Assembly: GCA_021299375.1 (NCBI GenBank)
Contig: JAJTGR010000032.1
Span: forward strand, 1 to 36,932
DNA length: 36,932 bases
Origin: Gemmatimonadota bacterium
GTDB lineage: Bacteria > Gemmatimonadota > Gemmatimonadetes > Gemmatimonadales > Gemmatimonadaceae
Direction of reading: 5' to 3'
Under the pieces are notes generated by a model that saw nothing but the letters and a program-made list of their open reading frames with translations, was not told where the DNA came from and did not search any database. Position 1 is the first letter of the stretch. Every line of letters starts with the position of its first letter. Positions 1 through 36,932 of the stretch are shown here, piece after piece. The position numbers were made by a program, and so were the translations under genes.

Positions 1-1131
1 ATTCCGTACCTTACGGCGATAGTCCTTTACCCCTCCTGGGCTACCGCGGCTTTGGTCGGCGGAGGGACCGCGATTGCCGAACTCGTTCGGCCGAAAATCG
101 CTGTCAAGCGCGTCTTTAACGTTGGGCAGTCAATTCTCGCCGCCACCGCGAGCATTGCGATCTACAAGTTGATGGGCGGCGTGTCGCTGAAACTCGACCC
201 CGCCTTCCGTACTATCCCACATGTTGCGGCAGTTTCGACCTTCTTGCTTGTTAACACGGGGCTTGTTGCCAGTGCCATTAGTCTGGCCGAAGGGAGGAAC
301 CTGCTGCGAACGTGGTACGAGGGAAACTCAGCAGGCCTCGTTTACGATATAGTTGCAGTGCCACTGGTCTACGGTTTTGCGCGTGCGTACGTCGAGTGGG
401 GTTGGATTGGAGTTGTCGGCGTGTGTGCGCTTCTCTTTGGCGCAAAGCGCGCGTACCAGAGCAACTATCAGCTCGAAACGACCAACCGTGAGCTGCTGCA
501 GTTGTTCGTACACACGGTTGAGTATCGAGACGCATACACGTCCGGCCATTCCCAACGGGTCAGCCGAAATTCTAGGATCATCGCGGAGATCTGCAGTCTC
601 AGTCCCAAAGAGGTTGAGCGAATAGCGACTGCTGCCCTGCTTCATGATGTGGGAAAGATCCATGAGATCTTCGCTCCCATTCTTAGTAAGCCTGGGAGGC
701 TAACGCCTGAAGAGCGTGCGATAATGGAGTTGCATCCTATCAAGAGTGCTGAACTCGTCGCGAAGATCTCCGATCTTCAGGATATCGTTCCAGCCGTTCG
801 ACATCACCATGAGAACTGGGACGGAACCGGTTATCCAGATCGGTTGAAGGGAAAAGAGATTCCTCTCGCCTCACGCATCATCATGTTCGCGGACACGATT
901 GACGCGATGACGACTGACCGACCATATCGGAAGGCGATGGGCGAGATGGAAGTCCGCGCCGAGCTAGTCAGGTGGCGTGGTGTGCAGTTCGATCCGCTTA
1001 TCTGCGACACCCTTCTCAGCTCGGCGGACTTCTGCAGGCTTTTCGACAGCACGGACTCTGAACGAGTCCAATCGCTCACTCAGATACTTGAGCTTGTGCG
1101 GAAGCGCGTTAAGACTGCTGCAGTTGCCTAG
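1..1131 (+). CDS. HD-GYP domain protein, probable cyclic-di-GMP phosphodiesterase (5' partial)
   Basis: The reading frame is open to base 1, so the true N-terminus is outside the window; the TTG at 52 is only the first start-like codon inside it. The visible N-terminal part is hydrophobic, with several membrane segments up to about base 450, followed by a short linker. The HD-GYP domain then covers about 480-1000: the HD pair sits in ALLHDVGK (about 634-657), followed by the HHENWDGTGYP signature from about 802 and the FADTIDAMTTDRPYR helix. HD-GYP enzymes hydrolyse cyclic di-GMP; the intact GYP loop and metal ligands suggest an active enzyme. No GGDEF domain is visible. It is a membrane-anchored signalling enzyme with unknown sensory input. 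GC is near 53%, well below the window average. Its stop codon shares a CTAG with the stop of the convergent regulator gene. Confidence 0.88.
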   Translation: MPYLTAIVLYPSWATAALVGGGTAIAELVRPKIAVKRVFNVGQSILAATASIAIYKLMGGVSLKLDPAFRTIPHVAAVSTFLLVNTGLVASAISLAEGRNLLRTWYEGNSAGLVYDIVAVPLVYGFARAYVEWGWIGVVGVCALLFGAKRAYQSNYQLETTNRELLQLFVHTVEYRDAYTSGHSQRVSRNSRIIAEICSLSPKEVERIATAALLHDVGKIHEIFAPILSKPGRLTPEERAIMELHPIKSAELVAKISDLQDIVPAVRHHHENWDGTGYPDRLKGKEIPLASRIIMFADTIDAMTTDRPYRKAMGEMEVRAELVRWRGVQFDPLICDTLLSSADFCRLFDSTDSERVQSLTQILELVRKRVKTAAVA

Positions 1132-4100
1132 TCGAACTCCCGCAAAGTTTTCATCGTTCGGGCAAGGGCTGTGGAAGGTGCTGAACGTTCCCTGCGAACA
1201 GAACTTATGTAACTTGCAGCGAGATCGCGTGCGACGTCGAATCTTCCGGTTCTCATCAGCGCCTCACAGATCGTGGACGTGAGGTAGTCTGTCGTTCCGT
1301 ACTTCGAGGTTTGGCCATGTCGCGCTGTCGCGGTATCTATCAGGGCGGCGCTCGGGTCCCAAGCGGGATCCAGAAGCTTCGCACCTAACTCAAGGGCGAT
1401 GATGTAGGCCGCAGCCTTCGGCGTGGGGAATCGAGGAAGTGCTGCTTTGACTTCATCGAGCACCATCACTGCTCTTTCTTGATCCTTATCCTCGATTGCA
1501 CAACGGCACAGGTGAGCTCTTGCAAAGCACGATGAAATTGGATCGTCGTCTGACTCCAGGAGATTTCGCAGCTGTTGATTCCAGTGTTCGACTTGAGGAA
1601 TATTGCCAAGGTCAAGTTCAAGTTGAGCTAGTTGCCACGCAGAATACTGCGCGAGTCGTGGCGCATCGAGCTCTAGGGCTAACTCGTACTGCTTCACGAA
1701 GCCAGCTCGTGACAGCACGTAGTTTCCGCAGAGGCGGAGAGCGAATGCCGCGCGGCCTAGGTTGGTCACCGTCGTGGTGGATTTTCCAAGCGAATCGCCG
1801 AGCTCAATGATTTCAGTTGCAATCGCATCTGCTCGCGTGATGTCTCCGAAGATCGCATGAAACAGTAGGGAGGCTCGAGTTGCCTTGTCGCACAGCTCAG
1901 TCGTGTCATTGGCCGATTGAAGTGCCGCATAGCACTGCGCCGCGATCTGTTCATCGCAAGTGTTCGCCGCAATGGTCAAGCCGATCTCTGCAGCACGTAG
2001 CCGAAGTGAACTCCTGACGATCGGAGCCGTAGCGATCTTTGCGGCAAAGCGGGCGAGCTCATCGCGGGCGATAACCGGATCAGCGCGGTATGCGGAATCT
2101 GCAAGCGACAGGAGTTGGTCGAGCTCGGATTCCGAAAGCCGTGTGGGATCCGATGGTAGTGAAAGAAAGCCCGTTGAGTTTTCGATCGATCGACGGTACT
2201 CGCCTGCCTCGAGGGAGAGTCTGGCATGGAGACGTTTGAGTACTAGGTCGTTTCGAAGTGAAGGCAGCGTCGACTGCAGTCGCTCAACAACACCGATGAT
2301 TGCAGATGGTCGACCGCTCTCTAGGATGGCTTTCTCGTGGCGGCAAAGGAATCGATAGAGTACGTCTGGGCGTGAACTGAGGTCGTTTTGGGTGAGGGCC
2401 TCAAGCAGTATCCCCAAGTCATTCGACTGGATAAAGTCAGATTCCAGAGCGCGAGCAATGGATGCGCGTAGGGTGGCTTCTACCGGTTTTGTCATGCGAA
2501 TTCTCGCGGTCTTGCCGAGCAGCTCATGGCAGGCAACGAGCGCTGCATCGCTGACCGCTAGGCAGCCGGATTCCCCGAGTTGCTCGAAAGCATGAAGGAG
2601 TTCGTGTGTCGGAAGTTCGAGCGTCGCCCCAACTCGCTCAGGAGAGGCGTAGCGGCCGAGTAGGCTTATGGACTGGAGAGCCATGAGAGCCGTCGGCGAA
2701 AGCCTGTCCAGCCGTTGCTCGAGCAGCACGCTCAGCGTCGGGGGGATCCCCTGGGCCTCACCGGTGATCACCCAGTGGTCCACCAATGCCCGCAGCATCA
2801 GCGGCGTCCCTTCGCTGCCGCGGATCAGCCACGCCTCGATCTCCGCGGTCGGGTACGCCGCCAGGTCCTCACCAATCGCGCGCGCGAGGCGTACGCACTC
2901 CTCATCGCTCAGCGCCGGTACACGTCGCACCACCAACCCGGCCGGTAGGCGCGCCGGACGCTCGGCGCGCACCGTGCCAAAGCGCGACGTCACAAGCATG
3001 AACAGCCGCAGCGCGCCGATGCGCTGAATCAGGTCGGCAAGGACTTCCCACGAGGCATCGTCCAGCCAGTGCGCATCGTCGATCACCAGGAAGATCGGTC
3101 GCTCGTCCGACACCGCCGCCACGAGGTCGATGATCGCATGCCGGATGGACTGCGTTCGCACGGTGCGCATGGTGCGCTCATAACGCTCGGCGGCGCTGAT
3201 AACCGCCCCAGCCACCTCCGAAACCGTCGGCTCGTACTCGATCGCGGCGGGCGGCGGATCCGACGGCACCTCCGCGCCGACGAGTCGGCGCAGCAGCGCA
3301 AGACTCTCCGGCGCACTCCCCAGCGCCCCCGGACTCGACAACAGCGCCGGCAGGGCATCGAGAATCCCGGCCAGCGGCCGATGCAGGTCCGTCTCGCGAC
3401 AATCGATGCCGACCTCCCGGTACCCCTCGATCGTGGCCACCTTGCCCAACTCGGTGCACAGACGCGTCTTGCCGATGCCCGGCGGACCATGCAACAACAC
3501 GGCACTGCCGTCGTGCCAGCGCGCGCGACGCATCGCCAGCGACAGATCCGCCATCTCCGGTTCGCGGCCCACAAAGTGCCGCTCCGTCGAGGCAAGCGAC
3601 GGCCGACGCCGGACCGGCGGCTCCGTGAAGCGCCGCCGCAGGAGCGTCGCCGGCAGTCGGATGTCGCCCGCATCAGGGCCAAGCTCCGCCAGATAGCGAT
3701 CGAGAATCGCCACCGCCTCTGCCTTCGCGCCCGAGAGCATCGTGCACTCGGCCATCGTCAGCGTCGCGTCTTCGTTCAAGGGATCGAACTGCAGCAGCCA
3801 CCGCGAGAGCACGGCCGCTCCACCCCAGTCCACCCGCTCCCGCCGCATCCGGAGCTGCTCCACCAGAACGCGCCGAACGTCACCATGGACCACGTCGCGC
3901 ACTTCCTCCATCCACCGCTGCCACGCGGGGCTCGGGCACGCGTACCCGGGGAGAAAGGCGCCAAACGGCTCGCCGCCGCGCGTGACGTCACGATCGAAGA
4001 GCTCCGGCGTACGCTCGACGGAGAAGGTCCGCTCCAGCTGCCGACGGTCGAAACGCACTGCCCCGCTCACCAGCGCCACACGCACCCCATAGGTGCGCAG

Positions 4101-4388
4101 CTTGTAGAGCGCCTGCCGCAGGTTGCCACGCTGACGAAGCGCCGGCTGGTCCGGCCAGAGTTGCGCCAACAGCGTGTCCCGTGACACCGAATGGCCGGGC
4201 GCGAAAATCACGCGGAGCAGCAACGACAGCAGCATGCCGGTGTTCGGGCCGATGATCTGCGCCCCGATCACCAGGCGCGCGGTCCCCAGAGACTGCACCT
4301 TGACCATGACCCCGTCGTGGCCCGCCCGGACAGGGTCCGGCGCCCCAGGAATCGAAAGGTAGCGTTCGAAAGGAGAAGGACGGGACAT
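1128..4388 (-). CDS. BTAD-type transcriptional activator with AAA ATPase and TPR-like C-terminus
   Basis: A large signal-transduction ATPase of about 1086 residues. The N-terminal ~110 residues look like an OmpR/SARP-type winged helix, followed by a BTAD (bacterial transcriptional activator) helical domain to about residue 260. An AAA_16-like ATPase follows, with Walker A HGPPGIGKT near residue 300 and Walker B FLVIDDAHWLDD near residue 438. The C-terminal ~500 residues are helical and repeat-like (TPR-type), as in AfsR/MalT-like STAND regulators. I chose the ATG at 4388 because GAGG lies 5 bases upstream; the GTG at 4445 has no ribosome-binding site. GC is about 70-78% in the N-terminal half and about 53-58% in the C-terminal half, changing near 2640-2700, so the gene may be a recombinant. 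The DNA target and effector are unknown. Confidence 0.85.
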   Translation of the reverse strand: MSRPSPFERYLSIPGAPDPVRAGHDGVMVKVQSLGTARLVIGAQIIGPNTGMLLSLLLRVIFAPGHSVSRDTLLAQLWPDQPALRQRGNLRQALYKLRTYGVRVALVSGAVRFDRRQLERTFSVERTPELFDRDVTRGGEPFGAFLPGYACPSPAWQRWMEEVRDVVHGDVRRVLVEQLRMRRERVDWGGAAVLSRWLLQFDPLNEDATLTMAECTMLSGAKAEAVAILDRYLAELGPDAGDIRLPATLLRRRFTEPPVRRRPSLASTERHFVGREPEMADLSLAMRRARWHDGSAVLLHGPPGIGKTRLCTELGKVATIEGYREVGIDCRETDLHRPLAGILDALPALLSSPGALGSAPESLALLRRLVGAEVPSDPPPAAIEYEPTVSEVAGAVISAAERYERTMRTVRTQSIRHAIIDLVAAVSDERPIFLVIDDAHWLDDASWEVLADLIQRIGALRLFMLVTSRFGTVRAERPARLPAGLVVRRVPALSDEECVRLARAIGEDLAAYPTAEIEAWLIRGSEGTPLMLRALVDHWVITGEAQGIPPTLSVLLEQRLDRLSPTALMALQSISLLGRYASPERVGATLELPTHELLHAFEQLGESGCLAVSDAALVACHELLGKTARIRMTKPVEATLRASIARALESDFIQSNDLGILLEALTQNDLSSRPDVLYRFLCRHEKAILESGRPSAIIGVVERLQSTLPSLRNDLVLKRLHARLSLEAGEYRRSIENSTGFLSLPSDPTRLSESELDQLLSLADSAYRADPVIARDELARFAAKIATAPIVRSSLRLRAAEIGLTIAANTCDEQIAAQCYAALQSANDTTELCDKATRASLLFHAIFGDITRADAIATEIIELGDSLGKSTTTVTNLGRAAFALRLCGNYVLSRAGFVKQYELALELDAPRLAQYSAWQLAQLELDLGNIPQVEHWNQQLRNLLESDDDPISSCFARAHLCRCAIEDKDQERAVMVLDEVKAALPRFPTPKAAAYIIALELGAKLLDPAWDPSAALIDTATARHGQTSKYGTTDYLTSTICEALMRTGRFDVARDLAASYISSVRRERSAPSTALARTMKTLREFD

Positions 4389-4533
4389 CGGATCCTCGGC
4401 CTGCAAGAGTGACGCAGCATCGACCGCCGGCAAACGCGACGCCACGCTGGCGTAGCGACGTCAGCGAAACGTCATCTCGGAATCTGGCATGCGTGCGCGC
4501 CTGCTTGCTGAACCTGTCGCTCCCCATAAAGAT

Positions 4534-4569
4534 GGAGAGGCGGGGCCCAGCGTCGGGCTCCGCCTCTCC
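4534..4569 (-). terminator. Rho-independent-like terminator of the MoxR gene
   Basis: A 10-bp perfect stem (GGAGAGGCGG at 4534-4543 pairing with CCGCCTCTCC at 4560-4569), with further GGCCC/GGGCT pairing inside. On the minus strand it is followed by a short T-rich stretch (ATCTTTAT). It lies 30 bases past the MoxR stop and before the regulator start, so the two minus-strand genes are probably separate transcription units. Confidence 0.65.
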
Positions 4570-4600
4570 GGACGTCATTCGTCTCGTCCCACCCATGCGG

Positions 4601-5587
4601 TCAGCGCGGCAGTTCGATCAGCGATTCGGGGGGGATACCGTCGGCTTCGGCCTGGAAGTTCACGACCAGCCGGTGCCGGAGTACGGCAGGCGCCACGCGA
4701 CGGACATCATCGATATCGGGCATCGACCGGCCGTCCATGGCCGCCCGGGCCTTGGCGCCGAGCACCAGATACTGGGACGCGCGCGGCCCAGCGCCCCAGC
4801 TGACGTACTGCTTCACCTTGGCCGTGGCTTCCGGATCGTCGGGACGGGTGCTGCGCACCAGCCGCACCGCATACGACACGAGACTAGGTGGCGCCGGCAG
4901 TCGCCGGACGAGGCGCTGCAACTGCAACAGCTCTTCACCGCCGAGCACCGGCGTGATCCGGCCCTGCGACTCGCCGGTGGTGGACAGCACGATCTGCTCC
5001 TCCTCCTCTCGAGTGGGGTAGCCGATGTTCAACTCGAACATGAATCGGTCGAGCTGCGCCTCCGGCAGCGGATACGTGCCTTCCTGCTCGACGGGGTTCT
5101 GCGTGGCGAGCACAAAGAATGGCCGCGGCAGGTCGTACGTTTGTCCGGCGACCGTGACCGTCCGCTCCTGCATGGCCTGCAGGAGCGCAGCCTGGGTCTT
5201 TGGCGGGGCGCGGTTGATCTCGTCGGCCAGCACCATGTTGCCGAACACGGGCCCCGGGGCGAAGCGGAAGGCCCGTTTGCCCGTACCCGGTTCCTCTTCC
5301 ATCAACTCCGTGCCGGTAATGTCGCTCGGCATGAGGTCGGGCGTGAACTGGACGCGCGAGAACGTGAGGTCGAGCGCCTGCGCGACCGTCTGGACGAGCA
5401 GCGTCTTGGCGAGCCCGGGAACGCCGACGAGCACGGCATGGCCGCCGGCCAGCAGGGCCGTCACCAGATCATCGACCACGTGGGCCTGACCGACGATGCG
5501 CTGGGCGATTTGCTGCGACAGCCGGCGGCGGGCGTCGGCGAGGCGGTCAAGCAGGACGAGGTCGTTCGCGTCGGGAGACGATGTCAC
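4601..5587 (-). CDS. MoxR-family AAA+ ATPase
   Basis: A MoxR-type AAA+ chaperone ATPase, about 328 residues from the chosen GTG start at 5587, which is the usual family length. Visible motifs are Walker A GVPGLAKT (near residue 57), Walker B VLADEINRAPPKTQ (near 120), sensor 1 ATQNPVEQEGTYPLPEAQLDRF, and a C-terminal lid with RASQYLVLGAKARA. An upstream TTG at 5692 is in frame, but using it would put a strong hairpin (5651-5674) inside the coding region, so I prefer the GTG; neither has a clear ribosome-binding site. MoxR proteins usually act with DUF58 and von Willebrand A proteins in enzyme activation or envelope stress. No such partner gene is adjacent here; the upstream neighbour is a BsuPI-domain lipoprotein. 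Confidence 0.92.
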   Translation of the reverse strand: MTSSPDANDLVLLDRLADARRRLSQQIAQRIVGQAHVVDDLVTALLAGGHAVLVGVPGLAKTLLVQTVAQALDLTFSRVQFTPDLMPSDITGTELMEEEPGTGKRAFRFAPGPVFGNMVLADEINRAPPKTQAALLQAMQERTVTVAGQTYDLPRPFFVLATQNPVEQEGTYPLPEAQLDRFMFELNIGYPTREEEEQIVLSTTGESQGRITPVLGGEELLQLQRLVRRLPAPPSLVSYAVRLVRSTRPDDPEATAKVKQYVSWGAGPRASQYLVLGAKARAAMDGRSMPDIDDVRRVAPAVLRHRLVVNFQAEADGIPPESLIELPR

Positions 5588-5650
5588 GGCAATCGGGACG
5601 GAGGCGGTGGAGGAATGCGGCGTGGGGGTGGTGGCCCGGTCACACACACT

Positions 5651-5674
5651 AACGGACGCCCGCAGGCGTCCGTT
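5651..5674 (-). terminator. Intergenic hairpin, possible terminator of the lipoprotein gene
   Basis: A 10-bp perfect inverted repeat (AACGGACGCC / GGCGTCCGTT) with a 4-base loop, between the end of the BsuPI lipoprotein gene and the MoxR start. There is no good T-tract on either strand, so it may terminate weakly, stabilise mRNA or be a protein-binding site. Confidence 0.4.
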
Positions 5675-5728
5675 GCCATCACCACTGCACAACCTACCGC
5701 GTGGGGGCCCCCCCCGCCGGCCTTGGGC

Positions 5729-6178
5729 CTACTGCAGAGAGAACGCGACCCGCTGGTGCACCGGATGGTTCTCACTATGCAGCTGGGCCTCGAGCGTGTA
5801 GCGGCCCGGGCCCGGCGGCGACCAGTGCTCGTCGTAGGTGGTCGAGTAGTGCGAGTCGAGCAGCCGATTCTGCATGGCCTGGGTGAAGAGGCGCCCGGCG
5901 CTCCATCGCCACACCTCGCGGCCGGAACTGTCCCGGACCGCAAAATCGTGTGTCCGCCCATTGGGGAACGTCAGTTCGACCCGCTTCGGCGAGTCGTTCG
6001 TGACCTCGATGGCAAAGCGCACAGTGCCGTCGGCGGTGTCCACCAGCACGTGGGAGACGATCCCACGGTCGGCCCCAGACTTCGGGCGCGCGTTGGCCAC
6101 CGGATTGGGCGTGCGCGGACCACACGCAAAGACCAAGGCGGCCGCTGCCAGCAGGGGAACGACGATGCGCGGAAGCAT
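5729..6178 (-). CDS. BsuPI-domain lipoprotein (putative proteinase-inhibitor-like)
   Basis: About 149 residues. The start at 6178 places a signal peptide immediately at the N-terminus, with a hydrophobic run and a lipobox (V-F-A-C19). An in-frame ATG at 6256 would add 26 residues that do not look like a signal peptide. The mature part carries the BsuPI pattern: ELTFPNGRTHDFAVRDSSG, then VWRWSAGRLFTQAM. The family is named after the Bacillus subtilis intracellular proteinase inhibitor and has an Ig-like beta fold; in exported lipoproteins its target is usually unknown. It is likely anchored in the outer membrane or periplasm. It lies upstream of MoxR on the same strand, separated by a hairpin, and is divergent from the ATPase operon. 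Confidence 0.75.
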   Translation of the reverse strand: MLPRIVVPLLAAAALVFACGPRTPNPVANARPKSGADRGIVSHVLVDTADGTVRFAIEVTNDSPKRVELTFPNGRTHDFAVRDSSGREVWRWSAGRLFTQAMQNRLLDSHYSTTYDEHWSPPGPGRYTLEAQLHSENHPVHQRVAFSLQ

Positions 6179-6405
6179 CAGGGGCGGGGGGAGGTGGGAC
6201 GTGACGCCGAGCGCCAATGCATCGCGCAGACCAACGAGTGGACGATCGGCGGTCACAATTCGCTACACGGCCACTTTATCAACGACTGGCCTGGCTGTCA
6301 AGGCCCAGTTGACACCGAAGAGACGCCCTAAGTGATGGCAGGGTTTGAGGTTCCCGAAGTCCGACCTGGTGCCGGGTTGTGTTCGGTTTCGGTCGGAATG
6401 TTCGC

Positions 6406-6434
6406 TTGCGAAAAATTTCACAAGCGCCTAGGTT
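6406..6434 (+). promoter_or_regulatory. Candidate sigma70-type promoter of the ATP synthase operon
   Basis: TTGCGA (6406-6411) and TAGGTT (6429-6434) are separated by 17 bases. The -10 box ends 8 bases before the ATG at 6443, which would put the transcription start at or next to the start codon and give a leaderless or near-leaderless mRNA. No Shine-Dalgarno sequence precedes that ATG, which fits. Confidence 0.5.
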
Positions 6435-6442
6435 CCCCGCGA

Positions 6443-6721
6443 ATGGCGGACTTCCCGGAGCAGCCGACGCGTGGCGCCAAGCCAGCAGGTGAAGACGTGT
6501 CCCCGTGGGCGCTCGCTGGTCTGGGAATGCAGTTCTTCGCGGCCATCCTGCTGTTTGTCTGGGTCGGCACCTGGCTGGATCGCCGATTCGACAGGGCGCC
6601 GCTCTTCCTCCTGAGCGGCGTGTTGCTGGGTGGGGGCGGCAGTTTCTATCTGAGCTACCGGCAACTCACGAAGCCGCGGGGTTCGCCGCCCCGCCACAAC
6701 GACTCGACACCGACATCATGA
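6443..6721 (+). CDS. atpZ: AtpZ/AtpI-family F0F1-ATPase accessory membrane protein
   Basis: A 92-residue protein with two membrane segments (about residues 22-45 and 52-72): SPWALAGLGMQFFAAILLF, then WVGTWLDRRF, then a second helix ending in SFYLSYRQL. This is the AtpZ/AtpI (F0F1-ATPase subunit, PF09527-like) pattern. Such proteins sit at the head of F-ATPase operons and assist c-ring assembly or ion supply. I chose ATG 6443 because it starts just before the conserved part and directly after a promoter-like sequence; an upstream in-frame start at 6332 would add 37 unlikely residues. Its stop overlaps the next start (ATGA at 6718-6721), indicating translational coupling. Confidence 0.75.
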   Translation: MADFPEQPTRGAKPAGEDVSPWALAGLGMQFFAAILLFVWVGTWLDRRFDRAPLFLLSGVLLGGGGSFYLSYRQLTKPRGSPPRHNDSTPTS

Positions 6722-7116
6722 CGGGGAACGCCATGCCGACGGGGCCGGTCGCCGTGACGAGGGGAATGGGGCGGGCGATGCTTGGCTTCACGGCGGCACA
6801 GGGCACGATCATCGTGCTCGCGATGTTCGTCCTGCAGCACTTCGTCTGGACCGACGTGGCCGGGGCCGATGCGGTGCGGGCGAGTGCGTGGCTTGCCTTC
6901 ATCGTGCAGGGCTTCACCTTCGCCATCGCGCGTCTGGTGGCCAAACAGCAGGTGATGGCCGGGTGGGGCCTCGGTGTGCTGTTGCGCTTCGCTACGGTCG
7001 CGGTCTGGGGATTTCTCGGTAGTGACCCGCTGGGACTGGCGGCTGGCCCGGCGTTGCTTTCGTTGGTGCTGTTCTACTTCGTCTCGACGCTCGTCGAGCC
7101 GCTCTTCCTGAACTGA
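6718..7116 (+). CDS. atpI: AtpI-like ATP synthase operon membrane protein
   Basis: A 132-residue protein with four predicted membrane segments: around residues 20-42, 50-70, 77-95 and 103-128. Its size, position between atpZ and atpB, and four-helix layout fit the AtpI protein of F-ATPase operons, which is poorly conserved in sequence. AtpI helps assemble the c-ring in some species. The start is fixed by the ATGA overlap with atpZ. The call rests mainly on context and topology, not on strong residue motifs. Confidence 0.65.
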   Translation: MTGNAMPTGPVAVTRGMGRAMLGFTAAQGTIIVLAMFVLQHFVWTDVAGADAVRASAWLAFIVQGFTFAIARLVAKQQVMAGWGLGVLLRFATVAVWGFLGSDPLGLAAGPALLSLVLFYFVSTLVEPLFLN

Positions 7117-7129
7117 CGCTCTCACCCGG

Positions 7130-8104
7130 ATGCAGTCGATGCTCCGTTCGCTGTCCCGCTTTGCCTGTGTCGCACTCCTCGCCCTCGCGCCACTGGCCGT
7201 TGGCGCCCAGGAACACGCCGAGTCCGCCGACCAGACGTCCGCGCACGGTGCCACCGCGTCCAAGGGGCCGGTGGACATCATCACGCCGCACATCACCGAC
7301 GGTCGGCACCTCGAGATCCCGTGGCCGAACTCGCACCTCGCCAAGGAGGTCGAGCTGCCGCAGTGGGCGCCGCTGCACATCGGTCCACTGGAAGTGGACC
7401 TGTCGCCGACCAAGCACGTGGTCTTCATGCTGCTCGCCGCCATCATCGTGGCGCTCGTGCTCATCACCGCCGCCAACAGCTCGCGCCGGCAGCATGCCGA
7501 GCAGGGCCGGCCCAAGGGATTTGCCGGCGGCATCGAGGCCATGGCCCTGTATCTCCGCAATGAAGTCGTGCTGCCCAACGTCGGCCACCATGGCGAGGCC
7601 TTCGTTCCGTTCGCGCTCACGCTCTTCTTCTTCATCCTCGTGATGAACCTGCTCGGCATGCTGCCGTGGGGCGCAACCGCGACCGGCAACATCTCGGTCA
7701 CCGCCACGCTGGCCATCATCACCGCCATCGTGGTCGAAGTGGCCGGCATCCGCGCGAACGGCGTGGGGTACCTCAGCACGATCTTCTACTGGAACAAGGA
7801 CCTGCCGTTCCCCATGCGCATCATCATGTTCCTGGTGATGTCGCCGGTCGAAATGGTGGGCAAGCTCTCCAAGCCGTTCGCGCTGGCGGTGCGTCTGTTC
7901 GCGAACATGACGGCGGGGCACATCGTGCTGCTCGCCCTCATCGGGTTGGTGTTCACGTTCCGAAGCTACGTCGTGGCGCCGGTGCCCGTCCTGATGGCGA
8001 CCGCGATCAGCATGCTGGAACTGTTCGTGGCGTTCCTGCAGGCGTTCATCTTCACGCTGCTGGCATCGGTGTTCATCGGGCAGATCCGCGAAGCGCACCA
8101 CTAG
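7130..8104 (+). CDS. atpB: F-type ATP synthase subunit a (F0)
   Basis: A 324-residue F0 subunit a, the stator half-channel that carries ions to the c-ring. It begins with a signal peptide (MQSMLRSLSRF.., likely cut after VGA) and a roughly 70-residue hydrophilic periplasmic region rich in His and Glu, then five to six membrane helices. The essential arginine lies in AVRLFANMTAGHIVL (around residue 254), corresponding to Arg210 of Escherichia coli; the final helices include LELFVAFLQAFIFTLLASVF. At 324 residues it is longer than the ~270-residue E. coli subunit because of the N-terminal extension. An alternative ATG lies at 7139. The gene is 13 bases after atpI and 164 bases before atpE. Confidence 0.95.
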   Translation: MQSMLRSLSRFACVALLALAPLAVGAQEHAESADQTSAHGATASKGPVDIITPHITDGRHLEIPWPNSHLAKEVELPQWAPLHIGPLEVDLSPTKHVVFMLLAAIIVALVLITAANSSRRQHAEQGRPKGFAGGIEAMALYLRNEVVLPNVGHHGEAFVPFALTLFFFILVMNLLGMLPWGATATGNISVTATLAIITAIVVEVAGIRANGVGYLSTIFYWNKDLPFPMRIIMFLVMSPVEMVGKLSKPFALAVRLFANMTAGHIVLLALIGLVFTFRSYVVAPVPVLMATAISMLELFVAFLQAFIFTLLASVFIGQIREAHH

Positions 8105-8172
8105 GCATGGCACAGGTCCCACGCCCCACTCCCGGGCCGCGGACGTCGTAGCCGGTCGAGCGACCGGGAAAA

Positions 8173-8203
8173 CCCGTTGAGCCTCCCAAGGCTCGTCGAC
8201 GGG
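8173..8203 (+). other. Hairpin in the leader of atpE
   Basis: CCCGT-T-GAGCC (8173-8183) pairs with GGCTC-GTCG-ACGGG (8190-8203): two 5-bp stems around an internal bulge with a 6-base loop. It lies in the 164-base gap between atpB and atpE. Such structures can stabilise or process mRNA so that the c-subunit, needed in many copies per enzyme, is made in excess. The role is inferred. Confidence 0.4.
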
Positions 8204-8268
8204 ACATGCGGACCCGAGTGTCCGTCGGGAGGGCAGCATCCACACGACTACTCAATCGGAGTCATACG

Positions 8269-8547
8269 ATGGAAATCATGGGTATCCTCCAGGCCGCCGC
8301 GCCGGTGGTGCAGGATCCGAAGGGCCTGGCGATGATCGGTGCCGGCATCGCCGCCGGTGGCGCCGTGATCGGCGCCGGCATGGGCATCGGCCGTATCGGT
8401 GGCTCGGCCGTGGAAGGCATGGCGCGTCAGCCGGAAGCGGCGGGTCGCATCCAGACGGCCGCGCTCATCCTGGCGGCGCTCGTCGAAGGCGCGGCGCTGT
8501 TCGGCGTCGTGGTCGGCTTCCTGATTCAGGGCAAGATCACGTTCTGA
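8269..8547 (+). CDS. atpE: F-type ATP synthase subunit c (F0 rotor)
   Basis: A 92-residue two-helix proteolipid. Helix 1 carries the glycine-rich packing motif (MIGAGIAAGGAVIGAGMGIG), the polar loop contains the conserved R-Q-P (residues 53-55), and helix 2 carries the ion-binding carboxylate Glu73 in ALVEGAALFG. Glu73 is followed by Gly, not Ser/Thr, so the usual sodium-ligand pattern is absent; proton coupling is inferred. The start at 8269 is supported by GGAG 7 bases upstream; a second ATG at 8278 is also possible. It follows a long leader with a hairpin and is followed by another hairpin before atpF. Confidence 0.96.
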   Translation: MEIMGILQAAAPVVQDPKGLAMIGAGIAAGGAVIGAGMGIGRIGGSAVEGMARQPEAAGRIQTAALILAALVEGAALFGVVVGFLIQGKITF

Positions 8548-8556
8548 TGTGCGCGC

Positions 8557-8600
8557 GTGCGGGGCGTCCAGCCGGGCGCCCCGCCGCACCCTCTTTCTTC
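8557..8600 (+). terminator. Attenuator-like hairpin between atpE and atpF
   Basis: GTGCGGGGCG (8557-8566) pairs with CGCCCCGCCGCAC (8577-8589) with a small bulge, followed directly by the pyrimidine run CCTCTTTCTTC. It starts 10 bases after the atpE stop, so it looks like a partial terminator or RNA-stability element that lowers atpF relative to atpE. Confidence 0.5.
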
Positions 8601-8612
8601 GTGGACTCCTCC

Positions 8613-9206
8613 ATGTTCGCTCTGTCTGCCCGCCGTGCCGGCGCGCTCGCTGCTGTGCTGATGCTCTCCGCCACCCCGGCCATGGCCTCGGAAGCCGAAA
8701 GCGCCCCGGGGCTGCTCGACCCCAAGGTCGGGCTGATGTTCTGGACGCTGCTCATCTTCGGCCTCCTGCTGTTCGTGCTGGCCAAGTTTGCCTTCAAGCC
8801 GCTGTTCGCCGCCGTGGAAGCGCGCGAGAAGGCGCTCGAGGACGCCATCGAGGGCGCCAAGCGCGACCGCGCCGAGAGCGAGGCCCTGCTCGCGCAGCAG
8901 CGTGCCCAGCTCGAGGCGGCGCGCACCGAGGCGCAGCAGATCATCGCCGACAGCCGCGCCACGGCCGAGAAGATGCGCACCGACCTGATTGCCCAGACGA
9001 AGCAGCAGCAGGAAGAGATGATCGAGCAGGCCCGTCGGGCCATCGATGGCGAAAAGGCCGCGGCCATCGCCGACCTGCGCCGCGAGGCGGTCGATCTCGC
9101 CATCGCCGGCGCGTCACGCGTCATCGAGCAGAACCTCGACTCCGCGGGTAACCGTCAGATCGTCGAGTCGTTCCTCGCGTCGCTCGACGGCAAGGCGGCC
9201 CGCTGA
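8613..9206 (+). CDS. atpF: F-type ATP synthase subunit b (F0 peripheral stalk)
   Basis: About 197 residues. An N-terminal signal peptide (cleavage likely after AMA) precedes a membrane helix (VGLMFWTLLIFGLLLFVLAK), then a long charged coiled coil (about residues 70-160) rich in Glu, Ala, Arg and Gln, as expected for the stalk dimer. I chose ATG 8613 because it starts the signal peptide and lies after the intercistronic hairpin; an ATG at 8547 overlapping the atpE stop is in frame but would translate through the hairpin. Its stop overlaps the atpH start (TGATG at 9204-9208), so the two are translationally coupled. Confidence 0.93.
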   Translation: MFALSARRAGALAAVLMLSATPAMASEAESAPGLLDPKVGLMFWTLLIFGLLLFVLAKFAFKPLFAAVEAREKALEDAIEGAKRDRAESEALLAQQRAQLEAARTEAQQIIADSRATAEKMRTDLIAQTKQQQEEMIEQARRAIDGEKAAAIADLRREAVDLAIAGASRVIEQNLDSAGNRQIVESFLASLDGKAAR

Positions 9207-9763
9207 TGCCCGCCGGCGTGCAGGGCGAGTCGGTCGCCCGAAACTACGCCGAGGCGCTGCTGGCGCTCTCCCGCAAGGCGGATGATCCGTCGGGCTGGGG
9301 GAGCATGTTGCGCCAGGTCGCGACGGCCATTCGCACCGATGAGATGCTCGCGCGATTCCTCGAGTCGCCGCGGATCGCCGCGGAGTCCAAGGCCGACGTG
9401 CTCTCCAAGGCGCTCAGCGACCGCGTACCGCGGCTGTTCCTGCGCTTTCTGCAGCAGCTGGTGAAGAACCGCCGCCAGATGCTCATCCCGACGATCGCCG
9501 ACGAGTACGATACGCTGCTCGACGCCTCGCAGGGGATCGTGCATGCCCGCGTCACGGTGGCCCGGGAGACCGGCGAGCCGGAGATGGCGATGATCGCCGA
9601 GCGGCTGTCGAAGGCGGTGGGCAAACAGGTCGTGCCGCACGTGGCGATCGATCCGGCCATTCTCGGTGGCGTCGTGGTGCGCATTGGCGATACGGTCATG
9701 GATGGCTCGCTGCGCCGCAAGCTGGCCATGTTGCGCCGACGCATGGGCGCGTCGCGGGTCTGA
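9206..9763 (+). CDS. atpH: F-type ATP synthase subunit delta
   Basis: A 185-residue delta (OSCP-type) subunit linking the peripheral stalk to the top of F1. The N-terminal helical domain begins ARNYAEALLALSRK, and the C-terminal part has the conserved strand-turn pattern ending ILGGVVVRIGDTVMDGSLRRKLAMLRRRM. The length is typical. Translation is coupled to atpF by the TGATG overlap. It is the last ATP synthase gene here: a terminator-like hairpin follows within 10 bases, and no alpha, gamma, beta or epsilon gene comes after it. Confidence 0.95.
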   Translation: MPAGVQGESVARNYAEALLALSRKADDPSGWGSMLRQVATAIRTDEMLARFLESPRIAAESKADVLSKALSDRVPRLFLRFLQQLVKNRRQMLIPTIADEYDTLLDASQGIVHARVTVARETGEPEMAMIAERLSKAVGKQVVPHVAIDPAILGGVVVRIGDTVMDGSLRRKLAMLRRRMGASRV

Positions 9764-9772
9764 TCGTCCCGA

Positions 9773-9806
9773 CCCCGGCGGCCTTCGGCCGGGATCGCTC
9801 GCTTTT
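9773..9806 (+). terminator. Terminator-like hairpin after atpH
   Basis: A GC-rich hairpin (CCCCGGCGGCC / GGCCGGG around a TTC loop, 9773-9793) is followed by ATCGCTCGCTTTTC. It supports ending the ATPase transcript at atpH. Confidence 0.5.
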
Positions 9807-9825
9807 CGCTACCGGGGGGCTGCAC

Positions 9826-10203
9826 ATGAGTGGTCGAGTGGACGTACGCCATGTACCCAAGCCGTGGGGACACGAGACAGTGTGGGCGCATACCGACCGG
9901 TACGTGGGGAAGATCCTCCACATCACGGCCGGGCAGGCGCTCTCGGTGCAGTACCACGAGCGCAAGGACGAAACGGTGTACCTGCTCACCGGCGAGATGA
10001 AGTACTGGGTGCAGCTGCCCGGCGACACCGAGCTGCGCGATCAGGCGCTGACCGCCGGACAGGCGTTCCGGATCACGCCGGGGACGATCCACTACATGGA
10101 GGCCGTGACCGATTGCGACGTGCTCGAGGCGAGCACGCCGGAGCTGGACGATGTGGTGCGCCTCAAGGACCGCTACGGGCGCGAAGGGACCAGCGCCCCC
10201 TGA
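9826..10203 (+). CDS. Cupin protein, mannose-6-phosphate isomerase-like
   Basis: A 125-residue single cupin barrel. The start WGHETVW resembles type II phosphomannose isomerase cupins. The two cupin motifs are visible: VQYHERKDETVYLLTGEMKYWV (HxH-like metal site with His and Glu ligands) and FRITPGTIHYMEAVTDCDVLEAST. Proteins of this type isomerise or bind phosphosugars, but a lone small cupin may also be regulatory or epimerase-like, so the substrate is not assigned. A G-rich sequence lies about 7 bases before the ATG. It heads a run of five co-directional sugar genes, 112 bases before the first nucleotidyltransferase. Confidence 0.78.
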   Translation: MSGRVDVRHVPKPWGHETVWAHTDRYVGKILHITAGQALSVQYHERKDETVYLLTGEMKYWVQLPGDTELRDQALTAGQAFRITPGTIHYMEAVTDCDVLEASTPELDDVVRLKDRYGREGTSAP

Positions 10204-10314
10204 CTGGCTGGTGGCCCGGACACATTGGTGAGCGGCGCCCCTCCCCGGAGGCGGCGCCGCTCTGCATCTTGGGAGCATCTTCCCCCCGACTCCCGACACG
10301 GAACTCCGCCCGAC

Positions 10315-11304
10315 ATGAAGGTCATCATCCCGCTCGCCGGCAAGGGGACGCGGCTGCGCCCCCACACCCACGTGGTCCCCAAGCCCATGCTCAAGGTGGC
10401 CGGCCGTCCGGTCATGAGCTACGTCATGGACGACGTGCAGCGACTGGGGAATGTCGAACAGGTGGTGTACATCACCGGGCACCTCAAGGACAAGGTCGAG
10501 GCGTACGCGCGGGCGACGTACGACATCCCGAGCGTGTTCATCGAACAGGCGGTGCAGGATGGTACGGCCGGGGCGGTGGCACTGGCCAAGCCCTACGTCG
10601 ACCAGCCCGTGCTCATCATCTTCGTGGACACGATCTTCGACGCGGACCTCAGCATCGTGAAGGACTCAACCGACGACGGCATCATCTGGACGAAGGAAGT
10701 CGAGGACTACCAGCGCTTCGGCGTCGTGGTCACCGATTCCAACGGTCACATGACGAAGATCGTCGAGAAGCCCAGCGAGCCGATTTCGAGGCGCGCCAAC
10801 ATCGGCCTGTACTACATTCGCAACTGGCAACTGCTGTACGAGGGGATCGATCACGTGCTGACGACCGCTCCGAACAAGGGGGAGTGGTATCTGACCGATG
10901 CCTTTCAGTACATGATCGACCACGGTGCCAAGATCCGGGTGGTCGACGTGGAGGGCTGGTACGACGCAGGGCAGCTGGAAACCTTGCTCGACACGAACCG
11001 CACGATGCTCGCGAAGGGGCGCGCGCGCCGGCCGGCGCAGCTGGGCGCCGGGGCCACGATCGTGGAGCCCGTCTACATCGAGGATGGCTGCACGATCGAG
11101 CACGCGACGGTGGGGCCGAACGTGTCGCTGGGCGCCGGCAGCGTGGTGCGTCATGCCACGGTGTGCGATACCGTGGCCGGTGACGGCGTGCAGATCCTCA
11201 ACGCCGCGCTGCATGACTCGTTTCTCGGGGACCACGTGGTGGTGGACGGGGTGAAGGGGTGCATGTCGATCGGGGACCACTCGGCAATTCGGGGGGATGC
11301 ATGA
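10315..11304 (+). CDS. Sugar-1-phosphate nucleotidyltransferase (RmlA-like, with left-handed beta-helix)
   Basis: A 329-residue enzyme. The N-terminal nucleotidyl-transfer domain has the signature PLAGKGTRLRPHTHVVPKPM (Lys in PKPM), FVDTIFDADL for metal binding, and VEKPSEPISRRANIGLYYI. The last ~85 residues form hexapeptide repeats (IEDGCTIEHATVGPNVSLGAGSVVRH), a left-handed beta-helix. This architecture fits glucose-1-phosphate thymidylyl- or uridylyltransferases and archaeal-type bifunctional sugar-phosphate nucleotidyltransferases; the exact nucleotide and sugar cannot be told. The start at 10315 begins right at the fold. Its stop overlaps the next gene's ATG (ATGA at 11301), showing coupling. 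Confidence 0.9.
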   Translation: MKVIIPLAGKGTRLRPHTHVVPKPMLKVAGRPVMSYVMDDVQRLGNVEQVVYITGHLKDKVEAYARATYDIPSVFIEQAVQDGTAGAVALAKPYVDQPVLIIFVDTIFDADLSIVKDSTDDGIIWTKEVEDYQRFGVVVTDSNGHMTKIVEKPSEPISRRANIGLYYIRNWQLLYEGIDHVLTTAPNKGEWYLTDAFQYMIDHGAKIRVVDVEGWYDAGQLETLLDTNRTMLAKGRARRPAQLGAGATIVEPVYIEDGCTIEHATVGPNVSLGAGSVVRHATVCDTVAGDGVQILNAALHDSFLGDHVVVDGVKGCMSIGDHSAIRGDA

Positions 11305-12689
11305 GCGAGCTGTCACGCCGCGACCTGCTCACGGGGGCCGCCGCGGCGGCGGCCGCTGCGCTGGCCGCCACACCCGCCCGCCTGCTGGCGAGCACCGACG
11401 ACTGGCGTGTCGACCTGATGGCGCCGACGCCGGCTGGAAACGGCTCGATGCTCGGCGTGCCCTTTGCCAGGCACGATGTCGTGCGCGTCGCGATCGTGGG
11501 CACCGGACTGCGCGGCCGGTCGGTCCTCGGCGAGCTGCTCGCCATCGAGGGCGTGGAGATCACGGCGCTCGCCGACATCGTGCCGGAGAAGGCCCAGCGC
11601 GCGGCTGCGATGGTCACCAAGGCGGGCCGCCAGGCGCCGGTGCTGTTCACTGACGGTGAACGGGACTTCCTCCGACTGGTCCAGCGCGACGAGGTCGATT
11701 TCGTGTACACGGCGACGCCCTGGCCGTGGCACACGCCGGTGATGCTGGCGGCCATGAAGGCCGGCAAGCATTGCGGCAGCGAGGTGCCGATCGCGCTCAC
11801 GGTCGATGAGGCATGGGAGCTGGTCGACACCTCGGAGAAGACCAGGCGGCACTGCCTCATGATGGAAAACTGCTGCTACGGCAACAGCGAACTCACCGTG
11901 CTGCGCATGGTACGCGAAGGGGTGTTCGGTACGCTGCTGCATGCCGAGGCGGCGTACCTGCACGACCTGCGCAAGATCCTGTTCGAGAACCGCGACGAAG
12001 GATTGTGGCGGCGGTTCCCGCACACCGAACGTGACACGAACTTCTATCCGACGCACGGACTTGGACCGGTGGCGCAGTATCTGGGCATCCACCGCGGCGA
12101 CCGGTTCGAGTACGTGGTGTCGATGTCGTCGCCCGAAGCGGGCCTCACGGAGTGGCGGGAGCGGAACGAGCCGAAGGACAGCCCGAAGTGGAGCGAGACG
12201 TACAAGGCCGGCGACATGAACACGTCGCTGATCAAGACCGCCAAGGGGCGCACCATCCTGCTGCAGCATGACGTGGTGAATCCGCGTCCGTACTCACGCC
12301 TCAACAACCTGCAGGGCTCGAAGGCGGTGTTCAATGACTACCCACCGCGCCTGTACATCGATGGCGCGCCGGGGGGCGAACGCTGGACTCCGCTGAGCGA
12401 ATTCAAGGGCCAGTACGAGCATCCGCTCTGGACGGCGGTCGGCGATCTCGCGCGCAAGAACGGCGGCCACGGCGGCATGGACTTCATCATGGCCTATCGG
12501 CTCATCCAGTGCATGCGCGAAGGGTTGGCCCCCGACTTCGACGTGTACGATGCCGCGGCGTGGAGTGTGCCGTACGCGCTGTGCGAGCAGTCGATCCGCA
12601 AGGGCAGCGCGCCGGTCAGGTTCCCCGACTTCACGCGTGGTGCGTGGCGGGCCTCCACGGCGCCGCAAGGACCGGCCAGCAGTCCGTGA
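11301..12689 (+). CDS. Tat-exported Gfo/Idh/MocA-fold protein, probable GH109 glycosidase
   Basis: A 462-residue exported protein. The N-terminus has a Tat motif (SRRDLL) and an alanine-rich hydrophobic stretch. The Rossmann domain begins VVRVAIVGTGLRGRSVL, and the NAD-binding region includes TATPWPWHTPVMLAAMKAGKHCGSEVP. The pattern fits glycoside hydrolase family 109 (NAD+-dependent alpha-N-acetylgalactosaminidases that work through a transient 3-keto intermediate), whose members are typically Tat-exported with bound cofactor. A non-hydrolytic Gfo/Idh/MocA oxidoreductase is the alternative. It is likely periplasmic. Translation is coupled to the upstream nucleotidyltransferase, and the second nucleotidyltransferase starts 13 bases after its stop. 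Confidence 0.85.
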   Translation: MSELSRRDLLTGAAAAAAAALAATPARLLASTDDWRVDLMAPTPAGNGSMLGVPFARHDVVRVAIVGTGLRGRSVLGELLAIEGVEITALADIVPEKAQRAAAMVTKAGRQAPVLFTDGERDFLRLVQRDEVDFVYTATPWPWHTPVMLAAMKAGKHCGSEVPIALTVDEAWELVDTSEKTRRHCLMMENCCYGNSELTVLRMVREGVFGTLLHAEAAYLHDLRKILFENRDEGLWRRFPHTERDTNFYPTHGLGPVAQYLGIHRGDRFEYVVSMSSPEAGLTEWRERNEPKDSPKWSETYKAGDMNTSLIKTAKGRTILLQHDVVNPRPYSRLNNLQGSKAVFNDYPPRLYIDGAPGGERWTPLSEFKGQYEHPLWTAVGDLARKNGGHGGMDFIMAYRLIQCMREGLAPDFDVYDAAAWSVPYALCEQSIRKGSAPVRFPDFTRGAWRASTAPQGPASSP

Positions 12690-12702
12690 GCCGCCCGCGC
12701 CC

Positions 12703-13512
12703 ATGATTCGGACGGCGGTGATCATGGCCGCCGGTCTCGGGACGCGCATGCGCCAGGCCGACGACGGTGCGGCGCTCAACGCGTCGCAGTCGGTGGTCGC
12801 CGAGGCGGGGGTCAAGGGGATGATTCCGATCCGACGGCCTTTTCTCGAGTATGTGCTGTCGGCGTTGGCCGATGCCGGTGTCGACGACGTGGTCTTGGTG
12901 ATCGGCCCGCAGCACGAGGCCATACGCCGACACTTCACCGTCGAGGCGCCGCCGCGGCGCGTGCGTGTGCGCTTTGCGGTCCAGCCGGAACCGATCGGAA
13001 CGGCAAACGCGGTGACCACGGCGGCGACGCTGGTGGGGGCGGCGCCGTTCCTCGTGCTCAATGCCGACAATTACTACCCGGTGGAGGCCTATCGGGCGCT
13101 GGCGGCAGACGACTCGGCCGGCACCATCGCTTTCGATCGCGAAACGCTCGGGGGCGAGGGCAACATCGACGCCGAACGGGTACGGGCGTTTGCCGTGCTC
13201 ACGGTGACCGACGACGGCTACCTCGCCGGGATCATCGAGAAGCCCGGCGAGGCGCTCGACCTGGCCAGCTCGGCGGCGCGCTGGGTAGGCATGAACCTCT
13301 GGGCGGTCACGCCGGACATCGTGGATGCCTGCCGGCGCGTGCCACGCTCGCGTCGCGGTGAGTTCGAGTTGCCCGAGGCGGTGGCGCTGGCCCTGCGTGA
13401 TGGCGTGCGGGTGCGCGCCATTCGCATGGCGGCGCCGGTGCTCGACCTGTCGCGACGAGCCGACGTAGCGGTCGTCGCGGCGCGACTCGGCGACATCGAG
13501 CCGCAGCCGTAG
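12703..13512 (+). CDS. NTP-transferase (sugar nucleotidyltransferase) with atypical signature loop
   Basis: A 269-residue single-domain nucleotidyltransferase. The nucleotide-binding signature VIMAAGLGTRMR opens the protein, but about 20 extra residues (QADDGAALNASQ...) follow before the Lys-containing strand VKGMIPIRRPFLEYVL, where most relatives have a shorter loop and PK-P-L. The metal site is probably in FLVLNADNYYPVE (N-A-D), with later VLTVTDDGYLAGIIEKP. There is no beta-helix tail. It starts 13 bases after the GH109 gene and ends 6 bases before the sugar kinase, so it most likely acts with that kinase to convert a free sugar into a nucleotide sugar. The substrate is unknown. Confidence 0.85.
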   Translation: MIRTAVIMAAGLGTRMRQADDGAALNASQSVVAEAGVKGMIPIRRPFLEYVLSALADAGVDDVVLVIGPQHEAIRRHFTVEAPPRRVRVRFAVQPEPIGTANAVTTAATLVGAAPFLVLNADNYYPVEAYRALAADDSAGTIAFDRETLGGEGNIDAERVRAFAVLTVTDDGYLAGIIEKPGEALDLASSAARWVGMNLWAVTPDIVDACRRVPRSRRGEFELPEAVALALRDGVRVRAIRMAAPVLDLSRRADVAVVAARLGDIEPQP

Positions 13513-13518
13513 GTGTCC

Positions 13519-14907
13519 ATGTCTACCACGTTGACCGACTTGTTCGTACGGCAATCATTCGAGGCTGCGGCCTTCTCACCGCCGGTCGCGGTCGCGTATC
13601 GCGAGCTCCTGCGCCAAGCCCATCAGGCCCTCGACGATGGTGAGGTCCCGTCCGATGGACGCCGGGTGTGGATCGTGCCCGGGCGCATCGAGGTGCTGGG
13701 TAAGCACGTGGACTATGCCGGTGGCCGTTCGCTGCTGTGTGCGGTGGAGCGTGGCATGGTGCTGATCGCGCGCCCCCGAGGCGATCGGCAAGTCGTGCTG
13801 CGTGATGCCCGCCGCCGGGAGGCGACCGCGTTGTCGCTCGATGCGCCAACGCGAGGCGCCATGCCGTGGACGATCTATCCGCGCACGGTGATGCAGCGGC
13901 TGAGCCGGAACTTCGGGACGATGGTGCAGGGCGTTGACGTTGCCTTGGCGAGCAACCTGCCGCCGGCGGCCGGGGTCTCCAGTTCGAGTGCGCTCACCGT
14001 CGGGCTCACGCTGGTGTTCGCGGCGCTCTTCGACCTTCCGACGCACCCGGATTGGGCGCCGGCGATTCCCGACCGCCCGGCCCTGGCGGGCTACATCGGC
14101 GCCGTCGAGAACGGCGGCGACTACGGGGGGCTCACGGGGGAGCGTGGCGTGGGTACGATGGGCGGGGCTCAGGACCAGACGGCCATCCTCTGCAGCGATC
14201 CGGGGCGTCTCGACGTGTACCGCTGGGCCCCCGTGCAGTACGAGCGTTCGGTCGAATGGCCGGCGACCCACTGCTTCGTGGTGGGCGTGAGCGGCGTGGT
14301 GGCGTCCAAGACCGGCGGAGCGAAAGACCGCTACAACCGGGCGGCACGCACGGCGCATCGTCTGGTGGCGGCGTGGAATGGCCACGCCGAGGCGACGGGA
14401 CGTCCGCGTGCGCACACCTTGCGCGAGGCGTTCCTTCTCGCGGCAGACGGGGCGCCGATGTCGGAAGTGCCGGTCGCGCTGGTGGACGCGGCGGAGGCAA
14501 ACGCATCGGCGGAGTTCCCCGCCCACCACCTTGTGGCCCGGCTCGGACAGTTCTTCGACGAAACGTTCGTCCTCGTCCCCGGTGCGGCGGACGCGTTGCA
14601 GCAGGGAGACCTTGCCCGCTTCGGTCGCCTGGTCGATCAGTCGCAGGCGGGGGCGGAGCGAGCGCTCGAAAATCAGATCGCGGAAACGGTGCATCTCCAG
14701 CGCTATGCCCGCGAACTCGGAGCTGATGCCGCGAGCGCGTTTGGTGCCGGCTTCGGCGGGAGCGTGTGGGCGATGGTACCTGTCGGGGAGGCGGATGCCT
14801 TCGCGGCGCGCTGGCGTGAGCGCTATCTCCGCGTGCATCGCGCGGCACACCGCGCCCAGTTCTTTGCCACGGCGCCGGGACCGCCGGCGTTCGAGATCAC
14901 CGGGTAG
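13519..14907 (+). CDS. GHMP-superfamily sugar kinase, galactokinase-like
   Basis: A 462-residue GHMP kinase. Motif 1 is PGRIEVLGKHVDYAGG, motif 2 the ATP loop LPPAAGVSSSSAL, and motif 3 GAGFGGSVWAMV. The catalytic Asp is probably in MGGAQDQTAIL (about residue 219). In galactokinases motif 1 reads GEHTDY and its Glu contacts the sugar; here that Glu is Lys (GKHVDY), while the His and Asp remain, so the substrate may not be galactose. It forms a tight unit with the upstream nucleotidyltransferase (6-base gap). A GTG at 13513 is an alternative start. Its 3' end overlaps the convergent M20 peptidase gene by 11 bases. Confidence 0.88.
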   Translation: MSTTLTDLFVRQSFEAAAFSPPVAVAYRELLRQAHQALDDGEVPSDGRRVWIVPGRIEVLGKHVDYAGGRSLLCAVERGMVLIARPRGDRQVVLRDARRREATALSLDAPTRGAMPWTIYPRTVMQRLSRNFGTMVQGVDVALASNLPPAAGVSSSSALTVGLTLVFAALFDLPTHPDWAPAIPDRPALAGYIGAVENGGDYGGLTGERGVGTMGGAQDQTAILCSDPGRLDVYRWAPVQYERSVEWPATHCFVVGVSGVVASKTGGAKDRYNRAARTAHRLVAAWNGHAEATGRPRAHTLREAFLLAADGAPMSEVPVALVDAAEANASAEFPAHHLVARLGQFFDETFVLVPGAADALQQGDLARFGRLVDQSQAGAERALENQIAETVHLQRYARELGADAASAFGAGFGGSVWAMVPVGEADAFAARWRERYLRVHRAAHRAQFFATAPGPPAFEITG

Positions 14908-16165
14908 CACGTGGCCTGACGTCGGCCAGGGCCAGGGCCAGGCCGAGGACGAGGTGCAGGACACGCTCGATGCCGGCACTGCCGTGCGCGTCGTCGTACC
15001 ACTCGTCTCGGGTATGGGCGCCACCCCCTATGCCGCCGGCCCCGATGGCGATGGCGGGAATACCGCGGGCCAGCGGCACGTTGGCGTCGGTGGAGGCGCT
15101 GGCCGACCGGGGCTTGCGGCCTACCGTCTGGGTCGCGCGTACGGCGGCCTGTACGAGCGGTGACTCGCTCTCGAGGGCACCCGCCGGACGGCTGCCGAGC
15201 ACGGCCACCTCGACCGTGAGCGGCCGCGACGGGTCGTGGCACGTGGCGTCGCGGGCGACGGCGTACGCGGCATGCTCGAGCTCCTGCCGGAGGCGCGCCA
15301 AGCCGGCAGCGGATGGGGAGCGTGCATCGAGGTCGACCCACGCCTGCTGGGGAATGCCGGTGAGTGAGTCCCCACCATGCATGCGGGTGATGGTGACGGT
15401 GCGCTGGCGGCGGGTGCCGTCGCCGAGTCGATCGGCAATGCCGATGAACGCGCCCAGCGCATGGATGGGATTCGGGGCACCGGCGTGCACCCACGGGTGC
15501 CCACCGCTGCCGCGCATGGTGATGCGGAGGCGCAGTGACCCGATGGCGTGGTGCACGATCGATTCGTCGCCCGGGCCGTCGATGGCGATCGCGGCGCTGG
15601 GCCGGAGGCCGCGTACGGCGGCGTCGTCGAACCAGGTACGGGCACCCAGCAGGTTGCCCTCACCCTCCTCGCCCACGGTCGCCACGAGATGCACGGGGCG
15701 CCGAAGCCGCGCCCGCGTCTCCGGTGCGTGAAGCGTATCGGCGAGTACCAGCAGGGCGGCCAGGCCGCGTCCATTGTCCCCGATGCCCGGACAGCATACC
15801 CGCGATCCATCGCGGACGACCTCCACGGCGTCGTCGGAGACGTAGACGGTGTCGAGGTGCGCGAGGCAGACGATCGGTGCGGCGTCGTCGACGGAGGACG
15901 GCCTCGACGTTGGCGTGACCACGGCGCAGACGTTGCCACTGCGGTCGCGCGACACCGACAGCCCGGCAAGCATCGCCAATGCCTGTTGCACGTGGGCGGC
16001 GCGGGTGCCTTCATTCCCGGTGGGAGCGGCGATGCGCGCACAGGCGATCTGCTGCTGCAGCACCCAATCCTGCCGGCGTCGCCAGCCGGCGCAGAGGTCC
16101 GCCAGCCACGGCTCGTGGCCATGCGCGGATGCCACCGCGGAGGCTCGACCTGTCCACTTCATCAT
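14897..16165 (-). CDS. M20-family metallopeptidase
   Basis: About 422 residues. Metal-binding landmarks of the M20 di-zinc family are visible: CLAHLDTVYV (His and Asp), GIGDNGRGLAAL (bridging Asp), and VATVGEEGEGN (catalytic Glu and metal Glu), then a lid domain with RGSGGHPWVHAG and a late His in GGAHTRDEWYDD. Members are aminopeptidases, carboxypeptidases or amidohydrolases; the substrate cannot be read from sequence. There is no signal peptide, so it is probably cytoplasmic. Tandem ATGs at 16165 and 16162 are both possible starts. The start is only 8 bases from the divergent MFS gene start, and the 3' end overlaps the sugar kinase gene. Confidence 0.88.
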   Translation of the reverse strand: MMKWTGRASAVASAHGHEPWLADLCAGWRRRQDWVLQQQIACARIAAPTGNEGTRAAHVQQALAMLAGLSVSRDRSGNVCAVVTPTSRPSSVDDAAPIVCLAHLDTVYVSDDAVEVVRDGSRVCCPGIGDNGRGLAALLVLADTLHAPETRARLRRPVHLVATVGEEGEGNLLGARTWFDDAAVRGLRPSAAIAIDGPGDESIVHHAIGSLRLRITMRGSGGHPWVHAGAPNPIHALGAFIGIADRLGDGTRRQRTVTITRMHGGDSLTGIPQQAWVDLDARSPSAAGLARLRQELEHAAYAVARDATCHDPSRPLTVEVAVLGSRPAGALESESPLVQAAVRATQTVGRKPRSASASTDANVPLARGIPAIAIGAGGIGGGAHTRDEWYDDAHGSAGIERVLHLVLGLALALADVRPRATR

Positions 16166-16173
16166 CCGACCCG

Positions 16174-17427
16174 ATGCCGGACGCCAGCGACGCACCGCCC
16201 CGTCACAGCTGGCGTCCCCGCGGCAACGTGCTCGCGCTGTCGGCAGTGTCGTTCCTCACGGATGCCTCGAGCGAAATCATCGCGCCGCTGCTGCCCCTGT
16301 TTCTCGTGGGGACGCTCGGGACGTCGGTGAAGATGGTGGGCATCATCGAGGGGGGCGCGGAGGCGGTGGCGTCGCTGCTCAAGCTGCTGAGTGGATGGTG
16401 GTCGGACCGGGTGGCGCGGCGCAAGCCGCTGATCGTGGCCGGCTACACCATCGCGTCGCTCGTGCGACCCCTCGTGGCGCTGGCGCAGAGCGGCACCCAG
16501 GTGCTGCTGATCCGGCTTACCGACCGGGTGGGGAAGGGCATCCGCGGCGCACCGCGCGATGCGCTGCTGGCGGCGTCGGCACCCTTGGCGGAGCGCGGGC
16601 GGGTGTTCGGCTTTCACCGGGCGGCCGATCACGCCGGTGCAGTGGTGGGGCCGCTGATTGCGCTGGCCTGCCTCTCGGGGCTGGGTATGGCCGTGCGCGA
16701 CGTGTTCTGGGTGGCAGCCGTGCCTGGCGCCCTCGCGGTGGTGGTGGCGGTGCTGTTCGTGAAGGATGTGGCCGTGCCGCCTCACGCGGCGCTGCCTCAC
16801 GCGGCGCTGCCTCACGCGGCGGCGCCGGTGCGGTCGTCGGCGACCGAGGTGGCCGCCGCCGCCCCATTGCCGCGGCACTTCTGGCGCACCCTGGCCCCCA
16901 TCCTGCTGTTCACGCTGGGCAACTCCACCGATGCCTTCCTGCTGCTGCGCGCGTCGCAGCTGGGGGTGCCAACGGCGCTGCTACCACTCCTGTGGGTGGC
17001 GCTCCACGTGGTGAAAAGCGCCTCCAGCACACCGGGGGGCGCCCTCTCCGACCGCGTGGGGCGCCGGCCGCTGATCGTGACCGGCTGGCTGCTCTACGCG
17101 GCCGTGTACGCCGGTTTCGCGCTGGCCGCGCACCCGTGGCATGCCTGGGCGCTGTTCGCACTGTACGGCGTGGTGTTCGGGCTCACCGAGGGCACCGAAA
17201 AGGCCTTCGTGGCCGATCTCGTACCCACCGAGCGACGTGGCACGGCCTTCGGGTGGTACCACGGGCTCGTGGGGTTCGCCGCGCTGCCGGCGAGCGTGGT
17301 GTTCGGCACGGTGTGGGATGCGTGGTCGTCGGGGACGGCGTTCTTCATGGGCGCCGGGCTCGCCCTGGCGGCCGCGGCGTGGCTGGCGCTGTTGCCGGCC
17401 ACGCCGCCACGCGTTGCTCCTTCCTGA
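16174..17427 (+). CDS. MFS transporter
   Basis: A 417-residue major facilitator with about 12 membrane segments in two halves. The loop 2-3 motif GWWSDRVARRKP is in the N-half and its copy GALSDRVGRRPL in the C-half; LLIRLTDRVGKGIRGAPRDALL is an MFS loop seen in transporters of this subgroup. The central loop (about residues 202-216) is built from a 15-bp tandem repeat giving PHAAL units. I chose ATG 16174 because hydrophobic sequence starts soon after; an in-frame ATG at 15979 would add a non-membrane Arg-rich stretch inside the peptidase gene. There is no ribosome-binding site. The substrate is unknown. Confidence 0.88.
   Translation: MPDASDAPPRHSWRPRGNVLALSAVSFLTDASSEIIAPLLPLFLVGTLGTSVKMVGIIEGGAEAVASLLKLLSGWWSDRVARRKPLIVAGYTIASLVRPLVALAQSGTQVLLIRLTDRVGKGIRGAPRDALLAASAPLAERGRVFGFHRAADHAGAVVGPLIALACLSGLGMAVRDVFWVAAVPGALAVVVAVLFVKDVAVPPHAALPHAALPHAAAPVRSSATEVAAAAPLPRHFWRTLAPILLFTLGNSTDAFLLLRASQLGVPTALLPLLWVALHVVKSASSTPGGALSDRVGRRPLIVTGWLLYAAVYAGFALAAHPWHAWALFALYGVVFGLTEGTEKAFVADLVPTERRGTAFGWYHGLVGFAALPASVVFGTVWDAWSSGTAFFMGAGLALAAAAWLALLPATPPRVAPS
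16780..16821 (+). repeat. 15-bp tandem repeat inside the MFS gene
   Basis: CCTCACGCGGCGCTG occurs twice exactly (16780-16794, 16795-16809), followed by a third copy matching in its first 12 bases. It is in frame and encodes repeated PHAAL in the loop between membrane segments 6 and 7. Confidence 0.85.
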
Positions 17428-17486
17428 CGTCTTGTCGCGGTACGCGCGGGCGTAGCTGCTCCCACAGGCGTGGACGCGGACGGTCA

Positions 17487-17501
17487 GCGGCGCGACGCCG
17501 C
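17487..17501 (-). terminator. Short GC hairpin between the convergent MFS and ybdD genes
   Basis: GCGGCG-CGA-CGCCGC, a 6-bp perfect stem 3 bases past the ybdD stop on the minus strand. There is no T-tract, so a terminator role is weakly supported. Confidence 0.3.
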
Positions 17502-17503
17502 GG

Positions 17504-17758
17504 TCAGCAGCAGCGCGAACCCAGGCTGCGGTAGCGGTCGTTCAACCGCTCGCGCTCGAAGGTGGCCGGATCGAGCGGTGTGCACTGCGGATAATGCCGC
17601 CGCATGTGCGCGAGGTACGTCTCGTAGTCGGGCACGCCGATGATGCGGCGCACGATCGCGAGTGCCCGCTGCAGGGCGTGGCGGACTCGCGCCAGACGGG
17701 AGACGCTGGCCGCGCGACCAGCCTTCAGGGGGACGGCAACAGGGCCCGGAGAGCTCAT
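17504..17758 (-). CDS. ybdD: YbdD/YjiX-family small protein (CstA partner)
   Basis: An 84-residue protein. Its C-terminal ~50 residues match the YbdD/YjiX (DUF466) pattern: RRIIGVPDYETYLAHMRRHYP, then TPLDPATFERERLNDRY, ending in SRCC. E. coli YbdD is about 65 residues; the extra ~20 here are an N-terminal basic stretch. These proteins are normally encoded immediately downstream of CstA/BtsT pyruvate or peptide transporters and are thought to be needed for their function. Here cstA lies upstream on the same strand, but a plus-strand gene separates them. No ribosome-binding site precedes the ATG. Confidence 0.8.
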   Translation of the reverse strand: MSSPGPVAVPLKAGRAASVSRLARVRHALQRALAIVRRIIGVPDYETYLAHMRRHYPQCTPLDPATFERERLNDRYRSLGSRCC

Positions 17759-17859
17759 GACGTGACGGCGAAGGGCCTGAGCGTGATGAATCGGTGACGC
17801 CGGTCGGGCTGACACGTTGGGAGGGGACTTCCCCGAAAGATCGTACCCCTGCCGCCGGA

Positions 17860-19008
17860 ATGCGAGACTCCACGCGCCCCTCCACGACATCGTCCGCTTC
17901 CCGCCTCCTGGCGCTGCTGGGGCTCGCTGTCGCGGGCGCTGTGAGTGCGGCGACGGCGGTCGGGGTGTATGTGGCGACGGACCCGCCACGGCGCTGGGCC
18001 CGTGCGGGAGTGCCCTCGCCTTCACCCGAGTCCGCGTCGGCGGGACAGTTCCGCGTCCTCTCTGGCCTGTTGGACTCGCTGGTGGCGCCGCTCGGCACCG
18101 CGCAAACGCTGGACTCGGCCCGACTATCGGCCTTTGTCGCCCTGACCGGCGATGCGTCACTCAAGCGGTCTTGGATTGCCGAACCCCGCACGCCCGTGCC
18201 CCCGCGTACCGTCGTGTCGTCGACCGAGTTGTCGCTGTACCGTGCGTGGGCCAGAAGCGCGCCGCTGCCGGCGTTCTGGGGCTATCGCCCCGGCTTCGGC
18301 GCCCCAGCGGACATGCACCAGCTTCCGATTCGGCGCCACTCGGTCCTCACGGCGCTGCGACGTGCGAACGCGGCCGATGCCGACTCGGCGTTGGCGCGCG
18401 GGGACGTGTCCGATGCTCTCTTGCGCGCGCGGGAGAATCTCGCCGGGGCCCGTCACTTGATCGACCAGCCGTTTGCCATCGACGTCATGATCGGCAAGGC
18501 GCAGATCAAGGAGAGTGCCAAGCTGCTGGGACGCGTAGCCCGGCAGGCGAATGATCCGGCGCTGGCCGGAGCCGCCGACCGGTTGCAGGTGCTGAACGAG
18601 TCCTTTTCTCCGCTCCCGCCACTCGGTCCGGCGCCCCTGCTTCGCGCCGCAAGAGACCCGGCGAGCGACTCGCTCGTGCGGCTGGCCCTCGATACCTCGA
18701 TGCATCCAGCCCGGCGCCTGCAACTGGCCGAAATGCAGGTCTTCGGTGCCTGCTTCAACCCGCGGGAGATGCTGTTCGGGGTGCGTGCCGAACGCCGCGC
18801 CGGCCTCGGGCGCCTGTTTGTCGCGCTTGGCGACATTCCCCGCGCTGGCGAGCTCGAAGCCGCGTTCCGCGGCACCTTCGACCTCGCCGACGGCGAGTCA
18901 CCGCGGGCCCGCCCGCCGCGCTACCGCGGTCTCGGCGAGCAGTTGCTGGAGGTGGTGCTGCCGGACGGCATCACCGCCCGAATGCGCTGGTGCCGCCGGG
19001 TCGCGTAA
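17860..19008 (+). CDS. Unrecognised membrane-anchored protein between ybdD and cstA
   Basis: I do not recognise a family. From ATG 17860 it has 382 residues; a GTG at 17794 would give 404. One N-terminal membrane segment (RLLALLGLAVAGAVSAATAV, about residues 15-40) precedes a soluble region rich in Ala, Arg and Leu with a largely helical look, including repeated short helices around ALRRANAADADSALARGD and NLAGARHLIDQP. This suggests a periplasmic, helical (TPR-like or all-alpha) domain, but no motif supports a function. It lies opposite to and between cstA and ybdD, close to both (36 bases from the cstA stop). Coding is supported by the long frame and high-GC codon use. The start is uncertain. 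Confidence 0.6.
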   Translation: MRDSTRPSTTSSASRLLALLGLAVAGAVSAATAVGVYVATDPPRRWARAGVPSPSPESASAGQFRVLSGLLDSLVAPLGTAQTLDSARLSAFVALTGDASLKRSWIAEPRTPVPPRTVVSSTELSLYRAWARSAPLPAFWGYRPGFGAPADMHQLPIRRHSVLTALRRANAADADSALARGDVSDALLRARENLAGARHLIDQPFAIDVMIGKAQIKESAKLLGRVARQANDPALAGAADRLQVLNESFSPLPPLGPAPLLRAARDPASDSLVRLALDTSMHPARRLQLAEMQVFGACFNPREMLFGVRAERRAGLGRLFVALGDIPRAGELEAAFRGTFDLADGESPRARPPRYRGLGEQLLEVVLPDGITARMRWCRRVA

Positions 19009-19044
19009 GGGGCGTAGCGAATCCGGCGGCACCGGCCAGTCTGC

Positions 19045-21108
19045 TCATGCCCCGGAGAGCTGCGTCCGCACGAACGGCGTCTCACTGGAGGCCGTGGCCG
19101 TGCGGCCGTTCAGCACCGCCAGCCATTCCTTGATCGACGCGGCGAGGATCACGACCACCGACACGAGGAAGAACGCCGCGACGGCTGCATCGAGGCGGTC
19201 ATTGAAGATCATGCGCTCCGCCGCGGCGACCGACTTGATGTTGGCGGGCAGGGTCCCGGCCGCGATCTGTCCCTCGATCAGCGTGGCGTGCGAGAGAAAG
19301 CCGAGCCTGGGGTCGGCCGAGAAGATCTTGGTGAGCCCGGCCGTCATGGTGACGATCACCAGCCAGGTCATGGGCAGCAGCGTCACGAAGGCATACTTGG
19401 CCCTGCCCATCTTGATGATGACGGTGGTGCCTACGCACAGTGCGACCGTGGCCAGCAGCTGGTTCGAGATGCCGAACAGGGGCCAGAGCGAGTTGATGCC
19501 GCCGAGCGGGTCGGTCACGCCCTGATACAGGAAATAGCCCCACATGCAGACAAAGATGGCGCTCGTGAGCACCACCGCCGGGTACCAGGACACGCGGCCA
19601 AGCGGCTTGTAGACGTTGCCGAGCATGTCCTGCAGCATGAAGCGGCCCACGCGGGTGCCGGCATCGAGCGTGGTGAGGATGAACAGCGCCTCGAACATGA
19701 TGGCGAAGTGGTACCACAGCGCCATCGAGCTTTCCCCGCCGAGCGCCTGCGAGAAGAGGTGCGCCATGCCGACGGCCAGGCTGGGGGCCCCGCCGGTACG
19801 CGAGAGCAGCGAGGTCTCGCCGACCTGGCGGGCGAGCGTCTCGAGATCGGCCGCCGAGATGGGCTTGAAGAGCGCCCAGGTGTTGATGGCCTCAGCGGCG
19901 CTGACTGCCGTCGTGCCGATCACGCCGGCGGGCGAATTGATGGCGAAGTAGATGCCCGGCGTGAGGACGCAGGCCGCGATGAGCGCCATGATGGCGACCA
20001 GCGACTCGGTGAGCATCGAGCCATAGCCGATGAGGCGGGCGTCGGATTCGCGCTTGAGGATCTTGGGCGTGGTGCCCGATGAAATGAGCGCGTGGAATCC
20101 CGAGATGGCGCCGCAGGCGATCGTGACGAAGACGAACGGGAACAGCTTGCCGGCGAAGACCGGTCCGGTGCCGTCGATGAACTTGGTGACGGGCGGCATT
20201 TCGAGCGGCGGCAGCACCACCAGGATGCCGACACCGAGCGCAATCACGACGCCGATCTTCACGAACGCCGAGAGGTAGTCGCGGGGGGCCAGCAGCAGCC
20301 ACACCGGCAGCACCGAGGCGGCGAAGCCGTACAGCATGATGATCAGCGAAAGCGTGGTGCCGCTCAGCGTGAACACGGGAGCCCAGGTGGCCGACTCCGA
20401 GACCCACTTGCCCGCATACAGCGACAGCGCGAGCAGCACGAGCCCGATGGCGGTGGTCTCCAGCACGGCGCCGGGGCGCAGGTAGCGCAGGTACAGCCCC
20501 ATGGCGATCGCGATGGGGATGGTGAGGCCGATGGTCACCGTGCCCCAGGCACTGTCGCGGAGCGCGTTGACGACAATGAGGGCGAGCACGGAGATCAGGA
20601 TGATCATGATCCCCAGCACGGCGATGAGCGCCGTGGCGCCGGCCACGGAGCCGATTTCCTCCTTGGCCATCTGGCCCAGGGACTTGCCGTCGCGGCGCAC
20701 GGACGCGCAGAGGATCACGAAGTCCTGCACCGCACCACCCAGGACCACCCCCACCAGGATCCAGAGGGCGCCGGGGAGGAAGCCGAATTGCGCGGCCAGG
20801 GTGGGGCCCACCAGCGGCCCCGGGCCGGCGATGGCGGCGAAGTGGTGCCCGAAGACGACCCATTTGTTGGTAGGGACGAAATCGCGCCCGTCGTCGAGTC
20901 GCTCGGCGGGGGTGGCCCGCTCCGGGTCGAGGTTGAAGATGTCGTGCGCGACGATGCGGCTGTAGAACCGATAGCCGATCAGGTAGGTGCAGACCGCAGC
21001 CGTGAGCAGCCAGGCGGCGCTGATCTGCTCGCCCTGCGACAGAGCAATGGTGGCGAGGGCGCCGGCACCGAGCGCGGCGACGCCAATCCAGGGGAGGGTT
21101 TTGAGCAC
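19045..21108 (-). CDS. cstA: Carbon starvation protein CstA-family transporter
   Basis: A 687-residue polytopic membrane protein (E. coli CstA is 701). Family landmarks are [59 protein letters not shown], and [18 protein letters not shown]. About 16-18 membrane segments are expected. CstA and BtsT import pyruvate and, in some reports, peptides, and help cells use alternative carbon during starvation. The start is a GTG at 21108 without a Shine-Dalgarno sequence; the stretch before it is pyrimidine-rich on the coding strand. ybdD, the usual next gene, is 1.3 kb further downstream behind an opposing gene. No LytTR regulator is nearby. Confidence 0.95.
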
Positions 21109-21240
21109 GCGGGTGTCGCGGAGGAAAGGAAGGAGGGAAGGCTCAGCCGATATGCGCTGCGGGACGCGGGCTTGTCAATGCGAGGGTACGGGAGACGGCG
21201 GCACACCGTTGGACGGGTGCGGCGCCGCGGGGCACGTGGG

Positions 21241-21246
21241 TATCAT
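21241..21246 (+). promoter_or_regulatory. Candidate -10 box for a leaderless dehydrogenase mRNA
   Basis: TATCAT ends 6 bases before the ATG at 21253, which has no Shine-Dalgarno sequence. Placement of a TANNNT box at this distance is typical of leaderless genes in Deinococcus and Actinobacteria. No convincing -35 box is at the right distance. Confidence 0.35.
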
Positions 21247-21252
21247 TCCGGC

Positions 21253-22266
21253 ATGCCCACCCCAGTCACGCTGATCCCCGGCGACGGCATCGGCCCCTCG
21301 ATTGCCGAGGCGACCGTCCGCATTCTCGCGGCCGCCGGCGCCGAAATCGAGTGGGACCGGCAGGTCGCCGGTATGGCGGGCGTCGCCCGCTGGAACGACC
21401 CCATCCCGGAGGCAACGCTCGATTCCATCCGGCGGACGCGGGTGGCGCTCAAGGGCCCGCTGGAGACGCCCGTAGGCGAGGGGTTCCGCTCGATCAATGT
21501 GGCGCTGCGAAAAACGTTCGATCTCTACGCGAACGTGCGGCCGGCGTACACCATCGTCCCGGGCCGGTTTGCCGACATCGATATCGTGCTGGTGCGCGAG
21601 AACACCGAGGGGCTCTATATCGGCGTCGAGCACTACGTCCGCATCGGGGACGACCCCAAGGCGGCGGCCGAGTCGGTGGCCATCATCACCCGGCACGGCT
21701 CGGAGCGCATCGTGCGCTATGCGTTCGAGTACGCCCTGGCCCACGGGCGGAAGAAGGTCACACTCGTGCACAAGGCCAACATCCTCAAGTTCTCCCAGGG
21801 GCTGTTCCTCGACGTGGGCCGCATGGTGGCCCGCGAGTTCGAGGGGCGGGTGCAGTTCGAGGAGCGCATCATCGATGCCATGGCCATGCATCTGGTGATG
21901 CGGCCGGAGCAGTTCGATGTCGTGGTGACCACCAACCTGTTCGGGGACATCCTGTCCGATGAGGTGTCCGGGCTGGTGGGCGGGCTGGGGCTGGCGCCGG
22001 GGGCCAACATCGGGGCCAACGCGGCCATCTTCGAGGCGGTGCACGGCACCGCCCCGGACATTGCCGGAAAGAATGTGGCCAACCCCGGGGCCCTCGTGCT
22101 GGCGGCGTGCATGATGCTGGAGCACCTCGGCGACGGCACCCGTGCCCAGCGCATCCGCCATGCCTTCGAGGGCACCATACGCGCCGGCACGGTGCTGACG
22201 CGCGACCTCGGCGGCACGGCGGGCACCGACGAGTTCACCGACGCGGTGATCGCGGCCCTTGGCTGA
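21253..22266 (+). CDS. NAD-dependent isocitrate dehydrogenase-type enzyme
   Basis: A 337-residue beta-decarboxylating dehydrogenase. It begins with TLIPGDGIGPSIAEA; the substrate loop reads VGEGFRSINVALRKTFDLYANVRP, with the Ser and Asn of isocitrate-type enzymes, then REN-TEGLYIG. The metal and decarboxylation motif NLFGDILSDEVSGLVGGLG and the nucleotide-binding HGTAPDIAGKNVANP follow. The substrate loop argues for isocitrate over isopropylmalate, and the short length matches mitochondrial-type NAD-IDH and homoisocitrate-like enzymes. It would convert isocitrate to 2-oxoglutarate in the TCA cycle. Its last codons overlap the start of the phosphoesterase gene, so the pair is probably co-transcribed. 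Confidence 0.87.
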   Translation: MPTPVTLIPGDGIGPSIAEATVRILAAAGAEIEWDRQVAGMAGVARWNDPIPEATLDSIRRTRVALKGPLETPVGEGFRSINVALRKTFDLYANVRPAYTIVPGRFADIDIVLVRENTEGLYIGVEHYVRIGDDPKAAAESVAIITRHGSERIVRYAFEYALAHGRKKVTLVHKANILKFSQGLFLDVGRMVAREFEGRVQFEERIIDAMAMHLVMRPEQFDVVVTTNLFGDILSDEVSGLVGGLGLAPGANIGANAAIFEAVHGTAPDIAGKNVANPGALVLAACMMLEHLGDGTRAQRIRHAFEGTIRAGTVLTRDLGGTAGTDEFTDAVIAALG

Positions 22267-23149
22267 CGCGCCGAGCGCGACGGGCGGCGGGGGGCCGCCG
22301 GTGCGGGTGCTGCACCTCTCGGACATCCATTGCGGACGGCCCTTCGTGGCGGCGCACGTGGAGGCGGCGCTCGATCTGGCGGGGGCGTCGCCGTGGTCGG
22401 CAATCGTCGTCTCCGGCGACGTCTCGCAGCGCGCCCGCGACGTGGAGTTCCTGGCGGCCCGCGACATCCTCGACCGCTTCCGGGCCATCGCGCCCACTCT
22501 GGTCGTGCCGGGTAACCACGATGCCGCGTGGTGGCATGCGCCGTTCGGCTTCGGCGAGTACGCGCGAGTGCATGCCAAGTACCGCCACTACATCGCGCCC
22601 GACCTCGAGCCGACGGTCGAGGCTCCCGGCGTCACGTTGGTGGGGCTCAACTCAGCGTGGGGCACCCGGCCGGAAGCGCTCACCTGGTACCCGCGGGACT
22701 GGCGCGTGAAGGGTGGGTTGACCGCGGCCCAGTTGGAGGGCGCGCATCGCCGGCTGGTGGCCGCCGCGGCCGGCGACCTGCGCATTCTCGTGGTGCATCA
22801 CAACGTGGTGCGGGGGCGTCTTTCAAGCCGGTGGGGGCTCAAGGCGCCGCACCGGGCGCTCGACGCCATCGCGGCGATGCCGGTGGACGTGGTGTGCACC
22901 GGGCATGACCACGAGGAGCGCGCCGAACTCGTGGAGCGGGCCACGGGACGATTCGTCGTGAGCGCGGCCAACACGCTGTCCGACCGCATGCGAGGGCACC
23001 GACCGAGTGCCCTCAACGTGATCGAGGCGACGGCGGACTCGATCTCCGTGACGGCCTGGAGCTACGATGCGGCGGTCGCGGCATTTCGGCCCGGGCCGAT
23101 CACGGTGACCGTCCCTCGGGTGACGGCAGGCGCACCGGCTCTCCCATGA
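22259..23149 (+). CDS. Calcineurin-like metallophosphoesterase
   Basis: About 296 residues from the TTG at 22259, which overlaps the dehydrogenase stop; a GTG at 22301 after a G-rich stretch is an equally plausible start. All metal-binding blocks of the family are present in order: HLSDIHCG, VVSGDVSQRA, VVPGNHDAAWW, VVHHNVV, and CTGHDHEE. The layout resembles CpdA/Icc-like (class III cyclic nucleotide) phosphodiesterases, but the substrate is not certain. It is cytoplasmic, with no signal peptide. Its 3' end overlaps the convergent kinase gene by 50 bases. Confidence 0.88.
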   Translation: MADAPSATGGGGPPVRVLHLSDIHCGRPFVAAHVEAALDLAGASPWSAIVVSGDVSQRARDVEFLAARDILDRFRAIAPTLVVPGNHDAAWWHAPFGFGEYARVHAKYRHYIAPDLEPTVEAPGVTLVGLNSAWGTRPEALTWYPRDWRVKGGLTAAQLEGAHRRLVAAAAGDLRILVVHHNVVRGRLSSRWGLKAPHRALDAIAAMPVDVVCTGHDHEERAELVERATGRFVVSAANTLSDRMRGHRPSALNVIEATADSISVTAWSYDAAVAAFRPGPITVTVPRVTAGAPALP

Positions 23150-24953
23150 ACAGCTGTTCGCGGGTGAGGTGACGCTCGACTTCGAGCAGGAGCTGCTGCA
23201 ACTCGTGGACGGCGCCGGCGAGCGCCCCCCGGAAGAGCCAGCGATACCAGACGGCCGTGGCCGCGGCGGCCGCTATGGACGCCCCGGCGGCGCCGACCAG
23301 CGCCGGAGCTGACAGCAGGCCCAGCCCCATGAGCGCGGCGAGCCCCTTGGCCGCGCCACCAAAGGCCAGGGTGCCGGCGCCTCCCATGAACCTCAGGTCC
23401 CCTTTCACGTTCTGGCGCAAGCCGGCGCGCAGATCACCCGTGATGATCACTTCGCACGCCGGCTGGGCCGCGGTGCCGCGCGCAGCGAGGGTGACACTCA
23501 AGTCGAAGAGTTCGATCTGCTCCAGGCGGAATCGGAGCGCCTGCTGCTTGTCGAACGCCAAGGAGGGATGGCTGTATGTCTCGGTCAGGCGCGGCACCTT
23601 GAAGCGCAGGATGCCCCCGTCGAGCGGGTGGCCATTCACCGTATCCTGCACCGTGAAGCTGCGAGGCGGTGAGGTGAACACGGCGCCCAGCGCCTGCAGG
23701 GTGGCTTTCGGGGCGGCGGGTATGACCCGGGACACCGAGATGGCCCGGTCGGCCGTTCCCATGAGCAGGGTGAACCGGCGGTCCTCGCGCTCACTCACGC
23801 GCACGACGGGGGCACCTGAAGACCCGCGCGCCCGCATCTCGGCGAGCGCGAGGGCGACATACTGCCGGGAGATGCCGGCCTCGATGGCCGCCGTCTCCAC
23901 ATCGCGGACGCGGTAGCCGTCGGCGTCGGTGTCCTGCTCAGCGGCCGAGGGATTCGTCGCCGGCGGGCGGGCCGGTTGCAGCATGGCGGATCGCTCCATG
24001 CGATGCGCCGCCTCGGCCTGCAACTGCGCGGCGCGCTGCCAGACCGCCAGTGCGTCGGCTTCGGACAGCAGGCCCCCCGGCGCGGCGTCGGCGAGGGCGC
24101 GCTCGCTGGCCTCCACCTCGCGGAGCACGCCGTCGAGCGCACCCGCGAGGGCGTCTGCGGAGGCATAGCGCTGCTGGGGGTCCTTGGCGAGGCATCGCTC
24201 GACCACCGCGATCACGCTCGGCGCCAGGTGTGGCGCGACGCTCCCCAGCGGCGGCGGGGACTTGGTCACGTGAGCCACGAGCACACTCTGGGGCGTCCCG
24301 TCGAACGGGGGCGCACCCACGAGCGAGTGGTAGGCCACACATCCCAGCGAATAGAGATCGCTCCGGCCGTCCACGTCCTCTCCGGCGGCCTGTTCCGGGC
24401 TCATGTAGTGCACGGACCCCAGGACGCTGCCGTGCATGGTCAGTGAACTCGCCGCCCCGGAGTCGCGTGCGATACCGAAGTCGGTGAGTACGGCGCGCCC
24501 GGAATCGCGGTCGAGCAGGATGTTGTCGGGCTTGATGTCGCGGTGCACCACCCCGCGCGCATGCGCGTACGCGAGCGCCCACGCCACTTCGCGCAGGATG
24601 CGCAGCGACTCGCTCACGGAGAGCGTACGCCGCTCCCGCAGGCGGTCGCCGAGCGACTCGCCGTTGATGTAGCGCATCGAGAACCACACTACCCCGTCGG
24701 TCTCGTCAGCGCGGTAGACATCGATGATGTGGGGGTGCTCCAGCCGGGCGCTGGTGCGAGCCTCCCGCAGGAAGCGCTCGCGTCGGTCGGAGTTGCCATC
24801 GTCGACAAGCAGCACCTTGAGCGCCACCAGCCGATCGAGAAAGCGGTCGCGGACCAGCCAGACCGCGCCCATGCCACCGGACCCCAGCAGGCGCACCGTC
24901 TCGAAGCTGGCGGCGAGACCGGGCGGGAGCGGCGGGTTGGGCGAGGGTCGCAT
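23100..24953 (-). CDS. Serine/threonine protein kinase with C-terminal accessory domains
   Basis: A 617-residue Hanks-type kinase. The glycine loop LLGSGGMGAVW, catalytic Lys in VALKVLLV, HRDIKPDNILL (about residue 137), LTDFGIARDSG (about 157) and the GSVHYMSPEQ activation-segment end are all intact, so it should be active. Past about residue 300 are a linker, a short helical module (VRDVETAAIEAGISRQYVALALAEM), then about 130 residues of beta-rich sequence of uncertain fold (possibly SRPBCC/START-like), and a glycine/alanine-rich hydrophobic stretch (AALMGLGLLSAPALVG...), probably a membrane hairpin near the C-terminus. The start at 24953 is just before the kinase fold and follows a TATCGT box; a longer frame reaches 25289 but looks non-coding. 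Confidence 0.9.
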   Translation of the reverse strand: MRPSPNPPLPPGLAASFETVRLLGSGGMGAVWLVRDRFLDRLVALKVLLVDDGNSDRRERFLREARTSARLEHPHIIDVYRADETDGVVWFSMRYINGESLGDRLRERRTLSVSESLRILREVAWALAYAHARGVVHRDIKPDNILLDRDSGRAVLTDFGIARDSGAASSLTMHGSVLGSVHYMSPEQAAGEDVDGRSDLYSLGCVAYHSLVGAPPFDGTPQSVLVAHVTKSPPPLGSVAPHLAPSVIAVVERCLAKDPQQRYASADALAGALDGVLREVEASERALADAAPGGLLSEADALAVWQRAAQLQAEAAHRMERSAMLQPARPPATNPSAAEQDTDADGYRVRDVETAAIEAGISRQYVALALAEMRARGSSGAPVVRVSEREDRRFTLLMGTADRAISVSRVIPAAPKATLQALGAVFTSPPRSFTVQDTVNGHPLDGGILRFKVPRLTETYSHPSLAFDKQQALRFRLEQIELFDLSVTLAARGTAAQPACEVIITGDLRAGLRQNVKGDLRFMGGAGTLAFGGAAKGLAALMGLGLLSAPALVGAAGASIAAAAATAVWYRWLFRGALAGAVHELQQLLLEVERHLTREQLFMGEPVRLPSPEGRSP

Positions 24954-24960
24954 AGCGGGA

Positions 24961-24966
24961 ACGATA
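24961..24966 (-). promoter_or_regulatory. Candidate -10 box for a leaderless kinase mRNA
   Basis: On the minus strand TATCGT ends 7 bases before the kinase ATG, which lacks a Shine-Dalgarno sequence. A -35 match is not evident. Confidence 0.3.
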
Positions 24967-25041
24967 ATGGCCAGCGCACCGTCCGGCGCGAGGGGCGGCG
25001 GCGGTTGCGTCTGCCGACGGGGCAGCCCCATCTTCCCCGTA

Positions 25042-25851
25042 ATGCCCGCCATCGACGACCTGCAGCTCGGCTTCTTCTTCGACGCATCGGTACCGCCGCC
25101 GGTCGAGCGGTCGCCGTCCACGGGCGCGCCGTCTTTGTCGACCGGGTCCCCACCGTCGGTGGACGAGGCGCGGCCGGCCCGTGGCCGCACGGCGTTACGC
25201 GCTCGCACGGCGGTACTTTTCTCGCGCTTGCAGGACCTTGGGCTGCGCGGCGTGGACGCGCTGGTGCTGATGCGCACCCGCACCGTCATGGTGTCGCAGA
25301 TCGGTCGTACGCTGCGGGTGCATGAGGGCTATGCCGAGGCGCCGGAGTCGGTGCTGCGGGCGATCGTGGCGTTCGCCACGGCGCGCACGAAGCCCGAACG
25401 GTTGGCCGCCCGCGAGGTCATCCTGGCCCACGACGTGGAGCGGGCACCCGCGGTGCGGCGCCGGGAGCCGGCGCGCCCTGGTGATCTGGCCGTGATCGCG
25501 CAGCTCACCGAGGCACACCGGCAGCTGAATGCGCAGTGGTTCGGTGGGACCCTGTCGAACATCCCGCTTCGGCTGTCGGGACGCATGGCCACGCGGCTCG
25601 GACACTACGACGCCGGTTCGCGGCATACACCGCCGGAGATCGTGCTGTCGCGTACTCACGTCACGCGGCACGGCTGGCGCGAGGCCATACATACGCTGCT
25701 GCACGAGATGGTCCACCAGTGGCAGCATGAGACCGGGCGACCGGTCGATCACGGCCCCGAGTTCCGCGCCAAGGCACGCGCGGTTGGGATCACGCCAGCG
25801 GCACGGCGGGATGTGACGCCGCTCGAGCGGCGGCGGCGTATCGCCGGGTAG
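25042..25851 (+). CDS. SprT-like zinc metalloprotease-fold protein
   Basis: A 269-residue protein. The C-terminal half is an SprT-like domain: LNAQWFGGTLSNIPLRLSGRM, then the zinc-binding helix LLHEMVHQWQHETG (HExxH near residue 220) and the third ligand region DHGPEFRAKARAVG. The N-terminal ~45 residues are Pro/Ser-rich and probably disordered; residues 50-110 are helical with several Arg. SprT/Spartan-type proteins cleave DNA-crosslinked proteins in eukaryotes; the bacterial role is not well known. No C-terminal zinc ribbon is visible. It is divergent from the kinase gene (88-base gap). Confidence 0.82.
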   Translation: MPAIDDLQLGFFFDASVPPPVERSPSTGAPSLSTGSPPSVDEARPARGRTALRARTAVLFSRLQDLGLRGVDALVLMRTRTVMVSQIGRTLRVHEGYAEAPESVLRAIVAFATARTKPERLAAREVILAHDVERAPAVRRREPARPGDLAVIAQLTEAHRQLNAQWFGGTLSNIPLRLSGRMATRLGHYDAGSRHTPPEIVLSRTHVTRHGWREAIHTLLHEMVHQWQHETGRPVDHGPEFRAKARAVGITPAARRDVTPLERRRRIAG

Positions 25852-25858
25852 CGGCCGG

Positions 25859-25884
25859 CGCTCTGCAGGGCGGGGTGCAGAGCG
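25859..25884. terminator. Hairpin between the convergent sprT-like gene and a decayed gene
   Basis: CGCTCTGCA / TGCAGAGCG, a perfect 9-bp stem with an 8-base loop, 7 bases past the sprT-like stop. It may end transcription from either side, although no T-tract follows. Confidence 0.45.
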
Positions 25885-25941
25885 GATGACATGGGACAGA
25901 GTCCCTGCGAGGCAGGACCTCACAGGGGCTCGTGGCCGGAT

Positions 25942-26554
25942 TCAGCCCGGACCGGTGCCGGTCGCCGTCCCCGATACGTTCAAGGTGTCGGTGCCCATCC
26001 CGGTGAGGCGGCTACGCCGGTGCCGGTCCCGCGCAGGGGCGGGCTGTGAGTCCGAGGGGCGACGGTCGTGGTCGTGGGGGGGGCGCGTTCACATACCGGT
26101 GCACACGGTGCTCCACCGGCTTCCCGCCGATTTCGCCGGTCATGCCGGCCGGAGCACCCTCGCGCGTGAACGCGAACACACCGGTAAGGCCTCCGGTACG
26201 GGCCACGCCGATGGACGTGATGATTGACTGCCCGGCGGTCACGGTGGCGGTCGCCAGGGAGCCGGTGAGAGCAAGGATCGGGGTGGGAAGCGGAAACGCC
26301 TGCGAGGCGGCGGCAGGCACCCCGGTGAAACGGTGGTCGGCGGACCGGGTAACCGAGCCCGGGTAGCTGCCACCGCGAGTGCGTGTGACGGCCGTGGTAC
26401 CGGTGGCGCCCCGCGGAACCGGTCCAGCGCCGGACGAGCGCTGAACGCCGATTGAGGGCGTGGCAGGCGGAGTCGTACCCCCCGCACCGCCCCCGTCACC
26501 CGAACAGGGAGCGAAGAGCAGCTCCCCAATGAAGTAGGCGAGAAAACGGCGCAT
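25942..26554 (-). pseudogene. Decayed lipoprotein with Ig-like repeat remnants
   Basis: A frame from ATG 26554 to 26012 (180 residues) has an excellent ribosome-binding site (GGAGG, 6-base spacing). Its start resembles a lipoprotein signal, but it carries a Glu at position 11 in the hydrophobic core and Pro directly before the Cys (F-A-P-C17), which should block lipoprotein processing. The middle has a recognisable Ig-like piece (VARTGGLTGVFAFTREGAPAGMTG), after which the frame turns into Pro/Arg-rich nonsense around a run of eight C (plus strand G at about 26076-26083). Another Ig-like fragment (LTGMGTDTLNVSGTATGTG) appears in a different frame, ending at 25942. A frameshifted, degraded surface lipoprotein gene is the best reading. 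A short functional peptide cannot be excluded. Confidence 0.55.
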
Positions 26555-26702
26555 CGGATCCCTCCAGGTTCGGGAGGGCCGGCCGCCACACCTTGATCCG
26601 ACATCGACGGCTGGCCGGAGTCAACCAACCTCGCCCTTACCATTGACGCGCGATGACTAGATTGACTGATCCGTCCCCGAGCCCCTCTTGTCGATCGAAC
26701 CC

Positions 26703-27941
26703 ATGGCCACTGACCTCCTGACCGGCGGCGCGGTCCCCGCGCTCCCTTCCGTCGAACTGACGGCGCACCCCGCCGACCTGTTCAACATCGACGCGGCCCT
26801 CACCGAGGAAGAGCGCGCGATCCGCGACACGATCCGCCGCTTCGTCGACGAGCGCGTGTTGCCGATCATCGGCGACTGCTACGTCCAGGGCCGCTTCCCC
26901 GACGAGCTCATCCCCGAATTGGCCGAACTGGGTGTGCTCGGCGCCAACCTCCCCGAGGAGTACGGCTGCGCCGGCCTGTCGAGTGTGGCCTACGGCCTCA
27001 TCATGCAGGAGCTCGAGCGCGGCGACTCCGGCATCCGGTCGTTCGCGTCGGTGCAGGGCGCGCTCGTCATGTACCCGATCTTCGCCTTCGGCAGCGAAGC
27101 GCAAAAGCGGCACTATCTGCCCAAGTTGGCCAAGGCGGAACTGATCGGCTGCTTCGGCCTCACCGAGCCCGACTACGGCTCGAACCCGTCGGGCATGATC
27201 ACCCGTGCGCGCGAGCAGGCCGACGGCAGCTGGATCCTCAACGGCGCCAAGATGTGGATCACCAACGGCTCCAAGGCCGACGTGGCGATCATCTGGGCCA
27301 AGACCGGCGACAGCACCGAGGACACGTCGATTCGCGGCTTCGTGGTGCCCACCAACACCCCGGGCTTCCACGCCAAGGACCAGAAGGGCAAGCTCTCGCT
27401 GCGGGCGAGTGACACGTCGGAGCTGGTGCTCACCGACGTGCATGTGCCCGCCGATGCGATCCTGCCCGGCTCGAAGGGGCTCAAGAGCCCGCTCATGTGC
27501 CTCACGCAGGCGCGCTACGGCATCTCGTGGGGCGTGCTCGGCGCAGCCCTTGCCTGCTTCGAGGAGGCGGTGGCCTATGCCAAGAGCCGCGTGATGTTCG
27601 ACAAGCCCATCGGCGGCTTCCAGATCCAGCAGGTGCGCCTGGCCGACATGCTCACCGAGATCGTGAAGGGGCAGCTGGTGTCGCTGCATCTCGGGCGCCT
27701 CAAGGATGCCGGCAACTTCACGCCAACGCAGGTGTCGCTGGCCAAGCGCAACAACGTGGATATCGCCACCGACATCGCCCGCGAAACGCGCCGCCTGCTG
27801 GGCGGCAACGGCATCCTGGCCGAGTACGGCGCCATGCGCCACATGGCGAACCTGGAGAGCGTGTACACGTACGAGGGCACGCACGACGTGCACGCCCTCA
27901 TTCTCGGGCAGGCCATCACGGGGTTGAACGCGTTCAAGTAG
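26703..27941 (+). CDS. gcdH: Acyl-CoA dehydrogenase, glutaryl-CoA dehydrogenase-like
   Basis: A 412-residue flavoprotein of the acyl-CoA dehydrogenase family. FAD and substrate regions include GCFGLTEPDYGSNPSGM, MWITNGSKADVAIIWAK and RRLLGGNGILAEYGAMRHMANLE; the catalytic Glu is in YEGTHDVH (near residue 390). The IRSFASVQGALVMYPI segment matches the glutaryl-CoA dehydrogenase pattern, including the Arg that holds the substrate's distal carboxylate. The expected reaction is oxidative decarboxylation of glutaryl-CoA to crotonyl-CoA in lysine and tryptophan breakdown, with electrons passed to ETF, whose two genes lie 7 kb downstream. The ATG at 26703 is preferred over a TTG at 26688. A strong terminator follows. 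Confidence 0.88.
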   Translation: MATDLLTGGAVPALPSVELTAHPADLFNIDAALTEEERAIRDTIRRFVDERVLPIIGDCYVQGRFPDELIPELAELGVLGANLPEEYGCAGLSSVAYGLIMQELERGDSGIRSFASVQGALVMYPIFAFGSEAQKRHYLPKLAKAELIGCFGLTEPDYGSNPSGMITRAREQADGSWILNGAKMWITNGSKADVAIIWAKTGDSTEDTSIRGFVVPTNTPGFHAKDQKGKLSLRASDTSELVLTDVHVPADAILPGSKGLKSPLMCLTQARYGISWGVLGAALACFEEAVAYAKSRVMFDKPIGGFQIQQVRLADMLTEIVKGQLVSLHLGRLKDAGNFTPTQVSLAKRNNVDIATDIARETRRLLGGNGILAEYGAMRHMANLESVYTYEGTHDVHALILGQAITGLNAFK

Positions 27942-27977
27942 GCGGTTCGCGGGTCACGCCGTCGAGACGGTACTGAA

Positions 27978-28007
27978 GCGCCCGTTCCGCTTTGGCGGGA
28001 CGGGCGC
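27978..28007 (+). terminator. Rho-independent-type terminator of the acyl-CoA dehydrogenase gene
   Basis: GCGCCCGTTCCGC (27978-27990) pairs with GCGGGACGGGCGC (27995-28007): a 13-bp stem with one T-G pair and a TTTG loop, followed by GTTGCCTT. It lies 36 bases past the stop codon and separates this gene from the convergent lipoprotein operon. Confidence 0.75.
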
Positions 28008-28038
28008 GTTGCCTTGACAGCAATCCTGGGCGTCGGAT

Positions 28039-28662
28039 CTAGGGAACGATGCTGTCTCTCAAGGCCCGGCTTCCCCGACGCAGCACCTCGACGACGGGGT
28101 CGCGCCCAACCACTATGCGATCGGCTGAAAGAAGCGCCGGCACCACGGTCACCCCAGCGTTGTCGGATGCGGCTTCGTGTCGTGCGACAACATCCACAAC
28201 GTCCGGGCGCTTCAGGCACTCGAGAAATGCGGTGGTGTCGGCGCCGGAAGCGCCGGCGGTCCGCGTGAGTGGTCTGTTGGGGTCGGCAAGGTGATCAAGG
28301 CGTACACTCACATACCGCTGTAGCACGCCCTGGCGGTGAGCGCATTCCAGCGCTGCGCCTTCGATCCTCGCCGCGCGGTCACGTTTCGTCTGCGGCCGAT
28401 GAACAAATGCCGTAGTCGAGGTGCCGGACGGAGCAGCCAGCGCTGCCTCGAGAGCGACCAGCGAATTCGGACAGGTCGCGTCCACAAAGAGGACCGATCG
28501 CGGCGCATCGGACCTCAGGGCGGTATACAGCGACGGGGTGTGCAGGAACTGCACCGCAGCGGCCTCTGAGACCTGAACGGTGTCGAGATTCGAGCCTTGC
28601 GCGCAGCCGGCCGCCAACGTCACCAGCCAGCACGCGGAACGCCAGCTGCTACCGCCGGGCAT
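28039..28662 (-). CDS. Lipoprotein with thioredoxin-like fold (CPNS active-site position)
   Basis: A 207-residue lipoprotein: signal peptide with lipobox L-A-A-G-C20. The mature part fits a DsbA/Thioredoxin_4-like fold: strand VLFVDATCPNS with a C-P-N-S motif (Cys64) at the active-site position, a helical insert containing two further Cys (ECAHRQG and FLECLKRPD), and a cis-Pro-like strand VTVVPALLSADRIVVG. The second active-site Cys is Ser here, so it may act as a monothiol isomerase/reductase or a peroxidase-like trap instead of a classical disulfide oxidase. The ATG at 28662 overlaps the end of the propeller gene by 14 bases, so the two are coupled. I infer that it handles thiols of the Cys-rich protein encoded upstream. 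Confidence 0.65.
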   Translation of the reverse strand: MPGGSSWRSACWLVTLAAGCAQGSNLDTVQVSEAAAVQFLHTPSLYTALRSDAPRSVLFVDATCPNSLVALEAALAAPSGTSTTAFVHRPQTKRDRAARIEGAALECAHRQGVLQRYVSVRLDHLADPNRPLTRTAGASGADTTAFLECLKRPDVVDVVARHEAASDNAGVTVVPALLSADRIVVGRDPVVEVLRRGSRALRDSIVP

Positions 28663-29644
28663 AGGCAGACAGTATCGAGCCGCGTTCCGTGCTTCTGAGG
28701 ACCACGAGCAAACCCGTGGCCACGTCAATCTGATACGCATCATCGTGGGGAACTGACAGGGACTTGATGCGACGCCCAGTCCCCAGGTCGTAGACATCCA
28801 CCATCGCACCGGGGCCCGCATACATCGAGCCCCGCAGGACAAACAGCGAGTCACCGAACACCGCTGCATCTTTCGCTGCGCTTGGAGCGGACACGGCCCG
28901 AGGATACGGGCCACTACGGTCGATCCGAGGGGCCGGATACGGGTCCGCATACCGTCGATACTCCCTATCCGACTCAGCGGAAGCCGTGACCTCAAAGAAG
29001 TAGTCTCCCTTCGGCTGCCACACGATGCAACGCCCCTCCCGCGAGCGCGCGAATCTCGCTTGCCGTAATCCGAGCACCTCGTTGTACACCGGCACAGGCC
29101 AGACGATGGAGTCGATCACTGCGGGAGGGGCCTCCTTGCGGAGCCGAACAATCATCATGTCGCCAAAACGTATGGCGATGTAGGAGCCAGTCGCTTCGCG
29201 GCAATAGCTGTTGAGCTGACCTTCGAGTGGCAGCGTGCCCGCGGGTGCGTCGAGGGCAGGCCCACTGAAGACGCTGAGGCGGCCCTGTCGAGTGTCGGCC
29301 ACGCCGAAGCGCGCTGGCCCAGCATCAACGAGTTCATCTGGGACCAGGAACTCTCCCGGACCTGCGCCCCGGCGTCCCGCGATCCACAGTGAATCGCCCG
29401 TGCGGAGATCGCGAGCGTGAACGGTGGCATCAGCGCCGTCGAGGAGCAGAACCCTGTCCCCCTGCACGAGCAGTTCGTCGAAATCATGACCGCGATCGTC
29501 GCGGTCGAAACGAACGGTCCACATTTCGGTGGCAGTTTCGACAGAGGCGCCGTGTTCGGTGACGACGGCAGGTTGTCTCTCACAGGCGGGAAGCGACAGC
29601 CCCAAGGTGATGACGACAGCCCAACGATAGGAGTGACGATGCAT
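28649..29644 (-). CDS. Six-bladed beta-propeller lipoprotein
   Basis: A 331-residue lipoprotein (lipobox L-P-A-C21). The body is beta-rich with repeats typical of six-bladed (NHL/TolB-like, BF4221-type) propellers: LLLDGADATVHARDLRTGDSL followed by the hallmark GRRGAGPGEF, later MVDVYDLGTGRRIKSLSVP and a closing ILSAYARR strand. Such lipoproteins are common in Bacteroidota and Gemmatimonadota and are mostly of unknown function; some sit in clusters with small secreted Cys-containing (NVEALA-type) proteins. It follows the Cys-rich gene by about 9 bases and overlaps the thioredoxin-fold gene. GC is near 58-60%. The ribosome-binding site is poorly spaced (GGAG 3 bases before ATG). Confidence 0.78.
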   Translation of the reverse strand: MHRHSYRWAVVITLGLSLPACERQPAVVTEHGASVETATEMWTVRFDRDDRGHDFDELLVQGDRVLLLDGADATVHARDLRTGDSLWIAGRRGAGPGEFLVPDELVDAGPARFGVADTRQGRLSVFSGPALDAPAGTLPLEGQLNSYCREATGSYIAIRFGDMMIVRLRKEAPPAVIDSIVWPVPVYNEVLGLRQARFARSREGRCIVWQPKGDYFFEVTASAESDREYRRYADPYPAPRIDRSGPYPRAVSAPSAAKDAAVFGDSLFVLRGSMYAGPGAMVDVYDLGTGRRIKSLSVPHDDAYQIDVATGLLVVLRSTERGSILSAYARR

Positions 29645-29653
29645 TGCTCCAGA

Positions 29654-29974
29654 CTACGGCGTCTTCGGGGTGGGGTAGCGCGTGACCTCCGTGCATTCCC
29701 GCTGACGGGTCACGGGATTGGTGGTGCAACGGCAGCTGACGCACTGCGTCAGGGCATCGCAGGAGAAACAACCACTGCCGCACCAGGCCGGCATCGGCGG
29801 GCAGGTCTGCTGACATCCCTCCCCACCGCCTTCCCCGCCGCCGCACTCTCCATCACAGGGCAGCTCCTGGGCGGTCAACATGCGACCGCCATCAACACCG
29901 TCGTTCAATACCGGACTGATCGCCACGACAGCAAGGAGGCACAGCGCGAGCAGGGCTCTCCGCTTGATGGTCAT
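29654..29974 (-). CDS. Small secreted cysteine-rich protein
   Basis: A 106-residue protein. The N-terminal signal peptide (KRRALLALCLLAVVA...) is probably cut near LTA-QE; the ~70-residue mature part then holds 11 Cys, starting PCDGECGGGEGGGEGC and continuing CPPMPAWCGSGCFSC and CVSCRC. Spacing is irregular, without an obvious known knot or zinc-ribbon pattern. The start at 29974 is supported by GAGG 5 bases upstream. I do not recognise the family. The odd number of Cys, the export signal and the downstream propeller and thioredoxin-fold lipoproteins suggest an exported disulfide-rich product needing redox handling (inference). It resembles Bacteroidota NVEALA-type genes in context, but the motif itself is not present. 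Confidence 0.65.
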   Translation of the reverse strand: MTIKRRALLALCLLAVVAISPVLNDGVDGGRMLTAQELPCDGECGGGEGGGEGCQQTCPPMPAWCGSGCFSCDALTQCVSCRCTTNPVTRQRECTEVTRYPTPKTP

Positions 29975-30157
29975 CGTCACCTCGGCAGTTGGAGAAAACC
30001 GGGATTGGTCGAGCAACTCGACATGGCGAAGCTCCCCCCCCGGGAAAACGCAAGACTCCGAGCGCTGGGTACGGCTGGGAGCACTGCTCGTCGGTGGGAC
30101 GAGCCGCGTGCCGTCACATCGGGTCGAAGAGTTCGGTCCATCGACGGGATTCGCGCC

Positions 30158-30185
30158 TTGCCACCCCCCAGCGAACCCGTAATTT
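30158..30185 (+). promoter_or_regulatory. Candidate promoter of the SusC/SusD operon
   Basis: TTGCCA (30158-30163) and TAATTT (30180-30185), 16-base spacer, about 53 bases before the SusC-like ATG. The 263-base gap 29975-30237 must also hold the promoter of the divergent Cys-rich operon, which I could not place confidently. Confidence 0.35.
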
Positions 30186-30237
30186 CTGCCCACCATTTCC
30201 CGCCACACGTGTAATCCCCTCTGTCAGGAGAAGGCGC

Positions 30238-33200
30238 ATGCTGCCATCTGTCTTCCGCGACGTCGCGGGCCGGATGCGGTCTCCGTGGACCGCAGTCCTG
30301 CTCGCCGTCGCGGTACAGCTCACCCCCACTGCCGCGGTCGCCCAGGCGACCGGCACCCTTGCCGGCACGGTCGTCAATGAACGGAGCGGGGCGCCCATCA
30401 GCGACGCCCAGATCGCCGTCGAGGGGCGCAACATGGGCACCACCACCGATGCCGCCGGACGGTTCCGCTTTGCCGGGCTGACCGGCTCCGGCGAGGTCCA
30501 GCTCACTGTGCGCCGAATCGGTTTCGTCCCCAAGACGGTCGCGGCCACCATCGGCGCCGCCAGCGTCCGCATCGCCCTGACCGAGCGGGCCATGGAGCTC
30601 ACGTCGCTGGTCGTGACGGGCACCGCCGGCGTGGCCGAGAAGCGGGCCATCGGCAACGCCGTCACCACCGTGAACGCGGCCGAAGTCGTGGCCACCCAGC
30701 CGGTGAACTCGTTTCAGGAGCTGCTCAACGGACGCGCCGCCGGCGTGAGCATCGTGGCCAGCTCGGGGCAGGTGGGCACGGGCTCGCGCATCCGCGTGCG
30801 CGGCGCCAGTTCGCTCTCGCTCTCCAACGATCCGCTGATCTACGTGGACGGCGTGCGCGTCGACAACACGCAGGCCTCCGGGCCGAGCAATCAGGGGTTC
30901 GGCTCGGCCTCGATCTCGCGCTGGAACGACTTCAACCCCGATGACATCGAAAGCATCGAAGTCATCAAGGGCCCGGCCGCCGCCACGCTCTATGGCACCG
31001 AAGCCTCCAACGGCGTCATCCAGATCATCACCAAGAAGGGCGCGGCGGGCCGCCCGGTGTGGAACGTGACCGCGCGCGGCGGTTCCAGCTGGGTACCCAA
31101 CTGGCTCAATCGCTTCGAGGACAACTACGGCACCGTCCCGCGCGCCGGTAGCGCCACGGCGCTCGACACGGTGAGCATCTCCACACGCCAGCTCAACGAC
31201 TCGCTCAACGCACGCTTCGGCAACGATGTCTTCACCAGCGGGCAGCTGCAGGACATCCAGATGTCGGTCTCCGGTGGCACCAACGCCGTGCGCTACTACG
31301 TGGGTGGGGGGTACGAGGAGAACCAGGGCGCCGAACGCGTCAATCGCCTCCGTCGCACCAATCTGCGCGTCAACTTGCAGGCGAACCCCTCGCCGAGCGT
31401 CGACCTGCAGACGAGCCTCGGCTACACCACGGGGCGCACGTACCTGCCGTTCGAGTCCGGTGGTGGTGGAGCGGTCTGGGGTACCCTGTTCTCGTCTCCG
31501 TCCTTTCTCTTCGGCGGCGTCGGGGTGAATTCACGCACGCCGGGCAATCCGCAGCTGGGCTTCCGTTCGGGGCCGCCCAACGCCTACTACGACGCGTACG
31601 ACGTGTTCCAGGACGCCGATCGCTTCACGGGCAGCTTCCAGTTCACCAATCGCCCGACTAAGTGGCTCAACCACCGGCTCATCGTGGGCCTCGACCGGCT
31701 GGCCGAGAACAACGAGGACCGGACGCCGCGTAACGACCTCATCGCCGCCACCTTCGCGGCGTTCGCCGGGTCGGGGCTGCCGACCGCCGGCGCGATCTCG
31801 GCCAGTACGCGCGATGTGACGCTCACGTCGTACGACTACGTCGCCAATGCCGAATTCCAGCCGTCGTCGTCGCTCAAGAGCGTCACGTCGGTTGGCGGGC
31901 AGATCTATCTGCGGCAGACGCGCTTCCGCTCCATCAGCGGCACGACGTTCCCCGCCGTGGGGCTCACCTCCATCTCATCGGCAGCCATCCGCAACGTGGG
32001 CGCCGACGAGCTGACGCAGAACAACACCGTGGGCGCGTTCATCCAGCAGCAGCTCGTCTGGAACGATCGGCTCTTCGTCACGGGAGCGGTGCGTACCGAC
32101 GACAACTCGGCCTTCGGCACGAACTTCGACGCCGTCACGTATCCCAAGCTCAGCGCCTCGTGGGTGGTGAGCGAGGAGCCGTCGCTCCCCATTCCGGCGT
32201 TCGTGAATCAGCTGCGCCTGCGCGCCGCCTACGGCGCGTCGGGGCTCCAGCCGGGCGCCTTCGACGCCATTCGCACCTACACGGCGGCGGGCGGTTTTCT
32301 CACGCCGTCGTCGGCCGGTAACGCCGACCTGGGTCCGGAGCGTAGCACCGAGCTCGAGCTGGGGTTCGACGCCGGGCTGTGGAATGACCGTGTGGGGCTG
32401 GAGGTCACGTACTTCGGCGGCTCCACCCGTGACGCCATTCTGTCGCGCCAGGCCCCGCCGTCGAACGGCTTCCCCGGCTTGCAGCTGTTCAACGCCGGTC
32501 AGGTGGATCGGCAGGGGCTCGAGTGGGTCGTGCGCGGCACGCCGCTGCGCCGCGACAACCTGTCGCTCGACCTGACGCTGAGCGGCTCGACGACCGCGTA
32601 CAACATCGCGTCGCTCGGTGGCTCGACCGACTTCGTATCGCTGTCCAGCAACATCGGGCACCGCGTGGGCTTCGCGCCGGGGGCCTGGTGGGACCGCCGC
32701 ATCGTGAGCGCCGACTACGACGCCACGACCCGCCGCGCCACGAACGTGTTGTGCGACAACGGCGCAGGCGGCACCATTGCCTGCGCGCAGGCGCCGCGCG
32801 TCTTCCTCGGCAACTCGGTGCCCATGCAGGAAGGCTCGTTCTCGGCCGGTCTCACCATGTTCAAGAACCTCCGCGTGAACGCGTTCGTCGACTGGCGCGG
32901 CGGCTACAAGAAGCTCGACGGCAACTACCGCGTGCGCTGCGGTGCCTTCGTGCTCTGCCGTGAGCTGTACTACCCCGACGAGGTCACCGACAGGGCGCAG
33001 CTGGCCGCGGTGCAGGCCGGCACGGCGTTCACGCATCACCTCATTCATGACGCCAGCTTCGCGCGCTTCCGCGAGCTGTCTGCCACGTACACGCTGCCCG
33101 GCACCTTCGCGCGCCGCGTGGGGGCCACGCGCGCCTCGATCACCGTGGCCGGCCGCAACCTCGGCCTCTGGACGAACTTCCCGGGCATCGAACCGGAGGC

Positions 33201-33303
33201 GTCGTTCAACGGCGGTACCCGCGGTGGCGCCTTCGGCCAGTGGGAGCAGAACGTGCTGCCGCAGCTCCGTCAGTTCGTGACCACCGTCAACTTCAACTTC
33301 TGA
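30238..33303 (+). CDS. SusC/RagA-family TonB-dependent outer-membrane receptor
   Basis: A 1021-residue receptor. Signal peptide (cut near VAQA), a carboxypeptidase-regulatory-like beta domain (GTVVNERSGAPISDAQIAVEG, residues about 40-115), a TonB-box-like SLVVTG, then the plug with SusC signature features (NSFQELLNGRAAGVSI, IRVRGASSLSLSNDPLIYVDGVR, IEVIKGPAAATLYGTEASNGVI), and a ~700-residue beta barrel ending in Phe (NFNF). SusC-like proteins import oligosaccharides or peptides through the outer membrane with a SusD lid. The start is supported by AGGAGAA at 7-base spacing; a longer frame upstream is ignored. Only 5 bases separate it from susD-like. No glycosidase, protease or regulator is in the same operon. 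Confidence 0.95.
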   Translation: MLPSVFRDVAGRMRSPWTAVLLAVAVQLTPTAAVAQATGTLAGTVVNERSGAPISDAQIAVEGRNMGTTTDAAGRFRFAGLTGSGEVQLTVRRIGFVPKTVAATIGAASVRIALTERAMELTSLVVTGTAGVAEKRAIGNAVTTVNAAEVVATQPVNSFQELLNGRAAGVSIVASSGQVGTGSRIRVRGASSLSLSNDPLIYVDGVRVDNTQASGPSNQGFGSASISRWNDFNPDDIESIEVIKGPAAATLYGTEASNGVIQIITKKGAAGRPVWNVTARGGSSWVPNWLNRFEDNYGTVPRAGSATALDTVSISTRQLNDSLNARFGNDVFTSGQLQDIQMSVSGGTNAVRYYVGGGYEENQGAERVNRLRRTNLRVNLQANPSPSVDLQTSLGYTTGRTYLPFESGGGGAVWGTLFSSPSFLFGGVGVNSRTPGNPQLGFRSGPPNAYYDAYDVFQDADRFTGSFQFTNRPTKWLNHRLIVGLDRLAENNEDRTPRNDLIAATFAAFAGSGLPTAGAISASTRDVTLTSYDYVANAEFQPSSSLKSVTSVGGQIYLRQTRFRSISGTTFPAVGLTSISSAAIRNVGADELTQNNTVGAFIQQQLVWNDRLFVTGAVRTDDNSAFGTNFDAVTYPKLSASWVVSEEPSLPIPAFVNQLRLRAAYGASGLQPGAFDAIRTYTAAGGFLTPSSAGNADLGPERSTELELGFDAGLWNDRVGLEVTYFGGSTRDAILSRQAPPSNGFPGLQLFNAGQVDRQGLEWVVRGTPLRRDNLSLDLTLSGSTTAYNIASLGGSTDFVSLSSNIGHRVGFAPGAWWDRRIVSADYDATTRRATNVLCDNGAGGTIACAQAPRVFLGNSVPMQEGSFSAGLTMFKNLRVNAFVDWRGGYKKLDGNYRVRCGAFVLCRELYYPDEVTDRAQLAAVQAGTAFTHHLIHDASFARFRELSATYTLPGTFARRVGATRASITVAGRNLGLWTNFPGIEPEASFNGGTRGGAFGQWEQNVLPQLRQFVTTVNFNF

Positions 33304-33308
33304 CCATC

Positions 33309-34547
33309 ATGCGAAACACGATGAAGGTCCTGACGGCGGTCGTGTCGCTCGGCCTCACGGCCGCCTGCGGCAACTTCGATCGCCTGCTCACGGTGCAGAC
33401 CCCGAGCCGTCTGGCCGAAGAGGCATTTCTGGCGCCGGCCAACGCGGCACTCATGTCGGCCAGCGCCGTGGCCGACTACGAATGCGCGCTGGGTGGCTAC
33501 GTGGTGGCCAGCGGACTGGCCGCCGGCGAGCTCGTGGATGCCACGCAGACGGCGGCGCGCTGGAACTACGACCGCCGCAACGTGGAAGCCGTGGATGCCC
33601 TCTACTCGACGAGCGGTTGTGAAGGGATCGGGGTGTACACGCCCATCAATACGGCGCGCTACACCAACGATCAGGCGGTGCAGCGGCTCTCCGAATGGAC
33701 CGACGCGCAGGTCCCCAATCGGCAGCGTCTCATCGCCCTGAACTCGGCCATGGCGGGCTTCAGCCTCGTGCTGCTGGGTGAGGGTTTCTGTGAAGGCGTG
33801 ATCGGCCTGGGCAGCGCCCTCACGCCGGCGCAGCTGTTCGACTCGGCGGAGGTGCGCTTCACGCGGGCCATTACCGCGGCCACCGCGGCCGGCGATGCCA
33901 ACGTGCTCAACCTCGCCTACGTGGGCCGGGCGCGCGCGCGCATCAACCGGGGGCAGAAGCCCGGCGCGGCCGACGACGCCGCCCAGGTGCCGGTGGGCTT
34001 CGTGTACAATGCCACCGCCGACGCCACCATCGGCCGCCGCAACAATCGCATTTTCCAGCAGGTGAACCAGTCGAACGCCACCAGCGTGGCGCCGGCGTAC
34101 CGCACGCTCGGTGACCCGCGCGTGTCGGTCACGGATCTCGGCCGCACGGCGCCGGATCAGATCAACCGGCTGTGGAACCAGAACAAGTTTGCGAGCCTCG
34201 TGGCGACGTATCCCATCGCGACGGGTATCGAGGCGCAGCTCATCCTTGCCGAAGCGCGGGGCGGAGCTGCCGGAGTCGCCATTCTCAACACGCTGCGGGC
34301 CCGAACGGGGGTGGCGCTGCCGCCGCTTACCGCGCAGGAAACGGCCAACGTGGACGCCGCGGTGGCGGAAGAGCGCCGCCGCGAGCTGTTCCTGCAGGGG
34401 AACCGCTGGTTCGATGTGAAGCGCTTCAACCTGCCGCAGGTGCCGGCCGCCGGTACCCTCTACGCCAAGGGCGGTGTCTACGGCGATCAGCGTTGCTGGC
34501 CGTTGCCGGACGTCGAAAAGCTGGCCAACCCGAACTTCGGGCGCTGA
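33309..34547 (+). CDS. SusD/RagB-family outer-membrane lipoprotein
   Basis: A 412-residue lipoprotein: signal MRNTMKVLTAVVSLGL, lipobox L-T-A-A-C20. The helical core and the C-terminal RagB/SusD motif are visible: IEAQLILAEA, VAILNTLRARTGV, and VAEERRRELFLQGNRWFDVKRF, ending with the short WPLPDVEKLANPNF. It is the surface ligand-binding lid of the SusC-like pore. It is short compared with the family (usually 450-600 residues). It starts 5 bases after the susC stop, with no strong ribosome-binding site, suggesting coupled translation. The gene is followed by a strong hairpin. The ligand is unknown. Confidence 0.9.
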   Translation: MRNTMKVLTAVVSLGLTAACGNFDRLLTVQTPSRLAEEAFLAPANAALMSASAVADYECALGGYVVASGLAAGELVDATQTAARWNYDRRNVEAVDALYSTSGCEGIGVYTPINTARYTNDQAVQRLSEWTDAQVPNRQRLIALNSAMAGFSLVLLGEGFCEGVIGLGSALTPAQLFDSAEVRFTRAITAATAAGDANVLNLAYVGRARARINRGQKPGAADDAAQVPVGFVYNATADATIGRRNNRIFQQVNQSNATSVAPAYRTLGDPRVSVTDLGRTAPDQINRLWNQNKFASLVATYPIATGIEAQLILAEARGGAAGVAILNTLRARTGVALPPLTAQETANVDAAVAEERRRELFLQGNRWFDVKRFNLPQVPAAGTLYAKGGVYGDQRCWPLPDVEKLANPNFGR

Positions 34548-34575
34548 GCCGAGCGTCACTCGCTGAGCGAAGTCC

Positions 34576-34603
34576 ACCGGGCCCTCCCAATGGAGGGCCC
34601 GGT
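34576..34603 (+). terminator. Terminator-like hairpin after the SusD-like gene
   Basis: ACCGGGCCCTCC (34576-34587) and GGAGGGCCCGGT (34592-34603), a perfect 12-bp stem with a CAAT loop. No T-tract follows, but position and stability fit a terminator. Confidence 0.6.
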
Positions 34604-34673
34604 CGCATGTGGCGGGTCTGGAACGCCGGGCGGTGTCCTCCCGGCTGGTCTCCCGGCACGGGCTGCGGCGAAG

Positions 34674-34693
34674 ATGCGACGTTCGCGTCGCAT
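34674..34693 (+). other. Perfect hairpin with TTCG loop upstream of etfB
   Basis: ATGCGACG-TTCG-CGTCGCAT: an 8-bp perfect stem closed by a TTCG (UUCG) loop, about 95 bases before the etfB start. It is not followed by Ts. It could be an RNA stability element, the end of a separate short transcript, or a palindromic operator. Confidence 0.4.
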
Positions 34694-34788
34694 TCAAGAG
34701 GGCGGAGCATTGCCCACGCTGGTGCCGCTCCCTAGCTTCCCCCGCGTAGCGTTCCCATCCTCCCTGACATTCGAACGGAGCAACCGCG

Positions 34789-35544
34789 GTGAAGATCGCC
34801 GTGTGCATCAAGCGTGTCCCCGTGATGGAAACCAAGTTCGCGATCGCGGCCGATGGCACGCGTGTGGACGAGGCGGGGCTCAAGTACGACGTCAACGACT
34901 TCGACCTGTGGGCCATCGAAGCGGGGCTGCAGCTCAAGGAAAAGAACAACAACGCCGGCGAGGTCGTCGTGCTCTCCCTCGGCCCGGATTCGGCCCAGGA
35001 GCAGATCCGCAAGGCGCTGGCCATGGGTGCCGACCGTGGGGTGCTGCTGCAGGCGACGGCCACGCCCGCCGATGGACTCGCGGTGGCGCGGGCGCTGGCG
35101 GCCGAGCTCAAGGAGGGCGGCTATGACCTCGTGCTCTTCGGGCGCATCGCCATCGACTCCATGAACCAGATGACGGGGCCCATGGTGGCCGAGCTGCTCG
35201 ACCTCCCGTGCGTCACCAACGTGTGCAAGCTGGAGATCAGCGGCGGCACCGGGCGTGCCGAGCGCCAGCTCGAAGGCGCGACGGAGGTGGTGGAGTTCCC
35301 GCTCCCGGCGCTGCTCACCATCGACGATGGGCTCAACAAGGAGCGTCTCCCGTCGCTCAAGGGCATCATGGCCGCCAAGAAGAAGCCGCTCGACGTGAAG
35401 CCGGCGCAGCTCGGCGAGATCACGGTGAGTGTGGCGAAGATGGTGCTGCCCCCGGAGCGTGCGGCCGGGCGCATTCTGGGCGACAGTGCCGCCGCGGTGC
35501 CCGAACTGGTGCGTCTCCTCCAGACCGAAGCGAAGGTGCTCTGA
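34789..35544 (+). CDS. etfB: Electron transfer flavoprotein subunit beta
   Basis: A 251-residue EtfB. It begins MKIAVCIKRVPVMETKF, with the AMP/FAD-binding region NDFDLWAIEAGLQLKE, LSLGPDSAQEQIRKALAMGADRG, and DLVLFGRIAIDSMNQMTGPMVAELL; the later EGATEVVEFPLPALLTIDDGLNKERLPSLKGIMAAKKK is the recognition-loop and signature region of the subunit. It pairs with EtfA to carry electrons from acyl-CoA dehydrogenases to the quinone pool. The start is a GTG with CGGAG 8 bases upstream. etfA follows after a 2-base gap. The usual partner dehydrogenase could be the glutaryl-CoA-type enzyme at 26703. Confidence 0.95.
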   Translation: MKIAVCIKRVPVMETKFAIAADGTRVDEAGLKYDVNDFDLWAIEAGLQLKEKNNNAGEVVVLSLGPDSAQEQIRKALAMGADRGVLLQATATPADGLAVARALAAELKEGGYDLVLFGRIAIDSMNQMTGPMVAELLDLPCVTNVCKLEISGGTGRAERQLEGATEVVEFPLPALLTIDDGLNKERLPSLKGIMAAKKKPLDVKPAQLGEITVSVAKMVLPPERAAGRILGDSAAAVPELVRLLQTEAKVL

Positions 35545-35546
35545 CC

Positions 35547-36536
35547 ATGGCGAACGTTCTCGTTTTCGCAGAGGTGCGCGGCGGTGAGCTGCGCAAGGTG
35601 GCCTTCGAGGCGGTGACGGCGGCGCGGCAGCTGGCCGAGCTCGCGGGCGGCGGCAGCGTACATGCGCTGCTCGCCGGCGCGGCGGGCATCGCCGACAAGG
35701 CCGAAGCGCTGGCGCAGTACGGCGCCGACCGCATACTGGTGCTGGAGCACGAGGGCTTCGCGCAGTACAACCCGGAGGCGCTCGCGGCCACGCTGGCCCA
35801 GCGCCTGGGTAGCGGCACGTACGGCTACGCGGTCTTCAGCGCCACCGCCCAGGGGCGCGACCTCTCGCCGCGTGTGGCAGCCAAGGTCGGTGCCGGGCTC
35901 GCGCCCGACCTCACCAGCTTCACCGTCGACGGCGGAGCCGTATACGGCCAGCACTTCCACATGAACGGCAAGACCATCGCCACGCTTGCCCTCCGGGGCG
36001 CGCCGGCGGTGCTGTCGGTACGCCCGGCGGCGTTCCAGCCCACCGTCAACGCGAAGCCACTGGTCACCGAGGCCATCACGTCGGCCGCCGATCCGTCGGC
36101 GTCGCGCGTGAAGGTGGTGGCGCTCAAGCAGGGCAACACGGGCACGATCGACCTCAACGACGCCCCGGTGATCGTGGCCGGTGGCCGTGGCCTCAAGGCG
36201 CCCGAGCACTTCAAGCTGTGCGAAGACCTCGCCGATGCGTTCGGCAACGCCGCCGTGGGCGCCACGCGCGCCGTAACGGACGAAGGGTGGCGTCCGCACG
36301 CCGACCAGATTGGCCAGACGGGGCGCAACGTGAGCCCCGACCTGTACATCGCGGTCGGCATCTCCGGGGCCATTCAGCATCTGGCAGGCATGCGCACGTC
36401 CAAGACCATCGTCGCGATCAACAAGGACAAAGACGCGCCGATCTTCAAGATCGCCGACTACGGCATCGTCGGCGATGTGTTCGAGGTCATGCCGGCGCTC
36501 ACCGCGGCCGTCAGGCAGGCCAAGGCGCACGGCTGA
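35547..36536 (+). CDS. etfA: Electron transfer flavoprotein subunit alpha
   Basis: A 329-residue EtfA. The N-terminal domain (MANVLVFAEVRGGELRK) is followed by the FAD-binding C-terminal domain with APVIVAGGRGLKAPEHF, RAVTDEGWRPHADQIGQTGR, the FAD signature VSPDLYIAVGISGAIQHLAGM, and NKDKDAPIFKIADYGIVGDVFEVMPAL. The length is typical. It forms the ETF heterodimer with EtfB in the cytoplasm. No ETF:quinone oxidoreductase gene is in the window. A terminator follows about 22 bases after the stop. Confidence 0.96.
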   Translation: MANVLVFAEVRGGELRKVAFEAVTAARQLAELAGGGSVHALLAGAAGIADKAEALAQYGADRILVLEHEGFAQYNPEALAATLAQRLGSGTYGYAVFSATAQGRDLSPRVAAKVGAGLAPDLTSFTVDGGAVYGQHFHMNGKTIATLALRGAPAVLSVRPAAFQPTVNAKPLVTEAITSAADPSASRVKVVALKQGNTGTIDLNDAPVIVAGGRGLKAPEHFKLCEDLADAFGNAAVGATRAVTDEGWRPHADQIGQTGRNVSPDLYIAVGISGAIQHLAGMRTSKTIVAINKDKDAPIFKIADYGIVGDVFEVMPALTAAVRQAKAHG

Positions 36537-36557
36537 TCGCGCCTCGGCGCGGGTTGC

Positions 36558-36613
36558 GGTCGCCGTTTCCTCCTCCGGATCGCAGGGGCGGGGAGCGGCG
36601 ACCTTCTCATTTT
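36558..36613 (+). terminator. Rho-independent terminator of etfBA
   Basis: GGTCGCCG (36558-36565) pairs with CGGCGACC (36596-36603), with further CCTCC/GGGG pairing inside, followed by TTCTCATTTT (36604-36613). Confidence 0.65.
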
Positions 36614-36932
36614 GGCTCGTCAGGGTTTCGCGAGGGGGGGCGTTCGGTTGGGCGGCGGCCAGACTGGAGCGCCCGCCGGCGGCCGGGGGCGTCAGGCGCC
36701 CCCCCGGCATCCCGCGCCGTGTGAATGGTGCCCGGTCGTACGGGCCCGGCGCGATGGCGTCCTGGCCCTCCCGCGGGGGAGCGATCTACGACCACCGGCT
36801 CACCCCGGGTGCTCCACCCGAGGAGCGCGCGCGGCTGGCCTGCCGAGCAGGTCGATCCTGCCGTTCTCCCGTTGTGGATCGCGACGCCTCACGCCGCCCG
36901 CCTCACGCCGCCCGCCTCACGGCGCCCGCCTC
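36614..36932. other. GC-rich end region with no assignable gene
   Basis: About 320 bases. Two plus-strand frames, from ATG 36725 and ATG 36754, stay open to the window edge; neither shows a motif or ribosome-binding site, so a gene start here is unproven. A small perfect hairpin (CGGGTG-CTC-CACCCG, 36806-36820) and the terminal 14-bp repeat are the only structures seen. Confidence 0.4.
36886..36932. repeat. 14-bp tandem repeat running off the window
   Basis: GCCTCACGCCGCCC at 36886-36899 and 36900-36913, a variant GCCTCACGGCGCCC at 36914-36927, and GCCTC at 36928-36932. The array continues beyond the edge, so its copy number is unknown. The unit is not a multiple of three, so it is probably not coding in a fixed frame. 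Confidence 0.85.

Follow-up and report, generated by a model that had tools for sequence, protein, structure and literature searches.

Three tightly packed genes in the stretch of DNA analysed here (the window, 36,932 nucleotides of a Gemmatimonadota contig) form a conserved export unit around a small disulfide-rich protein, and this trio proves to be a single version of a cassette type that is far more widespread, a scale that the preliminary description of the locus had missed. Judging from sequence, we believe that the trio is probably a mobile cassette for the export and oxidative folding of its small protein, with a beta-propeller lipoprotein as the surface partner of that peptide. What the analysis shows is the conservation of the trio, the variety of sites that it occupies, the identity of the DsbA-like and propeller proteins, the invariance and even numbers of the cysteines, and the wide association of peptide genes with DsbA-like and propeller genes.

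Genes, composition and genomic setting

The genes of the trio all lie on the minus strand, and rechecking of their coordinates upheld the 9-base gap and 14-base overlap between them (Table 1). Each product carries an export signal, and the two sequence hallmarks reported earlier for the lipoproteins, GRRGAGPGEF and CPNS, are both present. An AGG sits a short way before the cysP ATG. No sigma-70-like promoter was seen in the region upstream of the trio, and no shared element emerged on aligning this region from five trios, that of the window not being convincingly alignable with the other four.

Table 1. Features of the trio and its surroundings, in positions of the window
Feature	Position	Strand	Basis and remarks
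cysP, small Sec-exported Cys-rich protein, 106 aa	29654..29974	-	Coding 29657-29974 plus stop; ORF and sequence reading
Six-bladed beta-propeller lipoprotein, 331 aa	28649..29644	-	Lipobox LPAC (C21), GRRGAGPGEF; AlphaFold2 model and structure search
DsbA-type thioredoxin-fold lipoprotein, 207 aa	28039..28662	-	Lipobox LAAGC (C20), CPNS (C64); profile searches
Upstream region of trio	29975..30170	-	Right limit estimated from weak SusC-side similarity at 30215-30268
Stretch missing from the acyl-CoA dehydrogenase-SusC interval of relatives	27946..30214	.	Inserted here or lost there; ends approximate

The trio was said to have a GC content of 58-60%, below that of its flanks. It does fall below them, but it measures 64.4% (cysP 66.0, propeller 63.1 and DsbA-like gene 66.2%), with 67.0% in the flanking acyl-CoA dehydrogenase gene and 68.5% in SusC. 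The difference is clearer at third codon positions, where the GC fraction is 0.69-0.77 in the trio versus 0.87-0.94. Trios in four other genomes have a GC content of 52-58.5%.

Within the genus, 5 of 30 genomes hold the trio in fixed order, with a different neighbourhood each time, and one of these five has the propeller-DsbA pair duplicated. The unit could have been a chance assembly, with cysP homologues lacking propeller and thioredoxin neighbours or with no conservation in sister species; the result favours a unit, as all five cysP genomes hold all three genes together. The window's trio is apparently a mobile example. Only short repeats, probably due to chance, were found when repeats or mobile-element ends were sought at the insertion, and plasmid carriage was rejected since the propeller matched no plasmid.

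The right-hand neighbour is, as described, a divergent gene for a TonB-dependent receptor with a CarboxypepD_reg domain, followed by a SusD-family gene, and it had been suggested that this pore takes part in the export. Adjacency, seen in the window only, speaks for such a role. However, six relatives have the acyl-CoA dehydrogenase and SusC genes approximately 300-390 bp apart with no trio between them, and two of these relatives (G057 and G067) have a trio at another place, while the other four trios adjoin other genes. Because the six relatives keep the gene pair without the trio, we regard SusC/SusD as a bystander; a conserved link is refuted and an export unit working by way of this pore is extremely improbable, though an accidental local use is conceivable. 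No transporter gene lies inside the trio, whose neighbours differ in the five genomes, and there is a Sec-type signal instead.

The Cys-rich peptide

The N-terminus of cysP is a hydrophobic signal that runs into LTA, with QELPC beyond the expected cut. A mature protein of about 70 residues with 11 cysteines had been proposed, which agrees with the 71 residues left if cleavage occurs before Q36; the whole protein has 12 cysteines. Eight cysteines are invariant in an alignment of five species with identities down to 32%, and the retention of this frame and its cysteines indicates more than chance. Two observations count against our explanation, namely the odd number of cysteines in the window peptide (11) and an AlphaFold2 model that is unusable (pLDDT 47.7). 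Some weaker cysP matches were set aside. One in genome G240 (E 5.4e-4) has an internal stop, and its surroundings (L134) hold one propeller-like match and no peptide or DsbA-like gene; it was treated as chance. Fourteen genomes of the family with weak matches (E 3e-4 to 0.01) were treated likewise, and a profile search did not confirm them.

No Pfam or NCBIfam family was matched by cysP. When its profile was searched against the PDB at E up to 10, the sole matches were two sequences of the pacifastin-type inhibitor SGPI-2 (E 0.78 and 1.7) with five cysteines aligned, which raises the idea of a secreted protease inhibitor with a pacifastin-like CxxCxC...CT core. We find this very unlikely, given that E values near 1 are at chance level, no such Pfam domain is found at E up to 10, the sixth cysteine of the motif is absent from cysP, and the pattern is not shared by the other cassette peptides examined.

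The lipoproteins

The preliminary description assigned the third gene a thioredoxin-like layout. This label is right in general, and profile searches now define it more exactly as a DsbA-type fold. By itself, the window protein reaches the Pfam DSBA family at E 3.3e-4 and 20.9 bits, under the curated cut-off of 25.6. At E 0.001, 16 of 21 relatives match DSBA and 15 of 21 match Thioredoxin_4, and a profile of these 21 relatives finds DsbA/BdbD-type structures in the PDB with a best E of 3e-28. On this sequence evidence, we conclude that the window protein is of the DsbA-type thioredoxin fold. Like DsbA and Thioredoxin_4 proteins, it has a conserved proline at the cis-Pro position (P175) and a second pair of conserved cysteines (C107 and C149) beside the active-site C64. 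Unlike them, all six DsbA-like copies in trios have serine in place of the resolving cysteine and thus CxxS (CPNS, CQNS, CPNS, CPFS, CPAS and CPGS), whereas CxxC was found by the same script in 56 of 58 non-trio copies, the remaining two being a copy without a match and a copy whose motif call is doubtful. CxxS cannot perform the net oxidation of DsbA, and we counted this against the folding reading.

For the propeller, the AlphaFold2 model (pLDDT 84.6, pTM 0.83) gives as its best structural rows six-bladed NHL and Pizza6 propellers, the NHL rows having Z scores of 24 to 20 over approximately 255-260 residues, which indicates a six-bladed fold. Two observations on propellers count against a peptide partnership or the explanation built on it: genome G051 has a trio-type propeller alone, and many propellers of the wider family lack a peptide, which accompanies just 4 of the 21 remote propeller loci from four genomes.

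Small secreted NVEALA proteins are paired with six-bladed propeller lipoproteins in Bacteroidota, and the general layout given for them in the preliminary description is the same here, with a small exported protein adjoining the propeller in 5/5 genomes. The window propeller model is also similar to BVU_1028, a propeller of Bacteroides (Z 19.0, rmsd 3.6, 290 residues). At E 0.001 the window protein has no match to PF17170 ('6-bladed beta-propeller'), which is matched by 10 of 24 relatives from the wider set. A functional parallel is possible. True membership as a Gemmatimonadota branch of the NVEALA/propeller system is quite improbable. PF14055 matches nothing in the genome at E 0.1, none of 29 cassette peptides at E 0.01 and none of eight at E 10, and the cassettes described here differ further in having a DsbA-like partner.

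Related cassettes across Gemmatimonadota

Gemmatimonadota are soil and water bacteria that have received little study, and they appear to carry many small cassettes that each export a Cys-rich small protein along with a disulfide-forming enzyme and, in many cases, a propeller lipoprotein. Loci found solely through a propeller or DsbA-like gene come from four Gemmatimonadota families, and most have a different small exported Cys-rich ORF adjoining. A peptide-like ORF of other sequence adjoins 14 of 16 propeller-seeded loci (14 of 17 if L081, which is the same as L202, is included; it was selected on account of a remote propeller and is counted among the 21 remote loci). The same holds for 9 of 13 DsbA-seeded loci by script, or 10 of 13 once the propeller start of L053 is corrected; these 13 are the 15 non-trio places minus G128 and G032, which have no DsbA-like or propeller gene by iterated profile. 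Among control genes, the count is 0 of 122. The test for a peptide is crude, relying on a hydrophobic N-terminus and the number of cysteines.

Phylum-wide, among the best 39 listed DsbA-like loci beyond those already examined, 25 have such an ORF beside the DsbA-like or propeller gene; it lies beside the DsbA-like gene itself in 22 of 39 and on the opposite strand in 2 of 39. The 14 of these 39 loci without a qualifying ORF count against our explanation. Lower-scoring loci, taken as 20 of the last 21 among the matches listed, have such an ORF in 2 of 20 cases. The window's own genome holds a second cassette (L204) with the same order of peptide, propeller and DsbA and a CPAC active site. In L054, a Cys-rich ORF is closely followed, on its downstream side, by a single 640-aa ORF in which a DsbA-like and a propeller domain are fused.

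The 83 peptides collected, which include at least one antisense false positive (window 29155-29583), fall into 32 sequence clusters, and no Pfam or NCBIfam family is matched by any of 29 cassette peptides at E 0.001. Of the 83 peptides, 79 have an even number of cysteines, as do 28 of the 32 clusters (binomial p 1e-5). These proteins might instead bind metal or buffer periplasmic thiols, with the DsbA-like protein keeping their state right. Dense clusters such as the CxxCxC of cysP would suit that role, and copper-resistance proteins are among the PDB matches of the profile of the 21 DsbA-like relatives. We consider it unlikely, as cysteine spacing is not conserved between peptide families and the prevalence of even numbers is easier to reconcile with paired disulfides than with metal sites.

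Candidate mechanism and function

The explanation that we prefer, a cassette for exporting and oxidatively folding the peptide, can be cast in four steps. cysP would pass through Sec and be cut, probably before Gln36, to release its 71-residue Cys-rich domain. Core disulfides would then be made in the periplasm with the aid of the cassette's own DsbA-type protein, which in most cassettes has a normal CxxC. Given the loss of the resolving cysteine in the trio clade, its CxxS protein is more likely to hold, isomerise or retain the peptide by means of a mixed disulfide that uses its one cysteine, and net oxidation may be left to a housekeeping oxidant. The propeller lipoprotein would be the cognate envelope partner, a role suggested by co-inheritance and one gene fusion, and could bind the peptide for display, release or self-protection. 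Finally, the folded peptide would act outside the cell, where bacteriocin-like contact with other microbes is the likeliest end use, offered as a tentative best guess.

In the sharpest version of this explanation, the product is a secreted antibacterial bacteriocin, the DsbA-like protein is an oxidoreductase dedicated to it in the manner of PedC or BdbA, and the propeller is an immunity or receptor protein. According to the accessible part of PMC4919988, several bacteriocins (pediocin PA-1 with PedC, sublancin with BdbA, and the Blp peptides with BlpGst) combine a small Cys-containing secreted peptide with a dedicated thioredoxin-fold oxidoreductase, and the helper in the pediocin PA-1 operon raises potency, with similar helpers for sublancin and Blp. 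The patchy presence within the genus, varied sites and deviating composition of the trio, together with the sequence diversity of the peptides, are consistent with such a function. However, the same source gives pediocin a dedicated ABC exporter and no propeller, whereas the trio has a Sec signal as its sole export route and a propeller lipoprotein. Known helpers are CxxC, and that of the trio is CxxS. Neither an ABC exporter nor a recognisable immunity gene was found in the cassette, and PADLOC gave no match. Moreover, purifying selection acts on a second peptide family (family II), which evolves roughly as fast as its propeller; this counts for the cassette explanation in general and against a bacteriocin. 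Diversifying selection was sought there and not found, and a dN/dS far under 1 between close relatives argues against an arms race in this family. On balance, we regard a bacteriocin as possible but somewhat doubtful.

We also entertain, with slightly more inclination and still tentatively, the idea that Gemmatimonadota have an undescribed phylum-wide peptide secretion system. It would comprise large and varied sets of Sec-exported, fully disulfide-paired small proteins, each with its own DsbA-like enzyme and propeller lipoprotein, and mobile variants whose CxxS carrier covalently holds or displays the peptide. A literature search found no published description of these cassettes. If our preferred explanation is right, a phylum from which few natural products are known has a large reserve of secreted, disulfide-rich peptides in its genomes, which genome-mining tools would miss because they have no family match and only an ordinary Sec signal. 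Such peptides could be traced through the sequences of the DsbA-like and propeller genes. The CxxS clade beside its CxxC relatives would offer a natural comparison of a DsbA turning into a holder or isomerase, and a testable role, as partners of small secreted peptides, could be proposed for part of the numerous orphan six-bladed propeller lipoproteins.

Bacterial defensins are likewise small, secreted and disulfide-rich (PMC11561630), and Gemmatimonadota, propellers and thioredoxin go unmentioned in the accessible part of that source. Only 1 of 29 cassette peptides touches a defensin-like Pfam family (E 0.0088). Helicobacter offers another tie between a Dsb pathway and a propeller in HpDsbI, a redox protein of the membrane that carries a beta-propeller. 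In that case, by the accessible text of PMC4597128, the propeller belongs to the membrane redox partner, whereas the cassette propeller is a lipoprotein or, in L054, is fused to the DsbA-like domain.

The trio and its three proteins

Re-reading of the window confirmed the coordinates and motifs that the preliminary description had given for a trio of minus-strand genes, which occupies the interval between an acyl-CoA dehydrogenase gene and a divergent SusC-type receptor gene. Its GC content had been put at 58-60%, below that of the flanks. The direction holds but the figure does not, since the trio has 64.4% GC against 67.0 and 68.5% in the flanks; third-position GC is 0.69-0.77 versus 0.87-0.94.

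Genes of the trio in the window
Gene	Position	Strand	Features
cysP	29654-29974	-	106 aa; hydrophobic signal, spacer, LTA-QELPC, Cys-rich domain with 11 Cys
propeller gene	28649-29644	-	begins 9 bases past cysP stop; product a lipoprotein
DsbA-like gene	28039-28662	-	14-base overlap with propeller gene; DsbA-type lipoprotein with CPNS

The propeller gave nothing above the cut-off against Pfam. Its predicted model is confident (pLDDT 84.6, pTM 0.83) and matches six-bladed NHL propellers, including Brat (1q7f; Z 24.1, rmsd 3.0, 258 residues), as well as the designed Pizza6 and Bacteroides BVU_1028 (Z 19.0, rmsd 3.6, 290 residues); such likeness of fold carries no information on function. When the DsbA-like protein was aligned with 20 relatives, D61, C64, C107, C149 and P175 were invariant; 16 of these 21 proteins match Pfam DSBA, and the profile retrieves DsbA and BdbD structures. 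CysP matched no Pfam or NCBIfam family, and its structure model is unusable. Its profile touches pacifastin-type inhibitors (E 0.78), a possible likeness that we regard as a lead only.

Conservation and genomic sites

A search of 179 genomes of the family detected cysP with E values of at most 1.7e-8 in five (the window's own genome, G050, G060, G067 and G057, which is Gemmatimonas sp. UKL202c), and 14 others gave matches at E 3e-4 to 0.01 only. A profile of the five sequences recovered the same genomes and one weak match from 395 genomes of the phylum. The propeller and DsbA-like genes follow cysP directly and in this order in all five, and G067 has an additional propeller-DsbA pair. Eight Cys residues are invariant across the five cysP copies. 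All six propeller copies have a lipobox, and all six DsbA-like copies have CxxS, an active site without the second Cys. Judged partly by eye, the DsbA-like protein is lipoprotein-like in the window's genome, G057, G060 and probably G050, while both G067 copies appear membrane-anchored instead. A lone trio-type propeller gene, with neither peptide nor DsbA-like gene, occurs in G051 (L118:7204-8193, plus strand). Upstream of the G060 trio, a second propeller copy broken by an internal stop (L048:13111-14180, minus strand) shows signs of duplication and decay.

The window's trio interval was searched as DNA against 30 genomes of the genus for both flanks on one contig. Among the matches listed, seven relatives have both: the flank matches lie 299-388 bp apart in G062, G045, G061, G043, G067 and G057, compared with about 2.4 kb in the window, and 1.4 kb apart in G056, with other sequence between. 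The matches listed for the other genomes do not include both flanks together. Closer alignment found no trio sequence in the relatives' acyl-CoA dehydrogenase-SusC interval, and G057 and G067 carry their trios at other places. The trio was thus either inserted at the window site or repeatedly lost elsewhere, and we favour insertion because its composition deviates. SusC/SusD, previously suggested as a partner, is a bystander, given that six relatives have the flanks with no trio between them and that the five trios lie in five different neighbourhoods. In G056 the acyl-CoA dehydrogenase-SusC interval contains other extra sequence of about 1 kb (L201, G056:C28:18800-20900), and the gap may therefore be a preferred site of insertion.

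A wider family of cassettes

Wider loci were chosen by a DsbA-like or propeller gene alone and inspected for a small ORF on the same strand within 700 bases whose start resembles a signal and which has five or more Cys after residue 28. Such peptide-like ORFs are present at most of these loci, and their sequence differs from place to place. Scripted counts gave 14/16 propeller-seeded and 9/13 DsbA-seeded loci, 4/21 remote propeller loci (four genomes) and 0/122 control genes (250-450 aa, located over 3 kb away from the nearest DsbA-like or propeller gene). From the phylum-wide list of DsbA-like loci, the 39 best outside these sets (families f1, f2, f5 and f6) were examined; 25 have a peptide-like ORF adjoining either gene and 22 adjoining the DsbA-like gene itself, compared with two on the opposite strand. 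Because only 2 of 20 lower-scoring listed DsbA-like loci have one, the peptide link is a property of certain DsbA and propeller clades and not of all.

Besides the trio, the window's own genome contains L204, a cassette with the order peptide-propeller-DsbA; L080, a cassette of family II; and two peptide-propeller pairs, L205 and L207. At one locus, directly downstream of a nine-Cys exported ORF, a single 640-aa ORF (L054:869-2788, minus strand) combines a DsbA-like domain at residues 34-227 with a propeller from residue 290 onward. L119 (G158:C42) is a 20-kb array of many propeller genes, among which lie a DsbA-like gene and several small ORFs rich in Cys.

Cys number is even in 79 of the 83 cassette peptides. 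BLAST clustering, partly driven by signal sequences, yielded 32 clusters, and with one peptide from each the number is even in 28 (p 1e-5). Four have an odd number: cysP of the window, two further peptides, and an antisense frame of the window, surely no real gene. Of 29 cassette peptides scanned against Pfam and NCBIfam, none gave a match better than E 0.0085. Family II, with six Cys, occurs in 21 of 395 phylum genomes, 19 of them within the genus, and a propeller gene lies just downstream in 20 (the exception, L229, sits at a contig end). Between close pairs, dN/dS ranges over 0.03-0.45 in the peptide and 0.14-0.22 in the propeller; both genes are thus genuine, are under purifying selection and change at a similar pace. 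Peptides of different families (L230, L237, L240, L257) share a recurring CC...CC...C...C pattern, a putative compact six-Cys scaffold.

Proposed mechanism and known parallels

Beyond the demonstrated gene association, conservation, diversity of sites and fold identities, we propose that the peptide would exit via Sec, acquire disulfides with the aid of the cassette's DsbA-like protein and be bound at the envelope by the propeller lipoprotein. DsbA-like proteins without the second Cys form mixed disulfides or isomerise instead of oxidising, so the CxxS protein of the trio clade would be expected to act as a holder, isomerase or retention factor. A DsbA-like gene with the normal CxxC motif lies just upstream of the G060 trio (L048, 11641-12327), and its product could supply oxidation there. 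Antagonism is our first guess for the peptide's end use, although we consider it likelier to be wrong than right.

Secreted disulfide-rich peptides with a helper oxidoreductase are a known kind, as are six-bladed propeller lipoproteins; the combination of these elements and the CxxS form seem new. We found no earlier account of such cassettes in the literature searched, most subscription journals and all preprints being outside its scope. As a parallel to the proposed role of the DsbA-like protein, bacteriocin operons are known to include dedicated thioredoxin-fold helpers for disulfide-containing peptides; when PedC was co-expressed, the MIC of recombinant pediocin was 0.4 instead of 1.2 uM (PMC4919988). 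Another link between a Dsb pathway and a propeller is Helicobacter DsbI, which is described as carrying a propeller (PMC4597128).

Two similar-looking small proteins without a Pfam match are encoded near two cassettes (L048:12502-12876, minus strand; L059:4309-4758, plus strand); they are possibly DNA-binding and could play a regulatory role in the system.
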